Positions 1 to 64,000 are shown, numbered from the stretch's first letter. The stretch is 64,000 bases of DNA from Streptomyces sp. HD (GCF_028369295.1 NZ_JAQMYP010000012.1:124001-188000); one strand, 5' to 3'. Numbers and translations: made by a program. Notes: generated by a model from the sequence alone, not told the origin.

Positions 1-717
1 CGCGTACCGGGCGATCCACAGCGGGTTGGTGGTGGCGAAACCGGAGTAGTTGCCGGTGCACTGCTTCCACCAGCTGGTGGCCGTGTAGACGACGGCGTCC
101 CGGCCGGTGCGGGACTTGTACTGGTTCAGGAAGTCGCGGATCCAGGCGACCATCGCGCTCGGGGACTTGCCGTAGCAGGTGTCGCCGTACGGGTTCCACT
201 CGATGTCGAGGGCGCCGGGCAGGGTCTTGCCGTCGCGGGACCAGCCGCCGCCGTTGTTGACGAAGAAGTTGGCCTGCGTTGCTCCACTCGTGGTGTCCGG
301 CGTGGCGAAGTGGTAGGCACCGCGGATCATGCCGGCGTCGTAGGAGCCGTTGTACTGCTTGGCGAAGTACGGGTTCGTGTAGTACGTCCCCTCGCTGCCT
401 TTCGTGTAGGCCCACTTCACCCCGCTGTTCCACAGGGTCGACCAGTCGACGTTGCCCTGGTAGCTGGAGACGTCCACGCCCTCCGTCTGGGTGGCAAGGG
501 TCTTCAGGGGCAGACCGTGCACGCCGTCATGGGTCACGACGCCCATGCCCATGTAGGCGGAGCCACGGGGTGGGAAGTCGTCGTAGTCGTCGGCGGACGC
601 GGGCGAGGGCTGGACGGCGAGGGCGAGCGAGAAGGTCAGGGAGAGGACGGCGGCGAGCGGGAGCCCGGCGCAGTGCGGGCGCTGAGGGCGGAGCGTTTCG
701 AATCTGTGCACGGGCAA
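1..717 (-). CDS. Secreted GH25 lysozyme (N-acetylmuramidase), 3' end cut by window
   Basis: Likely hydrolyses the beta-1,4 bond between MurNAc and GlcNAc in peptidoglycan, outside the cell. The reading frame is open to base 1, so the C-terminus is missing. The first ~45 residues form an Arg-rich start, a Leu/Ala-rich core and an AxA-type end (PASADD), a signal peptide. The mature part shows GH25 signatures: GVDVSSYQG, RGAYHFA, the acidic pair in ALDIEWNP, then YTATSWWKQCTG, as in the cellosyl/mutanolysin type. I chose the TTG at 717 because GGAGG lies 7 nt upstream; GTG at 711 is the alternative. It is divergent from the MarR-family gene. Confidence 0.88.
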   Translation of the reverse strand, partial: MPVHRFETLRPQRPHCAGLPLAAVLSLTFSLALAVQPSPASADDYDDFPPRGSAYMGMGVVTHDGVHGLPLKTLATQTEGVDVSSYQGNVDWSTLWNSGVKWAYTKGSEGTYYTNPYFAKQYNGSYDAGMIRGAYHFATPDTTSGATQANFFVNNGGGWSRDGKTLPGALDIEWNPYGDTCYGKSPSAMVAWIRDFLNQYKSRTGRDAVVYTATSWWKQCTGNYSGFATTNPLWIARYA

Positions 718-945
718 TAGCGTGCCTCCGAAGACCCGGTGGTGCTCGGTGAGGGAAACGCGATGACCATGGCGCATACATGCCAAACCCGCGTTCCGAT
801 GGAGCGGTCAGACACGCAGAAGCGCAGGTGAAAGGGGGTTCGGAGGCTGCCTTTGGTCTGAGCCTGCGAAATACTGGCGGAGTTGTGGCATCGACGGGGG
901 TCGGCGAAAACTTTCGGGACCGGGAAAGACGAGGCAGGGGCTGAC

Positions 946-1440
946 GTGCACGAAGACGGAAACGGTGACGGACGGCGAGTCGACTCCGGAGCATCCGGTG
1001 TCGGTATGAACCAGCCCGAATTCCTCGACCTGGAACGCGAGTTGACGGTCCTGCTGCGACGCGCCCGGGCCAAGCAGGGCGAGATGGCCCGCGAGGTCCA
1101 TCCGGATCTGGAGTCGGCTGCGTACGGCCTGTTGGTACGGCTGGGTGAGTGCGGGCGTCAGCGCGCCACGGAACTGGCCGCCTACATCGGCGTCGGAAAG
1201 GCCACGATGTCGCGTCAGCTGCGCGCCCTGGAGGACCTCGGGCTGGTCGCCAGGGAGCCGGACCCCGCGGACGGGCGGGCCTGGCTCGTGCACCTCACGG
1301 AGGAGGGGCGCGGCCGGGTCGCGAAGGTGCGGGAGGCCCGACGGGCCCGGTATGTCGAGCAGCTGTCCCACTGGGACCGGGAAGAGGTCGCCGAGCTGGC
1401 GCGGTTGCTGAACCAGCTGAACCGGGGGATGGAGAAGTAG
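946..1440 (+). CDS. MarR-family transcriptional regulator
   Basis: DNA-binding repressor or activator of the MarR winged-helix family, 164 aa from GTG 946. Seen: an N-terminal helix rich in charged residues, the recognition-helix region ATELAAYIGVGKATMSRQL, the wing with the typical DPADGRAW turn (Asp-Arg of MarR wings), and a C-terminal dimerisation helix. GTG 946 has AGGGG about 6 nt upstream; ATG 1006 (MNQPEF) would also give a complete domain. The divergent lysozyme gene is a possible target by position only; ligand and target are unknown. Confidence 0.82.
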   Translation: MHEDGNGDGRRVDSGASGVGMNQPEFLDLERELTVLLRRARAKQGEMAREVHPDLESAAYGLLVRLGECGRQRATELAAYIGVGKATMSRQLRALEDLGLVAREPDPADGRAWLVHLTEEGRGRVAKVREARRARYVEQLSHWDREEVAELARLLNQLNRGMEK

Positions 1441-1464
1441 GCCCGCGGAGGCACCGTCACAGGC

Positions 1465-2253
1465 TCACATCTCCGCGTACACGACCGTCGCATCGTCATG
1501 CGTCTTGCTCCGCCCCAGATACGTCCGCTCCTCGGCATCGGCCGTCTCCAGCACCCGCACCCGCTCCACCAGCGCCCGAGCCCCCTCCTTCCGTACGAAG
1601 GCGAAGCAGTCCTCCCAGTCCCCCTCCCGGAACTTCTCCACCCAGCGGGTCGCCCCGTCCGTCAGGGCGGCCAGCGCCCGTACCTCGGCTCGCGGCAGCA
1701 CGCCCGTCACCGCCCGCTCCGCAACCGACGGATCCGCGGCGGCCGTGAAGAAGCCGCCCTCCTTGTTGCGGATGTGAGCGTCGATCAGCGCGTCCGTGGC
1801 CAGGGAGGCTCGGGGGAGGTTCGACAGACGGTCGTCGAGGTGGGGCGTGATCGTGCCGTCCGTCGACTCCACCAGCAGCGCGGAGTCCGAGAGGATCAGG
1901 TACTCCACCGCCTCCGCCGACCACCGGGCCACGACCACGGTTGCCTGTGGTGTGCGTGGGTGAGAAAGGTCACAGGTTTCCCGATGTGCGTCAGCGGTAC
2001 GCGTGATGGCACGGGCCAGCGCGTCGGCGAGGGGAACATCCGGGAGTGAAACGGTCAGTTCGGTCAGGGCTCCGCCGAGCCGCGCGGTGAACCAGGGGAC
2101 GGAATGCAGACAGCCCGTCCCGCTCCTCGGTGGCGTCACTCCGTCCAGGACCACCAGCGCGCCGCCCTGTCCCGAGGCGGGAAGTCCGACGCTCGCGAAG
2201 TCCTCGTTGGGGCGGGTGGGATCGCCGGGCTCGGAAGCAAGCTCTGTTCGCAT
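1465..2253 (-). CDS. PP2C-like protein phosphatase family protein
   Basis: 262 aa. The order of motifs resembles a minimal PP2C-type Ser/Thr phosphatase: RPNEDFA near the N-terminus, LVVLDGV (metal-binding Asp-Gly), LSDSALLV, LTDGATRW and a final THDDATVVYAEM, where Asp-Asp would bind metal. It lacks a membrane segment, a PAS or GAF sensor domain and a kinase partner. ATG 2253 is used; GTG 2265 has a better-placed AAGG and may be the true start. Substrate is unknown. It runs convergent to the MarR gene with only 24 nt between the stops. Confidence 0.65.
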   Translation of the reverse strand: MRTELASEPGDPTRPNEDFASVGLPASGQGGALVVLDGVTPPRSGTGCLHSVPWFTARLGGALTELTVSLPDVPLADALARAITRTADAHRETCDLSHPRTPQATVVVARWSAEAVEYLILSDSALLVESTDGTITPHLDDRLSNLPRASLATDALIDAHIRNKEGGFFTAAADPSVAERAVTGVLPRAEVRALAALTDGATRWVEKFREGDWEDCFAFVRKEGARALVERVRVLETADAEERTYLGRSKTHDDATVVYAEM

Positions 2254-2685
2254 TCGGCCAGTCTGCACGAGGCCTTCACAAGGTTCGCGAAGAGGTCGCA
2301 TTGGTTCCCGAACAGGTGCAGTCGCGCAGGTCAGACGTCTGTTTTAGGGTGGAATGATTCGCTCCGAGGGAGCGTGGCGGCGAATCCTGCCATCGCCCGC
2401 CGCAGACGTCCAACCGGCCCGCCGCGCAAGGCGTGTGCACGCGCCAGAGGAACTTGCCCGCCAACTCCACTCCGGGGTTCACTCCTTCGGGTGGCGGGTC
2501 AGGTGATGCGCGGCTGTTGCCCACCGGCACTGGGAGGGTCGGGGACCGGTGAGAACACCCCCTGCTCGGGCGCTGCATCCATCAGCGAGCTCCGCTCACG
2601 GGCACGAGCTTGGGGGAGGGGTGTGCGTACGGTCGGCGGTAGTTGACGACGCGTCATCCGGACCCATGGGTATCACGAGTCAGGA
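2254..2685. other. Divergent intergenic region before the conservon
   Basis: 432 nt between the PP2C-like gene (minus) and cvnA (plus). It should hold the promoters of both. A TTGACG hexamer at 2643-2648 could be a -35 for cvnA, but no good -10 follows at 16-19 nt. No small gene with a credible ribosome site is seen. Confidence 0.4.
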
Positions 2686-5457
2686 ATGCGAGCACCGGTG
2701 CAGAAGATGCGGCCTCGTCGCTCAGGCAAGCAGGCAACCTCCGCAGGGGGCACGCAACCCACACCCGGCAGCACCACCGACGTCGCAGCCGCCGGCAAGG
2801 GGCGCCCGACACACGTACGCAACCGGCTGATCGTCGCCGTGGCCGTGGTGGCCGCCGCCATCGCCGCAGCCGGCGTCCCCTCGATCGTCGCCGCCTCGGG
2901 GCAACTGCACGACTCCCAGGAACTGGTGACGCTCACCGAGCAGACAGAGGACGCGCTCACCCTCGCCCACTCCCTCGCCGACGAACGCGACGAGGTCACC
3001 TCCTACATCGCCGCCGGGCGGCCCAAGTCCAAGGCGCCCAGCGAGCAGCGCAGCGTCCGGGTCGACCGGCAGGTCGAGGAGCTGCGCGCCGACCCCGACG
3101 CCCCCGCCTCGCTCCGTGACGACCTCGACGGCGTCGCGGCCGTGCGCCGGGCCGCGCTCACCGGCAAGAGCACCGCGCTGGAGGCCCACGCGGCCTACTC
3201 GGTCGCCATCACCGAACTCCACCGGCTCGCCGAGCGGCTGGCCGAGCAGATGCCGCCCCGCGCGGGCGGCGGCGCCTACGCCCTCGCCGAGCTGGACTCC
3301 GCCGTACAGCAGGCCGCCGCCGCCCGCGGGCTGCTGCTCGCCGCGCTCAGCGTGCCGACCACCACCGAGACCGTCGTCGACCCGATCACCGGCCTCGCGA
3401 GCACCCGGAAGACCTCCTCGGACGCGGACGCCAAGCAGCGCGCCGCCCTCAGCGCCGCCGCCCAGCAGGCCCGGCTGCGCTCCGACGCCGCCCTCGCCGA
3501 CTTCCACGACACGGCCCCCGAGAGCGCGCGCACCTCGTACGACTCCACGGTCACCGGCCCCGAGGTCAACACCGCCGAGCGGTACCTGGCCGCCCTCACC
3601 GACCAGGCCGCGTTCTCCGACCGCGACCTCGACACCGACCTCAAGCGGGCCGACGCCACGCTCTCCGCGCGCGTCGATCTGATGCGGGGCGTCGAGTCCG
3701 CCCTCTACGACCGCCGCGGCAAGGACCTCGCCCAGCTCCGCGACGACGATGTCACCGCGCTGGAGATCCGCATCGCGATCCTCGGCGCCCTGATGCTGCT
3801 CGCGGTCGGCGTCGCCACCGGCATGGCCCGCAGCCTCACCCGGCCGCTCGCCGTCCTGCGGCTCGGCTCCGCCCGGCTCGCACAGGCCGAGGACCCGGCG
3901 GCCGAGGAACCCGTGAAGTTCACCGGCCGCAAGGACGAGTTCGCCCAGGTCGTCAACTCCGTCAACGCCCTGCACGCGCACGCCGTCGCCCTGCACGAGC
4001 GCATCACCACCCTGGAGTCCGACCGCAAGCACCTGGTCGGACAGCGCCAGAAGATGGCCGACGCCCGCGAGGAACTGCGTTCCGAACTCGCCGACTCTGC
4101 CGCCCAGTTGGAGCGTCTGCGGGACACCATCGGCGCCACCTTCGTCAACCTCGCCCTGCGCACCCTCGGCCTGGTCGAGCGTCAGCTCGGCGTCATCGAG
4201 GGCCTGGAGGAGCGCGAGCAGGACCCCGAGCGCCTCGCCACCCTCTTCAAGCTCGACCACTTCGCCACGGTCATGCGCCGCCACAGCGAGAACCTCCTCG
4301 TGCTGGCCGGCACCGAGCATGTCCAGCAGCACGCGGGTCCGGTCCCGCTCGTCGACGTCGTGCGCGCCGCGGTCAGCGAGATCGAGCGGTACGAGCGGGT
4401 CCGTATCGCGGCCCTTCCGCCGCACGCGCACGTGGCGGGCTTCGCCGCCGACGACCTCTCCCACCTCCTGGCCGAGCTGATGGAGAACGCGACGTCGTTC
4501 TCCCCGCCCGACGTGCCCGTGGAGATCTCCGGCTGGCTGCTGGAGAACGGCGAGGTCATGCTCTCCGTCCAGGACGAGGGCATCGGCATGACCCACGAGC
4601 GCATGGCCCGCCTCAACGCCCGCCTCGCCGACTTCGACCCCGAGGCGTCCTACGACCAGGAGGGCGACGACGGCCTGGGCCTCGGCCTGTACGTCGTCGC
4701 CCGCCTCGCCCACCGCCTCGGCGTCCGCGTCCAGCTCCGCGAGCAGAAGCACGGCGGCATCGCGGCGGTCGCGGTGCTGCCCAAGGGGCTCTTCGCGCCG
4801 GCCCCCGCGGCCGCGGTCCCCGCCGACTCCGCCCGCCACACCGGCGCCCACACCTTCTCGCTGCCGGGCGCCGACGCGGAGGCCAACTCCAACGTCCTGC
4901 GCGGCCGCGCCAAGAACGGCGACCCGCTGGTGGCGCTGGCGGAGAAGGCCGTACAGGACACGGGCGGCGCCGACGGGGCCGTACCGGAGCCGGCGGTGGA
5001 GCCGGAAACGCAGCCGGAGCCGGAGGCGCCGGTCGAGAGCACGATGGAGCTCCTGCTCCCGGAGCAGACGACCGACGAACCCGCGGCCGCCGATGGCGAG
5101 GAGGCCCCACAGGGGCCAACCGCGCCCGACGACGACGGCCGCACGGGTGGTACGAGTGGGAACGAACCCGCCGAAGGCGAAGCCGAGGCGGAACACGCAC
5201 GCACGCCGGACGAGGACCCGCTCACCGACAAGGGCCTCCCCAAGCGCACTCCGAAGATCACCGCACCGGTACAGGCCCCGCGCCAGCGGACCGGCTCCGT
5301 CGACGCCGACGCGCTCCGCCGCAGGCTCGGCGGCTTCCGCAGCGGAGCGGAGGCGGGCTACCGCGACGTGGAGGCCGAGATCGCCGAGCGAACCGGCCAG
5401 AACCAGGCACCGACCGAAGATGTCACGGGGGGCACAGTCGAGGAGGCAAGCAGTTGA
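2686..5457 (+). CDS. cvnA: Conservon sensor histidine-kinase-like protein CvnA
   Basis: First gene of a conservon; membrane sensor with a GHKL ATPase. 923 aa. Membrane segments at about residues 46-70 and 360-380 flank a ~290-residue external region of the nitrate/nitrite-sensing type, then HAMP (SLTRPLAVLRLG), a dimer region with LDHFATVMRRHSENLLVLAG, N-box ELMENATSFSPP (~595), G1 DEGIGMT (~632) and G2 GLGLGLYVV (~665). There is no classical His-box HELRTP, as usual for Cvn proteins. Residues ~700-923 are a Pro/Glu-rich, presumably disordered tail. The stop overlaps the TTG of cvnB, so translation is probably coupled. Confidence 0.9.
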   Translation: MRAPVQKMRPRRSGKQATSAGGTQPTPGSTTDVAAAGKGRPTHVRNRLIVAVAVVAAAIAAAGVPSIVAASGQLHDSQELVTLTEQTEDALTLAHSLADERDEVTSYIAAGRPKSKAPSEQRSVRVDRQVEELRADPDAPASLRDDLDGVAAVRRAALTGKSTALEAHAAYSVAITELHRLAERLAEQMPPRAGGGAYALAELDSAVQQAAAARGLLLAALSVPTTTETVVDPITGLASTRKTSSDADAKQRAALSAAAQQARLRSDAALADFHDTAPESARTSYDSTVTGPEVNTAERYLAALTDQAAFSDRDLDTDLKRADATLSARVDLMRGVESALYDRRGKDLAQLRDDDVTALEIRIAILGALMLLAVGVATGMARSLTRPLAVLRLGSARLAQAEDPAAEEPVKFTGRKDEFAQVVNSVNALHAHAVALHERITTLESDRKHLVGQRQKMADAREELRSELADSAAQLERLRDTIGATFVNLALRTLGLVERQLGVIEGLEEREQDPERLATLFKLDHFATVMRRHSENLLVLAGTEHVQQHAGPVPLVDVVRAAVSEIERYERVRIAALPPHAHVAGFAADDLSHLLAELMENATSFSPPDVPVEISGWLLENGEVMLSVQDEGIGMTHERMARLNARLADFDPEASYDQEGDDGLGLGLYVVARLAHRLGVRVQLREQKHGGIAAVAVLPKGLFAPAPAAAVPADSARHTGAHTFSLPGADAEANSNVLRGRAKNGDPLVALAEKAVQDTGGADGAVPEPAVEPETQPEPEAPVESTMELLLPEQTTDEPAAADGEEAPQGPTAPDDDGRTGGTSGNEPAEGEAEAEHARTPDEDPLTDKGLPKRTPKITAPVQAPRQRTGSVDADALRRRLGGFRSGAEAGYRDVEAEIAERTGQNQAPTEDVTGGTVEEASS

Positions 5458-5957
5458 CCGCGCCCAGTACCTTCGGACTGAGCAGTGAGGCCCGCAACCT
5501 GCATTGGTTGCTGACGAATCTGGTCGAGGAGGTGCCGGGCATCCAGTCAGTAGCAGTGGTCTCCTCCGACGGCCTGCTCCTGCTCTCCTCCGACCCGGGC
5601 CGAAACGCCGAGGCCCAGGCCCAGGCCCAGCGGCCACGAACCGGCCCCCGTGGTTCCTCCGCCGACCTCGCCACCATCGTCTCCGGCATCGGCAGCCTCA
5701 CCATCGGCGCCGCGAAGCTGATGGAGTTCGGCGGGGTCAAGCACACGATGGTCGCGATGGACGAGGGCAGCCTGTTCGTCATGTCCATCAGCGACGGCTC
5801 ACTGCTCGGCGTGCACGGCTCCGCGGACTGCGACATGAGCGTGGTCGCCTATCACATGGCGCTCTTCGTCGGCCGCGCCGGCCACGTCCTCACCCCCGAA
5901 CTCCGCAGCGAGCTCCGGAAATCACTGGAGGCCGCGTCGGCAGGGAGTACCCGATGA
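5454..5957 (+). CDS. cvnB: Roadblock/LC7 protein CvnB
   Basis: 167 aa roadblock/LC7 fold protein, in this family usually a regulator bound to the CvnD GTPase at the membrane. Seen: NLHWLLTNLVEEVPGIQSV then VVSSDGLLLLSS, the typical start of the fold, and VMSISDGSLLGVHG in the second half. An insertion with an Ala-Gln run lies at about residues 48-60. The TTG start overlaps the cvnA stop (TTGA), and the stop overlaps the cvnC start (ATGA). Confidence 0.9.
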   Translation: MTAPSTFGLSSEARNLHWLLTNLVEEVPGIQSVAVVSSDGLLLLSSDPGRNAEAQAQAQRPRTGPRGSSADLATIVSGIGSLTIGAAKLMEFGGVKHTMVAMDEGSLFVMSISDGSLLGVHGSADCDMSVVAYHMALFVGRAGHVLTPELRSELRKSLEAASAGSTR

Positions 5958-6382
5958 GCAACGCCCCGAAGAACAGGCCCCAGCTCCCCGTCCGCGGCGG
6001 CGACCGCAAGGCCGCCCGCGTCCGCCCCTACTCGCTCACCGGCGGCCGCACCCGCTTCGGCCATGTCCTGCTCGTCGAGACGTTCGTCAGCAGCACCGCC
6101 GCGCTGGAGGCCGCCGAGGAGCGCAGGGAACTGACGAATGGTTCCCTCAACACCCGGGTGATGCCGGAGATGCGGGCCATCGTCGAACTGTGCCGCCGTA
6201 TGCGCACGGTGGCCGAGATCGCCGCGCTGCTGAAGATGCCGCTCGGCGTGGTCCGCGTCCTGCTCAGCGACCTCGCGGACCAGGGAAAGATCCGTGTGTA
6301 CGGCACCGGAACCGGTCATGGCACGGGCCGGCCGGACCGCGCACTGCTGGAAAGGGTGCTCAGTGGACTCCGTCGTCTCTGA
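5954..6382 (+). CDS. cvnC: DUF742 protein CvnC
   Basis: 142 aa DUF742 protein. Seen: VRPYSLTGGRT at residues ~22-32, the hallmark of the family, then a winged-helix-like C-terminal half with TVAEIAALLKMPLGVVRVLL and a Gly-rich turn. ATG 5954 has GGGAG upstream and sits in an ATGA overlap with cvnB. The 3' end overlaps cvnD by 20 nt. DUF742 proteins accompany the GTPase in conservons; their exact role is not settled. Confidence 0.9.
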   Translation: MSNAPKNRPQLPVRGGDRKAARVRPYSLTGGRTRFGHVLLVETFVSSTAALEAAEERRELTNGSLNTRVMPEMRAIVELCRRMRTVAEIAALLKMPLGVVRVLLSDLADQGKIRVYGTGTGHGTGRPDRALLERVLSGLRRL

Positions 6383-7001
6383 CGCCGCTCGCGGTGTCTC
6401 CCCGCTCCTCGCCGAAGAGGGGCCCGAACAGCCCTGGCAGACGGACCGCACCCGGGCTCCCGTCGCGACGAAGATAGTCGTGGCGGGCGGCTTCGGCGTC
6501 GGCAAGACCACGCTGGTCACCGCCGTCTCGGAGATCACGCCTCTGCAGACCGAGGCGCTGATGACCGAGGCGAGCGAGGAGACCGACGACCTCACCTCGA
6601 CGCCCGGCAAGCTGACCACCACCGTGGCCATGGACTTCGGCCGCATCACGCTCGACGACGACCTGGTGCTCTACCTGTTCGGCACGCCGGGCCAGCAGCG
6701 GTTCTGGTTCATGTGGGACGACCTGGTGCGCGGCGCGATCGGCGCGGTCGTCCTCGCGGACACCAGACGGCTGAAGGACTGCTTTCCCGCACTGGACTAC
6801 TTCGAGAGCTGCGGACTGCCGTACATCGTCGCCGTCAACCACTTCGACGGCAGTGAGCTGTTCGAGCCGGAGGATGTGCGCGAGGCCCTGACGATCCCCG
6901 CGCACATACCTGTCATGATCATGGACGCGCGCCGCCGGATCTCGGTGATCGAGACCCTCCTGTCCCTGGTCGGCCACGCGCTGGACGAAACCCCCGAGTA
7001 G
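6363..7001 (+). CDS. cvnD: Ras-like GTPase CvnD
   Basis: 212 aa small GTPase acting as the switch of the conservon. Seen: P-loop GGFGVGKTT, FGTPGQQRF (switch II; Gly-Gln as in Ras/Arf-like proteins), and NHFDG in place of the usual NKxD guanine-specificity motif, as in other Cvn GTPases. GTG 6363, inside the cvnC end, gives the right N-terminus and has a GGAAAGG site; an upstream ATG would add residues that belong to cvnC. Confidence 0.9.
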   Translation: MDSVVSDAARGVSPLLAEEGPEQPWQTDRTRAPVATKIVVAGGFGVGKTTLVTAVSEITPLQTEALMTEASEETDDLTSTPGKLTTTVAMDFGRITLDDDLVLYLFGTPGQQRFWFMWDDLVRGAIGAVVLADTRRLKDCFPALDYFESCGLPYIVAVNHFDGSELFEPEDVREALTIPAHIPVMIMDARRRISVIETLLSLVGHALDETPE

Positions 7002-7015
7002 GAGAACTGCCCCGC

Positions 7016-8269
7016 ATGCGGAAGATACTCGTCGTCGGAGCCGGTCAGTCCGGACTCCAGCTCGCCCTCGGACTGCAGTCGCACGGGTACGAGGTCACCC
7101 TGATGTCCAACCGGACGGCGGACGAGATCCGCTCCGGCCGGGTCATGTCCACGCAGTGTATGTTCCACACGGCCCTGCAGCACGAGCGCGATCTCCAGCT
7201 GAACTTCTGGGAGTCCCAGGCCCCGAAGATCGAGGGACTCGGCGTCTCCGTGGCCGCCCCCGGCTCCTGGGGCGAGGGTCCGGCGGCCCGGGCGATCGAC
7301 TGGGCGGGGCGTCTCGACGGGTTCGCGCAGTCGGTCGACCAGCGGGTGAAGATGGCCGGCTGGATGGAGACGTTCGCGCAGCGCGGCGGACAGCTGGTCA
7401 TCCACGGCGCGGCCGTCGGTGACCTCGACTACTTCTCCCGTACGTACGACCTGGTGCTGCTCTCGGCGGGCAAGGGCGAGCTCGTCCAGATGTTCGGGCG
7501 GGACCCGGAGCGGTCCCCGTACAGCGAGCCGCAGCGGGCGCTGGCCGTGTCGTACGTGCACGGTCTGGGCCCGCGTCCGGAGCACCCGGACACGGAGGCC
7601 GTGCGCTGCAACCTCGTCCCCGGCGTCGGCGAGCTGTTCGTCATGCCGTGTCTGACGACGTCCGGGCGCGCCGACATCCTGTTCTGGGAGGGCATCCCCG
7701 GCGGGCCGCTCGATGTCTTCGACGGGGTGAAGGACCCGGCGGAGCACCTCTCCCTGACCCTGGCGCTCATGGAGAAGTACACGCCGTGGGAGTACGCACG
7801 GGCCACCAAGGTCGAGCTCACGGACGCGGGCGGGGTGCTGAGCGGACGGTACGCGCCGACCGTGCGCAACCCCGTCGGCCGGCTCCCCGGCGGCGGGCTG
7901 GTGCTGGGTGTGGCGGACGTCGTCGTGGCGAACGACCCGATCACCGGGCAGGGCTCCAACTCCGCGTCCAAGTGCGCGGCCGCGTATCTCGCCTCGATCC
8001 TCGAACGCGGGGACAAGGAGTTCGACGAGGAGTGGATGCGCGGCACGTTCGACCGGTACTGGGACACCGCGCAGCACGTCACCAAGTGGACGAACGCCAT
8101 GCTGGCGCCGCCGCCGGAGCACATCCTCGGCCTCATCGGCGCGGCCGGTCAGCTGCCGCCCGTCGCCGACCGGTTCGCCAACGGGTTCAACGACCCGGCC
8201 GACTTCGAGAACTACTTCTACGATCCTGAGAAGACCGCGGCTTATCTCGCTGAGGTTTCTGGCTCCTGA
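7016..8269 (+). CDS. Styrene-monooxygenase-like FAD-dependent oxygenase
   Basis: 417 aa flavoprotein of the styrene/indole monooxygenase (StyA) type, expected to oxidise a small hydrophobic substrate using reduced FAD from a separate reductase. Seen: dinucleotide fold VVGAGQSG at residues 6-13, RVMSTQCMFHTAL typical of the family, and the FAD/ribityl segment DPITGQGSNSASK at ~307-319. It starts 14 nt after cvnD with GGAGAA, so it is the fifth gene of the operon. No StyB-type reductase is nearby. Its 3' end overlaps the opposite NlpC/P60 gene by 83 nt. Confidence 0.85.
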   Translation: MRKILVVGAGQSGLQLALGLQSHGYEVTLMSNRTADEIRSGRVMSTQCMFHTALQHERDLQLNFWESQAPKIEGLGVSVAAPGSWGEGPAARAIDWAGRLDGFAQSVDQRVKMAGWMETFAQRGGQLVIHGAAVGDLDYFSRTYDLVLLSAGKGELVQMFGRDPERSPYSEPQRALAVSYVHGLGPRPEHPDTEAVRCNLVPGVGELFVMPCLTTSGRADILFWEGIPGGPLDVFDGVKDPAEHLSLTLALMEKYTPWEYARATKVELTDAGGVLSGRYAPTVRNPVGRLPGGGLVLGVADVVVANDPITGQGSNSASKCAAAYLASILERGDKEFDEEWMRGTFDRYWDTAQHVTKWTNAMLAPPPEHILGLIGAAGQLPPVADRFANGFNDPADFENYFYDPEKTAAYLAEVSGS

Positions 8270-9308
8270 CCTTCGGACGTACGGCGCCCAGCACCGGGTT
8301 CGACGCGATCGGGGAGATCTTGACCTTCTCGCCGGTGCGGGGCGCCTGGATCACCTTGCCCTTGCCGAGGTACATGGCCACGTGGGTGGCGTCAGGGAAG
8401 TAGACGACCAGGTCGCCGGGGCGCAGTTCGGTCAGCGGGACGTGGTCGAGCCGCGCCCACTGCTCCTGGCTGGTGCGCGGGATACGGGTCCCCGCGTGCG
8501 CCCAGGCCTTGGACGTCAGCCCTGAGCAGTCGTACGTTCTGGGGCCCTCGGCACCCCACTCGTACGGCTTTCCCAGCTGCCGTTTGGCGTAGCGCATGGC
8601 CCGCTTGGCGACGCGGGAGGGCTTGTGGTCCTCCTTGGCGAGGGCACCGGAGGCGATGAACGCCCGCTGGGCCTTCGCGGTGTCCTGCTTCTCGAACTCG
8701 GCCAGGGCCGTGAGCTGTTCGGCCGTGAGCGAGGCCAGGAGTCCCTCCACCTTCCGCAGCCGCTTCTGTACGGTGTCCCGGTCCTTCTTCTGCCGTTCGG
8801 CGAGGGCGAGTTGCTCGTCCAGGGCCCTGCGGGCCTTGTGGGCCAGCTCGTCGGCCTTCCGCTCGGTGCCGGTCAGACGGCCCACCGACTCGGCGCGCTC
8901 GCGTGCCAGCCGGTTGATGACATGGCCCTGGTCCAGGGCGTGCTGGGGGTCGTGGGCCAGGAGCAGGCGTACGTACGGGGAGATGCCGGTGGTGTTCTGG
9001 TACTGCTGCCGGGCCAGCCGGCCGGCCCGGCCCCGGCTGGTGTGCAGGGAGAGGCGGGCGAGGGCCAGGGCGGTGTCCAGCCGGGTCACCTCGGTGCGCT
9101 GTCTCTTCAGCTTTTCCTCGGTGGCGTTGTAGGCCTCGGTGGCCTGCTCGGTCTCGCGGTACAGACGCTGAAGGTCTGTCAGAAGGGCGGCCGTGGATCG
9201 CTCTTGGGGTTCGGGGGCCTCGGGTGCCGCCAGGGCGGGAGTCGTCGGGGCGAGGATGGCGGCCGACACCGTCGCCGTGCACGCCAGACGCAGAAGCGTT
9301 CCTGACAC
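8187..9308 (-). CDS. Secreted NlpC/P60 peptidoglycan endopeptidase
   Basis: 373 aa exported hydrolase that should cleave the peptide stems of peptidoglycan. Seen: a signal peptide ending near PALAAPEA, a long coiled coil (residues ~35-210), then an NlpC/P60 domain with the catalytic Cys in TYDCSGLTSKAW (~261) and His in ATHVAMYLG (~308). The C-terminal tail is basic and Ser/Arg-rich. GTG 9308 is clear: GGAGGTGAT lies just upstream. It is convergent with, and overlaps, the flavoprotein gene. Confidence 0.93.
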   Translation of the reverse strand: MSGTLLRLACTATVSAAILAPTTPALAAPEAPEPQERSTAALLTDLQRLYRETEQATEAYNATEEKLKRQRTEVTRLDTALALARLSLHTSRGRAGRLARQQYQNTTGISPYVRLLLAHDPQHALDQGHVINRLARERAESVGRLTGTERKADELAHKARRALDEQLALAERQKKDRDTVQKRLRKVEGLLASLTAEQLTALAEFEKQDTAKAQRAFIASGALAKEDHKPSRVAKRAMRYAKRQLGKPYEWGAEGPRTYDCSGLTSKAWAHAGTRIPRTSQEQWARLDHVPLTELRPGDLVVYFPDATHVAMYLGKGKVIQAPRTGEKVKISPIASNPVLGAVRPKVRSQKPQRDKPRSSQDRRSSSRSRPGR

Positions 9309-9409
9309 GTCATCACCTCCGGTGCGGAGAGGCTCTCTGCTCCGCATCAGAGCTTTAGACGTGGCCGCCGGGTTCACCGGCCGGTTGTGAGCGGTCCGGA
9401 GTAATTTCG

Positions 9410-9745
9410 TCACCCGTCGGTGTCGTCCGGCTTGCCTCGCGGCGCGGCGTCCGGCTTGGACCACGGCCAGCTCGGCCGACGGCTCTGCCTGCCCGCCCCC
9501 TTCTCGCCCTCGGGGGAGTACTCGTACTTCCAGCGCCGGCTCAGGCCGGTGCGGCTGCCCGGTGTGCGGGGCACGCGGAGGTAGACCAGGACCGTGGGCG
9601 GACCGCCCTGCGGGTCGGGGACGGGGATGCGGTACGTCTTGGGCGGGTGGCCGGTGATGCCCAGCAGCACGGGCAGCACCCGGCCGTCCATGGGGCCGCC
9701 CTCGAAGGGGGTGTCTTCGCTCTTCACGGCACCAGTGTCAGCCAT
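9410..9745 (-). CDS. Hypothetical protein, 111 aa
   Basis: I do not recognise a family. 111 aa with a Pro/Gly-rich first half containing TYRIPVPDPQGGPPTVLVYL, which reads like beta strands, and a Lys/Arg/Trp-rich hydrophilic end. No signal peptide or membrane segment. The start overlaps the end of the TetR gene by 8 nt, so the two are probably co-transcribed. Composition and codon bias are normal for the region. Confidence 0.6.
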   Translation of the reverse strand: MADTGAVKSEDTPFEGGPMDGRVLPVLLGITGHPPKTYRIPVPDPQGGPPTVLVYLRVPRTPGSRTGLSRRWKYEYSPEGEKGAGRQSRRPSWPWSKPDAAPRGKPDDTDG

Positions 9746-10391
9746 CCGCCGAGAGCTTCTCGGCCAGCGCGGCGGTCTGGGGGTCCCGGACCGCGGTGAC
9801 CGAGAGGACGGCGATGAACTGCTCGACCAGCCAGTCCCGCAGCTCCTCGACCGGTGGCTGCTTGTCCTCGTCGAGCCAGATGAGGGAGGCCGCCTCGACC
9901 GCGGTGATCCACATCCGCACGGTCATGCGCAGCCGCAGGCCGGGGTCGGTGATCTCCAGGTGGCCGAGGATGTGCTCGGCGGCCGCGCGGCGTACGCCGT
10001 CGACGATGGCGGTCGTGCGGGAGGTCTCCACGACGCTGCCGCCCTGGAGCAGGGCGCTGAAACCGGCGTCGTGCTGGTCGACGAAGGTCAGGTAGCGGTC
10101 GAGGGCGCGGGAGAGGCGGGGGAGGAGGGGGCCCTCGCGGGGCTCGTCGAAGCAGTGCTGGAGTTCCTCGGCGGCCGAGCGCAGGGCGGCCTCGTAGAGC
10201 TGCTGCTTGCCGCCGGGGAAGTAGCGGTAGACCAGGGGACGCGAGACGCCGGCCGCCTCTGCCACGTCGTCCAGGTTCACGTCCTCGGGGACGCGGTGGG
10301 CGAAGAGGGTGAGGGCGGCGTCGAGGAGCTGGCTGCGGCGTTCCTCGACGCCGAGCCGACGGTAGGCGGGGGTAGGAGCGGCAGGGGGCAT
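9738..10391 (-). CDS. TetR-family transcriptional regulator
   Basis: 217 aa. HTH near residues 32-60 with LDDVAEAAGVSRPLVYRYFPG, a clear TetR recognition helix, followed by an all-helical ligand-binding domain. It lies between a small hypothetical gene and the AurF-like gene, all on the minus strand. The divergent diiron-protein promoters about 1 kb away are reasonable targets, but this is inferred from position. Confidence 0.9.
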   Translation of the reverse strand: MPPAAPTPAYRRLGVEERRSQLLDAALTLFAHRVPEDVNLDDVAEAAGVSRPLVYRYFPGGKQQLYEAALRSAAEELQHCFDEPREGPLLPRLSRALDRYLTFVDQHDAGFSALLQGGSVVETSRTTAIVDGVRRAAAEHILGHLEITDPGLRLRMTVRMWITAVEAASLIWLDEDKQPPVEELRDWLVEQFIAVLSVTAVRDPQTAALAEKLSADG

Positions 10392-10450
10392 GGGAAGAGC
10401 CTAGTCGCCGCGGGGGTGCTGGGATCTGGCGGCTGCGGGCTCGTCGTGGC

Positions 10451-10481
10451 TGATCGCGCAGTTCCCCGCGCCCCTAAAGGG
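10451..10481. repeat. Dispersed Streptomyces half-palindrome
   Basis: Contains GCGCAGTTCCCCGCGCCCCT followed by AAAGG. The same core recurs at 24812-24831 and 24906-24925. Such elements are common between Streptomyces genes and can form part of terminator hairpins. Here it sits between the AurF-like stop and the TetR start. Confidence 0.75.
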
Positions 10482-10495
10482 TTGGCGTCCGCCCC

Positions 10496-11434
10496 CTATG
10501 CCAGGAGGCCGGACGACCTCCACAGTCGCCGTCCCACTCCCCGCAGTACGCCTATGTCATCCAGGAAGTCGGTCAATCGTTTCGCCCCCGTCTGCATGAC
10601 CTCCCGGCGATGCCCGCTCGCCTTCACCTGGGCCATGGCCTCCCGCTTGTCCAGGCCCACGTTCGTGTAGACCTCGGGGTTCACGAACGCCACCGAGAAC
10701 ACCCGGGCGAACTCGCCGGACGTCACCCGCGTGAACTCCTGCGACCACCTCGGCGCCGTCACCATCTGGCGGCGCAGCTCCTCGCGGGCGTAGCGGACGT
10801 GGCGGGCCTCCTCGACGACGTGTATCCGTGTCACGCCCCGGACCAGGGGCTGGACGCGCTCGTCCGGGAAGGTCAGGCGCTGCATCCAGTCGAGGACCTC
10901 CTCGCCGAGGAGGGTGGCCGTGAAGGAGCCGGGGGTCGTCGAGATTGTCTTGAACAGGCGCCCCAGGTTCTGGTGGACCCGGGCCACCGGGTACCAGGGC
11001 GTCCCACCGTGGGATATCAGGCGGGCGAACATCTTGGAGTGGCGGCACTCGTCCTCGATCTCGGTCAGCGCGTACCGCACATGCGCACTCGTCGCCGCCT
11101 TGTCGTAGATGTGGCGGACCAGCAGCTGCATGAGGATGATCTCGAACCAGATGCCGAGGGAGGCGAGGGCGGCGGCCTCGTGCTGGGAGAGGAGGATGCG
11201 CTGTTCCTCGCTCATCCGCTTCCACAGGGGCGTGTCGTAGAGCGAGACCAGCTCCGGCGGCCAGAACCACATGCCCTCCTCGAAGGGTGCCTCCCAGTCC
11301 AGCTCCTTGTCGGGGTCGAAGGAGTGCTTGGCGGAGGAGGCGAGGAGGCGTTCGGCCACTTGCTCCCGGTCCTTGAGCAGGCCGAGTGCGTCGCGCAGTC
11401 CGTCGAGCGCGTCGGCTTCCGTCAGGGTCGTCAT
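10496..11434 (-). CDS. AurF-like diiron oxygenase
   Basis: 312 aa. Resembles the p-aminobenzoate N-oxygenase AurF family, soluble enzymes that oxidise amines or other substrates with a carboxylate-bridged diiron centre. Seen: EIEDECRHSKMF (~127-138) and HVVEEARHVRYAREE (~200-214), two E-x2-H style ligand motifs, with further Glu residues in helices (HEAAALASLGIWFE, LLGEEVLDW). ATG 11434 starts 111 nt from the divergent region shared with a second diiron protein. Substrate unknown. Confidence 0.82.
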   Translation of the reverse strand: MTTLTEADALDGLRDALGLLKDREQVAERLLASSAKHSFDPDKELDWEAPFEEGMWFWPPELVSLYDTPLWKRMSEEQRILLSQHEAAALASLGIWFEIILMQLLVRHIYDKAATSAHVRYALTEIEDECRHSKMFARLISHGGTPWYPVARVHQNLGRLFKTISTTPGSFTATLLGEEVLDWMQRLTFPDERVQPLVRGVTRIHVVEEARHVRYAREELRRQMVTAPRWSQEFTRVTSGEFARVFSVAFVNPEVYTNVGLDKREAMAQVKASGHRREVMQTGAKRLTDFLDDIGVLRGVGRRLWRSSGLLA

Positions 11435-11559
11435 CGGTCCCTCACCTCGTTACCGGGGGTACGTAGTCCGCGTCTTATGAGACTGCCTGTCAGCAAGCTC
11501 GTCAATCCCTCGCGCAAGACTTGTTGACCCCGCGTCTACTACGTGTGAGCCTGCCGGAC
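11435..11559. promoter_or_regulatory. Divergent control region of two diiron genes
   Basis: Serves the AurF-like gene (minus) and the ferritin-like gene (plus). ACGTAGTCCGCGTCT at 11461-11475 and CCGCGTCTACTACGT at 11530-11544 share CCGCGTCT in direct and ACGTAGT/ACTACGT in inverted orientation, so they may be a pair of operator sites. A nearby TetR gene is a candidate binder. No convincing -35/-10 pair is assigned. Confidence 0.35.
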
Positions 11560-12666
11560 ATGCCGACAAACGACCTGTACGCCAAGGATCCGGGTGACCC
11601 TCACTGGCAGGTGCCGGCGACCGGCGCGGCACGTTTCAGCTGGGAGTACGACAACGGCCGCGAACGGCTTCTGGCCCTGTACCAGAAGGGCAAGGACAAG
11701 CAGTGGGACGGGCAGAAGCGCATCGACTGGGAGCTGGAGGTCGATCCGAGCGACCCCCTCGGCACGCCTGACGAGTCCATGTCCCTGTACGGCACCAAGT
11801 ACTGGGCCAAGCTCACCGACGACGACAAGGGCGAGCTGCGCAAGCACTACGCCTCCTGGCAGTTCAGCCAGTTCCTGCACGGTGAGCAGGGCGCGATGGT
11901 CTGCGCCGCGCGGATCGTCGAGTCCGTGCCCGACCTGGACGCGAAGTTCTACTCGGCGACCCAGGTGATGGACGAGGCCCGGCACGCGGAGATCTACGGC
12001 CGCTTCCTGCATGAGAAGGTCGGGATGCTGTACCCGATCAACGACAACCTCCAGGCCCTGCTGGGGGACACCCTGCGGGACAGCCGCTGGGACATGCCGT
12101 ACCTCGGTATGCAGGTGCTGATCGAGGGGCTGGCGCTGGCGGCCTTCGGCATGATCAGGGACACCACCGACAAGCCGCTGCCCGAGCAGATCCTGGCGTA
12201 CGTCATGCAGGACGAGGCCCGGCACGTGGCCTTCGGGCGGATGGCGCTGCGGGACTACTACCGGCAGCTCAGCGACGCCGAACTCCGGGAGCGGGAGGAG
12301 TTCGTCATCGAGGGCTGCTATCTGATGCGCGACCGGCTGCGAGGCGTGGAGGTGCTGGAGAACTTCGGCATCCCGACCGCCGAGGCCGAGGAGTTCAGCG
12401 AGCAGTCCGAGTTCCTCGCCCTGTTCCGCCGGCTCCTGTTCTCCCGCATAGTCCCCTGCGTCAAGGACATAGGGCTGTGGGGGAAGCGCCTTCAGCAGGC
12501 CTATGTCGACATGGGCGTGTTCGAGATGGGCGACTCGAATCTGGACCTGCTGATGGCACAGGACGAGGAGATCGCGGAGCGGCTCGACGCCGAGCGGTTC
12601 GCGGTGGAGGAGCGGCAGCGGGTGGCGGAGGTGGGGGACGCGATCGAGGCGGGGGCCGAGGGCTGA
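11560..12666 (+). CDS. Ferritin-like / R2-like diiron protein
   Basis: 368 aa four-helix-bundle protein with a full set of carboxylate-His ligands: HGEQGA (~106), DEARHAE (~138), LIEGLALA (~187) and DEARHVAFG (~218). This spacing fits the ribonucleotide-reductase R2-like oxidase group. ATG 11560 (MPTNDLY) is taken; GTG 11545 is also possible and neither has a strong ribosome site. It is divergent from the AurF-like gene, which suggests shared control. Reaction unknown. Confidence 0.8.
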   Translation: MPTNDLYAKDPGDPHWQVPATGAARFSWEYDNGRERLLALYQKGKDKQWDGQKRIDWELEVDPSDPLGTPDESMSLYGTKYWAKLTDDDKGELRKHYASWQFSQFLHGEQGAMVCAARIVESVPDLDAKFYSATQVMDEARHAEIYGRFLHEKVGMLYPINDNLQALLGDTLRDSRWDMPYLGMQVLIEGLALAAFGMIRDTTDKPLPEQILAYVMQDEARHVAFGRMALRDYYRQLSDAELREREEFVIEGCYLMRDRLRGVEVLENFGIPTAEAEEFSEQSEFLALFRRLLFSRIVPCVKDIGLWGKRLQQAYVDMGVFEMGDSNLDLLMAQDEEIAERLDAERFAVEERQRVAEVGDAIEAGAEG

Positions 12667-12736
12667 TCCTCCGGCCGCGGAAGGCCGATCCCCGCTACGG
12701 AGGGCTGATCCCCGGTCCCTGCCCCGCCGGCCGGGC

Positions 12737-13255
12737 CTAGACCGAGCAGCCCAGCCCCTCCGGCACGTCACCCACCACCGGCTCCGCGCCCTGCGGCGGG
12801 AACGACGTGCGCAGGGTGAAGGCGTACGGGGTCGGGCCGTTCGTGCGCAGGTGGAGGAGGCGGGACTCCGCTTCCGCGACCGTCGGGCGGTGGCCCGCCG
12901 GGACCCACCACAGGGCCGTCATCGCCTCCTGCACCCGCTCGAACCACTCCCTGCGGCGGGCGAGCATCTCGCGGTGGCGGCCCTGGTACATGTACGCGGT
13001 CAGGGCGTTCGTGTCGCGCCACATCGTCAGGTTGATGATGAGCCAGGAGTCACCGAAGACCGGTACGTCCGTCGCGTCCCCGGAGTCGTCCTGCAGCCGC
13101 CAGACGAAGCCGTCGGCGGCCTCGGCGTCGGCGTTCACGGGGTCGAGGTTGTCGACGAAGTCCTTCAACTGCGGGGAGTCCAGCGGGGCCTTGAGGCGGG
13201 CGATGTTGACCTGGGCGAGTTCGTAGGAGGCTTCCGGGGCGGCTGATGGCGTCAT
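12737..13255 (-). CDS. DUF3291 family protein
   Basis: 172 aa, from ATG 13255 (MTPSAAPEAS). The sequence YELAQVNIARLKAPLDSP, the SWLIINLTMWRD strand and the AYMYQGRHREMLARRREWFE helix match the DUF3291 (dimeric alpha-beta barrel-like) family. These are small soluble proteins of unknown function, distantly like antibiotic-biosynthesis monooxygenases. It faces the end of the ferritin-like gene. Confidence 0.75.
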   Translation of the reverse strand: MTPSAAPEASYELAQVNIARLKAPLDSPQLKDFVDNLDPVNADAEAADGFVWRLQDDSGDATDVPVFGDSWLIINLTMWRDTNALTAYMYQGRHREMLARRREWFERVQEAMTALWWVPAGHRPTVAEAESRLLHLRTNGPTPYAFTLRTSFPPQGAEPVVGDVPEGLGCSV

Positions 13256-13423
13256 GGAACCGAACGATAGGTCGGGCCGGGTAACCGGCCCAGGGGGTAT
13301 CTCAGTACGTGGGCACATGTCCCCCTTTCACAGCCGGGGCGACGGGTGCGTGAGTACCTGTGTACCGTCGCCTTACGGGCGGGAAACCGTGCCCTGACCG
13401 GCCCGCCCGTAGTCTCACGGGGC

Positions 13424-15391
13424 ATGACGGGGAACGTACTGACCGCCTTCCGCCCGACCGTCCGCCGCCTCGGCGCACTGCCCGGCTGGACCACCATCCG
13501 TGGCCGTATGGCCATCGTGCTCGCCGTTCCGACCTGTTTACTGCTCGCCCTCATCGGGCTCGGCGTCGCCGACCGGGCCGCCGACTGGTCCGCCGCCCGC
13601 GAGACCGAGGCGCATGTCGGGGTACTGCTGCGGGCACAGGAGCTGGTCCGGGAGGTGCAGCGGGAACGCGGGCTGACCAACGGACTGCTGGGCGGCGAGA
13701 AGGGGTACCGCGACGACGTCGTCGCCCAGCGCGGCCGTACCGACGAGGCGCGGGACGGGCTGCGTGCCGCGCTGGACGAGGAGGGCGGGGCGCTGCCCGG
13801 TGCCGCGCTCCGCGCCCTGCGGGCCGCCGACGCCCCCCTCACCGCCCTCACCGCGACGCGCGGGGACGTGGACGCCGGTACCGCCGACCGGGCCGCCACC
13901 CTGCGGGCGTACACCAAGGCCGTCACGGCCCTCATCGACGCCGAGTCGGCGGGCGCCCCGGACGGCGACCGGCGTATCGCGCAGGGCGTGCAGGCGCTCC
14001 AGGCGCTGGCCCGGGCCACTGAGGCCGTCGCGCTCGAACGCGGCTCCCTCAACGGGGTGTTCGCGGCCGGGCGGTTCCGCTCCGGCGAGTACCTCGACTT
14101 CACCGAGGTCCGCGCCACCCGGGTGGCCGCGCTCGCGCAGTTCCGCCAACTCGCCGGTGCGGACCAGGAGTCCGCGCTCGACGACGCCTTCGGTACGGCC
14201 GCCGCGCGCCGGGTCGCCGGGTACGAGGAGCGGGCCGGGCGCGGGGCCGACGGGTCCCGCCTCTCCGTCGCCCCTGCCCGGTGGTGGTCCGACATGACCA
14301 GCCTCGTCGACGAACTGCACCAGGTGCAGCGGGCCGTCGGGGACGACGTCCGGGCGCGTGCCGACGAGGCCGGTTCCGCCGCCACGCGTCAGCTCGGCGG
14401 GTTCCTGGCTCTCGGGGTGCTGATCCTCGGCGTGGCCGTCGCGCTCGCCGTCTTCTCGGCCCGCTCCATCACCCGGCCCCTCGGCGTCCTCGCCGACGAG
14501 GCGGACGTCGTCGCCGGGAGCCGGCTGCCCGAGGCCGTCCGGCGGATCCAGCAGGCCGACCCCGACGCTCCGCCCCTGCCGGAGCCCGAGCGGCCCCGGC
14601 CGGCCGGCGGCGCACGGGAGATCAGCCGCCTCGCCGCCGCCCTGCGCAACGTCGAGGACGCCGCCGTCGGCCTCGCCGCCCAGCAGGCCGTCCTGCGCCG
14701 CACCAGCACCGAGTCCCTGGCCAGCCTGGGCCGGCGCAACCAGAGCCTGCTCAACCGGCAGCTCGGACTGATCACCACCCTGGAGAGCCAGGAGCTCGAC
14801 CCGGACGCGCTCGCCGAGCTCTTCGAGCTCGATCATCTGGCCACGCGGATGCGCCGCAACGCCGAGTCGCTCCTCGTGCTCGCCGGCGAGGAGTCACCGG
14901 CCCGGTCCTGGAAGGGCACGGTCGCGGTCACGGACGTGGTGCGGTCGGCCGTCGCGGAGGTCGAGCAGTACCAGAGGGTGGCCGCCGTCGACGTCCAGCA
15001 GTGCGGTGTCCGCGGCCACTGTGTCGCCGAACTGTCCCACCTGCTGGCCGAGTTGGTGGAGAACGCGCTGATGTTCAGCCCGCCCAAGCAGCCCGTGGAG
15101 GTGCACGGCTGGCGGGACGGCGCCGAGTACTGCCTGGCCGTCGTGGACCGCGGGATCGGGATGACCCCGGAGCGCATGGCCGAATCCAACGCGGTGCTGT
15201 CCGGCGGGGGCGACTCCCTGCACACCGCCCCGACCAGGTTCCTGGGCCATCACGTCGTCGGCGCCCTCGCCGCCCGCCTCGGCGCCCACGTCGAACTCCG
15301 CCCCACCCCGGGCACGGGCGTCACGGCGTACGTCGCCGTGCCGGCCGCGCTGATCCAGCAGCCGACGTCAACGGCGGCCGTCGGAGGGTGA
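13424..15391 (+). CDS. NIT-domain sensor histidine-kinase-like protein
   Basis: 655 aa from ATG 13424. Membrane segments at ~28-48 and ~324-345 bracket an external nitrate/nitrite-sensing-like domain, marked by REVQRERGLTNGLLGG and VALERGSLNGVF. HAMP-like SITRPLGVLADE follows, then LFELDHLATRMRRNAESLLV, N-box ELVENALMFSPP (~540) and G1 DRGIGMT (~577). It resembles CvnA but no cvnBCD follow, so it is a stand-alone relative. A longer start at GTG 13346 cannot be excluded. Its end overlaps pbpA by 24 nt, tail to tail. Confidence 0.85.
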   Translation: MTGNVLTAFRPTVRRLGALPGWTTIRGRMAIVLAVPTCLLLALIGLGVADRAADWSAARETEAHVGVLLRAQELVREVQRERGLTNGLLGGEKGYRDDVVAQRGRTDEARDGLRAALDEEGGALPGAALRALRAADAPLTALTATRGDVDAGTADRAATLRAYTKAVTALIDAESAGAPDGDRRIAQGVQALQALARATEAVALERGSLNGVFAAGRFRSGEYLDFTEVRATRVAALAQFRQLAGADQESALDDAFGTAAARRVAGYEERAGRGADGSRLSVAPARWWSDMTSLVDELHQVQRAVGDDVRARADEAGSAATRQLGGFLALGVLILGVAVALAVFSARSITRPLGVLADEADVVAGSRLPEAVRRIQQADPDAPPLPEPERPRPAGGAREISRLAAALRNVEDAAVGLAAQQAVLRRTSTESLASLGRRNQSLLNRQLGLITTLESQELDPDALAELFELDHLATRMRRNAESLLVLAGEESPARSWKGTVAVTDVVRSAVAEVEQYQRVAAVDVQQCGVRGHCVAELSHLLAELVENALMFSPPKQPVEVHGWRDGAEYCLAVVDRGIGMTPERMAESNAVLSGGGDSLHTAPTRFLGHHVVGALAARLGAHVELRPTPGTGVTAYVAVPAALIQQPTSTAAVGG

Positions 15392-16846
15392 CTTCAGCAC
15401 CGCCTCCATCACCGCCCGCGCGATCGGCGCCGCGTCCCCGCCGCCGCTGATCTCACCCCGGTCCGCGTCCGCGTCCTCCACCACCACCGCCACCGCGACC
15501 TTGGGCTCCAGATCGCGGTCGCCCTGCGCCCAGGAGACGAACCAGGCGTACGGCGTCCCGGAGTTGCCCAGGCCGTGCTGGGCCGTGCCGGTCTTGCCGC
15601 CCACCGTCGCACCGGGGATCCAGGCGTTCGAGCCGGTGCCCTCCCGCACCACGTCCACCATCAGCTCCTTGACCAGACGGGCGGTCGACGGGCGCATGGC
15701 CTGCCGCGCCGGGCTCGACCCGGCCGTCGCGACCGTGGAGCCGCCCGCCCGGGTCGTACGCTCCACCAGATACGGCGAGCGCACCTGCCCGCCGTTCGCC
15801 ACCGCCGCCGAGACCATCGCCATCTGCAGCGGGGTGGCCCGGGTGTTGTACTGCCCGATCGAGGACAGGGCGAGCTGCGCCCGGTCCACCTTCGTGTCGA
15901 AGGTGCTCTCGGCCACCGAGAACGGGATCCGCACCCCGGGGTCGTTGAAGCCGAAGGCCTTCGCCGTCTCCGCCATCCGGTCCACGCCCACCCGCACCCC
16001 GAGCTTGGCGAACACCGTGTTGCACGACCACTCGAACGCCTTGCGCAGCGGAACGTCCGCGCAGCCCTTGGACGGGTTCGTCAGCGAGGTCCTGGTACCC
16101 GGCAGACGGTAGGGGTCCGGGGAGTCGGTCGGGTCGTCCAGCTCCTCGATCACACCCGAGTCCAGCGCCGCCGCCGCGGTCACCACCTTGAACGTCGACC
16201 CCGGCGGATACGTCTTGCGCACCGCCCGGTTGAGCATCGGCCGGTCCGGATCACGGTTCAGCGACTGCCAGGACCGGGGCACCGCCGAGCCGTTCCCCGA
16301 CAGCACCGACGGGTCGTACGACGGCGACGACACCAGGGCCAGGATCCGCCCGGTCGCCGGCTCCACGGCCGCGACCGCGCCCTTGCGGCCGCCCAGCCCC
16401 TCGAACGCCGCCTCCTGCGCGCCCCGGTGCAGGGTGGTGAGGACGTCGCCGCCGGGGTTGCGGTCGCCGACGGCGGCACCCCGCCACAGCGGGAACGGCG
16501 ACAGCAGCGGGTCCGTGCCCGACAGCACCGGGTCCTCGGAGTGCTCCAGCAGCGTCGTGCCGTACACCTGCGAGGCGAAGCCGGTGACGGGGGCGTACAT
16601 CGGGCCGTTCGTGTACGTCCGCTCGTAGCGCAGATGCTCGCCGGTGTCCCGGGAGCCGGTGACCGGTTCGCCGCCGACCTTGATGTCGCCGCGCGGCTGA
16701 CCGTAACGGGCGATGACGGGGCGGCGGTTGGCGACGTTGTCGTCGTAGGAGCGGGCTTCGAAGAGCTGGATGCGGGTGGCGTTCACCAGCAGCGCGACCA
16801 GCAGCAGGGCGCAGAAGAAGGCGGCGTGCCGGATGTGCCGGGTCAT
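15368..16846 (-). CDS. pbpA: Class B penicillin-binding protein 2 (transpeptidase)
   Basis: 492 aa. One N-terminal membrane anchor (AAFFCALLLVALLVNATRI), then a dimerisation domain and a transpeptidase domain. Active-site motifs: STFK (SxxK, in YPPGSTFKVVTAA), SCN (WSCNTVF) and KTGT (GGKTGTAQ). It crosslinks peptidoglycan stems in the periplasm-equivalent space. ATG 16846 overlaps the stop of the FtsW-like gene (ATGA), so the glycosyltransferase and transpeptidase are made together, as in RodA-PBP2 and FtsW-PBP3 pairs. Confidence 0.93.
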   Translation of the reverse strand: MTRHIRHAAFFCALLLVALLVNATRIQLFEARSYDDNVANRRPVIARYGQPRGDIKVGGEPVTGSRDTGEHLRYERTYTNGPMYAPVTGFASQVYGTTLLEHSEDPVLSGTDPLLSPFPLWRGAAVGDRNPGGDVLTTLHRGAQEAAFEGLGGRKGAVAAVEPATGRILALVSSPSYDPSVLSGNGSAVPRSWQSLNRDPDRPMLNRAVRKTYPPGSTFKVVTAAAALDSGVIEELDDPTDSPDPYRLPGTRTSLTNPSKGCADVPLRKAFEWSCNTVFAKLGVRVGVDRMAETAKAFGFNDPGVRIPFSVAESTFDTKVDRAQLALSSIGQYNTRATPLQMAMVSAAVANGGQVRSPYLVERTTRAGGSTVATAGSSPARQAMRPSTARLVKELMVDVVREGTGSNAWIPGATVGGKTGTAQHGLGNSGTPYAWFVSWAQGDRDLEPKVAVAVVVEDADADRGEISGGGDAAPIARAVMEAVLKSPSDGRR

Positions 16847-18261
16847 CGGGCCGCCTCCGTACGGTCGCCGGATCCCGTCGTCACCGCGGCCTCCTCGCCC
16901 TTGGGCACGCCGAACCGGCTGCGCGCCTTGTCGCTCACCCGGATCAGCAGCGCCACGATCGCCCAGTTGGTGACCACCGACGAGCCGCCCTGCGCCAGGA
17001 ACGGCATCGCCATGCCGGTCAGCGGGATCAGGCCCGTCACCCCGCCCGCGATCACGAACACCTGCAGCGCCACGATCGAGGCCAGCCCCACCGCGAGCAG
17101 CCGCCCGAAGGGGTCGCGCAGCGCGAGGCCGGCCCGGTAGCCGCGCTCCACCAGCAGGCCGTAGAGCAGGAAGATCGCGGACAGGCCCGCCAGGCCCAGC
17201 TCCTCCCCGGCCGTCGCCAGGATGAAGTCCGACTTGGCCGCGAAGCCGATCAGGATCGAGTGGCCGAGGCCAAGTCCCGTGCCCACCAGGCCGCCCGCCC
17301 CGAAGGCGAACAGCGACTGGGACAGCTGGTTGGGGCCCTGACCGGCCTCGATCGACGCGAACGGGTGCTGCCAGTCCTCGACCCTGCTGTGCACATGCGG
17401 CTCCAACTGCCCGACGGCCACCGCGCCCAGCGCCGCCAGCAGCAGGCCGACCGCGATCCAGCCGGTGCGGCCGGTGGCGACGTACAGCAGGACCACGAAC
17501 AGGCCGAAGAACAACAGCGAGGTACCCAGGTCCCGTTCGAGGATCAGCACGCCCACGCTCAGCAGCCAGATGGCGACGATCGGCCCGAGGACGCGCCCGG
17601 TGGGCAGCTGCATCCGGCGCAGCCCGGGGACCCGACGGCCCGTATACGCCAGCGCGTTGCGGTTGGCGGCCAGATACGCCGCGAAGAACACCGCGAGCAG
17701 CACCTTCGCGAACTCGCCGGGCTGGATGGAGAATCCGGCGATCCGGATCCAGATCCGGGCGCCGTTCACCGACGGGAAGAAGATCGGCAGGGTGAGCAGC
17801 ACGAGCGCGGCGACGACACACACGTAGGAGTAGCGCTGGAGCACACGATGGTCGCGCAGCAGCAGCACGACCACGATGAACAGCCCCACCCCCAGCGTGG
17901 ACCACACGAGTTGGGTCGGCGCCGCCAGGTCGTCCGGCGTCTCCAGGTCGAGCCGGTAGATCAGGACCAGACCGATCCCGTTGAGCAGCACCCCGATCGG
18001 CAGCAGCAGCGGGTCCGCGCAGGGGGCGCGCAGGCGTACGGACAGATGCGCGAAGAGCGCGAGTACGCCGAGCCCGGCGCCGTAACCGGCGGCACCGGGC
18101 GGGACGGTGCCGTGCTGGGCGATGCCGACCGCACAGTAGCCGTACACGGAGAGCAGGACGGCCACGACGATGAGGGCCAGTTCGATGCCACGGCGCCGGG
18201 GGAGACGTACGGCGGGAGCGGGCGCGTCCGCTGCCACCAGGGTGGATCCGGCCTTGGTCAT
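16843..18261 (-). CDS. FtsW/RodA/SpoVE-family peptidoglycan polymerase
   Basis: 472 aa polytopic membrane protein with about ten to twelve segments, a SEDS glycosyltransferase that polymerises lipid II. Seen: NGARIWIRIAGFSIQPGEFAK, the conserved SEDS loop, ILERDLGTSLLFFG with the catalytic-loop Asp region, and LTGMAMPFLAQGGSS near the end. It is coupled to pbpA. In S. coelicolor a comparable pair is one of several SEDS-PBP sets; whether this one serves sporulation is not shown by the sequence. Confidence 0.93.
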   Translation of the reverse strand: MTKAGSTLVAADAPAPAVRLPRRRGIELALIVVAVLLSVYGYCAVGIAQHGTVPPGAAGYGAGLGVLALFAHLSVRLRAPCADPLLLPIGVLLNGIGLVLIYRLDLETPDDLAAPTQLVWSTLGVGLFIVVVLLLRDHRVLQRYSYVCVVAALVLLTLPIFFPSVNGARIWIRIAGFSIQPGEFAKVLLAVFFAAYLAANRNALAYTGRRVPGLRRMQLPTGRVLGPIVAIWLLSVGVLILERDLGTSLLFFGLFVVLLYVATGRTGWIAVGLLLAALGAVAVGQLEPHVHSRVEDWQHPFASIEAGQGPNQLSQSLFAFGAGGLVGTGLGLGHSILIGFAAKSDFILATAGEELGLAGLSAIFLLYGLLVERGYRAGLALRDPFGRLLAVGLASIVALQVFVIAGGVTGLIPLTGMAMPFLAQGGSSVVTNWAIVALLIRVSDKARSRFGVPKGEEAAVTTGSGDRTEAAR

Positions 18262-18304
18262 GTCCGGAACTTACCCAAATAGTCCGTCTTGCGTGCCTAC
18301 CGCT

Positions 18305-18712
18305 TCAGCACCAGCGCGGCGAGCGCCGGGTCTCGATGAACCGGGCCGACCCCCAGGCCCAGGTGCCGTCCGCGAGGAGGTACCAGCGGTTGTTGCCGTC
18401 GACGCTCTGGCCCTCGGTCTGGCAGAAGATCCGCACGATGTCCCCCTGGTTCGCGACCCGGATCACCTGGCTGCCCCGGTTGGGCGCACTGCGCAGCAGC
18501 AGCGAGCTCGCGGTGACCCGCCCCCGGGTGAACTGCTGGTCATTCCCCCAGTCGCCCCCGTCCCCACCCTCGGAACCACCCCAGTCCTCCTCGGACATGC
18601 CCGGGTCGTCCGCGGTCCCCCACTCGTCGTCGGCGACAGCGGGCGTGACGGCAGCCGCACCGGCGAGCAGGCCGGCGGCTATGGATATCGCGAAGCGGGA
18701 GCGCAGGGCCAT
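18305..18712 (-). CDS. Small secreted SH3-like protein
   Basis: 135 aa. Signal peptide (RFAISIAAGLLAGAAAVTPAVADD), then an acidic Gly/Asp/Trp-rich linker and a C-terminal bacterial SH3-like domain with LLLRSAPNRGSQVIRVANQG and a Trp-Tyr/Trp-Trp end; two Cys (FCQ and the last residue) may pair. SH3 domains of this kind often bind cell wall. AGGAGG 5 nt before ATG 18712 fixes the start. It lies 43 nt upstream of the FtsW-like gene in the same direction. Confidence 0.78.
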   Translation of the reverse strand: MALRSRFAISIAAGLLAGAAAVTPAVADDEWGTADDPGMSEEDWGGSEGGDGGDWGNDQQFTRGRVTASSLLLRSAPNRGSQVIRVANQGDIVRIFCQTEGQSVDGNNRWYLLADGTWAWGSARFIETRRSPRWC

Positions 18713-18800
18713 GGGGACCTCCTGAGCGGGGGAACAAACCTGACTAACCGCCACATTAGGAGTGGGTTCGTCCCACCGCGCGTCCAGATGGGCCATAGGA

Positions 18801-18870
18801 GAAACGCCCCGAAGGGGCGCGGGGCTGCATTCGATGTGCGGCTCCGCCGCGTGGGCGCGATCAGCCATCG
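18801..18870. repeat. Dispersed Streptomyces intergenic element
   Basis: A CGCCCC-GAA-GGGGCG hairpin at 18805-18819 is followed by GCGGCTCCGCCGCGTGGGCG and GCGATCAGCCA. This composite (GC hairpin plus a second hairpin GCGGC-TCC-GCCGC) is familiar between Streptomyces genes and probably acts as a terminator or RNA-stabilising hairpin. It lies in the 214-nt gap upstream of the SH3-like gene; no other feature is seen there. Confidence 0.6.
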
Positions 18871-18926
18871 ACCACCCGCAGACGGCATACGACCCGAAGC
18901 GCCGAGCTCTCAGCCGCTCAGAACCC

Positions 18927-20165
18927 CTACCCCAGAGTCAGCCGCGCGACGGCCCCACCCTCCACGGCGTTGGAGAACGTGAGCCGCGCCCCCAAGACCT
19001 CCGCCTGCCCCAACGCGATGGTCAACCCCAGCCCATGCCCCTTGGCTCCGCCCTCCGTACGGAACCGCTGCGGCCCATGCGCAAGGAGATACCCCGGATA
19101 CCCGTCACCGTGATCCCGCACGGTGACCACCGCCCCGTCCACCGTCAACGTCACCGGCCCCCGCCCGTGCTTGTGCGCATTGGCCACCAGATTCCCCAGC
19201 ACCCGCTCAAGCCGCCGCCGATCCGTCTCCACCACGAGGTCCCGCACGACAACGACCTCCGTGACACCTCCGGAGGAACCCCGCACCACCCGCTCGGCCA
19301 ACGCGGCGAGCGGCTCGCTGTCCAGCTCCAGCCGCTCCCGCCCGGTGTCCAGCCGCGAGATCTCCAGCAGATCCTCGGTCAGTGTGCGCAACGCGGCCAC
19401 CCGGTCCCGCACCAGCTCCGTCGGCCGCCCCGGCGGCAGCAGCTCGGCGGCCGCGTGCAGCCCGGTCAACGGCGTCCGCAGCTCATGCGCCACGTCCGCG
19501 GTGAACCGCTGCTCGGCGAGCAGCTTGCCCTGCAGCGACGACGCCATGGTGTCCAGCGCCGCGGCGACCGCGGCCACCTCGTCCTGCGGCCTGCTCGGAT
19601 CCTGCGTCCGGGGATCGTCGACCCGCGCGTCCAGATCGCCCCCGCTGATCCGCCGGGCGACCCGGGCCGTGGCATGCAGCCGCCGCGTCACCCGCGTCAC
19701 CGCGAACACGCCCACCAGCACCGTCGCCCCGATCGCCAGCACGGACGACCACAGGATCGCCCGGTCCAGCCCCTCGATGGTGCGGGACTGCTGCGAGTAG
19801 TCGATCCCGACGGCGAGAACCCGCTCGTCGTCGACCGGCCCGGCCGCCCACATCATGGGCCGCCCCCGGTGGTCGGCGACCATCGTGCCGCGCTCCCCGG
19901 CCAGCGCCAGGTCCCGCAGCGACGGCGGCAGATCCGGCGGATCGAGGCGGGTGCCCGGCATGAGCGGGTCCCCGGCCTCGAACGCCGCCGTCGCGTCCGC
20001 CAGCCGGGACAGCGCGCGGTCGCGGGCCTGGCCGACGGTCTGGTTCGTCACCGAGACATGCACCAGGATGCCGAGCAGCGCGGCGAGCGCACAGCACATC
20101 ACCGTGATGAAGACGGCGGCCTTCACGGCCAGCGTGCCCGACCACCGGGGCAGCCCGAACCTCAT
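18927..20165 (-). CDS. Membrane sensor histidine kinase
   Basis: 412 aa classical kinase: membrane segments at ~12-36 and ~137-157, HAMP (RRLHATARVARRISGGDL), His-box DVAHELRTPLTG with the phospho-accepting His near residue 228, N-box VLGNLVANAHKHG, G1 VRDHGDGYPG and G2 GGAKGHGLGLTIA. No response regulator is adjacent. The ATG overlaps the stop of the upstream lipoprotein (ATGA), so the two are co-translated and the lipoprotein may feed the sensor. Confidence 0.92.
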   Translation of the reverse strand: MRFGLPRWSGTLAVKAAVFITVMCCALAALLGILVHVSVTNQTVGQARDRALSRLADATAAFEAGDPLMPGTRLDPPDLPPSLRDLALAGERGTMVADHRGRPMMWAAGPVDDERVLAVGIDYSQQSRTIEGLDRAILWSSVLAIGATVLVGVFAVTRVTRRLHATARVARRISGGDLDARVDDPRTQDPSRPQDEVAAVAAALDTMASSLQGKLLAEQRFTADVAHELRTPLTGLHAAAELLPPGRPTELVRDRVAALRTLTEDLLEISRLDTGRERLELDSEPLAALAERVVRGSSGGVTEVVVVRDLVVETDRRRLERVLGNLVANAHKHGRGPVTLTVDGAVVTVRDHGDGYPGYLLAHGPQRFRTEGGAKGHGLGLTIALGQAEVLGARLTFSNAVEGGAVARLTLG

Positions 20166-20965
20166 GGGGTGCTCGCAGCGGGGGACCCCCCGGAGGGAGG
20201 GGGGGAGGGAGAGGCGGAGGGAGAGATCGAGGGCGAGGCGGAGTGCGACGGCGAGGGGCTCGGCGTCATCCTGTGCGGGTTCTTCCGGTGCGTACCGGTG
20301 CGCAGCATCTCGTCGTGCGTGAGCAGCATCGCCTTCTGGTCCGCGGCCCAGGTCCACTGCAGCCGGTACTCGTACCCGGCCACCTCGGACGGTGAGCGTA
20401 TGATCACCGACCGCCCGGCCAGCTCGACGCCGCTGATGGCGTCGTCCCAGCTCATGACCTGTACGAGCCGGTGCTTCTCGACGGTGTAGACACGCACCGC
20501 GGTCGTCTTGCCGGGCATCAGCCGGAAGCCCAGGGTCAGCTCGGGGCGCCCGTCGCCGGTCAGATCCCGGTAGTACGGCTGGAGCACCGGGCACCTGCCG
20601 CGTCCGGCGCCCTTGCCGCACTCGGCCATCAACCGGCCGGTCTCGCGGTACTGCGCGGCGTCGCCCTCGTAGTCCCCGCGGCTCTTGGCCATCTCCTTGC
20701 GTACGACCGTCACCGGGTCCACGTCGCGGATGTCGCCCCCGGGAACGGTGACGCCCTTCACGGCCTCCCGGACCACCTCGCCGATCTCATAGGCGGGCCG
20801 GGACGCCGGCGTCATCTTTGGCCAGAGCTTGTCCGGGCTGACCGCGGTCTCGGTCGGCCCCGCGCCCTGGAGGCCCCCGGCGTCGTCGCAGGCCGTGGCG
20901 GCGGCCAGCAACAGTGCGACAAGGGCGCTGCATATGGCGGTGCGCGTGGGACGGCTGCGGGGCAC
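20162..20965 (-). CDS. Lipoprotein coupled to the sensor kinase
   Basis: 267 aa from GTG 20965, which has AGGAGA just upstream. Signal peptide with AAATAC, lipidated Cys at residue 26, then a globular region with DLTGDGRPELTLGFRLMPGK (an FG-GAP-like Asp/Gly turn) and a Ser/Pro tail over the last ~28 residues. I do not recognise a named family. It sits first in an operon with the kinase, so a role as an accessory sensor on the outer face is plausible but inferred. Confidence 0.72.
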   Translation of the reverse strand: MPRSRPTRTAICSALVALLLAAATACDDAGGLQGAGPTETAVSPDKLWPKMTPASRPAYEIGEVVREAVKGVTVPGGDIRDVDPVTVVRKEMAKSRGDYEGDAAQYRETGRLMAECGKGAGRGRCPVLQPYYRDLTGDGRPELTLGFRLMPGKTTAVRVYTVEKHRLVQVMSWDDAISGVELAGRSVIIRSPSEVAGYEYRLQWTWAADQKAMLLTHDEMLRTGTHRKNPHRMTPSPSPSHSASPSISPSASPSPPPSGGSPAASTP

Positions 20966-21130
20966 GGTTCTCCTGGTGCTGGCAACAGGGCTGGTGGTGC
21001 GGGTGATGCCGGTGTTGGGGCTGGTACTGGGGGTGGTGCTGGGGCTGGTGCTGGAAATGGGTGTCGGCCCGCCCACCCTATTCGTACGGAAGTCCTTTTT
21101 GCGCACCCGGTGGGCGGACGGGCGAACCGG

Positions 21131-21685
21131 CTACTCGGCGAGTTCCTCCAGCAGCCGGGCGGTCGGCAGTCCGGCCCGGAGGTACTCCACGAACAGCTCG
21201 TTGTGCAGGGCCCACGGAGAGCGGCGGGAGCGTATCAGCCGGATCGCCCGCTCGGCGGAGTGGTTCCGGCGGATCAGGGCGTGGGCGACGACCAGCCCCG
21301 AGCGGTTGTACCCGTGGTAACAGCGAACGAGGACCCTGCGGCCCTCGTCCAGTGCCTCGCAGGCCGCCTCGGCGAGCCGGATCACCCCCGCGAGCTGGGT
21401 GCCGTCCAGCGGCCCGTCGGGGATCGGCCAGACATGGTGCTCGACGCCGGGGGCGGGCCCGTGGCCGGGCAGTCGCAGCAAGGTCTGCACAAGATCGAAC
21501 TCGTGCCGTACGACGGCGAACTCCAGTTGTCCCGACTGGCCCCGGAACTCGTGTCCGCCCATCCACAGGCCGGGCACGATCTCGCTCCACGGGCTGTCCG
21601 GAGCCGGTACGTCGGGTTGCTTCCTGCGGGTACGCAACGGCGCCTCCCCAACCACCCCTCCCGGGAGGTCTGCCCAACTCCTCAC
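21131..21685 (-). CDS. Dual-specificity phosphatase-like protein
   Basis: 184 aa. The CX5R loop reads VRCYHGYNRSGLVVA near residue 120: the nucleophile Cys and Arg are present, but the His that usually precedes Cys is Arg. An upstream HVWPIPDGPL supplies a candidate general-acid Asp. The C-terminal half is helical (AERAIRLIRSRRSPWALHNELFVEYL), as in DSP-type phosphatases. Substrate unknown. Divergent from the NERD gene. Confidence 0.75.
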   Translation of the reverse strand: MRSWADLPGGVVGEAPLRTRRKQPDVPAPDSPWSEIVPGLWMGGHEFRGQSGQLEFAVVRHEFDLVQTLLRLPGHGPAPGVEHHVWPIPDGPLDGTQLAGVIRLAEAACEALDEGRRVLVRCYHGYNRSGLVVAHALIRRNHSAERAIRLIRSRRSPWALHNELFVEYLRAGLPTARLLEELAE

Positions 21686-21751
21686 AAAGGTAACCGGGTT
21701 CTTGCCCGCGCAGCACCCCGCCTGTTCCCATGGTCAGTGGGGTGATGGTGC

Positions 21752-22558
21752 ATGAGCGGACTGCGCGTCATACCGACCTGGCGACACGGCCAGGAGCGGC
21801 TCTACGTGTGCCTCACGGACGGGCGGAATCTCGCCTGGTACGACCGTGAGGCGGCCCGGATCAACCTGCTCAGCGAGGACCGGAAAGACGATGTGCTGGA
21901 GGTGCTCGGACCCTTCCTCACCGGGCCGGTGACGGTGGGCCCGCCGCCGGTCCCCACGCCTGCCGAGCTGGCCCGGCTGACCCTCCATCCGGACGACGAC
22001 CTGGCGCCCAACCGGCCCGGCGAGGCGCTCCTGGTCGCCCTGGACCGCGACCCGGGCCCGTCCCACCGGCTCCGCGCCGACCCGCGCCGCCGGGCGCTGA
22101 CCGCCGAGCAGACCGTCGGTGATGCCCTGGACCGGCTCGACGGCGCCGGCTGGCACGCGCTGCACTCCGTGCCGCTGCCCGGCGGTGACCGCGTCCACCA
22201 TCTGGTGATCGGCCCCGGCGGTCTGTTCGCGCTGCACGCCCTGTACGCCCGCAAGCAGAAGGTGACCGTCGCCGACCCGATGGTCTCCCTCGGCCGCCGC
22301 GAACCGTACCCGCTGCTGCGCCGCGTCCGCGCCGACGCCGACCGGGCATCCCACGCCCTGACCGCCGAGGTCCACCCGGTCCTCGTCCTGGTCGCCCCCT
22401 CCGACGTGGTGATCCCCGGGCCGGTTCGCGAGGTGCGGGTCCTCCGGGACACGGAGGTGGCCGGTCTGGCCCGGCTGGGCGGGGTGCTGAAGCCGGCGGA
22501 CGTGGAGGCGCTGCACGCGATGGCAAGGGACCGGCGGGTCTGGGGCGCCGCCGGCTGA
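21752..22558 (+). CDS. Nuclease-related-domain (NERD) protein
   Basis: 268 aa. The C-terminal half carries the nuclease-related domain: AEQTVGDALDRLDGAGWHALHSVPLPGGDRVHHLVIGP, where Glu, Asp and the DxVxxG-type strand match the family, then a modified QKV motif in ARKQKVTV. The N-terminal ~110 residues are a separate small domain seen in many Streptomyces NERD proteins. A role in DNA or RNA processing is suggested by the fold only. Confidence 0.75.
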   Translation: MSGLRVIPTWRHGQERLYVCLTDGRNLAWYDREAARINLLSEDRKDDVLEVLGPFLTGPVTVGPPPVPTPAELARLTLHPDDDLAPNRPGEALLVALDRDPGPSHRLRADPRRRALTAEQTVGDALDRLDGAGWHALHSVPLPGGDRVHHLVIGPGGLFALHALYARKQKVTVADPMVSLGRREPYPLLRRVRADADRASHALTAEVHPVLVLVAPSDVVIPGPVREVRVLRDTEVAGLARLGGVLKPADVEALHAMARDRRVWGAAG

Positions 22559-22599
22559 GCCGTGCGGGTGGCTTCGGCGGCCGTCGCCGCCGGCCGTCG

Positions 22600-22690
22600 C
22601 TGGGGGCTGCCGCTGGGGGCTGCCGCCCCAGACCCACGCTTCGGCCCTGAAGGGGCCTCGCCCTCAAACGCCGGACGGGCCGGACGATGC
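22600..22690. repeat. Dispersed Streptomyces intergenic element
   Basis: Holds the phrases CAGACCCACGCTTCGGCC, CTGAAGGGGCCTCGCCCTC and AAACGCCGGACGGGCCGGA, a composite often found after Streptomyces genes. A direct duplication of GCTGGGGGCTGCCG is next to it. It follows the NERD gene and faces the LigD-like gene, so it may terminate both. Confidence 0.55.
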
Positions 22691-22748
22691 CGGTCGGCAC
22701 TGGAAGGTGATCGCGCGGCGCCGGGAGGTGACCGCCGGCGTCGCGACG

Positions 22749-23630
22749 TCAGGGCAGCTCGCCCGCCCGATCCTGGTCGAGCAGCGGGGCCAGCAGGTCG
22801 CCGTAGTCCTGGAGGCGCGGGGCCAGGTCCGCGGCGAGGAAGGTCAGGGAGGCGGGGGAGCGGCAGTCCTCCACCTCCTCCCAGGTGACCGGGGCCGATA
22901 CCGTCGGCTCGCTGCGGGCCCGCAGGGTGTAGGGCGTGGCCGTCGTCTTGCGGGCCGCGTTCTGACTCCAGTCGACGAAGACCTTTCCGGGCCGCAGGCT
23001 CTTGGTCATCCGGTGGATCACCAGCCGGGGCAGGGCCTTCTCGGCCGCCACGGCGAGTTCCTTGGCGTAGTCGGTGGCCCGCTGGGAGGGGGCCGGCCGG
23101 ATGGCCGCGGTGAGATGCAGCCCCTTCGAGCCGGACGTCTTGGCGTACGCCTCGATGCCGTCGGCGGCCAGCCGCTCCCGTAGCCACAGGGCCACCTCGC
23201 AGCACTCCACCACGGTCGCCGGCGAACCGGGGTCGAGGTCGAAGACCAGCCGGTCGGCCTCGCCGGGAGCGTCGATCACCCACTGGGGCGTATGGAACTC
23301 CGTGACCAGGTTGGCGGCCCACATCAGGCTCGCGAGGTCCTGCACGAACACCATCCGCGCCGGCCCCTCGACGCGTGGCACCTCGGCCGTGGTGATCCAG
23401 TCGGGGATGCCCGGCGGCACGTTCTTGGTGAAGAACACCTGGCCGTCCGGCCCGTCCGGGTAACGGAGGAAGGACACCGGCCGGTCGCGCAGGTGCGGCA
23501 GCAGCACCTCGGCCGTGGTGGCGTAGTAGTGCAGCAGCTCGCCCTTGGTGAAGCCGGTCGCCGGATACAGCACCTTCTCCAGGTTGCTGAGCGCGAGCCG
23601 ACGCCCCTCCACCTCTGTGATCGGCGTCAT
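22749..23630 (-). CDS. LigD polymerase/primase-domain protein (NHEJ)
   Basis: 293 aa stand-alone polymerase domain of bacterial LigD. It adds nucleotides to ends held by Ku in non-homologous end joining. Seen: LSNLEKVLYPATGFTKGELL at the start, RLVFDLDPGSP with the two metal-binding Asp, YAKTSGSKGLHL, and VFVDWSQNAARKTT with the third Asp. No ligase or nuclease domain is fused. Divergent from ku, 71 nt apart, which fits joint control. Confidence 0.93.
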   Translation of the reverse strand: MTPITEVEGRRLALSNLEKVLYPATGFTKGELLHYYATTAEVLLPHLRDRPVSFLRYPDGPDGQVFFTKNVPPGIPDWITTAEVPRVEGPARMVFVQDLASLMWAANLVTEFHTPQWVIDAPGEADRLVFDLDPGSPATVVECCEVALWLRERLAADGIEAYAKTSGSKGLHLTAAIRPAPSQRATDYAKELAVAAEKALPRLVIHRMTKSLRPGKVFVDWSQNAARKTTATPYTLRARSEPTVSAPVTWEEVEDCRSPASLTFLAADLAPRLQDYGDLLAPLLDQDRAGELP

Positions 23631-23701
23631 ACGATGAGAATTCCAGAAATCATAGTGAATGTCCGTACAGGCCGAGTGAACCGACCGAAAGGGTGCTGCA
23701 C

Positions 23702-24736
23702 GTGCGATCCATATGGAACGGCGCCATCTCGTTCGGCCTGGTCAGCATCCCGATCAAGGTGGTGAACGCGACCGAGAGCCACTCGATCTCCTTCCGCCAG
23801 ATCCATACGGAGGACGGCGGCCGTATCCGCTACCGCAAGGTCTGTGAGCTGGACGACCGTGAGGTCACCCAGTCGGAGATCGGCAAGGGGTACGAGGACG
23901 CCGACGGCACGATCATCCCGATCACGGACGAGGACCTCGCCCATCTGCCGCTTCCGACCGCGAAGACGATCGAGATCGTGGCCTTCGTGCCGGCCGACCG
24001 GATCGACCCGCTCCACATGGACAGCGCCTACTACCTCGCGGTGAGCGGGGCGCCGGCCGCGAAGCCGTACACCCTGTTGCGGGAGGCGCTGAAGCGCAGC
24101 CAGAAGGTGGCGATCGCCAAGTTCGCGCTGCGGGGCCGTGAGCGGCTGGGCATGCTGCGGGTGGTCGGCGACGCCATCGCCATGCACGGGCTGCTGTGGC
24201 CGGACGAGGTCCGGGAGCCCGAGGGTGTCGCGCCGGACACCAAGGTCACGATCAACGACAAGGAGCTGGATCTCGCGGACGCCTTGATGGACACCCTTGG
24301 CGAGATCGACCTTGAGGAGCTGCACGACGAGTACCAGGAGGCCCTGGAGGAGGTCGTCGCCGCGAAGGCCGCCGGAGAGGCCCCGCCGGAGGCCCCCGAA
24401 CCGGCGGCCGGTGGCAGGGTCCTCGACCTGATGGCGGCCCTGGAGAGCAGTGTTCGGGCGGCCAAGGAGTCCCGTGGCGAGGCACCGGACGAGAAGAAGG
24501 GGCAGGTCAGAAGTCTGCCGCAGCGTAAGTCGGCGCGGGCGGCGCCGAAGCAGACCGCGGGCAAGAAGTCGACGGCGACGAAGAAGACGGCGGCGAAGAA
24601 GACGGCGTCCTCGGCCAAGAAGTCGACCTCGAAGACGGCTCAGGGGGCGAAGAAGACGGCGGCGAAGAGCACGGCGAAGAGCGCCGCGAAGAAGACCCCG
24701 GCCAAGAAGACGGCGTCCCGTAAGCGCACGGCTTGA
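23702..24736 (+). CDS. ku: Ku DNA-end-binding protein
   Basis: 344 aa. The core starts MRSIWNGAISFGLVSIPIKV, the standard Ku opening, and forms the homodimeric ring that holds broken DNA ends. GTG 23702 is preferred over GTG 23693 because GAAAGG lies about 8 nt upstream and the family starts there. From about residue 270 a Lys/Ala/Thr-rich tail with AKKT-type repeats (histone H1-like) should bind DNA without sequence preference. Confidence 0.95.
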   Translation: MRSIWNGAISFGLVSIPIKVVNATESHSISFRQIHTEDGGRIRYRKVCELDDREVTQSEIGKGYEDADGTIIPITDEDLAHLPLPTAKTIEIVAFVPADRIDPLHMDSAYYLAVSGAPAAKPYTLLREALKRSQKVAIAKFALRGRERLGMLRVVGDAIAMHGLLWPDEVREPEGVAPDTKVTINDKELDLADALMDTLGEIDLEELHDEYQEALEEVVAAKAAGEAPPEAPEPAAGGRVLDLMAALESSVRAAKESRGEAPDEKKGQVRSLPQRKSARAAPKQTAGKKSTATKKTAAKKTASSAKKSTSKTAQGAKKTAAKSTAKSAAKKTPAKKTASRKRTA

Positions 24737-24785
24737 TCGGCACTGTGGGCGCCTGAGCGTCTGCCCGGTGCTGTCGTCGCGCGAG

Positions 24786-24950
24786 TGCGGGTCGTGTGTG
24801 GTTGTTCGCGCAGTTCCCCGCGCCCCTTAGGGGTGTTGTCGTGCTGTTCGGTGTTCAGTGGCGGCGTCGTAGTGCCAGGACCTGCGGGTCGTGTGTGGTT
24901 GTTCGCGCAGTTCCCCGCGCCCCTCAGGGGTGGCGGCGTCGTAGTGCCAG
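24786..24950. repeat. Partial tandem duplication: dispersed element plus ketosynthase 3' end
   Basis: TGCGGGTCGTGTGTGGTTGT plus the GCGCAGTTCCCCGCGCCCCT core occurs twice, starting at 24786 and 24883. The last 21 nt of the ketosynthase end (GTGGCGGCGTCGTAGTGCCAG) also occur twice, at 24858 and 24930. The outer copy carries about 25 extra nt, so a segment holding the element and the gene end was duplicated. Confidence 0.8.
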
Positions 24951-26201
24951 TACCGCGTTGTGGCCGCCGAAGCCGAACGAGTTGCTCAGCAGCAGGTCGC
25001 CGTCCTCCGGCAGGGACCGGGGCGCTCCCGTCACCACATCCAGGTCGATCGCGTCGTCCACCTCCCCGCATCCCACGGTCGGCGGCACCACCCCGTGATG
25101 CAGTGTCAGTACGGCCGCCACGGCCTCGACCCCGCCCGCGGCGCCCTGCAGATGCCCCAGGTGGCCCTTGAGCGCGGTGACCGGGACGGACCGTTGCCCG
25201 AGTACCGCGCGCAGCGCGCCCGCCTCCGCGAGGTCGCCCTCGATCGTGGCCGTGGCGTGGGCGTTCACATGGACGACGTCCTCGACCCGGCCTCCGGCGT
25301 CGCGCAGGGCCCGGCGCAGGGCGAGCGCGACACCGCTGCCGGTCGGGTCGGGCGCCGCCATGTGGTGGGCGTCGGCGGACAGTCCCCAGCCCGCGGCCTC
25401 GCAGTAGATCCGCGCCCCGCGGGCCCGGGCGTGCTCCTCTGCCTCCAGTACGAGGATCCCGGCACCCTCGCCGTTGACGAACCCGGCCCGGTCCTTGGCG
25501 AAGGGGCGGGAGGGCGAACCGTCCGAGGACGGGTCCCCGTCGGCCAGCGCCCGCATCGCCGCGAAGGACGCCATGATCGCCGGCGTGACGACCGCTTCGG
25601 CGCCGCCCGCGAGCGCGACGTCGACGCGCCCGTACCGTATGCGGTCGATCGCCTGCCCTATGGCCTCCGTCCCCGACGCGCACGCGCTCGTCACGGTCCG
25701 CGCCTCGCCCGTGATGTGCAGATCGAGGGAGACCTGGGACGCGGCCTGCGAGGGCACGGTCATCGGAGTGGTGAGCGGCGACACGGCCCGCGGCCCCTTC
25801 TGCCGCAACCTCCGGTCCCCGCCCACCAGCACGGACGCGTCACCGAGGATGGCCCCCAGGCTCACCCCCACCCGCGCCGGATCGACCCCGCTCTCCCGTG
25901 TACCGCCCGCCACGAACCCGGCGTCGGCCCACGCCTCCCGGGCGGCCAGCACCCCCAGCTGCGCCGCCCGGTTCATCCGCCGGGCCACCTGCCGGGGCAG
26001 CAGCCCGGCGAGGTCCACGGGTACCACCCCCGCGACCCGCACGGGCAGCCCCTCGAACTCCGCCCCCGCCAACTCCCGGATCCCGTGCCGCCCGTCGAGC
26101 AGCCCCCGCCACAACTCCCCGACCCCGACACCGAGCGGCGTGACCGCCCCCAGCCCGGTGACGACAACCCTGCGGGGTGCGGCTGCGGCGGCCTCGCTCA
26201 T
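24924..26201 (-). CDS. Beta-ketoacyl-ACP synthase (FabF-type), stand-alone
   Basis: 425 aa ketosynthase, decarboxylative condensation of malonyl-ACP with an acyl chain. Active site complete: Cys in TSACASGTEA (~173), His in VNAHATATIE (~312) and His in KGHLGHLQGA (~345), with the C-terminal NSFGFGGHNAVL. ATG 26201 has GGGGAG. No ACP, chain-length factor or other fatty-acid gene is next to it. The only partner is a type II thioesterase upstream in the same direction. Confidence 0.92.
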   Translation of the reverse strand: MSEAAAAAPRRVVVTGLGAVTPLGVGVGELWRGLLDGRHGIRELAGAEFEGLPVRVAGVVPVDLAGLLPRQVARRMNRAAQLGVLAAREAWADAGFVAGGTRESGVDPARVGVSLGAILGDASVLVGGDRRLRQKGPRAVSPLTTPMTVPSQAASQVSLDLHITGEARTVTSACASGTEAIGQAIDRIRYGRVDVALAGGAEAVVTPAIMASFAAMRALADGDPSSDGSPSRPFAKDRAGFVNGEGAGILVLEAEEHARARGARIYCEAAGWGLSADAHHMAAPDPTGSGVALALRRALRDAGGRVEDVVHVNAHATATIEGDLAEAGALRAVLGQRSVPVTALKGHLGHLQGAAGGVEAVAAVLTLHHGVVPPTVGCGEVDDAIDLDVVTGAPRSLPEDGDLLLSNSFGFGGHNAVLALRRRHP

Positions 26202-26306
26202 CTCGGCGCTCCCCTCTGGATGTTGAAAGGAGAACATGCCCGGATTCGCTCCGCACTGCACGTCCGTTCGTTCGACACGCCGTTTCATGTCGTTCGATAC
26301 GCGGAC

Positions 26307-27056
26307 TCACGACAGCTGTTCGGCGATGAGGGCCAGCAACTCCTCCTTGCGCGGGGTGAGATAGAAGTGGCCGCCCTCGAAGACCCGGACGTCCGGTCCC
26401 TCCGTCGTGACGTCCGACCAGGACGCGAGCTCCTCGACCGCGCACCCGGGATCGCGGTCGCCCCCGCATGCCGTGACCGGAGTCCGCAGCCGGTGCAGGC
26501 GGGCCGGGCGGTACGCGGCCAGCAGGCCGAAGTCCGCGCGCAGCGCCGGCATGATCAAGGGCCGCAGCTCGGGCTCCTCGTAGACGGCGGCGCCCTCGGG
26601 GTCCAGCAGACGCACGCGGTCGAGGATCTCGCTGTCCGTCGGGACCGGACCGGGCGGTTCCTCCTGCGGGACGCGGGGCCTCGCCCGGCCCGACACGAAC
26701 AGACGGGTGAGGGCGAGACCGGGGACCTCCTCAAGGCGGCGGGCCACCTCGTACGCCACCGACGCACCCATGCTGTGGCCGAACAGGGCCAGCGGACGGT
26801 CGTCGGCCCGCTCGTGCAGCAGGACCTTGGTGACCGTGTCCGCCAGCTCGTCCATCGTGGTCGGGCACGGGTCGGCAAGACGGTCCTGGCGGCCCGGGTA
26901 CTGCACCGCCGCGACCTCGATCGCCGGCGGGGTCAGCGCCGCCCAGTCGTGGAAGTGGTTCGCCGCTCCGCCCGCGTGCGGGAAGCACACCAGCCGGATC
27001 CTCGCGCCGGGCGCCCTCACACCCCGGAGCCATCGGGTTCGTATGTCCGTACTCAT
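26307..27056 (-). CDS. Type II thioesterase
   Basis: 249 aa alpha/beta hydrolase that removes wrong acyl groups from carrier proteins of polyketide or peptide synthases. Seen: RLVCFPHAGGAANHFHDW, VQYPGRQDRLADP, nucleophile Ser in GHSMGASVAYE (~95), GGDRDPG, and the catalytic His in GGHFYLTPRKEEL. It is 105 nt upstream of the ketosynthase and divergent from the methyltransferase gene. A second type II thioesterase lies at 57190. Confidence 0.9.
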   Translation of the reverse strand: MSTDIRTRWLRGVRAPGARIRLVCFPHAGGAANHFHDWAALTPPAIEVAAVQYPGRQDRLADPCPTTMDELADTVTKVLLHERADDRPLALFGHSMGASVAYEVARRLEEVPGLALTRLFVSGRARPRVPQEEPPGPVPTDSEILDRVRLLDPEGAAVYEEPELRPLIMPALRADFGLLAAYRPARLHRLRTPVTACGGDRDPGCAVEELASWSDVTTEGPDVRVFEGGHFYLTPRKEELLALIAEQLS

Positions 27057-27168
27057 GTCCCTCAGTGTGGTCCATGGGCGGCCGATGGACTGGCCCGACC
27101 AACTGCGGTCTCTCTAGGATGTGTTGTCGGCGAGGTGATCTCCTCGCCGGCCTGCCCCTGGGGGAACG

Positions 27169-27987
27169 ATGGAACCTGGAAAGCAGCTGTCCACCTCGAT
27201 CGATGCCACGGTTCCGACAGCCGCGCGCATGTACGACTACTACCTCGGCGGCAAGGACAACTACGCCTCCGACCGCGCCGCCTGTGAACAGTTGGACAAG
27301 GTCGTCCCCAGCACCCGGGCCCTCGCGCTGAACAACCGGCGCTTCCTGCAGCGGGTGGTGCGGACGCTGGCCGAGGAACACGGCATCCGGCAGTTCCTCG
27401 ACCACGGCTCCGGCCTGCCCACCCAGAACAACGTCCACCAGGTCGCCCAGTCCGTCGACCCGTCCTCGCGCGTGGTCTACGTCGACAACGACCCGATGGT
27501 CCTGGTCCACGGCCGCGCCCTGCTGGACCAGAACGACAACACCGCCGTCATCCACGCCGACATGCGCGAGACCGAGGGCATCTTCTCCCACCCCGACACC
27601 AAGCGCCTGATCGACTTCTCGCAGCCGGTGGCCGTGCTGTTCAACTCGGTGTTCCACTGCATCCCCGACAGCGACACAGACGGCCCCCTCGCCGTGGCCC
27701 GCCGGGTGCGTGAACGGCTCGCACCCGGCAGCTGCATGGTGATGTGCCAACTGGTCAGCGAGGACCCCGAGGTCCGCAAGTTCGTCACCGACTTCATGGA
27801 CCAGGCGACCCAGGGGCACTGGGGTCGGGTGCGTCAGGAGAAGGACGTCGTGGAGTTCTTCGAAGGGCTGGAGGTCCTCGAACCCGGCCTGGTGGAGGTC
27901 TCCACCTGGCGCCCCGACACCGAAGTGGCACCACGCCAACTCACCCAGGAATGGATCGAGTTCGGGGGCGTGGGCCGACTCGGGTAG
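27169..27987 (+). CDS. SAM-dependent methyltransferase (DUF574 type)
   Basis: 272 aa member of the S-adenosyl-methyltransferase group (DUF574) abundant in Streptomyces. Seen: ARMYDYYLGGKDNYASDR, FLDHGSGLPT (SAM motif I), VVYVDNDPMVLVHGRALL (acidic loop) and VAVLFNSVFHCIPD. GGGGGA precedes ATG 27169; a TAGGAT -10-like hexamer is at 27115-27120. Substrates of these enzymes are unknown and they are often next to HTH/DUF397 loci, as here. Confidence 0.85.
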   Translation: MEPGKQLSTSIDATVPTAARMYDYYLGGKDNYASDRAACEQLDKVVPSTRALALNNRRFLQRVVRTLAEEHGIRQFLDHGSGLPTQNNVHQVAQSVDPSSRVVYVDNDPMVLVHGRALLDQNDNTAVIHADMRETEGIFSHPDTKRLIDFSQPVAVLFNSVFHCIPDSDTDGPLAVARRVRERLAPGSCMVMCQLVSEDPEVRKFVTDFMDQATQGHWGRVRQEKDVVEFFEGLEVLEPGLVEVSTWRPDTEVAPRQLTQEWIEFGGVGRLG

Positions 27988-28008
27988 TGCGGGCCGGCGG
28001 ACCGGGGC

Positions 28009-28929
28009 CTAGGGAGCGGGTGCGTACCGGGCCTTCGTCTCGCGCAGCCGCTCCAGCGACTCGCGCGGGTTGAGGGCCTCGTCGCCCAGCCGGTCCAGGG
28101 CGATCCGGTACTCCTCCGTCTCGTCCTGGTCCTCCAGGAACGCGGCGCTCTTTATGTGCTCCAGATAGACGATGTCGGGCAGGTCGACGCCGCCGAAGCG
28201 CAGATACGTGACGGGGATGGCGGGCGCCGAGGCATTGGTGACGTCCAGGGGAACGATCTGCACGGTCACATGGGGGAGCCGGGCCATCTCCTCCAGGTAC
28301 TCCAGCTGCTCGCGCATCACCTCGCGGCTGCCCAGCACCCGCAGCAGCACCGACTCGTCGACGATCGCCCACAGCCGGGGCGCGTCCGCCCGGTGCAGCA
28401 GCTCCCTGCGGCGCATCCGCAGCTCCACCCGCCGGTGCACCTCACGGGCCGGCGCCGTCGGCAGCCCGCGCTCCACCACGGCCTGCGTGTAGGCCTGGGT
28501 CTGCAGCAGACCGGGGACGTACTGGAGCTCGAAGGTACGGATGGCCGTCGCGGCCTCCTGCAGCCCGACCAGCCGGTCGAACCACTCCGGCATCAGCCGC
28601 TTGTCGTACCGCTGCCACCATCCGGGCTCACCGGCGCGTCGCAGCAACTGCAACAGGACCGAGGCCTCGTAGTCGTCGGTCCGGTACTGCTCCAGCAGCG
28701 CGCGCACATCGGTTTCCGTGGGCGGCCGACGGCCCTTGCCCGCCTCGATGCGCGACAGCTTCGCCGGGCTGAACCCCACGGCACGCGCCGCCTGGTCCTG
28801 GGAGAGACCGACGTCCTCGCGGATACCCGCCAACTGCACGCCGACCAGCATCTTCAGCAGGGTCGGCGCGGGCTCGGTGCGGGTCAGATACGGTTCGAGG
28901 CGGGAGATGCGAGGTGACTCGGCGGACAT
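28009..28929 (-). CDS. WhiJ-like HTH regulator (XRE HTH + DUF5753)
   Basis: 306 aa. XRE-type HTH at ~30-85 (GLSQDQAARAVGFSPAKLSRIEAGKG), then DUF5753 with EAATAIRTFELQYVPGLLQT and EQLEYLEEMARLPHVTVQIVPL. In Streptomyces such regulators work with small DUF397 proteins, as in WhiJ-type developmental loci and Scr1-like pairs. A DUF397 gene follows 234 nt upstream on the same strand, past a tandem-repeat array. DNA target not shown; the palindrome at 29486 is a candidate. Confidence 0.88.
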   Translation of the reverse strand: MSAESPRISRLEPYLTRTEPAPTLLKMLVGVQLAGIREDVGLSQDQAARAVGFSPAKLSRIEAGKGRRPPTETDVRALLEQYRTDDYEASVLLQLLRRAGEPGWWQRYDKRLMPEWFDRLVGLQEAATAIRTFELQYVPGLLQTQAYTQAVVERGLPTAPAREVHRRVELRMRRRELLHRADAPRLWAIVDESVLLRVLGSREVMREQLEYLEEMARLPHVTVQIVPLDVTNASAPAIPVTYLRFGGVDLPDIVYLEHIKSAAFLEDQDETEEYRIALDRLGDEALNPRESLERLRETKARYAPAP

Positions 28930-29044
28930 CCTGACTCCCCGTAGACCGGCATACGACAGACCGCATTATCGCATCCCGCCGCCTCCTGCCGCCGGAACCG
29001 GGAGGAACCGAGAGAAATGGAAGGGTCAACTTCCGCTTCCCGGT

Positions 29045-29164
29045 GGGCCTTTGGTTCCAGACGGGCCCTGGTTGCAGACGGGCCCTGGTTGCAGACGGGC
29101 CCTGGGTCCAGACGGGCTCTGGGTCCCGATGGGCCTCGGTCCCCGGTGGACCTCAGGTCCCGGT
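29045..29164. repeat. 17-bp tandem repeat array, about seven units
   Basis: Units begin at 29045 (18 nt), 29063, 29080, 29097, 29114, 29131 and 29148. The central unit GGGCCCTGGTTGCAGAC is repeated exactly (29063 and 29080); outer units drift stepwise. The array lies between the DUF5753 regulator and the DUF397 gene and its last unit touches the DUF397 stop. It could be transcribed as a spacer in the operon. Confidence 0.9.
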
Positions 29165-29394
29165 CACAGCAGGTGGTCGAACTCTCCCCCCTTCGCGCCC
29201 GCGAGGAACGCGGCGATCTCGGCGGGGGTGTAGACGAGGGCCGGCCCGTCGGGGTGGCGGGAGTTTCGCATCGCGATGCTGCCGTCGTCCAGGGAGGCGA
29301 CCTCGACGCAGTTGCCCTCGGCATTGCTGTGCCGGCTCTTGATCCAGCGGACGCCCAACGAGCTTGCCCGCACGCCGTTCGGTGCTGTTGGCAC
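29164..29394 (-). CDS. DUF397 protein
   Basis: 76 aa DUF397 protein. Seen: GVRWIKSRHSNAEGNCVEVASLDDGSIAMRNS in parts, with the family signatures WIKSRHS, GNCVEVA and the C-terminal EIAAFLAGAKGGEFDHLL. GTG 29394 is supported by AAGGAG 6 nt upstream; GTG 29412 is a weaker alternative. DUF397 proteins act with DUF5753 regulators, in some pairs as antagonists of DNA binding. Confidence 0.88.
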   Translation of the reverse strand: MPTAPNGVRASSLGVRWIKSRHSNAEGNCVEVASLDDGSIAMRNSRHPDGPALVYTPAEIAAFLAGAKGGEFDHLL

Positions 29395-29485
29395 TGCACT
29401 CTCCTTGCTCACGTTCCGCCACGGGTGGGTGCCGTCGCCCCGATGGGCCCGGACCGCACCACGTGCTCTGCGTGGCACCGCTCGC

Positions 29486-29505
29486 GCAATTTCCCGTGAA
29501 ATTGC
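29486..29505. promoter_or_regulatory. Perfect 8+8 bp palindrome, likely operator
   Basis: GCAATTTC-CCGT-GAAATTGC. It lies in the divergent region between the DUF397 gene and the ATPase gene and overlaps the -35 hexamer of the ATPase promoter by 4 nt. AT-rich arms in such GC-rich DNA and this position suggest a repressor site, perhaps for the DUF5753 regulator. Confidence 0.6.
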
Positions 29506-29531
29506 ACGGGGGAGCCGTCGGCGTGGATAAT
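29502..29531 (+). promoter_or_regulatory. Sigma-70-type promoter of the ATPase gene
   Basis: TTGCAC at 29502-29507, 18-nt spacer, GATAAT at 29526-29531. Transcription would begin near 29538, giving a leader of about 54 nt to the GTG at 29592. Confidence 0.6.
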
Positions 29532-29591
29532 AGCCCTTGGCGTCAACTGCAGTGCAGCCGCCTCGTCCTGACCGCGTATCAGGGAGACGTT

Positions 29592-30155
29592 GTGTCCTTA
29601 CCTGCGTACGAAGGGCTTCGACTGCCCGGCAGCGCCACATCCCCCGCGGGGTTGGCCGTGCCGCCGGAGGAGCGCCCCGGGGCTGCGGGTGGGCGCCGTC
29701 TCGCCAGGTCGGAACCCCTGAGTGCCCCGCCCCGCTCGGTCGCCCTGCGCCTCGTCGGCGCCGAGCAGGACTGCGGCCGGGCCCGCGACTTCGTCCGTCG
29801 CACCCTGAGCGACTGGTCACTGGACCACTGCAGCGCCGACGCCCTCATGGTGGTCACCGAACTGGCCGCCAACGCCGTACTGCACGGCGTATCGCGCTCC
29901 GTGCCCCGCCGCGCCGCGCACGGCGAGGCCGAGATCTGGCTGAGGATCAGCCTCCGCCGCCCCGCCCACCTCGTCTGCGCCGTCACCGACCCGTGCGACA
30001 GCCCGCCCGTGTACCCGCACGCGAGCGACCCCTTCGACGAGCACGGCCGCGGTCTGCGCATCATCGACGCCCTGTCCGAGCACTGGGGCTGGACCCGGCG
30101 GCAGCCCCTGGGTAAGACGGTCTGGGCGATGCTCCCGACCGGCCGGCAGGCCTGA
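29592..30155 (+). CDS. Anti-sigma-factor-like GHKL ATPase with TTA codon
   Basis: 187 aa single-domain ATPase of the HATPase_c_2 (RsbW/SpoIIAB-like) type common beside WhiJ-like loci. Seen: N-box VVTELAANAVLHG (~86-98), VTDPCDSPP (G1 region, ~129) and DEHGRGLRIID (G2, ~147). GTG 29592 has AGGGAG 5 nt upstream. Codon 3 is TTA (29598-29600), the rare Leu codon read by the bldA tRNA, so expression should be tied to development. Divergent from DUF397 and regulator. Confidence 0.85.
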   Translation: MSLPAYEGLRLPGSATSPAGLAVPPEERPGAAGGRRLARSEPLSAPPRSVALRLVGAEQDCGRARDFVRRTLSDWSLDHCSADALMVVTELAANAVLHGVSRSVPRRAAHGEAEIWLRISLRRPAHLVCAVTDPCDSPPVYPHASDPFDEHGRGLRIIDALSEHWGWTRRQPLGKTVWAMLPTGRQA

Positions 30156-30455
30156 ACCGCCGGGCCGACCGTCGAACCCGAGCCCCCGGGCCCGAACCCG
30201 AATGGGTCGCCATATTTGGGATGTCTCCGGCGGCGGTGTAACGCGGTCCCGATTGCATGACGCAGAAACAGGCAGAAGCGGGTCGCCCGGCAATGGCCAG
30301 AACTCGGCTCTGTGGGGTGGTCCATCGGCCAGCAGCGCGTCAGATCGGATTTCTCGTGAACACCGACCCGGTTTCCGGACACCAGACGTACGACCCGCGC
30401 GGAGGGCGGCCCTGACGATCTGCACGATTGCCGACGTCGCCGCAGGTGTGCGGCT
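30156..30455. other. Gap without a recognisable gene
   Basis: 300 nt between the ATPase and the small membrane protein. It starts with a Pro/Arg-type GC stretch and becomes less GC-rich. I see no frame with a ribosome site and no clear hairpin. Confidence 0.4.
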
Positions 30456-30665
30456 CTGCGGGTCGTCCTCTTCCTGCTCGGCGCGAACCAGGGGAACGAG
30501 TTCGTGGAGCTGGTGCGCGGAACGGCCGACTGGCTCGCGGGATGGGCACGAGACATTTTCACGATGGACACAGAGGGGTTGCGGGTTCTCCTTAATTACG
30601 GTCTTTCGGCCGTGTTGTATTTGTTGGTCGGGCATGGAATTGCCGCCCGACTCAACAGGGCCTGA
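30456..30665 (+). CDS. Small membrane-type protein, start codon missing or damaged
   Basis: A frame ending at 30665 reads LRVVLFLLGANQGNEFVEL, then TADWLAGWARDIF, and later VLLNYGLSAVLYLLVGHG, a believable hydrophobic helix. There is no ATG, GTG or TTG in frame after the upstream stop at 30357 until internal codons; CTG 30456 is given as the left limit only. TGCGG occurs twice (30449 and 30457): removing 8 nt would join GTG 30448 to this frame. It ends in a TGATG overlap with the next gene. Could be an inactivated gene. Confidence 0.4.
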   Translation: MRVVLFLLGANQGNEFVELVRGTADWLAGWARDIFTMDTEGLRVLLNYGLSAVLYLLVGHGIAARLNRA

Positions 30666-30907
30666 TGGCATTAACCAGTGGAAGGATCGGCAAAGTGACG
30701 CGTAGTCCTGCCGAAAACGTTCACCTGCCGATTTATGAAGACTTGGTGCGTGAACGCGGAGACGTCGTGGCGGAAGCGCAAATGGCGGCCGCACACACCC
30801 AGAACCAGGCGACGGAACTGCTGACCGGCGGGGAGGTGAACCCCTGGGACGCGCCCACGGGACACCCTCCTCATCAGGCTCCTCCCGCTCATCCCGACTT
30901 CGGGTAG
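30665..30907 (+). CDS. Small hypothetical protein, 70-80 aa
   Basis: ATG 30665 (80 aa) overlaps the previous stop as TGATG; GTG 30695 (70 aa) has GGAAGG 9 nt upstream and may be the real start. The product reads HLPIYEDLVRERGDVVAEAQ, an amphipathic helix, then a Pro/His-rich end. Family not recognised. Its 5' part is less GC-rich than neighbours. With the longer start, codon 3 is TTA. Confidence 0.45.
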   Translation: MALTSGRIGKVTRSPAENVHLPIYEDLVRERGDVVAEAQMAAAHTQNQATELLTGGEVNPWDAPTGHPPHQAPPAHPDFG

Positions 30908-31336
30908 GGATATTGCACCGAGGTGCGGGGTGAGAACGTAGCTTGAGCACCTGTTGTTGATCACCGGCCGGCCCCGCCTCGCGGGCTGGCTCGAACGCAG
31001 CCTCGGCGAGGCAGCGGCGGCAGTCGGGGGCGTGCGCGGGTCGTCCGGGCAGGAGCCCGCCCCCTTCCGGCCGCCCTGCGGCGCCGTCAACCCGCCAGGA
31101 GCGGACGGTCCGGCGGCTGAGCGGCACGGGCATCCCCGACGACTGAGATCGCCGGCCGACTCGCGTGCCAGAATGACGAGACCCGCCGTGCTGCACGGTC
31201 CAGCCGTCAGCTGCACGGTTGCGCCGTCAGCCGTCAGCCGTCAGCCGTCAGCCGTCAGCCGTCAGCCGCCCCGACATCCGACATCCGGCATTCGGCATCC
31301 GACCTTCCGCTCCGTCTCATCGTCGAGGTTCCTCCC
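30908..31336. other. Intergenic region with two 7-nt repeat arrays
   Basis: Array one at 31223-31264 is six exact copies of GCCGTCA plus a partial. Array two at 31272-31306 is five 7-nt units (CGACATC twice, then CGGCATT, CGGCATC, CGACCTT). They lie immediately before the TetR start at 31337. The rest of the gap shows no gene. Confidence 0.85.
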
Positions 31337-31966
31337 GTGTCCAAGCCCGTCGCCCGCGAGCCGCAGCGACGCAACTCCCGTTCCAACCGGGCGCGCATTC
31401 TGGCCACGGCGCGTCGGGAGCTGGGGCGGAACCCGGACATCACGCTGGAGGAGCTGGCTCGGGCCTCCGGCGTCGTACGCCGCACTCTGTTCGGCCATTT
31501 CCCGGGGCGAGCGGCGCTGCTGGAGGCATTGGCCGAGGAGGCCGTCGAGAGCCTCAAGGGCGCGGTGACGGCCGGGGCGAGGCCTTCGGAGCCGGCCGGT
31601 ACCGCCCTAGCGCACTTCGTGCTGTCGATCTGGCCGGTGGGCGACCGCTACCGGCTGCTCCTCGCGCTCGCCCGGCGCGATCTGGGCGCCGAACGCGTCG
31701 CCGAGATCCTCAAGCCGGCCCGCGACGAGGCCGCCGCCATTCTGGAGCGCGGCCAGCGGGAGGGTCTGTTCCACACCCACCTCCCGCCCGCCGTACTCAG
31801 CGCCGGCCTCGAATCGATGACCATCGCCCTGCTGGAAGAGGTCAACGCCGGGCGACTGGAGGACGACGGCACCCAGGCCGCCGTCGCCACACTCATCGCG
31901 GCCGGCGTTCCGGAGAAGAAGGCGTGTGCTGTGGTCGACGCGGCCGCCTCCGAGGTTCGCCAGTAG
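31337..31966 (+). CDS. TetR-family regulator of the adjacent efflux gene
   Basis: 209 aa from GTG 31337. HTH at about residues 37-57 (LEELARASGVVRRTLFGHFPG) and a helical C-terminal domain. The transporter gene follows 127 nt downstream in the same direction with two similar imperfect palindromes in its promoter. The usual arrangement is a TetR repressor released by the exported drug; that is inference here. Confidence 0.88.
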   Translation: MSKPVAREPQRRNSRSNRARILATARRELGRNPDITLEELARASGVVRRTLFGHFPGRAALLEALAEEAVESLKGAVTAGARPSEPAGTALAHFVLSIWPVGDRYRLLLALARRDLGAERVAEILKPARDEAAAILERGQREGLFHTHLPPAVLSAGLESMTIALLEEVNAGRLEDDGTQAAVATLIAAGVPEKKACAVVDAAASEVRQ

Positions 31967-32026
31967 CGGCAGGCTGCTGCCCCGCAGGGTCCTAACCTCC
32001 CCCTTCCGCACCCTCAACCGAGTTAT

Positions 32027-32071
32027 TTGCCCATCGCTGTGCAACAAATTACTCTGCTCATTGATGTGCAA
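32027..32071 (+). promoter_or_regulatory. Efflux promoter with two operator-like sites
   Basis: TTGCCC (32027-32032), 17 nt, TACTCT (32050-32055) form a promoter. TGCCCATCGCTGTGCAA (32028-32044) and TGCTCATTGATGTGCAA (32055-32071) are similar 17-nt imperfect palindromes, 27 nt apart, one covering the -35 and the other following the -10. This is the layout expected for TetR repression. AGGGAG stands 6 nt before the ATG. Confidence 0.6.
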
Positions 32072-32093
32072 TTAACTGCCCAGGGAGCCCTCG

Positions 32094-33719
32094 ATGCCCT
32101 TCCCCGTCACCACCCCCGTCGAGAAGATGACCGGGCCGTACGCACGGCGCTGGTGGGCCCTGCTGGTGCTCTGCCTCAGCCTGCTGATCGTGGTCATGGC
32201 GAACACATCGCTGATCGTGGCTGCGCCCGACATGACCAGGGATCTGGCCCTGAGCAGCAGTGACCTGCAATGGGTCATCGACGGCTATACGGTCCCGTAC
32301 GCCGCGCTGATGCTTGTGCTGGGCTCGATAGGCGACAAGTACAGCCGTCGCGGCGCCCTGATCACCGGTCTGGTGATCTTCGCGGGAGGCTCGGTGATGG
32401 GCAGCCTGGTCGACGAGACCGGACTGGTCATCACGGCCCGCGCGATCATGGGTGTCGGCGCCGCCGTCGTCATGCCGGCCACGCTGTCCCTGCTGGTCGC
32501 GATCTTCCCGAAGGCCGAGCGCGCCAAGGCCATCACAGCCTGGACCGCCACCTCCGGCCTCGCCATCGCGGTCGGCCCGCTGGTCGCCGGCTGGCTCCTG
32601 GAGGACCACGCCTGGGGCTCGACGTTCCTGATCAACGTCCCGATCGCCGTGGCCGCCGTGATCGGCGCGCTGGCCCTGGTGCCGCCGTCCAAGGCGCAGG
32701 GCATGGGCCGCATCGACTACGTAGGCGGCCTGCTCTCGATCATCTCGGTCGGCAGCCTGGTCTACGCGGCCATCGAGGGCCCGCACTTCGGCTGGGGCGT
32801 CGGCCCGACCACCGCCGCGGTGGTCGCGGGCGCGGGCCTGCCGGCCTTCGTCGCCTGGGAGCTGCGCCACCCGCACCCCATGCTGGACGTCCGCAAGTTC
32901 GCCCAGCGGCCGTTCAGCGGCTCGATGCTGGCGGTGCTGTTCTTCTTCTTCGGCACCTTCGGCGCCCTCTACTACGCCACCCAGTTCCTGCAGTTCGTCC
33001 TCGGCTACAACGCCCTGGAGACCGGCGTACGGCTGCTGCCGCTGGCCGGTGCCGTCTTCGTCGGCGCCGCGGTCACCGGCCGACTGACGCCCAGGCTGGG
33101 CGTGAAGGCCATGGTCGTCGTCGGGATGGTGATCGGCACGGCGGGCGTCTTCCTGCTCACGCGGATCGAGTCGGGCTCGACGTACACCGACTTCCTGGCA
33201 CCGCTGCTGATGCTGGGCCTCGCGATCGGCCTGAGCGTGTCGCCGGCCACGGACACCATCATGGGCTCCTTCCCCGAGTCCGAACTGGGCGTCGGCGGCG
33301 GCGCCAACGACACCGCGCTGGAGCTGGGCGGTGCCCTCGGCATCGCAATCCTCGGCTCCCTGCTGGGCACCGCCTACCGCGACAAGCTGACCGACCTGGT
33401 CGGCGACAACCTCCCGCACACCGCGCTGGAGACCGCGAAGGACTCGGTGGGCGGCGGCCTGGCGGTCGCCGAGCAGGTCGCGAAGAACCCCGCCGGCGGC
33501 GCCCAACAGGCACAGGCCCTCCTCGACGCGGTCCACGAGTCCTTCGCCCACAGCGTCGCGCAGACCAGCCTGATCGGCGGGATCATCATGGCCGCCGGAA
33601 CGATGATCGTCCTCGCAGTACTGCCGGGCCGCGGGAGGGGCGCGAAGCCGGCGGGGGAGGGAACGCCGGGCACCGTGGAGAGGGCGGAGACGGGGGAAGA
33701 GCGCGTGGGTGCTGCCTGA
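32094..33719 (+). CDS. MFS drug efflux transporter (DHA2, 14 TM)
   Basis: 541 aa proton-driven exporter. About 14 hydrophobic segments; family motifs seen: LQWVIDGYTVPYAALMLVLG (DHA2 helix 2), GSIGDKYSRRGAL (motif A), RAIMGVGAAVVMPATLSLL and GWRxx-like HAWGSTFLINVPI (motif C region). A charged tail ends the protein. It belongs with the TetR gene upstream. Close in type to actinomycete multidrug and quaternary-amine exporters; the substrate is not predictable. Confidence 0.92.
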   Translation: MPFPVTTPVEKMTGPYARRWWALLVLCLSLLIVVMANTSLIVAAPDMTRDLALSSSDLQWVIDGYTVPYAALMLVLGSIGDKYSRRGALITGLVIFAGGSVMGSLVDETGLVITARAIMGVGAAVVMPATLSLLVAIFPKAERAKAITAWTATSGLAIAVGPLVAGWLLEDHAWGSTFLINVPIAVAAVIGALALVPPSKAQGMGRIDYVGGLLSIISVGSLVYAAIEGPHFGWGVGPTTAAVVAGAGLPAFVAWELRHPHPMLDVRKFAQRPFSGSMLAVLFFFFGTFGALYYATQFLQFVLGYNALETGVRLLPLAGAVFVGAAVTGRLTPRLGVKAMVVVGMVIGTAGVFLLTRIESGSTYTDFLAPLLMLGLAIGLSVSPATDTIMGSFPESELGVGGGANDTALELGGALGIAILGSLLGTAYRDKLTDLVGDNLPHTALETAKDSVGGGLAVAEQVAKNPAGGAQQAQALLDAVHESFAHSVAQTSLIGGIIMAAGTMIVLAVLPGRGRGAKPAGEGTPGTVERAETGEERVGAA

Positions 33720-33795
33720 GTCTCCCGGGTGAGTTGCTTCGGGCGGGGCGGGGCGCAGTGCGGAGGACGGGGCCGTATCCGAGGCCGGTTCCAGG

Positions 33796-33867
33796 ATGGC
33801 CGTTCCACCAGGCGCTGAACTCGGGGCAGCGGAGGGCGAGTTCGCCCACGAGATCGGCGAGCCGGGA
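33796..33867 (-). pseudogene. Fragment of an MmyB-like XRE regulator
   Basis: The minus strand reads RLADLVGELALRCPEFSAWW then NGH, matching the ligand-domain segment of MmyB-like regulators (LVGELSxxSPEFRxxWxxH). No HTH part precedes it and the frame after it shows no further similarity. It lies between the transporter and tRNA-Arg, so it may be what remains of a deleted gene. The 267-nt gap holds nothing else except the tRNA terminator. Confidence 0.4.
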
Positions 33868-33928
33868 ACTGATTCCACCCCCTGCGACGCCACACACCGC
33901 TCCGGGCGAACGCCTGCACATACGCCAA

Positions 33929-33964
33929 GACCCCGGCCTCAGCGCTTCCGCTGATGACGGGGTC
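33929..33964 (-). terminator. Hairpin downstream of tRNA-Arg
   Basis: Stem GACCCCG...CGGGGTC with an inner TCAGCG-CTTC-CGCTGA (plus-strand reading), 23 nt after the tRNA 3' end. A strong two-part stem without a long U-tract, normal for Streptomyces. Confidence 0.65.
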
Positions 33965-33986
33965 TTAGTCGGCACCTCATACAGGG

Positions 33987-34058
33987 TGCCCCCGGCAGGA
34001 TTCGAACCTGCGCACACGGCTCCGGAGGCCGTTGCTCTATCCCCTGAGCTACGGGGGC
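33987..34058 (-). tRNA. tRNA-Arg (anticodon CCG)
   Basis: 72 nt. Acceptor GCCCCCG pairs with CGGGGGC, D-arm GCTC...GAGC, anticodon stem ACGGC/GCCGT with loop CTCCGGA (anticodon CCG, reads CGG), T-arm GCAGG TTCGAAT CCTGC, discriminator A, no encoded CCA. Confidence 0.97.
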
Positions 34059-34232
34059 GTGTCGGGCGCCTTGCTTGGCGGCGACGGGTAGAACCCTACC
34101 AGCTTCAGGGGGGTGTTCATGAACGGGTTTCCTGGTGGTGGCACCGGGTGCTACCTGGGGTGGCTCGCCCGCAGGGGGGTGGAAGTGGGCAAAACCCGGA
34201 CGCGGTGGCCGGTCCCGACCTACTCTCAAGTT

Positions 34233-34775
34233 GTGCCAGGCGCGTCGGGCCGGGTGCTTGTTGTGGACGACAACAAGGTCATCCGGCAGCTGATCAGGGT
34301 CAATCTTGAGCTTGAGGGGCTTGAGGTCGTGACCGCGGCCGATGGTGCCGAGTGTCTCGATGTCGTTCATCAGGTGCGGCCCGATGTGGTCACGCTGGAC
34401 GTGGTCATGCCGCGACTCGACGGGCTGCGGACCGCCGCCCGGCTGCGCTCCGACCCCCGTACCAGCGATCTGCCCCTCGCCATCATCAGCGCCTGTACCC
34501 AGTACGAGGTCGACAGCGGCCTCGACGTCGGCGTCGACGCCTTCCTCGCCAAGCCCTTCGAACCCGCCGAACTCGTCAGTCTCGTACGGCGGTTGATCGA
34601 GCGGGCGCGGAGCGCGGGCCGGAGTGGTGGGGGACAGGGCGTGGAAACAGCCGGGGGACGCAGCAGGGAACTGAGCAGCGAGCTCGACCGTGCGGGCGAC
34701 GGACGGGGCGAGGGCGACGCCGTCCTCGGCGGCGTCTTCGGAGCCGAAGAGGCCGCCGGGCACACCGGTGGCTGA
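34233..34775 (+). CDS. Orphan CheY-like response regulator receiver
   Basis: 180 aa. Receiver domain with VLVVDDNKVIRQ, phospho-accepting Asp56 in TLDVVMPRLDG, and Lys107 in AKPFEPAEL. After ~125 residues a hydrophilic Gly/Glu-rich tail follows and no output domain. No kinase is adjacent. GTG 34233 directly follows a TACTCT -10 (34221-34226) by 6 nt, which suggests a leaderless mRNA. Upstream start codons in frame would add non-conserved residues. Confidence 0.88.
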   Translation: MPGASGRVLVVDDNKVIRQLIRVNLELEGLEVVTAADGAECLDVVHQVRPDVVTLDVVMPRLDGLRTAARLRSDPRTSDLPLAIISACTQYEVDSGLDVGVDAFLAKPFEPAELVSLVRRLIERARSAGRSGGGQGVETAGGRSRELSSELDRAGDGRGEGDAVLGGVFGAEEAAGHTGG

Positions 34776-35118
34776 CAGCAACCGGTGAGTTCCTGGTCGG
34801 CTCCCGGTGAGTTCCTGGTCGGCTCTCGGTGAGTTCCAGGTCGGCTCTCGGTGAGCTCCAGGCGGTCCCGGTTTACCCGCCCGCGGCTCTTCCGGTCGGC
34901 GCCGCGGCGACTGAGAAAACCCACCCGGCACCGCAGCCGCCGTCACACAGTCGGCAGCGGGGCCGCGCCCCGCTTACCGCGACCGGCTGGGGCCGCGCCC
35001 GTCCACCGCGACCGCGGGAGCCGCGCCCGCCCACCGCGACCGCCCCCGCCGTCCACATCGCGGACCCCGGCCAAACCCATTCGCATGCCCACCCCCCTCC
35101 TCCCATACGCTTGTCCCC
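34776..35118. other. Intergenic region with 22-bp tandem repeats
   Basis: CGGTGAGTTCCTGGTCGGCTC-type units of 22 nt start at 34783, 34805, 34827 and, partly, 34849. Further on, GCGACCG...GCCGCGCCCG(T/C)CCACC is imperfectly repeated at about 34978-35042. A TACGCT -10 at 35106-35111 lies 7 nt before the nrtL GTG, so nrtL may be leaderless too. Confidence 0.8.
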
Positions 35119-36447
35119 GTGACCCCCGTCGAGCTCTCCCGTTCCGTCCTGTGGGCGGTGCGTCGTGCTGTCGACGCGGGAGAACTGCATGTCCCGGTGC
35201 CGGAGCGTGCCGAGGTCGCCCCTCCCGGGCCCGGTGGCTGTGGCGACTACGCCACCAACATCGCCCTCCGTCTCGCCCGCCCGGCCGGCCGGCCACCGCA
35301 CCAGGTCGCCGAGATCCTTCAGGCCCACCTGCTCGGCACCGACGGCGTCGCCGACGTCGTCGTCACGGGACCCGGCTTCCTGAACATCAGCCTCGGCGAC
35401 ACCGTCACCGCCATCGCCACGGCCGCCCTCGTCGAGGAGATCCTGCGGCGCGGCCCCCGGTACGGGCACGCCCAGGGTCCCTCCGCGGACTTCCTGCCGC
35501 TGCTCTGTCCGCGGGAGGTACGGGCCGTCGTCGTCATGGACGCCCTCGCCCGGATCCTGCGGTCACAGGGCGCCGCCGTCACCACCCGCTGCGAGGGCGA
35601 GATTGCGCCGGAGTGGGTCGACATCCTGGGCGTACGTGTGGACGCCCGGCGCAGGCAGCCCGAGCAGCCCGGGGAGTCCGGGGAGTCCGGGGAGTCCGAG
35701 CAGCCCGAGCAGCCCGAGCAGCCCGAGCAGCCCGAGCAGCCCGGGGAGTCCGAGCAGCCCAGGCAGTCCGGGCAGCCGGAGCGGCGTGAGCAGTCCGCGC
35801 AGCCCCAGCGGACGCTGCCCGCCCTGCTCCACTTCCGCGTCCGCCCGGTACCCGCGCCCGTCGACCCCCTCCCCCTCGGCCGCGACGCCGCCCGCTGGGC
35901 CCTCCTCCACCCCGCCGCCCACGACCGGCCCCGCATCACCGACGAGCACCTCGTCCAGCGCGAGAGCAACCCTCTCTTCCGTGTCCGTTACGCCCACGCC
36001 CGCACCCGGGCCCTCAGCCGTAACGCCGCCGACCTGGGATTCGACGCCGAACCCGGGGACGTACGAAACGAAGGCGCCGAACCCGGCGATGTGCGACGAC
36101 ATGACGTCGCCGAGCCCGGCGACGGACGACACCACGCAGCCCAGCCCAGCGCCGCACCACACGAAGTCGGCCGGCCCAGGGACGCAACACACCACGTCGC
36201 CACCCTCCTCGCCGACCACCCCCGAGTCCTGGCCCAGGCCGCGGCGCAGCGCAGCCCCGATCGGCTCGCCCGGCATCTCGTCAGCGTCGCCGATGCGGTG
36301 ATGCCGTTTCTGCCCGCTGTCCTCCCGCGCGGTGCGGAGAAACCCTCGGCCGCCCATCGTGCCCGGCTCGCTCTTGCCGAAGCCGCCGGGGCGGTGCTGG
36401 CCGGTGGCCTGTCCCTGCTCGGTATCGACGCACCCGACCACCTCTGA
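35119..36447 (+). CDS. nrtL: ArgS-related anticodon-binding protein NrtL
   Basis: 442 aa. The N-terminus ([20 protein letters not shown]...[11 protein letters not shown]) matches the arginyl-tRNA synthetase N-domain, and the C-terminus ([20 protein letters not shown] ... [17 protein letters not shown]) matches the DALR anticodon-binding domain. The HIGH and KMSK catalytic motifs are absent, so it should not charge tRNA. A low-complexity linker of Gln-Pro-Glu and Gly-Glu-Ser repeats (about residues 182-220) comes from 9-nt DNA repeats. It precedes lysA by 16 nt. Confidence 0.85.
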
Positions 36448-36463
36448 GAGAGCCCAAAGAGAA

Positions 36464-37855
36464 ATGAGCCGTTCCGCACACCCCGCCGGGCCCCGTCACG
36501 CCGACGTCCTTCCCGAGGGCCACTACTCCGCCCCGCCCGCCGACCTCAACGACCTCGACCCCAAGGTGTGGGCCCAGACGGTCGGCCGTAACGCCGACGG
36601 CGTCGTCACCGTCGGCGGTATCGATGTGAAGACCCTCGCCGAACAGCACGGCACCCCGGCCTACTTCCTCGACGAGGCCGACTTCCGCGCCCGGGCGCGG
36701 GCCTGGCGTGGTGCCTTCGGCTCCGAGGCCGATGTGTTCTACGCCGGCAAGGCGTTCCTCTCGCGTGCCGTAGTGCGGTGGCTGCATGAGGAAGGACTCA
36801 ATCTCGACGTCTGCTCCGGCGGCGAGCTCGCCACCGCCCTCTCCGCCGGTATGCCCGCCGACCGCATCGCCTTCCACGGCAACAACAAGTCCGCGGAGGA
36901 GATCCGCAGGGCCGTCGGCGCCGGTGTCGGACGGATCGTCCTCGACTCCTTCCAGGAGATCGTGCGGGTCGCGCACATCGCGCAGGAGCTCGGCAAGCGG
37001 CAGCGGGTTCAGATCCGTATCACCGTGGGCGTGGAGGCACACACCCACGAGTTCATCGCCACGGCCCACGAGGACCAGAAGTTCGGCATCCCCCTCGCCG
37101 GGGGGCAGGCCGCCGAGGCCGTGCGGCGGGCGCTTCAGCTCGACGGGCTTGAGCTCATCGGGATTCACAGCCACATCGGGTCGCAGATCTTCGACATGTC
37201 CGGCTTCGAGGTCGCCGCCCATCGTGTCGTCGGGCTGCTCAAGGACATCCGCGACGAGCACGGCGTCGAGCTTCCCGAGATCGACCTCGGGGGCGGGCTC
37301 GGGATCGCGTACACCAGCGACGACGATCCCCGTGAACCCCACGAGATCGCCAAGGCGCTCACCGAGATCGTCACCCGTGAGTGCGAGGCCGCCAGGCTGC
37401 GGACTCCCCGGATCTCCGTCGAGCCCGGGCGGGCCATCGTCGGGCCCACCGCCTTCACGCTCTACGAGGTCGGCACCATCAAGCCGCTCGACGGGCTGCG
37501 GACGTACGTCTCCGTGGACGGGGGCATGTCCGACAACATCCGTACGGCCCTGTACGACGCCGAGTACAGCGTCGCCCTCGTCTCCCGGACCAGCGACGCC
37601 GGGCCCATGCTCGCCCGTGTCGTCGGCAAGCACTGCGAAAGCGGGGACATCGTGGTCAAGGACGCGTTCCTGCCCTCCGACCTGGCACCGGGTGACCTGA
37701 TCGCCGTACCGGCCACGGGCGCCTACTGCAGGTCCATGGCCAGCAACTACAACCATGTGCTCCGGCCGCCCGTCGTCGCCGTGCAGGACGGCGAGTCCCG
37801 GGTGATCGTCCGGCGTGAGACGGAGGAGGACCTCCTGCGTCTCGACGTCGGGTAA
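36464..37855 (+). CDS. lysA: Diaminopimelate decarboxylase
   Basis: 463 aa PLP enzyme making L-lysine from meso-diaminopimelate, the last step of the DAP pathway. Seen: [13 protein letters not shown] with the PLP Lys, [38 protein letters not shown], and the substrate Cys region (KHCESGD). A ~45-residue N-terminal extension is usual in actinomycetes. It lies between nrtL and hom, linking lysine with the threonine branch. Confidence 0.97.
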
Positions 37856-38029
37856 TCCAGAAAAACCCCAGAGGTGGAAGATCCGGCGGAAAAGGTCGGG
37901 CGGAAGATCTCCTGTCATCCACCCCTGTACAAATGAAATCGATGTCTCACGATCCGGACGAAGGGCAGAAACTCCCGTCCGGTGAGTGAGACTGGTGCAA
38001 CCGTAGACGGTATGAGGAAACGAGGTCGG

Positions 38030-39322
38030 ATGATGCGTACGCGTCCGCTGAAGGTGGCGCTGCTGGGCTGTGGGGTTGTTGGCTCAGAGGTGGCGCGCAT
38101 CATGACGACGCACGCCGACGACCTCGCCGCCAGGATCGGCGCCCCCGTGGAGCTCGCGGGGGTGGCCGTACGGCGGCCCTCCAAGGTTCGTGAGGGCATC
38201 GACCCCGCGCTCATCACCACCGATGCCACCGCCCTCGTCAAACGCGGCGACATTGATGTCGTGGTCGAGGTCATCGGCGGCATCGAGCCCGCCCGTGCCC
38301 TTATCACCGCCGCCTTCGAACACGGTGCTTCCGTCGTCTCCGCCAACAAGGCGCTCCTCGCCCAGGACGGGGCCGCGCTGCACGCCGCGGCCGAGGCGAA
38401 CAGCAAGGACCTCTACTACGAGGCCGCCGTCGCCGGTGCCATCCCGCTGATCCGGCCGCTGCGCGAGTCCCTGGCCGGCGACAAGGTCAACCGGGTGCTC
38501 GGCATCGTCAACGGGACCACCAACTTCATCCTCGACAAGATGGACTCCACGGGGGCGGGGTATCAGGAGGCCCTCGACGAGGCCACCGCCCTGGGATACG
38601 CGGAAGCCGACCCCACCGCCGACGTCGAGGGGTTCGACGCCGCCGCCAAGGCCGCCATCCTCGCCGGTATCGCCTTCCACACGCGGGTGCGTCTCGACGA
38701 CGTCTACCGCGAGGGCATGACCGAGGTGACCTCGGCCGACTTCGCCTCCGCCAAGGAGATGGGCTGCACCATCAAGCTGCTCGCCATCTGCGAGCGGGCC
38801 GCGGACGGCCAGTCGGTCACCGCGCGAGTGCACCCGGCGATGATCCCGCTGACCCACCCGCTCGCCTCCGTGCGCGGCGCCTACAACGCCGTGTTCGTGG
38901 AGTCGGACGCCTCCGGGCAGCTCATGTTCTACGGCCCGGGCGCGGGTGGTTCCCCGACCGCCTCGGCCGTACTCGGCGACCTCGTCGCCGTCTGCCGCAA
39001 CCGGCTCAGCGGGGCAACGGGGCCCGGCGAGTCGGCGTATGCCGCCCTGCCCGTCTCGCCGATGGGTGACGTCGTCACGCGCTATCACATCAGCCTCGAC
39101 GTGGCGGACAAACCGGGTGTTCTCGCCCAGGTGGCGACCGTGTTCGCCGAGCACGGTGTGTCGATCGATACGGTTCGCCAGCAAGGCAAGGACGGCGAGG
39201 CCTCCCTCGTCGTCGTCACCCACCGTGCGTCCGACGCGGCCCTCGTCGGGACCGTCGAGGCGCTGCGCAAGCTCGACACCGTGCGGGGTGTCGCCAGCAT
39301 CATGCGGGTTGAAGGAGAGTAA
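38030..39322 (+). CDS. hom: Homoserine dehydrogenase
   Basis: 430 aa; reduces aspartate semialdehyde to homoserine. NAD(P) fold KVALLGCGVVGSEVA at the start, GIVNGTTNFILD (catalytic domain), and a C-terminal ACT domain (~350-430, DVADKPGVLAQVATVFAEHG) that usually senses threonine. GAGG lies 4 nt before ATG 38030 and 7 nt before a second ATG at 38033; either may be used. thrC follows after 6 nt. Confidence 0.97.
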   Translation: MMRTRPLKVALLGCGVVGSEVARIMTTHADDLAARIGAPVELAGVAVRRPSKVREGIDPALITTDATALVKRGDIDVVVEVIGGIEPARALITAAFEHGASVVSANKALLAQDGAALHAAAEANSKDLYYEAAVAGAIPLIRPLRESLAGDKVNRVLGIVNGTTNFILDKMDSTGAGYQEALDEATALGYAEADPTADVEGFDAAAKAAILAGIAFHTRVRLDDVYREGMTEVTSADFASAKEMGCTIKLLAICERAADGQSVTARVHPAMIPLTHPLASVRGAYNAVFVESDASGQLMFYGPGAGGSPTASAVLGDLVAVCRNRLSGATGPGESAYAALPVSPMGDVVTRYHISLDVADKPGVLAQVATVFAEHGVSIDTVRQQGKDGEASLVVVTHRASDAALVGTVEALRKLDTVRGVASIMRVEGE

Positions 39323-39328
39323 CCAGCA

Positions 39329-40387
39329 ATGACCCACCAGTGGCGCGGAATCATCGAGGAGTACCGGGATCGGTTGCCCGTCTCCGACACCACGCCGGTC
39401 GTGACGCTCCGCGAGGGCGGCACGCCCCTCGTGCCCGCGCAGGTGCTCTCCGAGCGCACGGGCTGCGAGGTCCACCTCAAGGTGGAGGGTGCGAACCCGA
39501 CCGGGTCCTTCAAGGACCGCGGTATGACCATGGCCATCAGCAAGGCCAAGGAGGAGGGGGCGAAGGCCGTTATTTGTGCCTCCACCGGTAACACCTCCGC
39601 CTCCGCCGCCGCCTACGCCGTGCGCGCGGGCATGGTTTCGGCCGTTCTCGTCCCGCAGGGCAAGATCGCGCTCGGCAAGATGGGCCAGGCCCTCGTGCAC
39701 GGCGCGAAGATCCTCCAGGTCGACGGCAACTTCGACGACTGCCTCACGCTCGCCCGTGACCTGAGCGACAACTACCCCGTGGCGCTGGTCAATTCGGTCA
39801 ACCCGGTGCGCATCGAGGGGCAGAAGACGGCCGCCTTCGAGATCGTGGACATGCTCGGCGACGCCCCGGACATCCACGTCCTTCCGGTGGGCAACGCGGG
39901 CAACATCACCGCGTACTGGAAGGGGTACAAGGAGTACGCCGCCGACAGTGTCTCGACCCGGACCCCGCGCATGTGGGGCTTCCAGGCCTCCGGCTCCGCG
40001 CCCATCGTGCGCGGCGAGGTCGTCAAGGACCCGTCGACCATCGCCACCGCCATCCGTATCGGCAACCCGGCGTCCTGGCAGTACGCGCTCGCCGCGCGCG
40101 ACGAGTCCGGCGGGTTCATCGACGAGGTGACGGACCGTGAAATCCTGCGCGCCTACCGGCTGTTGGCCGCTCAGGAGGGCGTCTTCGTGGAGCCCGCCTC
40201 CGCCGCGTCGGTCGCCGGTCTGCTGAAGGCCGCCGAGCAGGGCAAGGTCGACCCGGGCCAGACGATCGTGTGCACCGTCACCGGCAACGGCCTCAAGGAC
40301 CCCGACTGGGCCGTCGCCGGCGCCCCGCAGCCCGTCACCGTGCCGGTCGACGCGGCCACGGCCGCCGAGCGGCTCGGGCTGGCGTAA
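39329..40387 (+). CDS. thrC: Threonine synthase
   Basis: 352 aa PLP enzyme turning O-phosphohomoserine into threonine. PLP Lys in [10 protein letters not shown] (~61), [29 protein letters not shown] (phosphate-binding glycines). Length fits the short bacterial class. GGAGAG is present ahead of the ATG and the hom stop is 6 nt upstream, so hom-thrC is an operon. Confidence 0.97.
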
Positions 40388-40740
40388 GCGGGCCCACACC
40401 CTGGCGTAGGGCGCCCACAACCCGTCGCAGAGGGCTCGCGAACGCGAGTAAGAGGGCGCCCACCTGGGGAGCTTGCAGACGGGGGGTGCACAGGGGGCTT
40501 ACGACACGCATCGTGCGCCTCCTGTGCGCCCTATGTCGCCACAGAACCTACCTTCGATAGGCTGTACTGAACCCGCCCGCCGCATATGCCTCCGCATGGG
40601 GCACGTGGCCGCGTCGTCTCCGCGGCCCGCAAGCGGCAGGGGTACGCCACCGGCCACACGGCCGGACGCGGCTCCAGGGTCCGTCGTACGTCATCGAATG
40701 TCTTCGACAATCACCGCAGCTCAAGGAGAGTCATCGAGAG
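40388..40740. promoter_or_regulatory. thrC-thrB gap with a likely thrB promoter
   Basis: 353 nt. A TAGGCT hexamer at 40558-40563 is a good Streptomyces -10 (with TGTCGC 18 nt before it as a weak -35). That would give a leader of about 170 nt. AAGGAG at about 40722 precedes ATG 40741. The first part holds short repeats of GGCGTAGGGCGCCCAC type; no small gene is evident. Confidence 0.45.
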
Positions 40741-41658
40741 ATGGCCGGTCCAGCGTTCCGCGCCGCCGCCGTCCGGGTGCGCGTCCCCGCCACCAGCGCC
40801 AACCTCGGCCCGGGCTTCGACGCCCTCGGCCTGTCGCTGGGGCTCTACGACGACGTCGTCGTCCGGGTGGCCGACTCAGGGCTGCACATCGACATCGCGG
40901 GTGAGGGCAGCGAGACGCTGCCGCGTGACGAAAAGCACCTTCTCGTACGCTCCCTGCGCACCGCCTTCGACCTGCTGGGCGGCCAGCCGCGCGGACTGGA
41001 GATCGTCTGCGCCAACCGCATCCCGCACGGCCGGGGCCTCGGCTCCTCGTCGGCCGCCATCTGCGCCGGCATCGTCGCCGCACGCGCCGTGACCATAGGC
41101 GGCGAGGCCAGGCTCGACGACACGGCCCTGCTCGAACTCGCCACCGAGATCGAGGGCCACCCCGACAACGTCGCGGCCTGTCTGCTCGGCGGGTTCACCC
41201 TCTCCTGGATGGAGGCGGGTGCCGCGCGGGCGATCAGGATGGATCCAGCCGATTCCATCGTTCCGGTGGTTTTCGTGCCCGGAAAGCCGGTCCTCACCGA
41301 GACCGCGCGCGGCCTGCTCCCGCGCAGCGTTCCGCACGTTGACGCCGCCACCAACGCGGGCCGCGCCGCCCTGCTCGTCGAGGCCATGACCAGGCGCCCC
41401 GAACTGCTGCTGCCCGCCACCGAGGACCGTCTCCACCAGGAGTACCGCGCGCCCGCCATGCCCGAGAGCGCGGCACTGGTGGAGCGGCTGCGGGCCGACG
41501 GAGTCCCGGCGGTCATCTCCGGCGCGGGACCCACTGTGCTGGCACTGGCCGACGAGGACAGCGCCGACAAGGTCGCCCATCTGGCAGGCGAGGGGTGGGC
41601 CGCGAACCGGCTCGACCTCGACGCCCAGGGAGCGAGCGTGCTGCCGCTTGCGCCCTGA
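40741..41658 (+). CDS. thrB: Homoserine kinase
   Basis: 305 aa GHMP-family kinase phosphorylating homoserine. Seen: VRVPATSANLGPGFDALGL, the ATP loop PHGRGLGSSSAAICAG (~95-110) and ISGAGPTVLALAD near the end. It completes the threonine pathway with hom and thrC but is separated from them by a 353-nt gap with its own promoter-like site. Confidence 0.97.
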   Translation: MAGPAFRAAAVRVRVPATSANLGPGFDALGLSLGLYDDVVVRVADSGLHIDIAGEGSETLPRDEKHLLVRSLRTAFDLLGGQPRGLEIVCANRIPHGRGLGSSSAAICAGIVAARAVTIGGEARLDDTALLELATEIEGHPDNVAACLLGGFTLSWMEAGAARAIRMDPADSIVPVVFVPGKPVLTETARGLLPRSVPHVDAATNAGRAALLVEAMTRRPELLLPATEDRLHQEYRAPAMPESAALVERLRADGVPAVISGAGPTVLALADEDSADKVAHLAGEGWAANRLDLDAQGASVLPLAP

Positions 41659-42066
41659 CACACGGTTGCCGGATTTCGAGAGGGGGAATGTTTGTTGGAT
41701 CCGGTAGTGTTAACCTCAAGTCTGCACCCGACCCCACCATGGCGAGGTGCTTGTTGTCCCCGTCCGGGACAGACATTCTTCCGGGAGCCTCCCAAGCCGA
41801 ACTGTGTTCCGTACGACGTACGCGGGCAGTACCTCGTACACGAGCACTGAGCGACTTGCCGGGCACGCTCCGGAACCGGCGCGACCGAGCCGAGTGACAC
41901 CGACACTCAGTGCCACGGTTTTGGGAAGCGCCATCACCAGATATTTCCTCCGCCACTTTGGCGGACCACCGCCCCGGCACGGTCCACACACCAGGGACCG
42001 AAGCCGGACAGCACAACCGGTCGCCGAGCCAGACAGGCCGACGTCCGCTCCAGGGAAGGACCCTTC
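41659..42066. other. Leader region of rho
   Basis: 408 nt between thrB and rho. Long leaders are usual for rho genes that control their own termination. GTACGACGTAC at about 41810 and a GTAC-rich stretch are notable. AAGGA is placed before the GTG. I could not assign a -35/-10 pair. Confidence 0.4.
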
Positions 42067-44073
42067 GTGAGCGACACCACCGATCTGATGGGCGCACGTG
42101 TCGAGGAGACCGCTGCCGCGCCCGCCACGGACGCCTCCGCGCCTGCCACCGGTGCAGGCTCCCGGCGGCGCCGCGGTACCGGCCTTGAGGGCATGGTGCT
42201 GGCAGAGCTGCAGCAGGTCGCATCCGGCCTCGGCATCAGGGGCACCGCGCGCATGCGCAAGAGCCAGCTGATCGAGGTCATCAAGGAGGCGCAGGCCGGG
42301 GGAGGTGCCGCGGCTCCGAAGGCAGGGTCTTCCGCCGCCGGGGACGCCACCGAGACCAAGCCCAAGCGCCGCGCCACCTCCAAGGCTCGTACCGGCGAAG
42401 ACGCCGAGAAGAAGGCGGAGAAGGCGGCTGAGGCCCCCGCCGAGAAGGCCGTGGCCCAGCAGCAGATCGAGATTCCCGGCCAGCCGGCCAGCGACGACGC
42501 GCCGGCCGAGCGCCGCCGTCGCCGCGCCACCGCCGAGGCGGGCGCCCCCGAGACGGTCGCCGCCGAGGCCAAGAGCGAGCCGAAGGCCGAGACGCCCGCG
42601 CAGTCGCAGGCCCAGCAGGGCGACGCCAAGGGTGACGCCGACGGCGGCGAGGGTCGTCGTCGTGACCGCCGTGAGCGCGGCCGCGACCGTGACCGCGGTG
42701 ACCGCGGTGACCGTCGCAAGGGCGACGACCAGCAGGGCGGCGGTCGTCAGGACCGCCAGCAGGACCGTCAGCAGGGCCAGCAGGGCGGCGGCCGTCAGGA
42801 CCGCCAGCGCGACAACGGCCCGCAGGACGACGACGACTTCGAGGGCGGCCGTCGTGGCCGTCGCGGGCGCTACCGCGACCGCCGGGGCCGCCGTGGCCGC
42901 GACGACGTGCAGGAGCCGCAGCTCGCCGAGGACGATGTCCTGATCCCCGTCGCGGGCATCCTGGACATCCTCGACAACTACGCCTTCATCCGTACGTCGG
43001 GCTACCTGCCCGGTCCGAACGACGTGTACGTCTCCCTCGCCCAGGTCCGCAAGAACGGCCTGCGCAAGGGCGACCACCTCACCGGTGCGGTCCGTCAGCC
43101 GAAGGAAGGCGAGCGCCGCGAGAAGTTCAACGCGCTGGTCCGCCTCGACTCCGTCAACGGCATGGCGCCCGAATCCGGGCGCGGGCGACCGGAGTTCAAC
43201 AAGCTGACGCCGCTGTACCCGCAGGACCGGCTCCGCCTGGAGACCGACCCGGGCATCCTCACCACCCGCATCATCGACCTCGTCGCGCCGATCGGTAAGG
43301 GCCAGCGTGGTCTGATCGTGGCCCCGCCGAAGACCGGCAAGACCATGATCATGCAGGCGATCGCCAACGCGATCACGCACAACAACCCCGAGTGCCACCT
43401 GATGGTCGTCCTCGTCGACGAGCGTCCGGAAGAGGTCACCGACATGCAGCGGTCGGTCAAGGGCGAGGTCATCTCCTCGACCTTCGACCGCCCGGCCGAG
43501 GACCACACCACGGTCGCCGAGCTCGCCATCGAGCGCGCCAAGCGTCTGGTGGAGCTGGGCCACGACGTCGTCGTACTGCTCGACTCGATCACGCGTCTGG
43601 GCCGTGCGTACAACCTCGCCGCCCCGGCCTCCGGCCGCATCCTGTCCGGTGGTGTCGACTCGACCGCCCTGTACCCGCCGAAGCGCTTCTTCGGTGCGGC
43701 CCGCAACATCGAGGACGGCGGCTCGCTGACCATCCTCGCCACCGCTCTGGTGGACACCGGGTCCCGCATGGACGAGGTCATCTTCGAGGAGTTCAAGGGC
43801 ACCGGCAACGCCGAGCTCAAGCTCGACCGGAAGCTCGCCGACAAGCGCATCTTCCCGGCGGTGGACGTGGACGCGTCCGGTACCCGTAAGGAAGAGATCC
43901 TGCTCGGCAGCGAGGAGCTGGCCGTCGTCTGGAAGCTGCGTCGGGTGCTGCACGCGCTCGACCAGCAGCAGGCGATCGAGCTGCTGCTCGACAAGATGAA
44001 GCAGACGAAGTCGAACGTCGAGTTCCTGATGCAGATCCAGAAGACGACGCCGACCCCCGGCAACGGCGACTGA
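42067..44073 (+). CDS. rho: Transcription termination factor Rho
   Basis: 668 aa, far longer than E. coli Rho (419 aa). Residues ~1-280 hold the Rho N-domain ([13 protein letters not shown]...[10 protein letters not shown]) followed by a charged, Arg/Asp/Gln/Gly-rich insertion with RQDRQQ-type repeats, typical of actinobacteria. Then the RNA-binding OB fold ([20 protein letters not shown]), Walker [13 protein letters not shown] (~418), Walker [17 protein letters not shown] and the Q/R loops. It acts as a hexameric RNA helicase. A strong terminator follows. Confidence 0.97.
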
Positions 44074-44088
44074 TCAGAAGCGATCAGC

Positions 44089-44131
44089 GAAAGGCCGCCC
44101 CCCGTCAGACAGTGACGGGGGGCGGCCTTTC
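44089..44131 (+). terminator. rho terminator
   Basis: Perfect 19-bp stem (44089-44107 with 44113-44131) and a 5-nt loop; the stem starts GAAAGGCCGCCCCCC. The downstream strand ends in CTTTC. Confidence 0.93.
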
Positions 44132-44196
44132 GGCGCTGATAGGGACGGGCGCATCAGTGTGCCCCTTCCTACTCATGCATCCCTGGGGGGACCTTC

Positions 44197-46020
44197 TTGA
44201 CCACCACTCCGTCCGGCAGCGGTCGTCACAGACGCCGGATACGTATCGGGCTGCCCGTCGCCGCCGCCGGTGTCGCCGCGGCCGTCGCCGCCGCGCTGCT
44301 GACCTCGTCCGCGGGGGCCGCCACCGCGCAGCCGAAGCCCACCGTGAAGCCCGCCACCAGTTCGGTCTCCCTGGCCGAGCTGGAGCGGCGTGTCGAGGGG
44401 GCAGTCGCCGGCGACGACGTCGCGGGGGAGACGTCGCAGAAGTCGACGTACAGCTCCGGCACCAGCAGCTCCTCCGGTGACTCCACGGTGAGCCCCATGG
44501 TCATCGGCGGCACCACCACCGGCATCACCTCCGCGCCCTGGATGGCGCAGCTCTGGTACTACGACGACAAGGGCACCACCGACGAGGCCGACGACATCGG
44601 CTTCTTCTGCGGGGGCGCCGTCGTCGCGCCGACGAAGATCCTGACCGCCGCGCACTGCGTCAAGGGCTACGACTGGTACAACTACGGCGCCGTCGTCACC
44701 GGCACCGCCCAGCTGCCGACCACCGACGACGCCGGCAACACCGACCTGCACGGCGGTACCGTCACCCTGCCGCACCGGCAGTGGAACCACCCGTCGTACA
44801 ACGCGACGACGATCGACAACGACATCGCCGTCATCACGCTGGCGAACGCGGTCAAGGCGACGCCGATCCGCATGACGACGTCCGGTGACACCGCCTCGTA
44901 CGCGGCCGGGACGAGCGCCAAGGTCTACGGCTGGGGCCGTACCAGCTCCACCACCCAGGACGTCTCCCAGACGCTGAAGACGGCCACGCTGCCCGTCCAG
45001 TCCGACAGCACCTGCACCGGCTACTACGGCACCGAGTTCATCAAGGGCCACATGGTCTGCGCGGGCAACCCGGCCAGCGGCAGCGACAGTGGCACCACCT
45101 CCGCCTGCAACGGCGACTCCGGCGGGCCGCTCGTCGTGAACGGGCGGATCGTCGGTGTGGTGTCCTGGGGCGTGCAGGACTGTGTCGCCGAGGGCGCGTA
45201 CAGCGTGTTCTCCAAGGTCAGCAGCTATGTCGGGGCCGCCTACCCGCGGGTCGACGACACCAACGTCAGCGGTGACCACCGGGCCGACCTGTGGCTGCGC
45301 AACGCCTCCACGAAGACCGGTTACTCGAAGAACTCCAACGGCACGTCGTTCGCCGCGCGTGAGTCCTGGGGCGACTGGAACGGCGTGAACGTCGTCCTGC
45401 AGACCGACCTCGACCGGGACGGCTACCAGGACCTGGTGTACCGGCGCAGCTCCGACGGCGACATGTTCTGGGCGCACTACGTGCAGTCCAGCGGCAGTTG
45501 GGCCACCAAGCAGATCGCCGACAACTGGGCGACCCGCACCCGCATCGTCACCCCGGGTGACGTCACCGGCGACTACCTGCCCGACCTGCTCTCGGTCGAC
45601 TCCGGCGGCTACCTGTGGATCTACCCGGGCCAGGGCAACGGCACGTTCGGGACCAGGGTGAAGGTCGGCTCCGGCTGGAACCAGTACAACTCCCTGCGCG
45701 GGCACGGCGACTTCACCGGTGACGGCAAGACCGACCTGATCGCGCGCCAGAGCAGCACCGGCTACGTGTACCTGTACGAGGGCACCGGCAAGTCCGGCAC
45801 CGGCGCCTTCTCCACCCGGATCAAGGTGCGCACCTGGGCGAGCTACAACGGCTTCGACGCCGTCGGTGACGTCACCGGCGACGGCAAGGCCGACTTCCTG
45901 GCCCGCAACTCCTCCGGCACGCTTTACCTGTATCCGGGCACCGGAAAGGCCACGAGCGAGATCTTCAGCACACCGAAGTCCGTCGGCACCGATTTCAAGC
46001 AGTACGACATCTTCGGCTGA
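44197..46020 (+). CDS. Secreted trypsin-like serine protease with FG-GAP/VCBS repeats
   Basis: 607 aa. Twin-Arg-like basic start (HRRRIRIGL), signal core and a ~60-residue propeptide, then an S1 protease with His in TAAHCV (~153), Asp in DNDIAVI (~208), Ser in CNGDSGGPL (~307). From ~350 on there are Asp/Gly repeats (DLDRDGYQDLVYR, GDVTGDYLPDLLSV, GDFTGDGKTDLIAR, GDVTGDGKADFLAR) of the FG-GAP type, likely a Ca-binding propeller. TTG 44197 has GGGGGA upstream. Flanked by terminators on both sides, so a single-gene unit. Confidence 0.93.
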   Translation: MTTTPSGSGRHRRRIRIGLPVAAAGVAAAVAAALLTSSAGAATAQPKPTVKPATSSVSLAELERRVEGAVAGDDVAGETSQKSTYSSGTSSSSGDSTVSPMVIGGTTTGITSAPWMAQLWYYDDKGTTDEADDIGFFCGGAVVAPTKILTAAHCVKGYDWYNYGAVVTGTAQLPTTDDAGNTDLHGGTVTLPHRQWNHPSYNATTIDNDIAVITLANAVKATPIRMTTSGDTASYAAGTSAKVYGWGRTSSTTQDVSQTLKTATLPVQSDSTCTGYYGTEFIKGHMVCAGNPASGSDSGTTSACNGDSGGPLVVNGRIVGVVSWGVQDCVAEGAYSVFSKVSSYVGAAYPRVDDTNVSGDHRADLWLRNASTKTGYSKNSNGTSFAARESWGDWNGVNVVLQTDLDRDGYQDLVYRRSSDGDMFWAHYVQSSGSWATKQIADNWATRTRIVTPGDVTGDYLPDLLSVDSGGYLWIYPGQGNGTFGTRVKVGSGWNQYNSLRGHGDFTGDGKTDLIARQSSTGYVYLYEGTGKSGTGAFSTRIKVRTWASYNGFDAVGDVTGDGKADFLARNSSGTLYLYPGTGKATSEIFSTPKSVGTDFKQYDIFG

Positions 46021-46060
46021 AACCGCAGGTGAGACGGGTATACCCGGTATCGCCGAGCCC

Positions 46061-46098
46061 GGACCATGCCCACCGCTCCTCGGCGGTGGGCATGGTCC
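46061..46098 (+). terminator. Protease terminator
   Basis: 16-bp perfect stem GGACCATGCCCACCGC / GCGGTGGGCATGGTCC with a 6-nt loop, 40 nt after the protease stop. Confidence 0.9.
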
Positions 46099-46225
46099 GT
46101 TGTGCAACCCTTCTCCGAGTTTCCCCGTCTGACCGGACGGGGCGACGATGGTGTGGTACGGGCCAAATGGCCACGCCTGACCCTGACCGCAGGGGGTAAC
46201 CGATCGGACGAGAACCGAGGAGCAC

Positions 46226-47362
46226 ATGTCCGCCGAGAGCACGCCGGAACCCGGCATACCGGGTGACACCGGCACCGCAGGTCCACGCAATCGGGCCAAG
46301 GGCCGCCGCCGCAAGCCCCGCGACAAACGCAAGGGCCTGATGATCATGGCCTGGACGGCCGCCGGTATCGTTGTCCTGGGCGGGACCGGAGCCGGGTACC
46401 TGTACTTCAAGCTCAACGGCAACATCAAGAGCGTGGACATCGACCAGGCCCTCGGCACCGACCGGCCGCAGAAGGTCGACAACGGCTCGGAGAACATCCT
46501 CGTCCTCGGCTCGGACACCCGCTCCGGCGGCAACAAGAAGCTCGGCGGAGGCACCGACGACGGCAGTGCCCGCTCGGACACGGCGATGATCGTGCACGTC
46601 TACGAGGGCCACAAGAAGGCCAGCGTGGTCTCCATTCCGCGCGACACCCTGATCGACCGCCCCGAGTGCACCGACACCAACGGCAGGACGCACCGGGCGG
46701 CGTCGGGCGTGATGTTCAACGAGTCGTACTCCACGGGCGGTGCCGCCTGCGCGGTGAAGACCGTCGAGTCGTTCAGCGGTGTCCGCATGGACCACTACCT
46801 GGAGGTCGACTTCGCCGGCTTCCAGAAGCTCATCGACGAGCTCGGCGGCGTCGAGGTCACCACCACCAAGAACATCAACGACCCCGACAGCCACCTCGAC
46901 CTCAAGGCCGGCACCCACCAGCTCACCGGCAAGCAGGCGCTCGGCCTGGTCCGCACCCGGCACGGCGTCGGCGACGGCTCCGACCTCGGCCGTATCCAGC
47001 TCCAGCAGGCCTTCATCAAGGCGCTGATCAACCAGGTCAAGGACATCAACCTGTTCGGCAACCCCAAGCGGCTGTACGACCTGGCCAACACCGCCACCAA
47101 GACGGTCACCACCGACTCCGACCTCGGCTCGGTCAACAGGCTCATGTCCTTCGCGGGCGGCCTCAAGGGCATCAGTTCCAAGAACATGAACATGGTCACG
47201 ATGCCGGTCCAGTACGACCCGGCGGACCCGAACCGCGTGATCGTGGCGAAGACCAAGGCCCAGCTGGTGTGGGACGCCCTGAAGGCGGACAGGGCGATCC
47301 CGAAGGCGGCGACCGAAGGCACCGCGACCGGTGATGCCAAGGGTGTCGTCAACGCCGGCTGA
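46226..47362 (+). CDS. LCP-family (LytR-CpsA-Psr) cell-wall glycopolymer ligase
   Basis: 378 aa. Basic cytoplasmic start, one membrane helix (~40-62), then the LCP domain: [52 protein letters not shown] and [19 protein letters not shown]. It attaches teichoic-acid-like polymers to peptidoglycan outside the membrane. GAGGAG lies before ATG 46226. In S. coelicolor an LCP gene also sits beside rho. Confidence 0.93.
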
Positions 47363-47501
47363 GGGCCCGCGGGGAATACCTGACGCCAACCCCCGGTTTT
47401 GGGGGATGGCCCCAGTCCTGGCAGACTGGTACGTCGGCCCCGGTTCACGCTCCCGCATCCCGCGGTGGCGACCCGGTGCCCTCCCGAAACTAGGAGACAC
47501 C

Positions 47502-47723
47502 TTGAAGCGCGACATCCACCCCGCGTACGTCGAGACGCAGGTCAGCTGCACCTGTGGCGCGTCGTTCACCACCCGTAGCACGATCGAGAGCGGCACCATC
47601 CGTGCCGAGGTCTGCTCCGAGTGCCACCCGTTCTACACGGGCAAGCAGAAGATCCTCGACACCGGTGGCCGTGTGGCCCGCTTCGAGGCCCGCTTCGGCA
47701 AGGCCGCCGGCTCCAAGAAGTAG
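47502..47723 (+). CDS. rpmE: Ribosomal protein bL31 (zinc-binding form)
   Basis: 73 aa, starts [20 protein letters not shown] from TTG 47502 with AGGAGA upstream. Cys residues in SCTCG and EVCSECHPF form the C+ zinc site, so this is the zinc-containing paralogue that is replaced in zinc shortage. Confidence 0.95.
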
Positions 47724-47828
47724 CGAGCCCCATTTCGCCGGTCCACGGTCGCGCCCTTTCACAGGCGTGCCGGGACCGGCGTTTTTGGTCGCCCGCCCTT
47801 CACAGACGTACCCACACAGGAGCCCAAG

Positions 47829-48905
<1,077 letters not shown>

Positions 48906-48936
48906 GGGACGTACGAGCAAGTACCGGAGGACATGC

Positions 48937-49818
48937 GTGCAGCCAACATTTGGGGGGCGACCCTCAAGCCCCCGCAGCGTGCTGCTCGCTGAGGTAGCCC
49001 AGGCCACCCAGCGGCTGGCCGACGCCGGCGTGCCCTCGCCGCGCAACGACGCGGAGGAGCTCGCCGCGTTCGTGCACGGCGTGAAGCGGGGCGAGCTGCA
49101 CTCCGTGCAGGACGCGGACTTCGACGCCCGCTACTGGGAGGTCATCGCCCGCCGCGAACAGCGCGAGCCGTTGCAGCACATCACCGGGCGGGCCTACTTC
49201 CGGTACCTCGAACTCCAGGTGGGGCCGGGCGTGTTCGTGCCCCGCCCCGAGACCGAGTCGGTGGTCGGCTGGGCCATAGACGCCGTGCGCGCGATGGACG
49301 TCGTCGAGCCCTGCATCGTCGACCTGTGCACCGGCTCCGGCGCCATCGCGCTCGCCCTCGCCCAGGAGGTCCCGCGCTCCCGCGTGCACGCCGTGGAGCT
49401 GTCCGAGGACGCCCTGCAGTGGACGCGCAAGAACGTGGAGGGGTCCAGGGTCGACCTGCGGCAGGGCAACGCCCTGGACGCCTTCCCCGACCTCGACGGC
49501 CAGGTCGACCTGGTCATCTCCAACCCGCCCTACATCCCGCTGACCGAATGGGAGTACGTGGCTCCCGAGGCGCGGGACTACGATCCCGAACTCGCCCTGT
49601 TCTCCGGTGAGGACGGGCTCGACCTCATCCGTGGCCTGGAGCGGACCGCACACCGTCTCCTGCGCCCCGGCGGGGTCGTCGTCATCGAGCACGCCGACAC
49701 CCAGGGCGGGCAGGTGCCGTGGATCTTCACCGAGGAGCGGGGCTGGGCCGACGCGGCCGACCATCCCGACCTCAACAACCGTCCCAGGTTCGCGACCGCC
49801 CGCAAGGCGCTGCCGTGA
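48937..49818 (+). CDS. prmC: Release factor glutamine methyltransferase
   Basis: 293 aa; methylates the Gln of the GGQ motif in release factors. Seen: REPLQHITGRAYFRYLEL, FVPRPETE, VDLCTGSGAIALALAQ (SAM motif I) and SNPPYIPL (NPPY, ~195). GTG 48937 has GGAGG 6 nt upstream. Next gene 61 nt on. Confidence 0.96.
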   Translation: MQPTFGGRPSSPRSVLLAEVAQATQRLADAGVPSPRNDAEELAAFVHGVKRGELHSVQDADFDARYWEVIARREQREPLQHITGRAYFRYLELQVGPGVFVPRPETESVVGWAIDAVRAMDVVEPCIVDLCTGSGAIALALAQEVPRSRVHAVELSEDALQWTRKNVEGSRVDLRQGNALDAFPDLDGQVDLVISNPPYIPLTEWEYVAPEARDYDPELALFSGEDGLDLIRGLERTAHRLLRPGGVVVIEHADTQGGQVPWIFTEERGWADAADHPDLNNRPRFATARKALP

Positions 49819-49879
49819 CCGCCCCGCAGACTTCGATCCCGCAGTACGTGTACTTCGTGTACGAGGAGGCCCGCTAGAC

Positions 49880-50527
49880 ATGGCACGGCGATACGACACA
49901 AACGACGCGACGGACCGTACGACGGGCCTGCGCGAAGCCGCGTCCGCCGTCCGCCGGGGCGAGCTCGTGGTCCTCCCGACCGACACGGTGTACGGCATCG
50001 GCGCCGACGCGTTCGCCAAGGAGGCCGTAGGCGATCTGCTGGAGGCCAAGGGACGGGGCCGCAACATGCCCACACCGGTCCTGATCGGCTCCCCGAACAC
50101 GCTCCACGGTCTCGTCACCGACTTCTCCGAGCTGGCCTGGGAGCTGGTCGACGCGTTCTGGCCGGGCGCGCTGACCCTGGTGGCCAAGCACCAGCCGTCG
50201 CTGCAGTGGGACCTGGGCGACACCCGGGGCACGGTTGCCGTGCGCATGCCACTGCACCCGGTCGCCATCGAGCTGCTCACGGAGGTCGGCCCGATGGCGG
50301 TGTCGTCGGCCAACCTCACGGGGCACCCTGCGCCGGAGGACTGCGACTCCGCGCAGGAGATGCTCGGCGACTCGGTCTCCGTCTACCTGGACGGCGGCCC
50401 GACCCCCGGCAACGTCCCGTCGTCGATCGTCGACGTCACCCGCGAGATCCCGCTCCTGCTGCGCGCCGGCGCCATCTCGGCGGAGGAGCTGCGGAAGGTC
50501 GTACCCGACCTTGAGGTGGCGAATTGA
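49880..50527 (+). CDS. L-threonylcarbamoyladenylate synthase (Sua5/YrdC family)
   Basis: 215 aa; makes threonylcarbamoyl-AMP for the t6A modification of ANN-decoding tRNAs. Seen: RRGELVVLPTDTVYGIGADA, LEAKGRGRNMPTPVLI (KxR), ALTLVAKHQ, VAVRMPLHP and VSSANLTGHPAP. TsaC/YrdC length without a Sua5 C-domain. Overlaps the next gene by TTGA. Confidence 0.95.
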   Translation: MARRYDTNDATDRTTGLREAASAVRRGELVVLPTDTVYGIGADAFAKEAVGDLLEAKGRGRNMPTPVLIGSPNTLHGLVTDFSELAWELVDAFWPGALTLVAKHQPSLQWDLGDTRGTVAVRMPLHPVAIELLTEVGPMAVSSANLTGHPAPEDCDSAQEMLGDSVSVYLDGGPTPGNVPSSIVDVTREIPLLLRAGAISAEELRKVVPDLEVAN

Positions 50528-51204
50528 CAGCCCCCAACGCGGGGCGTGGCATAGGCAACGGGGAAAGCGCGGCGGAGATCACCACGACATTCGTCGGACT
50601 CCCGCGCGACAGCTTCCGCATCCTCCACGTCAGCACCGGCAATGTGTGCCGCTCACCGATCACCGAGCGGCTGACCCGTCATTTCGTGACGCAGCGCCTC
50701 GGTGTGCTCGGCGGCGGGCTGATCGTGGAGAGCGCGGGCACCTGGGGCCACGAGGGCGCGCCCATGGAATCCAACGCGGAGACCGTCCTCGCCGACTTCG
50801 GCGCGGACGCCTCCGGCTTCGTCGGCCGCGAGCTCCTCGACGAGCACGTCATCCGTGCCGACCTGGTCCTCACGGCCACCCGCGACCATCGCGCCCAGGT
50901 CATCTCCATGGGCCATTCCGCGGGCCTGCGCACCTTCACCCTCAAGGAGTTCACCCGCCTGGTGAAGGCGATAGACCCCGCGACGCTGCCTCCCCTGGAG
51001 GACGGCGTGGTGTTCCGCGCACGCGCCCTGGTCCGCGCGGCCGCGGCTCTACGCGGGTGGCTCCTGGCTCCGACGGCGGAGGCGGACGAGGTGTACGACC
51101 CGTACGGGGCGCCCCTGACGTTCTTCCGGTCGATCGGGGACGAGATACACCAGGCGCTGGATCCGGTCGTCACAGCGCTCACCGGAGTACCCGCGAGGGC
51201 GTAA
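50524..51204 (+). CDS. Low-MW protein tyrosine phosphatase-like protein lacking the nucleophile
   Basis: 226 aa. The P-loop reads HVSTGNVCRSPITER: the position of the catalytic Cys in CxGNxCRS is Ser37, while Arg43 is kept. A late Asp-Pro (VYDPYG) stands where the general acid normally is. With ~30 extra N-terminal residues it looks like a fold-conserved pseudo-phosphatase or a binding protein. TTG 50524 overlaps the previous stop. It sits in the rpmE-glyA gene order. Confidence 0.85.
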   Translation: MTAPNAGRGIGNGESAAEITTTFVGLPRDSFRILHVSTGNVCRSPITERLTRHFVTQRLGVLGGGLIVESAGTWGHEGAPMESNAETVLADFGADASGFVGRELLDEHVIRADLVLTATRDHRAQVISMGHSAGLRTFTLKEFTRLVKAIDPATLPPLEDGVVFRARALVRAAAALRGWLLAPTAEADEVYDPYGAPLTFFRSIGDEIHQALDPVVTALTGVPARA

Positions 51205-51341
51205 CAACCGGGCGCCCCTGCCGCCCCGGGCCTACATTGGACGTACGTCACCACGGCTCGTGAGCTGAAGGGGTGCGCCGGTGCCCCGGGCACCCCGCAG
51301 GCGAGCGGGCCATCAGAAGCGTCGCACGCCCGGAGCCCACC

Positions 51342-52580
51342 ATGGCGGTCACCCGTACCCTCGCGGCCGATGTCCTGCGCGGCCAGGACCCGCAGCTCGC
51401 CGACATCCTGCTCGGTGAGCTGGACCGGCAGTCGACGACGCTCCAGCTCATCGCCGCCGAGAACTTCACGTCCCCCGCGGTGCTGGCGGCCCTCGGATCG
51501 CCGCTGGCCAACAAGTACGCGGAGGGCTACCCGGGCGCCCGGCACCACGGCGGGTGCGAGATGGTCGACGTCGCCGAACGGCTCGCCGTGGAACGCGCCA
51601 AGACGCTCTTCGGGGCCGAGCACGCCAATGTGCAGTCCCACTCCGGCTCCTCGGCCGTCCTCGCCGCGTACGCCGCCCTGCTGCGCCCCGGCGACACCGT
51701 CCTCGCCCTCGGACTGCCGTACGGCGGCCACCTCACGCACGGCTCGCCGGCCAACTTCTCCGGCCGCTGGTTCGACTTCGTCCCCTACGGCGTCGACGCG
51801 GAGACCGGGCTCATCGACCACGACCAGGTGCGCACCCTGGCCCGGGGGCACCGGCCCAAGGCGATCGTGTGCGGGTCCATCGCCTACCCGCGCCACATCG
51901 ACTACGCCTTCTTCCGCGAGCTCGCCGACGAGGTCGGGGCGTACCTCATCGCCGACGCCGCCCACCCGATGGGGCTCGTCGCCGGGGGAGCGGCGCCGAG
52001 CCCGGTGCCGTTCGCCGATGTGGTGTGCGCCACTACCCACAAGGTGCTCAGAGGCCCACGCGGCGGCATGATCCTGTGCGGCGCGGACCTCGCCGAGCGC
52101 GTCGATCGCGCCGTTTTCCCCTTCACCCAGGGCGGCGCCCAGATGCACGCCATCGCCGCCAAGGCCGTGGCGTTCGGTGAGGCGGCAACACCGGAGTTCG
52201 CAGCGTACGCCCATCAGGTGGTCGCCAACGCGAGAACCCTGGCGGCCGGGCTGGCGGCGGAGGGACTGGTCGTCACCACGGGCGGCACCGACACCCACCT
52301 CATCACCGCCGACCCGGCTCCGCTCGGCGTAGACGGCCGCACGGCGCGTGGGCGGCTCGCGGCGGCCGGGATCGTGCTGGACTGCTGCGCGCTGCCGCAC
52401 GGCGACGCCCGTGGCCTGCGCCTGGGCACGGCGGCCGTGACCACGCAGGGCATGGGGGAGGAGGAGATGGTGTGGCTGGCCGCGCTGGTCGGGGGCGTGC
52501 TCAGGGAGGAGACCGAAAGTCCGAAGGCTCGTGAAGAAGTGCGGGAGCTGGCCGGTAGATTTCCGCCGTATCCCGGCTGA
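51342..52580 (+). CDS. glyA: Serine hydroxymethyltransferase
   Basis: 412 aa PLP enzyme interconverting serine and glycine with tetrahydrofolate. Seen: LQLIAAENFTSPAVLAALGS, NKYAEGYPGARHHGGCE, DAAHPMGLVAGG and the PLP Lys in TTHKVLRGPRGG (Lys234). ATG 51342 has GGAG 6 nt upstream. A TACATT -10-like hexamer near 51232 would give a ~95-nt leader; I see no clear riboswitch in it. Confidence 0.95.
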   Translation: MAVTRTLAADVLRGQDPQLADILLGELDRQSTTLQLIAAENFTSPAVLAALGSPLANKYAEGYPGARHHGGCEMVDVAERLAVERAKTLFGAEHANVQSHSGSSAVLAAYAALLRPGDTVLALGLPYGGHLTHGSPANFSGRWFDFVPYGVDAETGLIDHDQVRTLARGHRPKAIVCGSIAYPRHIDYAFFRELADEVGAYLIADAAHPMGLVAGGAAPSPVPFADVVCATTHKVLRGPRGGMILCGADLAERVDRAVFPFTQGGAQMHAIAAKAVAFGEAATPEFAAYAHQVVANARTLAAGLAAEGLVVTTGGTDTHLITADPAPLGVDGRTARGRLAAAGIVLDCCALPHGDARGLRLGTAAVTTQGMGEEEMVWLAALVGGVLREETESPKAREEVRELAGRFPPYPG

Positions 52581-52720
52581 GGCGGGGTAGACGCACCCGC
52601 ATACACAGCCACGCATGCAACCATCGTCGCTACCCGGAAGTCCCCACACATATGCGTCGTGTGTGTGTACGTCGCTAGGGTGTGGGGCTGAGATGGCCAG
52701 CGAGACTTGTGGGGAAGCCC

Positions 52721-54085
52721 GTGCGTGAATACCTGCTGACGCTCTGCATCACGGCCGCGGTGACGTATCTGCTGACAGGGCCGGTACGTAAGTTCGCGAT
52801 CGTGGCCGGAGCGATGCCGGAGATCCGGGCACGTGACGTGCACCGGGAGCCCACTCCGCGGCTCGGCGGGATCGCGATGTTCTTCGGCCTGTGTGCGGGG
52901 TTGCTGGTCGCCGACCACCTCACGAACCTCAGTAGTGTCTTCGAGAACTCCAACGAACCGCGGGCGCTGCTCTCCGGAGCGGCGCTCATCTGGCTGATCG
53001 GCGTCCTGGACGACAAGTTCGAGATCGACGCCCTGATCAAGCTGGGCGGCCAGATGATCGCCGCCGGCGTCATGGTCATGCAGGGTCTGACGATCCTGTG
53101 GCTGCCGATCCCGGGCCTCGGCAACGTGGCGCTGACCCAGTGGCAGGGCACCCTGCTCACCGTCGCCCTGGTCGTCATCACCATCAACGCGGTCAACTTC
53201 GTCGACGGACTGGACGGCCTCGCGGCCGGCATGGTCTGCATCGCCTCGGCCGCGTTCTTCCTCTACGCCTACCGGGTCTGGGTGTCGTACGGCATCGAGG
53301 CCGCCGCTCCGGCCACGCTGTTCGCGGCGATCCTGATGGGCATGTGCCTGGGCTTCCTGCCGCACAACATGCACCCGGCGCGGATCTTCATGGGCGACTC
53401 CGGCTCGATGCTCATCGGCCTGGTCCTGGCGGCGGGCGCGATCTCCATCACCGGCCAGGTCGACCCGGACGCGCTGAAGCTGTTCGCGGGTTCGGAGAAG
53501 GCTGCGGTGCACCAGACGGTCCCGGTCTACATCCCGCTCCTCCTCCCCCTGACGATCATCGCGATCCCGGCCGCCGACCTGATCCTCGCGATCGTGCGCC
53601 GCACCTGGCGCGGCCAGTCGCCGTTCGCCGCCGACCGCGGCCACCTGCACCACCGCCTCCTGGAGATCGGCCACTCGCACAGCCGCGCGGTGCTGATCAT
53701 GTACTTCTGGTCGGCCCTGATCGCGTTCGGAGCGCTCGCGTACTCGGTCAACTCGGCGTCGATGTGGATCGTGCTGGGCGTGGTGTTCTTGAGCGCCATC
53801 GGGCTCCTCCTGCTCCTCATGCCCCGCTTCACGCCCCGCGCCCCGCGCTGGGCCGAGGCCTTCGTGCCGCCGCGCTACCGGCGTGGCCGGGCGGCCGGGA
53901 TCGGTGCCCTGCCGGCCCGGGAAGGTGTTCCGGTGGCCTCCGGCGGACCCGTGCCCCCGGCGGCCGACGGGACCGCCGGGGTGGTCGCGGCACGCGAGCC
54001 GGGCGTCGCCCGCAAGCTGAACGGCGCCACCGCCCTCTCCGACCACTCCACCCGGCTGCGGACGCACGAGCACGAGCGGGCGTAG
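52721..54085 (+). CDS. WecA/MraY-family undecaprenyl-phosphate glycosyl-1-phosphate transferase
   Basis: 454 aa, about eleven membrane segments. It links UDP-GlcNAc (or a similar sugar) to undecaprenyl phosphate for teichoic or other wall polymers. Motifs: RDVHREPTPRLGGIA, LDDKFEID (Asp-Asp), NAVNFVDGLDGLAAG, FMGDSGSMLIG and RGHLHHRLLEIGHSH. The tail (~390-454) is hydrophilic. GTG 52721 has GGGGA 5 nt upstream. In S. coelicolor the ATP synthase genes come next; here convergent cluster genes do. Confidence 0.93.
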   Translation: MREYLLTLCITAAVTYLLTGPVRKFAIVAGAMPEIRARDVHREPTPRLGGIAMFFGLCAGLLVADHLTNLSSVFENSNEPRALLSGAALIWLIGVLDDKFEIDALIKLGGQMIAAGVMVMQGLTILWLPIPGLGNVALTQWQGTLLTVALVVITINAVNFVDGLDGLAAGMVCIASAAFFLYAYRVWVSYGIEAAAPATLFAAILMGMCLGFLPHNMHPARIFMGDSGSMLIGLVLAAGAISITGQVDPDALKLFAGSEKAAVHQTVPVYIPLLLPLTIIAIPAADLILAIVRRTWRGQSPFAADRGHLHHRLLEIGHSHSRAVLIMYFWSALIAFGALAYSVNSASMWIVLGVVFLSAIGLLLLLMPRFTPRAPRWAEAFVPPRYRRGRAAGIGALPAREGVPVASGGPVPPAADGTAGVVAAREPGVARKLNGATALSDHSTRLRTHEHERA

Positions 54086-54102
54086 CGGCCGGTCGCCGGG
54101 GG

Positions 54103-55248
54103 TCAGTGGAGGGTGGCCTGCGGGTGCGGGCCCCAGGCGGTGCGCAGTACGGCGCTGACCTCGCCCACCGTGGCCCTGGCCGCCAGGGCCTCCTTCATGG
54201 GGTGAAGAACGTTGTCGTCGCTCTGCGCGGCCTTCCCCAGCCGTACCAGGGCTTCGTCGACGGCGGCCTCGACGCGCCAGGCGCGCAGCTTGGCCAGTTG
54301 CTCGGTCTGGCGGGCCCGCAGGACGGCGGAGCCCAGGTGCGGCCGGGGCGGCGGCCGGTTCTCGAAGCGTCGGCCGAGCTGTGTGCCGCCCAGGCCACGC
54401 TCGACGACCGCGAGCGCTCCGCCCAGTCGCTCCAGCCGCTCCAGCAGGGCGAGTGCCTCGGTCTCCAAGCCCGCCGTGCGAGGCCGCCGCCGATCCGGGG
54501 GAGTGGCCGTGCCACCCCGCGGCTCCTGGACGTACAGGCGTGGTACGTCCACGTTCGCCGCGAACCGCTCGTTGGCCGTCCGCGTCCACACTCGGCGCAC
54601 CGCACGCAGCTTCGCCCGGGTCTCGGGGCCGGTGGCGCCCTTGGCCAGACAGAGGGTCAGCCTGGGCACGACCACACTCGCGTCCAGGCCGGGGCCCGCG
54701 GCGGCCGCGTGCAGGTACTCCATGCCGCAGGCGACGGCGAAAGCGACCTCCAGCGCCGGATCCGCGCCCGGCCCCGCCAGCTGGTGGCCGCAGACGGACA
54801 GGCACTGCCAGCGGGGCAGCTCGGCCACGCCGTACGCGAGGACGTCCATGGCCAGCCGCAGCAGGGGGCGCAGCTGGAGTCCGCCGAGTCCGCCCGTGAG
54901 GAAGCTCCGGAAGGCGTCGTTGCGCACCGCCCCGGCCAACCGGCGGGGCGGTGTCCCATGCTCCTCCGCGACGAGCCGGCACAGCACCAGGAGGGGGGCC
55001 GCCGCGGCGTCGGCCGCCAGCGTGGGGCGCACCCGGTCCAGAGGGAGCCCGTTGAAGAGCACACGCATGTCGTCGATGGAGTCGACGGGGACCCCGCAGC
55101 GGCCGACCAGCCCCCGCGCCTGGGGCGCATCGGAGTCGAGGCCGGCCCGCGTGGGCAGGTCGAAGCCGATCGGTACGATCCTGGCGCCGTCGGCCACCAG
55201 CTGCCGGCACGTGGCGTTGGCCTGCGTCGCGGTCCCGGAGACGGTCAT
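54103..55248 (-). CDS. Degenerate methylmalonyl-CoA-mutase-like protein
   Basis: 381 aa. The first ~60% follows the mutase barrel: VPIGFDLPTRAGLDSD, VGRCGVPVDSIDDMRVLF, GLPLDRVRPTL, LAGAVRNDAFRSFL and KLRAVRRVWTR. Then ~90 residues of the normal barrel are missing, including the HCQTSG active-site His segment, and YHMQEAGA has become GHQLAGPGA. There is no cobalamin-binding domain in the protein or nearby. So catalysis as a normal mutase is unlikely, yet the frame is intact and coupled by ATGA to the PPTase gene. Confidence 0.8.
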   Translation of the reverse strand: MTVSGTATQANATCRQLVADGARIVPIGFDLPTRAGLDSDAPQARGLVGRCGVPVDSIDDMRVLFNGLPLDRVRPTLAADAAAAPLLVLCRLVAEEHGTPPRRLAGAVRNDAFRSFLTGGLGGLQLRPLLRLAMDVLAYGVAELPRWQCLSVCGHQLAGPGADPALEVAFAVACGMEYLHAAAAGPGLDASVVVPRLTLCLAKGATGPETRAKLRAVRRVWTRTANERFAANVDVPRLYVQEPRGGTATPPDRRRPRTAGLETEALALLERLERLGGALAVVERGLGGTQLGRRFENRPPPRPHLGSAVLRARQTEQLAKLRAWRVEAAVDEALVRLGKAAQSDDNVLHPMKEALAARATVGEVSAVLRTAWGPHPQATLH

Positions 55249-55916
55249 GCGGGGGGCCGTCGCTCGACCACGACCGACGTGATGACGATGCCGTGACCCA
55301 CGGCCCAGCGGCCGTCGAGGTCGCACATGGAGGGCTCTGCGGCACGCAGGGTGCTGGGGAGCACCCGGCCGTGGAAGGTGCCCCGCACCGGGTCGACGTC
55401 GATCAGGACGTGCTCGAAGCCCAGGGGCCGCGAGGTCGCCGGGAACCACGCCTTGTAGATGCTTTCCTTGGCGCTGAACAGCAGTTTGTCCCAGTTGGCG
55501 GTGGGATACCGCGCCGCGTGCTGCTTGACCTGCACCTGCTCGGCAGGCAGTGCCACGGCTTCCAGGACGCCCTCCGGGAGCGGTACGTCGGGCTCCGCGT
55601 CGATGCCCAGGGCCGTGATGCCGGAGGTACGGGCGACAGCGGCGGCGCGGTAGCCGGCGCAGTGGGTGATCGCTCCGCAGACCCCGGCGGGCCAGCGCGG
55701 CGCGCCCTGCGGTGTGGCGAGGAGCGGTCCTGCCGGGATGCCGCCGAGGGCGGCCACCGCCCGGCGTGCGCAGTGGCGGCCTGTGGCGAACTCCTGCCGG
55801 CGGGTCTCCACGGAGTCCCGGACGAGGGCGGCTTCCTCTGGGTGCAGGGAGCCGACGGGGACGTCGCCGAACATCTCGTGGACCGCTGCTGCGGAAGGGA
55901 GAATCCGTTCGATCAC
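55245..55916 (-). CDS. 4'-phosphopantetheinyl transferase (EntD/Sfp type)
   Basis: 223 aa; puts the phosphopantetheine arm on carrier proteins of polyketide or peptide synthases. Seen: CARRAVAALGGIPAGPLL and CGAITHCAGYRAAAV of the EntD-like group, GIDAEPDVPLPEG with the Mg-binding Asp (~104) and FSAKESIYKAWFP (~146-158). GTG 55916 overlaps the phosphoesterase stop (GTGA), and the stop overlaps the mutase-like start (ATGA). Confidence 0.94.
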   Translation of the reverse strand: MIERILPSAAAVHEMFGDVPVGSLHPEEAALVRDSVETRRQEFATGRHCARRAVAALGGIPAGPLLATPQGAPRWPAGVCGAITHCAGYRAAAVARTSGITALGIDAEPDVPLPEGVLEAVALPAEQVQVKQHAARYPTANWDKLLFSAKESIYKAWFPATSRPLGFEHVLIDVDPVRGTFHGRVLPSTLRAAEPSMCDLDGRWAVGHGIVITSVVVERRPPA

Positions 55917-56788
55917 CGGTCCGCACCGCCGACGCGTGCCGGTGCCTGAGCCAGCACATCGACGGGCCAGTGCGGCTTGCGCCGGGGCCACCGCTGCCAT
56001 TCCCGCGGATAGCCGAGGGACGCCTCGTGGTGGGGCACGCCCTGCCAGTGGATCACCCGCGGGATGTGCAGATGGCCGTAGACCACGGCGGCCGCCCGGT
56101 ATCGCACGGGCCAGTCCGCCGTCGCCGTCGTGCCGCACCACAGGGCGAACTCGGGGTGGCGCAGGGCGCGGGTGGGTTCCCGGACGAGCGGGAAATGGTT
56201 GAGAAGAACGGTGGGTGGGCCGTCCACGAGGGCGTCGAGCCGGACTCGGGTCTCGGCGATCCGGGCCCGGCACCAGGCCTCACGACTCGGCCAGGGATCC
56301 GGGTCGAGCAGGAACTCGTCCGTGCAGATCACCCCGGCTTCGTCGGCGAGGCGCAGCGCGTGGCTCTTGGACCAGGCCGCCGGTGGCAGGAAGCTGTAGT
56401 CGTAGAGGAGGAAGAGCGGGACGACGGTCACCGGGCCGCCCCGGCCGTGCCAGACGGGGTAGGGGTCCTCGGGCGTGACGACGCCCAGGTCACGGCAGCG
56501 CTCCACCAGATGCCGGTACTTGGCTTCACCGCGCAGGTCCTCGGGGTCACCCGGCGCGGTCCACAGTTCGTGGTTGCCGGGGGTCCACACGACCTTGGCG
56601 AACCGGTCGCGCAGCAGGGACAGCGCCCACGTGATGTCGGCCACGCTCTCGCCCACGTCCCCGGCGACCAGCAGCCAGTCCTCGTCGGAGTCCGGGCGGA
56701 GCCGCTCGACGATCTCCCTGTTCTGCTCGTGGCGGACATGGATGTCGCTGACGGCGAGAAGTCGGCCAGCATGTCGATTCCGGCTCAA
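55913..56788 (-). CDS. Calcineurin-type metallophosphoesterase
   Basis: 291 aa. Metal ligands in order: SDIHVRH (~14-20), GDVGES (~44), GNHELW (~72), NHFPLV and GHLHIP. It lies directly before a PPTase gene, a pairing seen elsewhere in Streptomyces (from memory, SCO6672-SCO6673); it may hydrolyse a CoA- or phosphopantetheine-related compound, but this is inference. TTG 56788 is preferred: GGAGG stands 6 nt before it. Confidence 0.9.
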   Translation of the reverse strand: MSRNRHAGRLLAVSDIHVRHEQNREIVERLRPDSDEDWLLVAGDVGESVADITWALSLLRDRFAKVVWTPGNHELWTAPGDPEDLRGEAKYRHLVERCRDLGVVTPEDPYPVWHGRGGPVTVVPLFLLYDYSFLPPAAWSKSHALRLADEAGVICTDEFLLDPDPWPSREAWCRARIAETRVRLDALVDGPPTVLLNHFPLVREPTRALRHPEFALWCGTTATADWPVRYRAAAVVYGHLHIPRVIHWQGVPHHEASLGYPREWQRWPRRKPHWPVDVLAQAPARVGGADR

Positions 56789-56840
56789 CTCTGCCCTCCC
56801 CGGCCCCGGGCCGCCGGTCCGAGGCGGCTTCGTGTCCCAC

Positions 56841-56876
56841 AGCCTGATCCACTGCCCTGGCTGGTGGAACCCCTAA
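56841..56876 (-). promoter_or_regulatory. Promoter of the phosphoesterase operon with TTAGGGGTT box
   Basis: On the minus strand: TTAGGGGTT (56876-56868) runs into TTCCAC (-35, 56869-56864), 17 nt, CAGGCT (-10, 56846-56841). The leader to TTG 56788 would be about 45 nt. The same box stands in front of two other genes of the cluster edge. Confidence 0.55.
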
Positions 56877-57068
56877 CCCGCACCCCGACCGCCGGTGGGA
56901 AGGGGGCAGTTGCCCACCGGTGGGCCTGACTGGCGAGCAGTGGTGGCCGGCGCGGGTGTCGCGACGTCCTTGTGCTGCGCCTGTCACCGGCGAAACAGCG
57001 CCGAGTCATCGGACGCCGCTGCCACTACCGAAGAAGGGCCAGTTGGGGCAACGTTTCTGACTGACTAC

Positions 57069-57113
57069 TAGGGGGGTGCGCGTGGGATTAGGGGTTGTGG
57101 GGTGACTAAGGGG
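57069..57113 (+). promoter_or_regulatory. Triple TAGGGG-type boxes before the thioesterase
   Basis: TAGGGGGGTGC (57069-57079), TTAGGGGTTG (57088-57097) and CTAAGGGG (57106-57113) follow each other at 18-20 nt, about two helical turns, 77-120 nt before the start. The first two are repeated word for word before LAL-2. TTGTGG at 57095 could be the -35 but no good -10 lies 17 nt on. The rest of the 401-nt gap up to 57189 shows no gene. Confidence 0.6.
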
Positions 57114-57189
57114 TCACGAAGCATGATGGGCGAGACGACAGGGCCCAGGAGGTTGCAGTCCGACGGCCGCCTGTAGCACGAAAGGTTCA

Positions 57190-57951
57190 ATGGTGAGTGC
57201 CAACCGCGTTGACGAGACCCTGTGGATTCGCCGGTTCCATCCGGCGGCCTCTGCGGCCACCAGGCTCGTCTGCCTCCCACACGCTGGTGGATCCGCCCCC
57301 TACTTCCTTCCGGTCTCCAAGGCGCTCGCCCCGGAGGTCGACGTTCTCGCTGTCCAGTACCCGGGACGGCAGGACCGCCGGCAGGAGCGGTGCATCGACA
57401 ACATTCCCGAACTGGCCGATGCCGTGACGGCCGAACTGCTGCCACTGGCGGACCGGCCGCTGGTGCTGTTCGGCCACAGCATGGGAGCCAGCCTCGCGTT
57501 CGAGGTGGGTATTCGGCTGGAGAAGGCGGGGACCGTGCCCCTGGCGCTGTTCGCCTCCGGTCGCCGGGCTCCTTCGCGCTACCGTGAGGAGAGCGTGCAT
57601 CTCCGCAGTGACGACGAGATCATCGCCGAGCTCAGAGCGCTGAGCGGGACGCGGTCCGAGGTGCTGGCCGACGAGGAGATCCTGCGCATGGCGCTGCCGG
57701 CCATTCGCGGCGACTACAAGGCGGCCGAGACGTACCGCCACACTGACGGGGTGCGGCTCGCGGCGCCGATTCATGTCCACTACGGGGTGGACGACCCGCG
57801 GGTCAGCCTCGACGAGGCGCAGGCCTGGGCGGATCACACGAGCGGCCACTTTGAGCTCCAGACCTACCCCGGCGGGCATTTCTACCTCAATGAGCAGGCG
57901 CCCCGTGTCATCGAGGCGATCGCCCGGGTGACGTCCACCGTCACGTCGTAG
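57190..57951 (+). CDS. Type II thioesterase of the cluster edge
   Basis: 253 aa editing thioesterase. Seen: RLVCLPHAGGSAPYFLP, VQYPGRQDRRQER, Ser in LFGHSMGASLAFE (~97), YGVDDPRVS (Asp) and YPGGHFYLNEQ (His). AAAGG stands 4 nt before ATG 57190. Similar to the thioesterase at 26307 but clearly diverged. Divergent from the phosphoesterase-PPTase operon across a shared control region. Confidence 0.93.
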   Translation: MVSANRVDETLWIRRFHPAASAATRLVCLPHAGGSAPYFLPVSKALAPEVDVLAVQYPGRQDRRQERCIDNIPELADAVTAELLPLADRPLVLFGHSMGASLAFEVGIRLEKAGTVPLALFASGRRAPSRYREESVHLRSDDEIIAELRALSGTRSEVLADEEILRMALPAIRGDYKAAETYRHTDGVRLAAPIHVHYGVDDPRVSLDEAQAWADHTSGHFELQTYPGGHFYLNEQAPRVIEAIARVTSTVTS

Positions 57952-57988
57952 AACCGAGGGCCTGCCCGGCCCTTTGGGAAATTCGGTA

Positions 57989-58011
57989 CAGGGCCCGGCC
58001 GCCGGGCCCTG
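57989..58011 (+). terminator. Thioesterase terminator-like hairpin
   Basis: CAGGGCCCGGC-C-GCCGGGCCCTG, a perfect inverted repeat 38 nt after the stop. No U-tract. Confidence 0.7.
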
Positions 58012-58386
58012 GCGAGCCCCGTTCAAAGTCGAGCGGTGGATACTGCGGCGACCATCCGTGGGCCGAGTTCCTTTTCACACCAAGAATTAATCCGCTCCTT
58101 ACGCGACCCTTATTTATTCCTCCTGTCCGGGAGTTTGCGGCAGACTGTCTGACTCGCCCTGACCTGCGCGGAGTCGACGGCGGGGTGATTTCTGTCCATG
58201 TCTGTCCCAATATTTTTTGAAGTTGACACCTCCACTGGACTGGTGTTTGAATTATGTGGGTTTTTGGTGCGTATGGCGCGGTTAAGGGTCAATCGGGGAA
58301 ACTGCGCGTGGGGTTCTGAGTTTTCTTCCCTCATGCGCGTGGCCATGTACTCTTGGCCGGACTGATAACGGGGTGTTTCGGCATTT
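58012..58386. other. AT-richer leader region of LAL-1
   Basis: Between the hairpin and the regulator. Contains stretches such as AAGAATTAATCC, CTTATTTATTCC and AATATTTTTTGAAG that are unusually AT-rich for the window, and the promoter at 58223. GGTTAAGGGTCAATCGGGG (58277-58295) is a weak relative of the TAGGGG box downstream of the -10. No gene seen. Confidence 0.5.
58223..58252 (+). promoter_or_regulatory. LAL-1 promoter with consensus -35
   Basis: TTGACA (58223-58228), 18 nt, TTGAAT (58247-58252). The leader would be about 130 nt. It lacks the TTAGGGGTT box found at the other three promoters. Confidence 0.5.
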
Positions 58387-61176
58387 ATGGTCCTGGTAGG
58401 GAGAGTTCAGAAAAAAGATCGACTCGAAGCGGTCTTTTCGTTCGTTCGGTCATCCGGAATGGCGAGAACCGTGCTGGTCGAGGCGGCCGCGGGCTGTGGA
58501 AAGACTGAGCTCCTGGAAGGGCTCGTGCGGCATGTCGAGTCACTCGGTCTGACGGTTCTGCATACCAGTGCGATCGCAGAGGAGAGAAATACCCCTCTCA
58601 GTGTGCTTCGCGGTCTCGTCAATAGTTCCTCCTTTCCCGACGAGCTGGTGCGGCGATTTCACACGATGGGTGATGCCGCGGTGCACGGGGCTTCTGCGGG
58701 AGCAGGGGGTGAGGTACGGCGCGACGCCGCCTGGTACGAGCTGATGCGGACGTTCTGTGCCGGGGTTCGCGCACTCGCACGGCGGGAGCCCCTCGTGGTG
58801 GCGGTCGACGACATCCAGCACGGCGACACCGACTCCCTGCGCCAGTTGCTCCATCTGGCCCGGCACTGCTGCAACGTGCCGTTACTGCTGGTGCTCACGC
58901 AACCGCTCGTCGGGAGCCCGGCGGACGGAGCCTTCGGCGCGCAGTTGCTGAGGCAGCCCCACCTGGAGCGCATCCGGCTGCCGGCGCTCGGCCCGGAGGA
59001 CGTCGCCGGCTTCCTTGCCGAACTGGGGTACGCGGGGGTCGGTACCGACATGGCGGAGCACTGTTTCGCGGTCAGTGGCGGCAACCCCTTACTGCTGCGG
59101 GCGCTGCTGCAGGACGCCGGCCTGGAGCCGGGCGACCCGACGGGCGGCCGGGGGCTCAGGGTCGGGCAGGCGTACGGCAGGGCCGTCCTCACCTGCCTGG
59201 ATCGCAGCGGTGAGAAGGTGTACGACGTTGCCGCCGGACTGGCCGTGCTCGGCGGAGCGTTCACCCATGAACGGCTCTCCCGGCTGCTGGACATCTCCGC
59301 CGCCGAACTCACCGAGAACCTCCAGGCCCTGCAAGGCACGGGCATTGTGGCCGGTACGTCCTTCCAGCACCCGGCGGCAGAGGAGGCGGTCCTGGACTCG
59401 CTGGAGCCCTCGCACCGGCTCCGTCTGCACCAGCGGGCCGCGGAGCTGTTGCACACCTTCGGGGCTTCGTCGGCGCTGGTGGCCGAACACCTCCAAGAGG
59501 CCGGGCAGTTGAAGGACCCCTGGACGGTCGGCGTCCTTCAACAGGCCGCCGAACAGGCTCTCTCGGAAGACCGCGCGTGCCGTGCCGTGGCCTATCTCGA
59601 ACTGGCGCACACCGCGTGCGAGGACCCGCTGCGGCGCGCCGAGATCAAGATCAGGCTCGGCTCGGTGACCCGGCGGATCAGCGTCGCCGACGCCGAGCGT
59701 CATGTCGGCGACGTGCTCCAGGCGCTCCGGGCGGGCTGGCTCGACCCGGCGGACGCGGGCGGCCTCGGCGAGCTGTTGCTGGCCCACGGACGACTGGAGC
59801 ACGCGCGCGTTCTGCTGGACCCGCAGGAGCCCGACCCCGACGATGGAACCCGGGCCCGCCCGCGGACCACGGAGTCGCGCGAGGGCTTTCTGCGCCGCAG
59901 GCTCTGGGGCGCCGGGTCACGGTCGTCCCGGCTCGACAGCCCGGGAACCGGCAGCCCGCCCGTCGGCCGAGCGGGCAGGGGCATCCTCGCGGGGTTCAGT
60001 GGCGAGCACTCCGGCCGGCGGTCCCAGCACATCGCGAGCGCAGAGGGATTCCTGGAGATCACGCAGCTGACCGACACCACGTTCGACCCCGTGGTCGACG
60101 CCATCTGGACACTGGTCGGCCTCGGAGCCGTGGAGCGTGCCCTGCACTGGTGCGACACCTTCCTGCGGGAGTCGGCGGCGCGGAACGCGCCCGGCTGGGA
60201 GGCGGTCATCGCCGCCGTGCGCTCCGAAGCGGCCCTGCACGGCGGTGACCTGGCCGGGGCCGAGCGTGATGCGCGCCGCTCTCTGGCGCTGCTGCCCGAG
60301 CGCCACCGGTCGGCCTTCGAGGCAGCGGTGGTCGCCCGGCTGGTGACGGTGCAGGTCGCCCGGGGAAACCACCGGGAGGCGGCCCGGCTGTTGAGCCGCC
60401 CGGCGGCGGACTACTTGCCGGACACCTTCCACTGGCTCTTCTACCTTCGGGCCCGCGGGCTGTACTACCTGGCCACCCGGCAGTACGACTCGGCGCTGTG
60501 GGACTTCCAGGAGATCGGCCGCGTCGCGGGGCGGTGGGGCACGGACTGGCCTTCCCTGCTGCCCTGGCGCACGGACAAGGCGGAGGTGCTGCTGCGGCTG
60601 GGGGAGCGGGAACAGGGGCAGCGGCTGGCCGCCGAGCAGCTGGCCCTGACCCAGAACGGCGCACCGCGCATCCGCGGTATCTCACTGCGTGTCCAGGGCC
60701 TCGCCTCGGAGCCCGGCGCCCGGCTCTCCCTGCTCAAGCGGGCGGTGGTGGAGCTGAACCGGGCCGACGACCCGCTGGAGCTCTCCCGGGCCGTGTTCGA
60801 CCTGTCCCACGCCCACCGGCAGTCCGGGCAGACCCGGCAGGCGGTGTCGGCCCTGCGCCAGGCCCGGCAACTGGCCAAGAGCTGCGGGGTGCCACCGCCC
60901 CGGGACCCGATCGGATCGCCCGACGCCGCCGGGGCAGCAGTGGAGCCGTCCGTCGCGAAGGAACCCGAGCGGCACGTCCGCTGGGAACACCTCAGCGAGT
61001 CCGAACGCCGGGTGGCGGCTCTGGCCGCCCGCGGGCACACGAACCGGGAGATCTCGGGACGGCTGCACATCACCATGAGCACGGTGGAGCAGCATCTGAC
61101 ACGTGTATACCGAAAACTTGAAATAAATGGGCGTGACGAATTGATGTCCGAGGCGTGGGCCGGTGTCAAAGTCTGA
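58387..61176 (+). CDS. LuxR-family (LAL) cluster-situated activator 1, two TTA codons
   Basis: 929 aa large ATP-binding LuxR regulator. Walker A AAAGCGKTEL (~33-42), Walker B PLVVAVDDIQ, a long TPR-like helical middle, and a C-terminal LuxR HTH (~868-925: LSESERRVAALAARGHTNRE then TMSTVEQHLTRVYRKL). TTA codons at 58882-58884 (codon 166) and 59089-59091 (codon 235), the second inside the conserved GGNPLLLRALL. These make it a bldA-dependent gene by expectation. Likely transcriptional activator of the neighbouring cluster. Confidence 0.93.
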   Translation: MVLVGRVQKKDRLEAVFSFVRSSGMARTVLVEAAAGCGKTELLEGLVRHVESLGLTVLHTSAIAEERNTPLSVLRGLVNSSSFPDELVRRFHTMGDAAVHGASAGAGGEVRRDAAWYELMRTFCAGVRALARREPLVVAVDDIQHGDTDSLRQLLHLARHCCNVPLLLVLTQPLVGSPADGAFGAQLLRQPHLERIRLPALGPEDVAGFLAELGYAGVGTDMAEHCFAVSGGNPLLLRALLQDAGLEPGDPTGGRGLRVGQAYGRAVLTCLDRSGEKVYDVAAGLAVLGGAFTHERLSRLLDISAAELTENLQALQGTGIVAGTSFQHPAAEEAVLDSLEPSHRLRLHQRAAELLHTFGASSALVAEHLQEAGQLKDPWTVGVLQQAAEQALSEDRACRAVAYLELAHTACEDPLRRAEIKIRLGSVTRRISVADAERHVGDVLQALRAGWLDPADAGGLGELLLAHGRLEHARVLLDPQEPDPDDGTRARPRTTESREGFLRRRLWGAGSRSSRLDSPGTGSPPVGRAGRGILAGFSGEHSGRRSQHIASAEGFLEITQLTDTTFDPVVDAIWTLVGLGAVERALHWCDTFLRESAARNAPGWEAVIAAVRSEAALHGGDLAGAERDARRSLALLPERHRSAFEAAVVARLVTVQVARGNHREAARLLSRPAADYLPDTFHWLFYLRARGLYYLATRQYDSALWDFQEIGRVAGRWGTDWPSLLPWRTDKAEVLLRLGEREQGQRLAAEQLALTQNGAPRIRGISLRVQGLASEPGARLSLLKRAVVELNRADDPLELSRAVFDLSHAHRQSGQTRQAVSALRQARQLAKSCGVPPPRDPIGSPDAAGAAVEPSVAKEPERHVRWEHLSESERRVAALAARGHTNREISGRLHITMSTVEQHLTRVYRKLEINGRDELMSEAWAGVKV

Positions 61177-61187
61177 GGAATCGTGGA

Positions 61188-61240
61188 TAGGGGGGTGCAG
61201 AAATATAGGGGTTGGTGTGCGGGGTGCCGTCGCATAAATT
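61188..61240 (+). promoter_or_regulatory. LAL-2 promoter with TAGGGG boxes
   Basis: TAGGGGGGTGC (61188-61198) and TAGGGGTTG (61206-61214), then TTGGTG (-35, 61212-61217), 17 nt, TAAATT (-10, 61235-61240). The second box overlaps the -35, the layout of an activator contacting RNA polymerase. The leader to GTG 61275 is about 28 nt. Confidence 0.65.
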
Positions 61241-61274
61241 CGCAGAAGATTCTGTACTGAGGCGGGGAGAAAAC

Positions 61275-64000
61275 GTGGAACGGGTGGGCTCCGGCGGTCA
61301 TTCGGTGCTTGTCGAGCGCGACGCGGAAATGGCGGCGCTCGTGGATGTGCTGGCGCAGGTGGGGCAGGGCAAGGGGGGTGTCGTCATCCTCAACGCGGGG
61401 CCCGGGGTCGGCAGAACCGCACTGCTCGACGAATTCCTGTGCAAGGCCGCCGAATCCGGTGCGCGGGTGTGCGCCGCCACCGGCTCGTCCGCCGAGCAGG
61501 ACGTCGAGTACGGCATCGTCGGCCAGCTCTTCCCCCCGAACGGCGGCCTGAGCGCCGGACTGCGGCTCGCTCGCGCGATCGGGCGGCGCGACACCGGCCC
61601 CGATCCCGACGTGGACGCGCTCTTCGACATGCTGTGCCGGGAGTTCCGGCAGCGGCCGGTGGTGATCGGCGTCGATGACGCCCAGTTCGCCGACGCGCCT
61701 TCCCTGCGGTTCCTGCTCCACCTCGTACGACGGCTGCGGACCACCCCGGTGATGATCGTGCTCACCGAACCCACCGGACCGGACTCACTGCCCCCGTCCT
61801 TCCAGGCCGAGGTCCTGCGCCAGCCCCAGTGCCGGCGGCTCGGTCTCCTGCCGCTGTCCCGGGCCGGTGTCGCCCATACGATCGCAATGCACGTGGACGA
61901 GGCCGAGGCCGAGGCCGAGACGACGCGGCTGGCCGCGGACTTCCATGCCGTCAGTGGCGGCAACCCCCTCCTCGTACAGGCCCTGTTGACGGACCACCGG
62001 GACGCGCACCGGCGGGACCAGGAGGCCGCGATCGGCCTGCCCGCCACGGGTGCGGCCTTCGCCAAGGCGTCCCTCGCCTGGGCCTACCGCGACGACCCCG
62101 TCCTCTTCGACGTCGCCTGCGGATTCGCCGTACTGGGGGAATCGGCCACCCCCGCCCTGGTCGCCTGTCTGGCCGACCGCGGCGCGGACGCCGTCGCCCG
62201 GGTCATGACCGCCCTCGACACGGCCGGACTGCTGGACGGCGGAACCCTGCGCAGTGCCGTCGTCGGCCGGGCCCTGCTGGAACACGTCGACGTCGAGACC
62301 CGAGCCGAACTACGGCGGCGCGCGGCCGGGTTGCTCCGCGTCGACGGTGCGCCCGCGACCGCCGTCGCCCGCCAGTTGCTGGCCGCGCCCGTGGCCGAAC
62401 CATGGGCCGGGCGTACCCTGCTCGCCGCGGCGGACAAGGCCATGCGGGACGGGCAGACGGAGTTCAGCCTCGACTGCCTCCGGCTGGCCGGGCGCAACGC
62501 CACCACCGAGCACGAACACGCCGCTGTCGTCATGGCCCGGGTACGGATCGGCTGGGAGATCGATCCCCGCCTGGTGAGCCCGTGGCTCGACGAACTCGTC
62601 GGAGCGCTCGAACAGGGCAGCCTCCGCAGTGCCGACGCCGCCTGGATCGTCAAGCATCTCGCCTGGCAGGACCGGTTCCCCCAGGCCGCGGAGTGTCTGC
62701 GGGCGCTCACCGAGCGGGCCGGCCCGGACGCACCCGGGGCGACGGCCGAACTCCATGCCGTCCGGCACTGGTTGCGCCACTCCTGCCCCCCGCTGGACGC
62801 GGACGCCCCGGACGCCCCCGACCTCGGGGCACCGCGCACCGCGCAGCCCCGTCAGGTGAGCCCCGCCTCGTACGCCGCCGAAGTGCTCGGCCAGGTCCTC
62901 ACCGAAGGGCCCGGCGAGTACACCATCGGCATGGCGGAGGAGATCCTGCGCGGCTGCCGATACGGCGAGGCCGCGGTCGAGGATCTGGAGGCGGCGCTGC
63001 TGGCGCTGCTCTACGCGGACCGTCCCGACCGGGCGGTGTTCTGGTGCGACCTGCTGCTGAACCAGGCCGGCGACCGGTCCACGGGTACATCGGTGGCGAT
63101 TCTCTCCGGCGTCCGGGCCGAGATCGCGCTGCGGCACGGCGCCCTGCACGCCGCGGAACAGCACGCGAGCAGCGCCCTGTCGGCCATCTCACGGTCCGGC
63201 TGGGGAGTGGCCATCGGCTCCCCGCTGGCCGCGCTGGTGCAGGCCGCCACGGCGTCCGGCATGAGCGGGGCGGCCGGGGCCTGGCTGAACCAGGACGTGC
63301 CCGAAGGCATGTTCCAGACCCGGCACGGGCTGCTCTACACCCACGCCCGGGGCCACTACCACCTTGCCGTCGACCGCCCGGCCGCCGCCCTGGACGACTT
63401 CCTGACCTGCGGCGACCTGGCGAAGCAGTGGGGCATGGACGTCCCCACGTTCCTCCCGTGGCGCACCTCGGCGGCACAGGCGCACCTCGCCCTCGGCAAC
63501 CCCGGACAGGCGCGCACCCTGGTGCGGGAGCAGCTGGCCCGGCCCGGCGGGTCCACCCCGCGGGCCCGGGGTGTCTCCCTGCGGCTGCTCGCGGCCACCA
63601 GCGAACTCGGGCAACGGCCCGCCCTGTTGCGTGAGTCGGTCAGCCTGTTGGAGAACGCCTCGGACCCTGTGGAGCTCCTGCGCTCCCTGGCCGACCGCTG
63701 TCAGGTTCTGCACGAGGTCGGAGCACCCGCGAAGGCACGGATGACCGCACGGCACGCCAGGACCGTCGCGGACTCCTGCGGCGGGCACACGTTGTTCCGC
63801 AAGCTCTTCAAGGACGAGGAGCCCGAGAACACAGCCGAGGCCGACGGCCTCACGGGTGAGGACCAGGGCTCGGCGAGCCTGACGGCCGCGGAGCGGCGGG
63901 TCATCGCCCTGGCCGCGCTCGGGCACTCCAACCGCGAGATCGGCCGCAAGCTGTTCATCACCAAGAGCACCGTCGAGCAGCACCTCACCCGTGCGTACCG
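61275..64000 (+). CDS. LuxR-family (LAL) cluster-situated activator 2, 3' end cut by window
   Basis: 908 codons in view, open to the window end. GTG 61275 has GGGGAG 5 nt upstream. Walker A-like NAGPGVGRTAL (Arg in place of the usual Lys), Walker B-like VVIGVDDAQFAD, the same SGGNPLLVQALL and helical repeats as LAL-1, and the start of the LuxR HTH (LTAAERRVIALAALGHSNRE then STVEQHLTRAYR). Only the last ~20 residues are missing. I saw no TTA codon in the visible part. Paralogue of LAL-1. Confidence 0.92.
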   Translation, partial: MERVGSGGHSVLVERDAEMAALVDVLAQVGQGKGGVVILNAGPGVGRTALLDEFLCKAAESGARVCAATGSSAEQDVEYGIVGQLFPPNGGLSAGLRLARAIGRRDTGPDPDVDALFDMLCREFRQRPVVIGVDDAQFADAPSLRFLLHLVRRLRTTPVMIVLTEPTGPDSLPPSFQAEVLRQPQCRRLGLLPLSRAGVAHTIAMHVDEAEAEAETTRLAADFHAVSGGNPLLVQALLTDHRDAHRRDQEAAIGLPATGAAFAKASLAWAYRDDPVLFDVACGFAVLGESATPALVACLADRGADAVARVMTALDTAGLLDGGTLRSAVVGRALLEHVDVETRAELRRRAAGLLRVDGAPATAVARQLLAAPVAEPWAGRTLLAAADKAMRDGQTEFSLDCLRLAGRNATTEHEHAAVVMARVRIGWEIDPRLVSPWLDELVGALEQGSLRSADAAWIVKHLAWQDRFPQAAECLRALTERAGPDAPGATAELHAVRHWLRHSCPPLDADAPDAPDLGAPRTAQPRQVSPASYAAEVLGQVLTEGPGEYTIGMAEEILRGCRYGEAAVEDLEAALLALLYADRPDRAVFWCDLLLNQAGDRSTGTSVAILSGVRAEIALRHGALHAAEQHASSALSAISRSGWGVAIGSPLAALVQAATASGMSGAAGAWLNQDVPEGMFQTRHGLLYTHARGHYHLAVDRPAAALDDFLTCGDLAKQWGMDVPTFLPWRTSAAQAHLALGNPGQARTLVREQLARPGGSTPRARGVSLRLLAATSELGQRPALLRESVSLLENASDPVELLRSLADRCQVLHEVGAPAKARMTARHARTVADSCGGHTLFRKLFKDEEPENTAEADGLTGEDQGSASLTAAERRVIALAALGHSNREIGRKLFITKSTVEQHLTRAY

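Follow-up and report, generated by a model that had tools for sequence, protein, structure and literature searches.

A direct-repeat box beside the -35 region as a probable operator of LAL activators in Streptomyces polyketide clusters

At the left edge of a type I polyketide synthase (PKS) cluster of Streptomyces sp. HD, a short G-rich box recurs at the promoters of separate genes, which raises the question of which protein reads it. The window, that is, the whole stretch of DNA analysed (64,000 nucleotides, NZ_JAQMYP010000012.1:124001-188000), contains the regulator gene LAL-1 and most of a second one, LAL-2; the PKS modules begin in the adjoining sequence (L009) and the PKS runs past the contig end. 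Three promoters with boxes, P1, P2 and P3, lie in the window (Table 1); their -35 and -10 elements are predictions, assigned by reading the sequence. The copies of the box described in the initial annotation, two of TTAGGGGTT and one of ATAGGGGTT, were found in place upon re-reading, as were both copies of the 11-mer TAGGGGGGTGC, which starts 20 nt (P2) and 18 nt (P3) upstream of the proximal TAGGGG. The box had been said to run into a -35 with a 17-nt spacer at the first and third sites. This holds for P1 and P3, but P2, which had been left out, fits too with a spacer of 18 nt, and at all three promoters TAGGGG stands immediately 5' of the predicted -35, which is followed by a spacer of 17-18 nt to the -10. 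Besides the fit of P2, the present analysis adds the third box of P2, the GGGGTGC upstream of P1, which is a candidate distal operator half, and the boxes of the PKS promoter just outside the window (L009:2487-2533). The latter has a similar layout, with AAGGGGTCG, TAGTGGTTG and TAGGGG following one another at 11- and 13-nt steps and TTGAGG-18-GATATT downstream of the boxes. Direct repeats of the short asymmetric box are present at P2, P3 and the PKS promoter.

Table 1. Promoter elements and genes at the cluster edge (window positions; -35 and -10 elements and promoter targets are predicted)
Feature	Position	Strand	Sequence or basis
MCM-like (methylmalonyl-CoA-mutase-like) gene, second behind P1	54103..55959	-	Pfam MM_CoA_mutase 6.1e-65
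Metallophosphoesterase gene, first P1 target	55913..56788	-	Pfam Metallophos 8.3e-17
P1	56875-56841	-	TAGGGG-TTCCAC-17-CAGGCT
P1 box	56876-56868	-	TTAGGGGTT
P1 -35	56869-56864	-	TTCCAC
P1 -10	56846-56841	-	CAGGCT
P1 distal element	56882..56888	-	GGGGTGC, 13 nt upstream of P1 box
P2 distal box	57069..57079	+	TAGGGGGGTGC
P2	57089..57124	+	TAGGGG-TTGTGG-18-AAGCAT
P2 copy of TTAGGGGTT	57088-57096	+	TTAGGGGTT
P2 proximal box		+	TAGGGGTTG
P2 -35	57095-57100	+	TTGTGG
P2 third box	57108..57113	+	AAGGGG, between -35 and -10
P2 -10	57119-57124	+	AAGCAT
Type II thioesterase gene, P2 target	57190..57951	+	Pfam Thioesterase 1.9e-56
LAL-1 promoter	58223..58252	+	TTGACA-18-TTGAAT, without box
LAL-1, 929 aa, proposed binder	58387..61176	+	Pfam AAA_16 ATPase and C-terminal LuxR (GerE) HTH
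P3 distal box	61188..61198	+	TAGGGGGGTGC
P3	61206..61240	+	TAGGGG-TTGGTG-17-TAAATT
P3 copy of ATAGGGGTT	61205-61213	+	ATAGGGGTT
P3 proximal box		+	TAGGGGTTG
P3 -35	61212-61217	+	TTGGTG
P3 -10	61235-61240	+	TAAATT
LAL-2, 935 aa, P3 target, second candidate binder	61275..64000, ends in L009	+	translation; GTG start 61275

Protein searches, one of them covering 100 relatives, yielded orthologues of LAL-1 in Streptomyces sp. AC550_RSS872 (L011, 85% identity), S. hilarionis (L012, 69%), S. humidus (L013, 65%) and a more distant genome (G039, locus L083, 51%). The composite arrangement of box, spacer and -10 is kept at identical distances by P1 and P2 in L011, L012 and L013 and by P3 in L011 and L012. 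Conservation extends to the outer elements. The GGGGTG of the P1 upstream element is retained in L011-L013, and the distal box of P2 reads TAGGGGGGT in all three at an unchanged period of 20 nt. The third box of P2 is TAAGGGGTC in L011, TTAGGGGTC in L012 and degenerate in L013. The distal box of P3 is TAGGGGGGT in L011 and L012 and TAGGGGG in L015, and the -10 of P3 keeps its distance in L011, L012 and G039. In G039 paired boxes precede both the metallophosphoesterase gene and LAL-2, and in each case the -10 lies 29 nt from the start of the box. The boxed PKS promoter is retained in L011 and L012; likewise, the box-free LAL-1 promoter keeps its TTGACA-18 in L011, L012 and L013, and TTGACA is also found upstream of LAL-1 in L083. 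In L012 the MCM-like gene lies directly behind P1, and the LAL-2 orthologue carries AAA_16 and GerE (Pfam).

The flanks of the cluster offer some further observations. Between LAL-2 and the PKS lies an ORF judged by eye to be alpha/beta-hydrolase-like (L009:686-1849, window continuation 64686-65849), a position taken by a cytochrome P450 gene in L011 and L083. On the other side, the cluster adjoins a run of core genes (46226-54085) for a LytR-type protein, a prfA-like release factor, Sua5, an LMW phosphatase, glyA and glycosyltransferase 4; the glycosyltransferase gene also stands at the cluster border in L011, and the run is possibly an insertion hot spot. In L013 the cluster is apparently cut short past LAL-1 (after position 10790), and the genes that come next lack a box.

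Taken singly, the box is a poor guide. With one mismatch allowed, TTAGGGGTT occurs 7 times in the window against 2.2 expected, a modest excess that was reached in 1 of 100 shuffles, and genome-wide it is not enriched (131 loose matches compared with 203 for the reversed control). The high background that the initial annotation had named as an argument against its reading is thus seen with the box taken singly; the composite site does not show it. In 393 Streptomyces genomes the pattern of two boxes plus -10, TAGGGG-N5..16-TAGGGGTT-N21/22-HANNNT, was matched at 82 sites, whereas the reversed pattern, used as the control, gave 4. When both gaps were left free and the -10 was made stricter, 86 sites stood against 21 controls, and in 75 of the 86 the gap between TAGGGGTT and the -10 was 21-22 nt. 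The periods between boxes peak at 10-11 and 21-24 nt, close to one and two turns of the helix. Similar sites, those of related species not being independent, were merged into 37 groups, and the 21-22 spacing persists in 27 of these (compared with a uniform gap, binomial p about 1e-24). A further sample of 118 genomes, partly overlapping with the first and searched with a stricter -10, contained 17 sites against 0; its small set of 15 non-Streptomyces genomes contained no site.

The composite sites are found mostly inside polyketide clusters. KS domains are encoded at 31 of 40 representative site loci but at only 1 of 20 random stretches, and a full-length LAL lies within about 10 kb at 11 of the 40, whereas none of the 20 controls gave a comparably strong match. 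For 26 of the 28 sites on complete chromosomes, a LAL gene lies no more than 100 kb away; random placement gave a mean of 2.3 and a maximum of 8 in 2000 draws. In the reverse test, for which the rule for a site was relaxed, 6 of 20 LAL neighbourhoods picked regardless of boxes hold sites and none of 20 controls does (p = 0.01); the other 14 have no box partner within 10 kb. Polyketide clusters often contain LALs anyway, which partly confounds the linkage; several box loci (L181-L185) have no LAL within 10 kb, and some LALs with an identical recognition helix have no exact-match site nearby. The genes behind the boxes encode PKS, type II thioesterases, 3-hydroxyacyl-CoA dehydrogenases, zinc-type (crotonyl-CoA-reductase-like) dehydrogenases, an acyl-CoA ligase, sugar enzymes and two SARP regulators. 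The recognition helix STVEQHLTRVYRKL, common to LAL-1 and the box-linked LALs, is nearly invariant, with S-T-V-E-Q-H-L-T invariant, which would explain a common box.

Two sets of loci deserve mention in their own right. Elsewhere in the genome of strain HD, at G000:C130:10693 (L050), a box pair with a 13-nt period and a TAGCCT -10 lies upstream of a gene, with no LAL within 10 kb, and a near-identical promoter is present in a relative (G432:C6:46294). A recurrent box promoter, GCGCCTAGGGGTTGGGG...CCTAGCGT, is found at L181-L185 and L197, with no LAL within 10 kb; at L181 it precedes P450 genes near genes for a VinK-type acyltransferase and methylaspartate mutase, which suggests that loci of this type are macrolactam clusters.

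Because the same arrangement recurs in Streptomyces polyketide clusters near LALs, the boxes are very probably the landing site of LAL activators and a readable code for the genes that these switch on. We put at roughly 80% the probability that TAGGGGTT(G) is a MalT-like direct-repeat operator of LAL activators, bound here by LAL-1 in the first place. MalT of the E. coli and Klebsiella maltose regulon is likewise an ATP-dependent activator with a LuxR HTH, and its box is short, G-rich, asymmetric and overlaps the -35 (PMC7567727). The proximal box described here abuts or overlaps the -35 in the same way, and genes for candidate cognate activators of the ATPase-LuxR type, LAL-1 and LAL-2, are close by. 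In sequence, TAGGGGTT(G) does not match the E. coli consensus, GGGGA(T/G)GAGG as quoted in PMC7567727, and the MalT of Actinoplanes has a palindrome, TCATCC-5-GGATGA (PMC7567727). The PAS-LuxR regulator PimM binds a 16-bp palindrome, CTVGGGAWWTCCCBAG (PMC9774167), which shares with the present sites a TAGGG-like half-site, the position at the -35 and the occurrence in polyketide clusters. However, a palindromic site of the PimM type was rejected, as direct reading of P1-P3 revealed no inverted partner; the repeats are direct and the regulators are LALs, LAL-1 consisting of AAA_16 and GerE and having no PAS domain (Pfam), with the rest of the cluster lying beyond the contig end. FkbN, the LAL of the FK506 cluster, also activates a PKS cluster, but its predicted site consists of two PimM-like inverted repeats of 7 nt (PMC6022917). 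SCO6993, likewise an ATP-binding regulator of the LuxR family that acts on antibiotic genes in Streptomyces, is a repressor whose footprints are palindromes without a common consensus (PMC9628970), and the operator of RevU was left undefined (PMC7311520). The initial annotation knew of no described LAL operator of this form, and the open papers searched contain none with direct repeats. Nor did the open literature yield a regulatory match for the literal box as TAGGGGTT, CTAGGGG, AACCCCTA or TAGGGG combined with LuxR.

That a common activator serves the separate genes, as had been proposed, is strongly supported by the conserved sites, their placement at the -35, the helical phasing and the genus-wide linkage to LALs. 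The proposal that it is LAL-1 and/or LAL-2 stands as far as the class is concerned, LALs being the best candidates, and can now be narrowed, with the choice leaning to LAL-1. LAL-2, alone or in mixed oligomers with LAL-1, could bind directly, with LAL-1 acting only through LAL-2. Its recognition helix, ITKSTVEQHLTRAYRKL, is nearly the same as that of LAL-1, and the boxes in its own promoter are what is expected of an autoregulated activator. This arrangement is nevertheless unlikely, since the 97-kb cluster contig of S. humidus lacks LAL-2, and with it P3, yet P1 and P2 are still present there at unchanged spacing, which speaks for LAL-1 being sufficient as a binder. The preference for LAL-1 also rests on its own promoter being box-free while that of LAL-2 is boxed; the conserved absence of a box suggests that LAL-1 serves as the input, with LAL-2 as a target that carries boxes. 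We infer from these patterns that LAL proteins bind the repeats and activate transcription there. LAL-1, produced from its box-free promoter, would bind the repeats cooperatively, with the oligomers on one face of the DNA and the proximal LAL placed such that it touches RNA polymerase and supports a weak -35 contact. It would thereby turn on the thioesterase gene, the mutase-like operon, LAL-2 and the PKS genes, after which LAL-2 may reinforce the same sites.

A SARP-type activator on the direct repeats would be a very improbable alternative to a LAL. SARPs bind heptameric direct repeats with a period of about 11 bp, and the SARP-LAL PimR, which has no LuxR HTH, binds the heptamer CGGCAAG through its SARP domain (PMC5930380). 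The period of 10-11 bp is alike, but the binding domain differs, as does the heptamer from the TAGGGG-based repeats, and no SARP gene was found in the window plus the following 6.7 kb (L009) of a cluster that continues past the contig end. SARPs occur at only 2 of 40 matched loci (L102 and L110), where the box promoters lie directly upstream of the SARP regulator genes, so that SARPs appear there as box targets and were rejected as the binder. The two loci suggest LAL-to-SARP cascades. Equally slight is the probability that an alternative sigma factor uses TAGGGGTT as its -35 element. The fixed distance of 21-22 nt to a -10 of the TAGCGT/TAGCCT type would suit such an element, but it equals the spacing of an ordinary TTGnnn-17/18-(-10) promoter, the -10 varies within the cluster (CAGGCT, AAGCAT, TAAATT), and extra copies one or two turns upstream are unexpected for a -35. 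Chance repetition in G-rich intergenic DNA, which the lack of a genomic excess of the single box might favour, is refuted by the nearly empty reversed controls and by the fact that other species keep the box, the spacing and the -10.

LAL activators are one main class of activators of macrolide-type clusters, and the open papers searched offer no consensus operator for them, the sites of FkbN being predicted inverted repeats, those of SCO6993 lacking a consensus and that of RevU having been left open. Industrial patents reportedly claim LAL binding sites that contain GGGGGT, are G-rich and lie near polyketide genes. If these claims hold, the box is not wholly new, but the position rule and the genus-wide regulon would still be useful. 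With a strict rule for box position, target genes could be listed, cluster borders marked and the activator chosen that should be overexpressed to awaken a silent cluster. It may even be, although we rate this at slightly less than an even chance, that a single operator code serves the LALs of Streptomyces polyketide clusters, with direct repeats of TAGGGGTT helically phased against the -35 and recognised by a helix that hardly varies, such that regulons would be predictable from sequence and a LAL could activate further clusters, be it in its own strain or in a different one.
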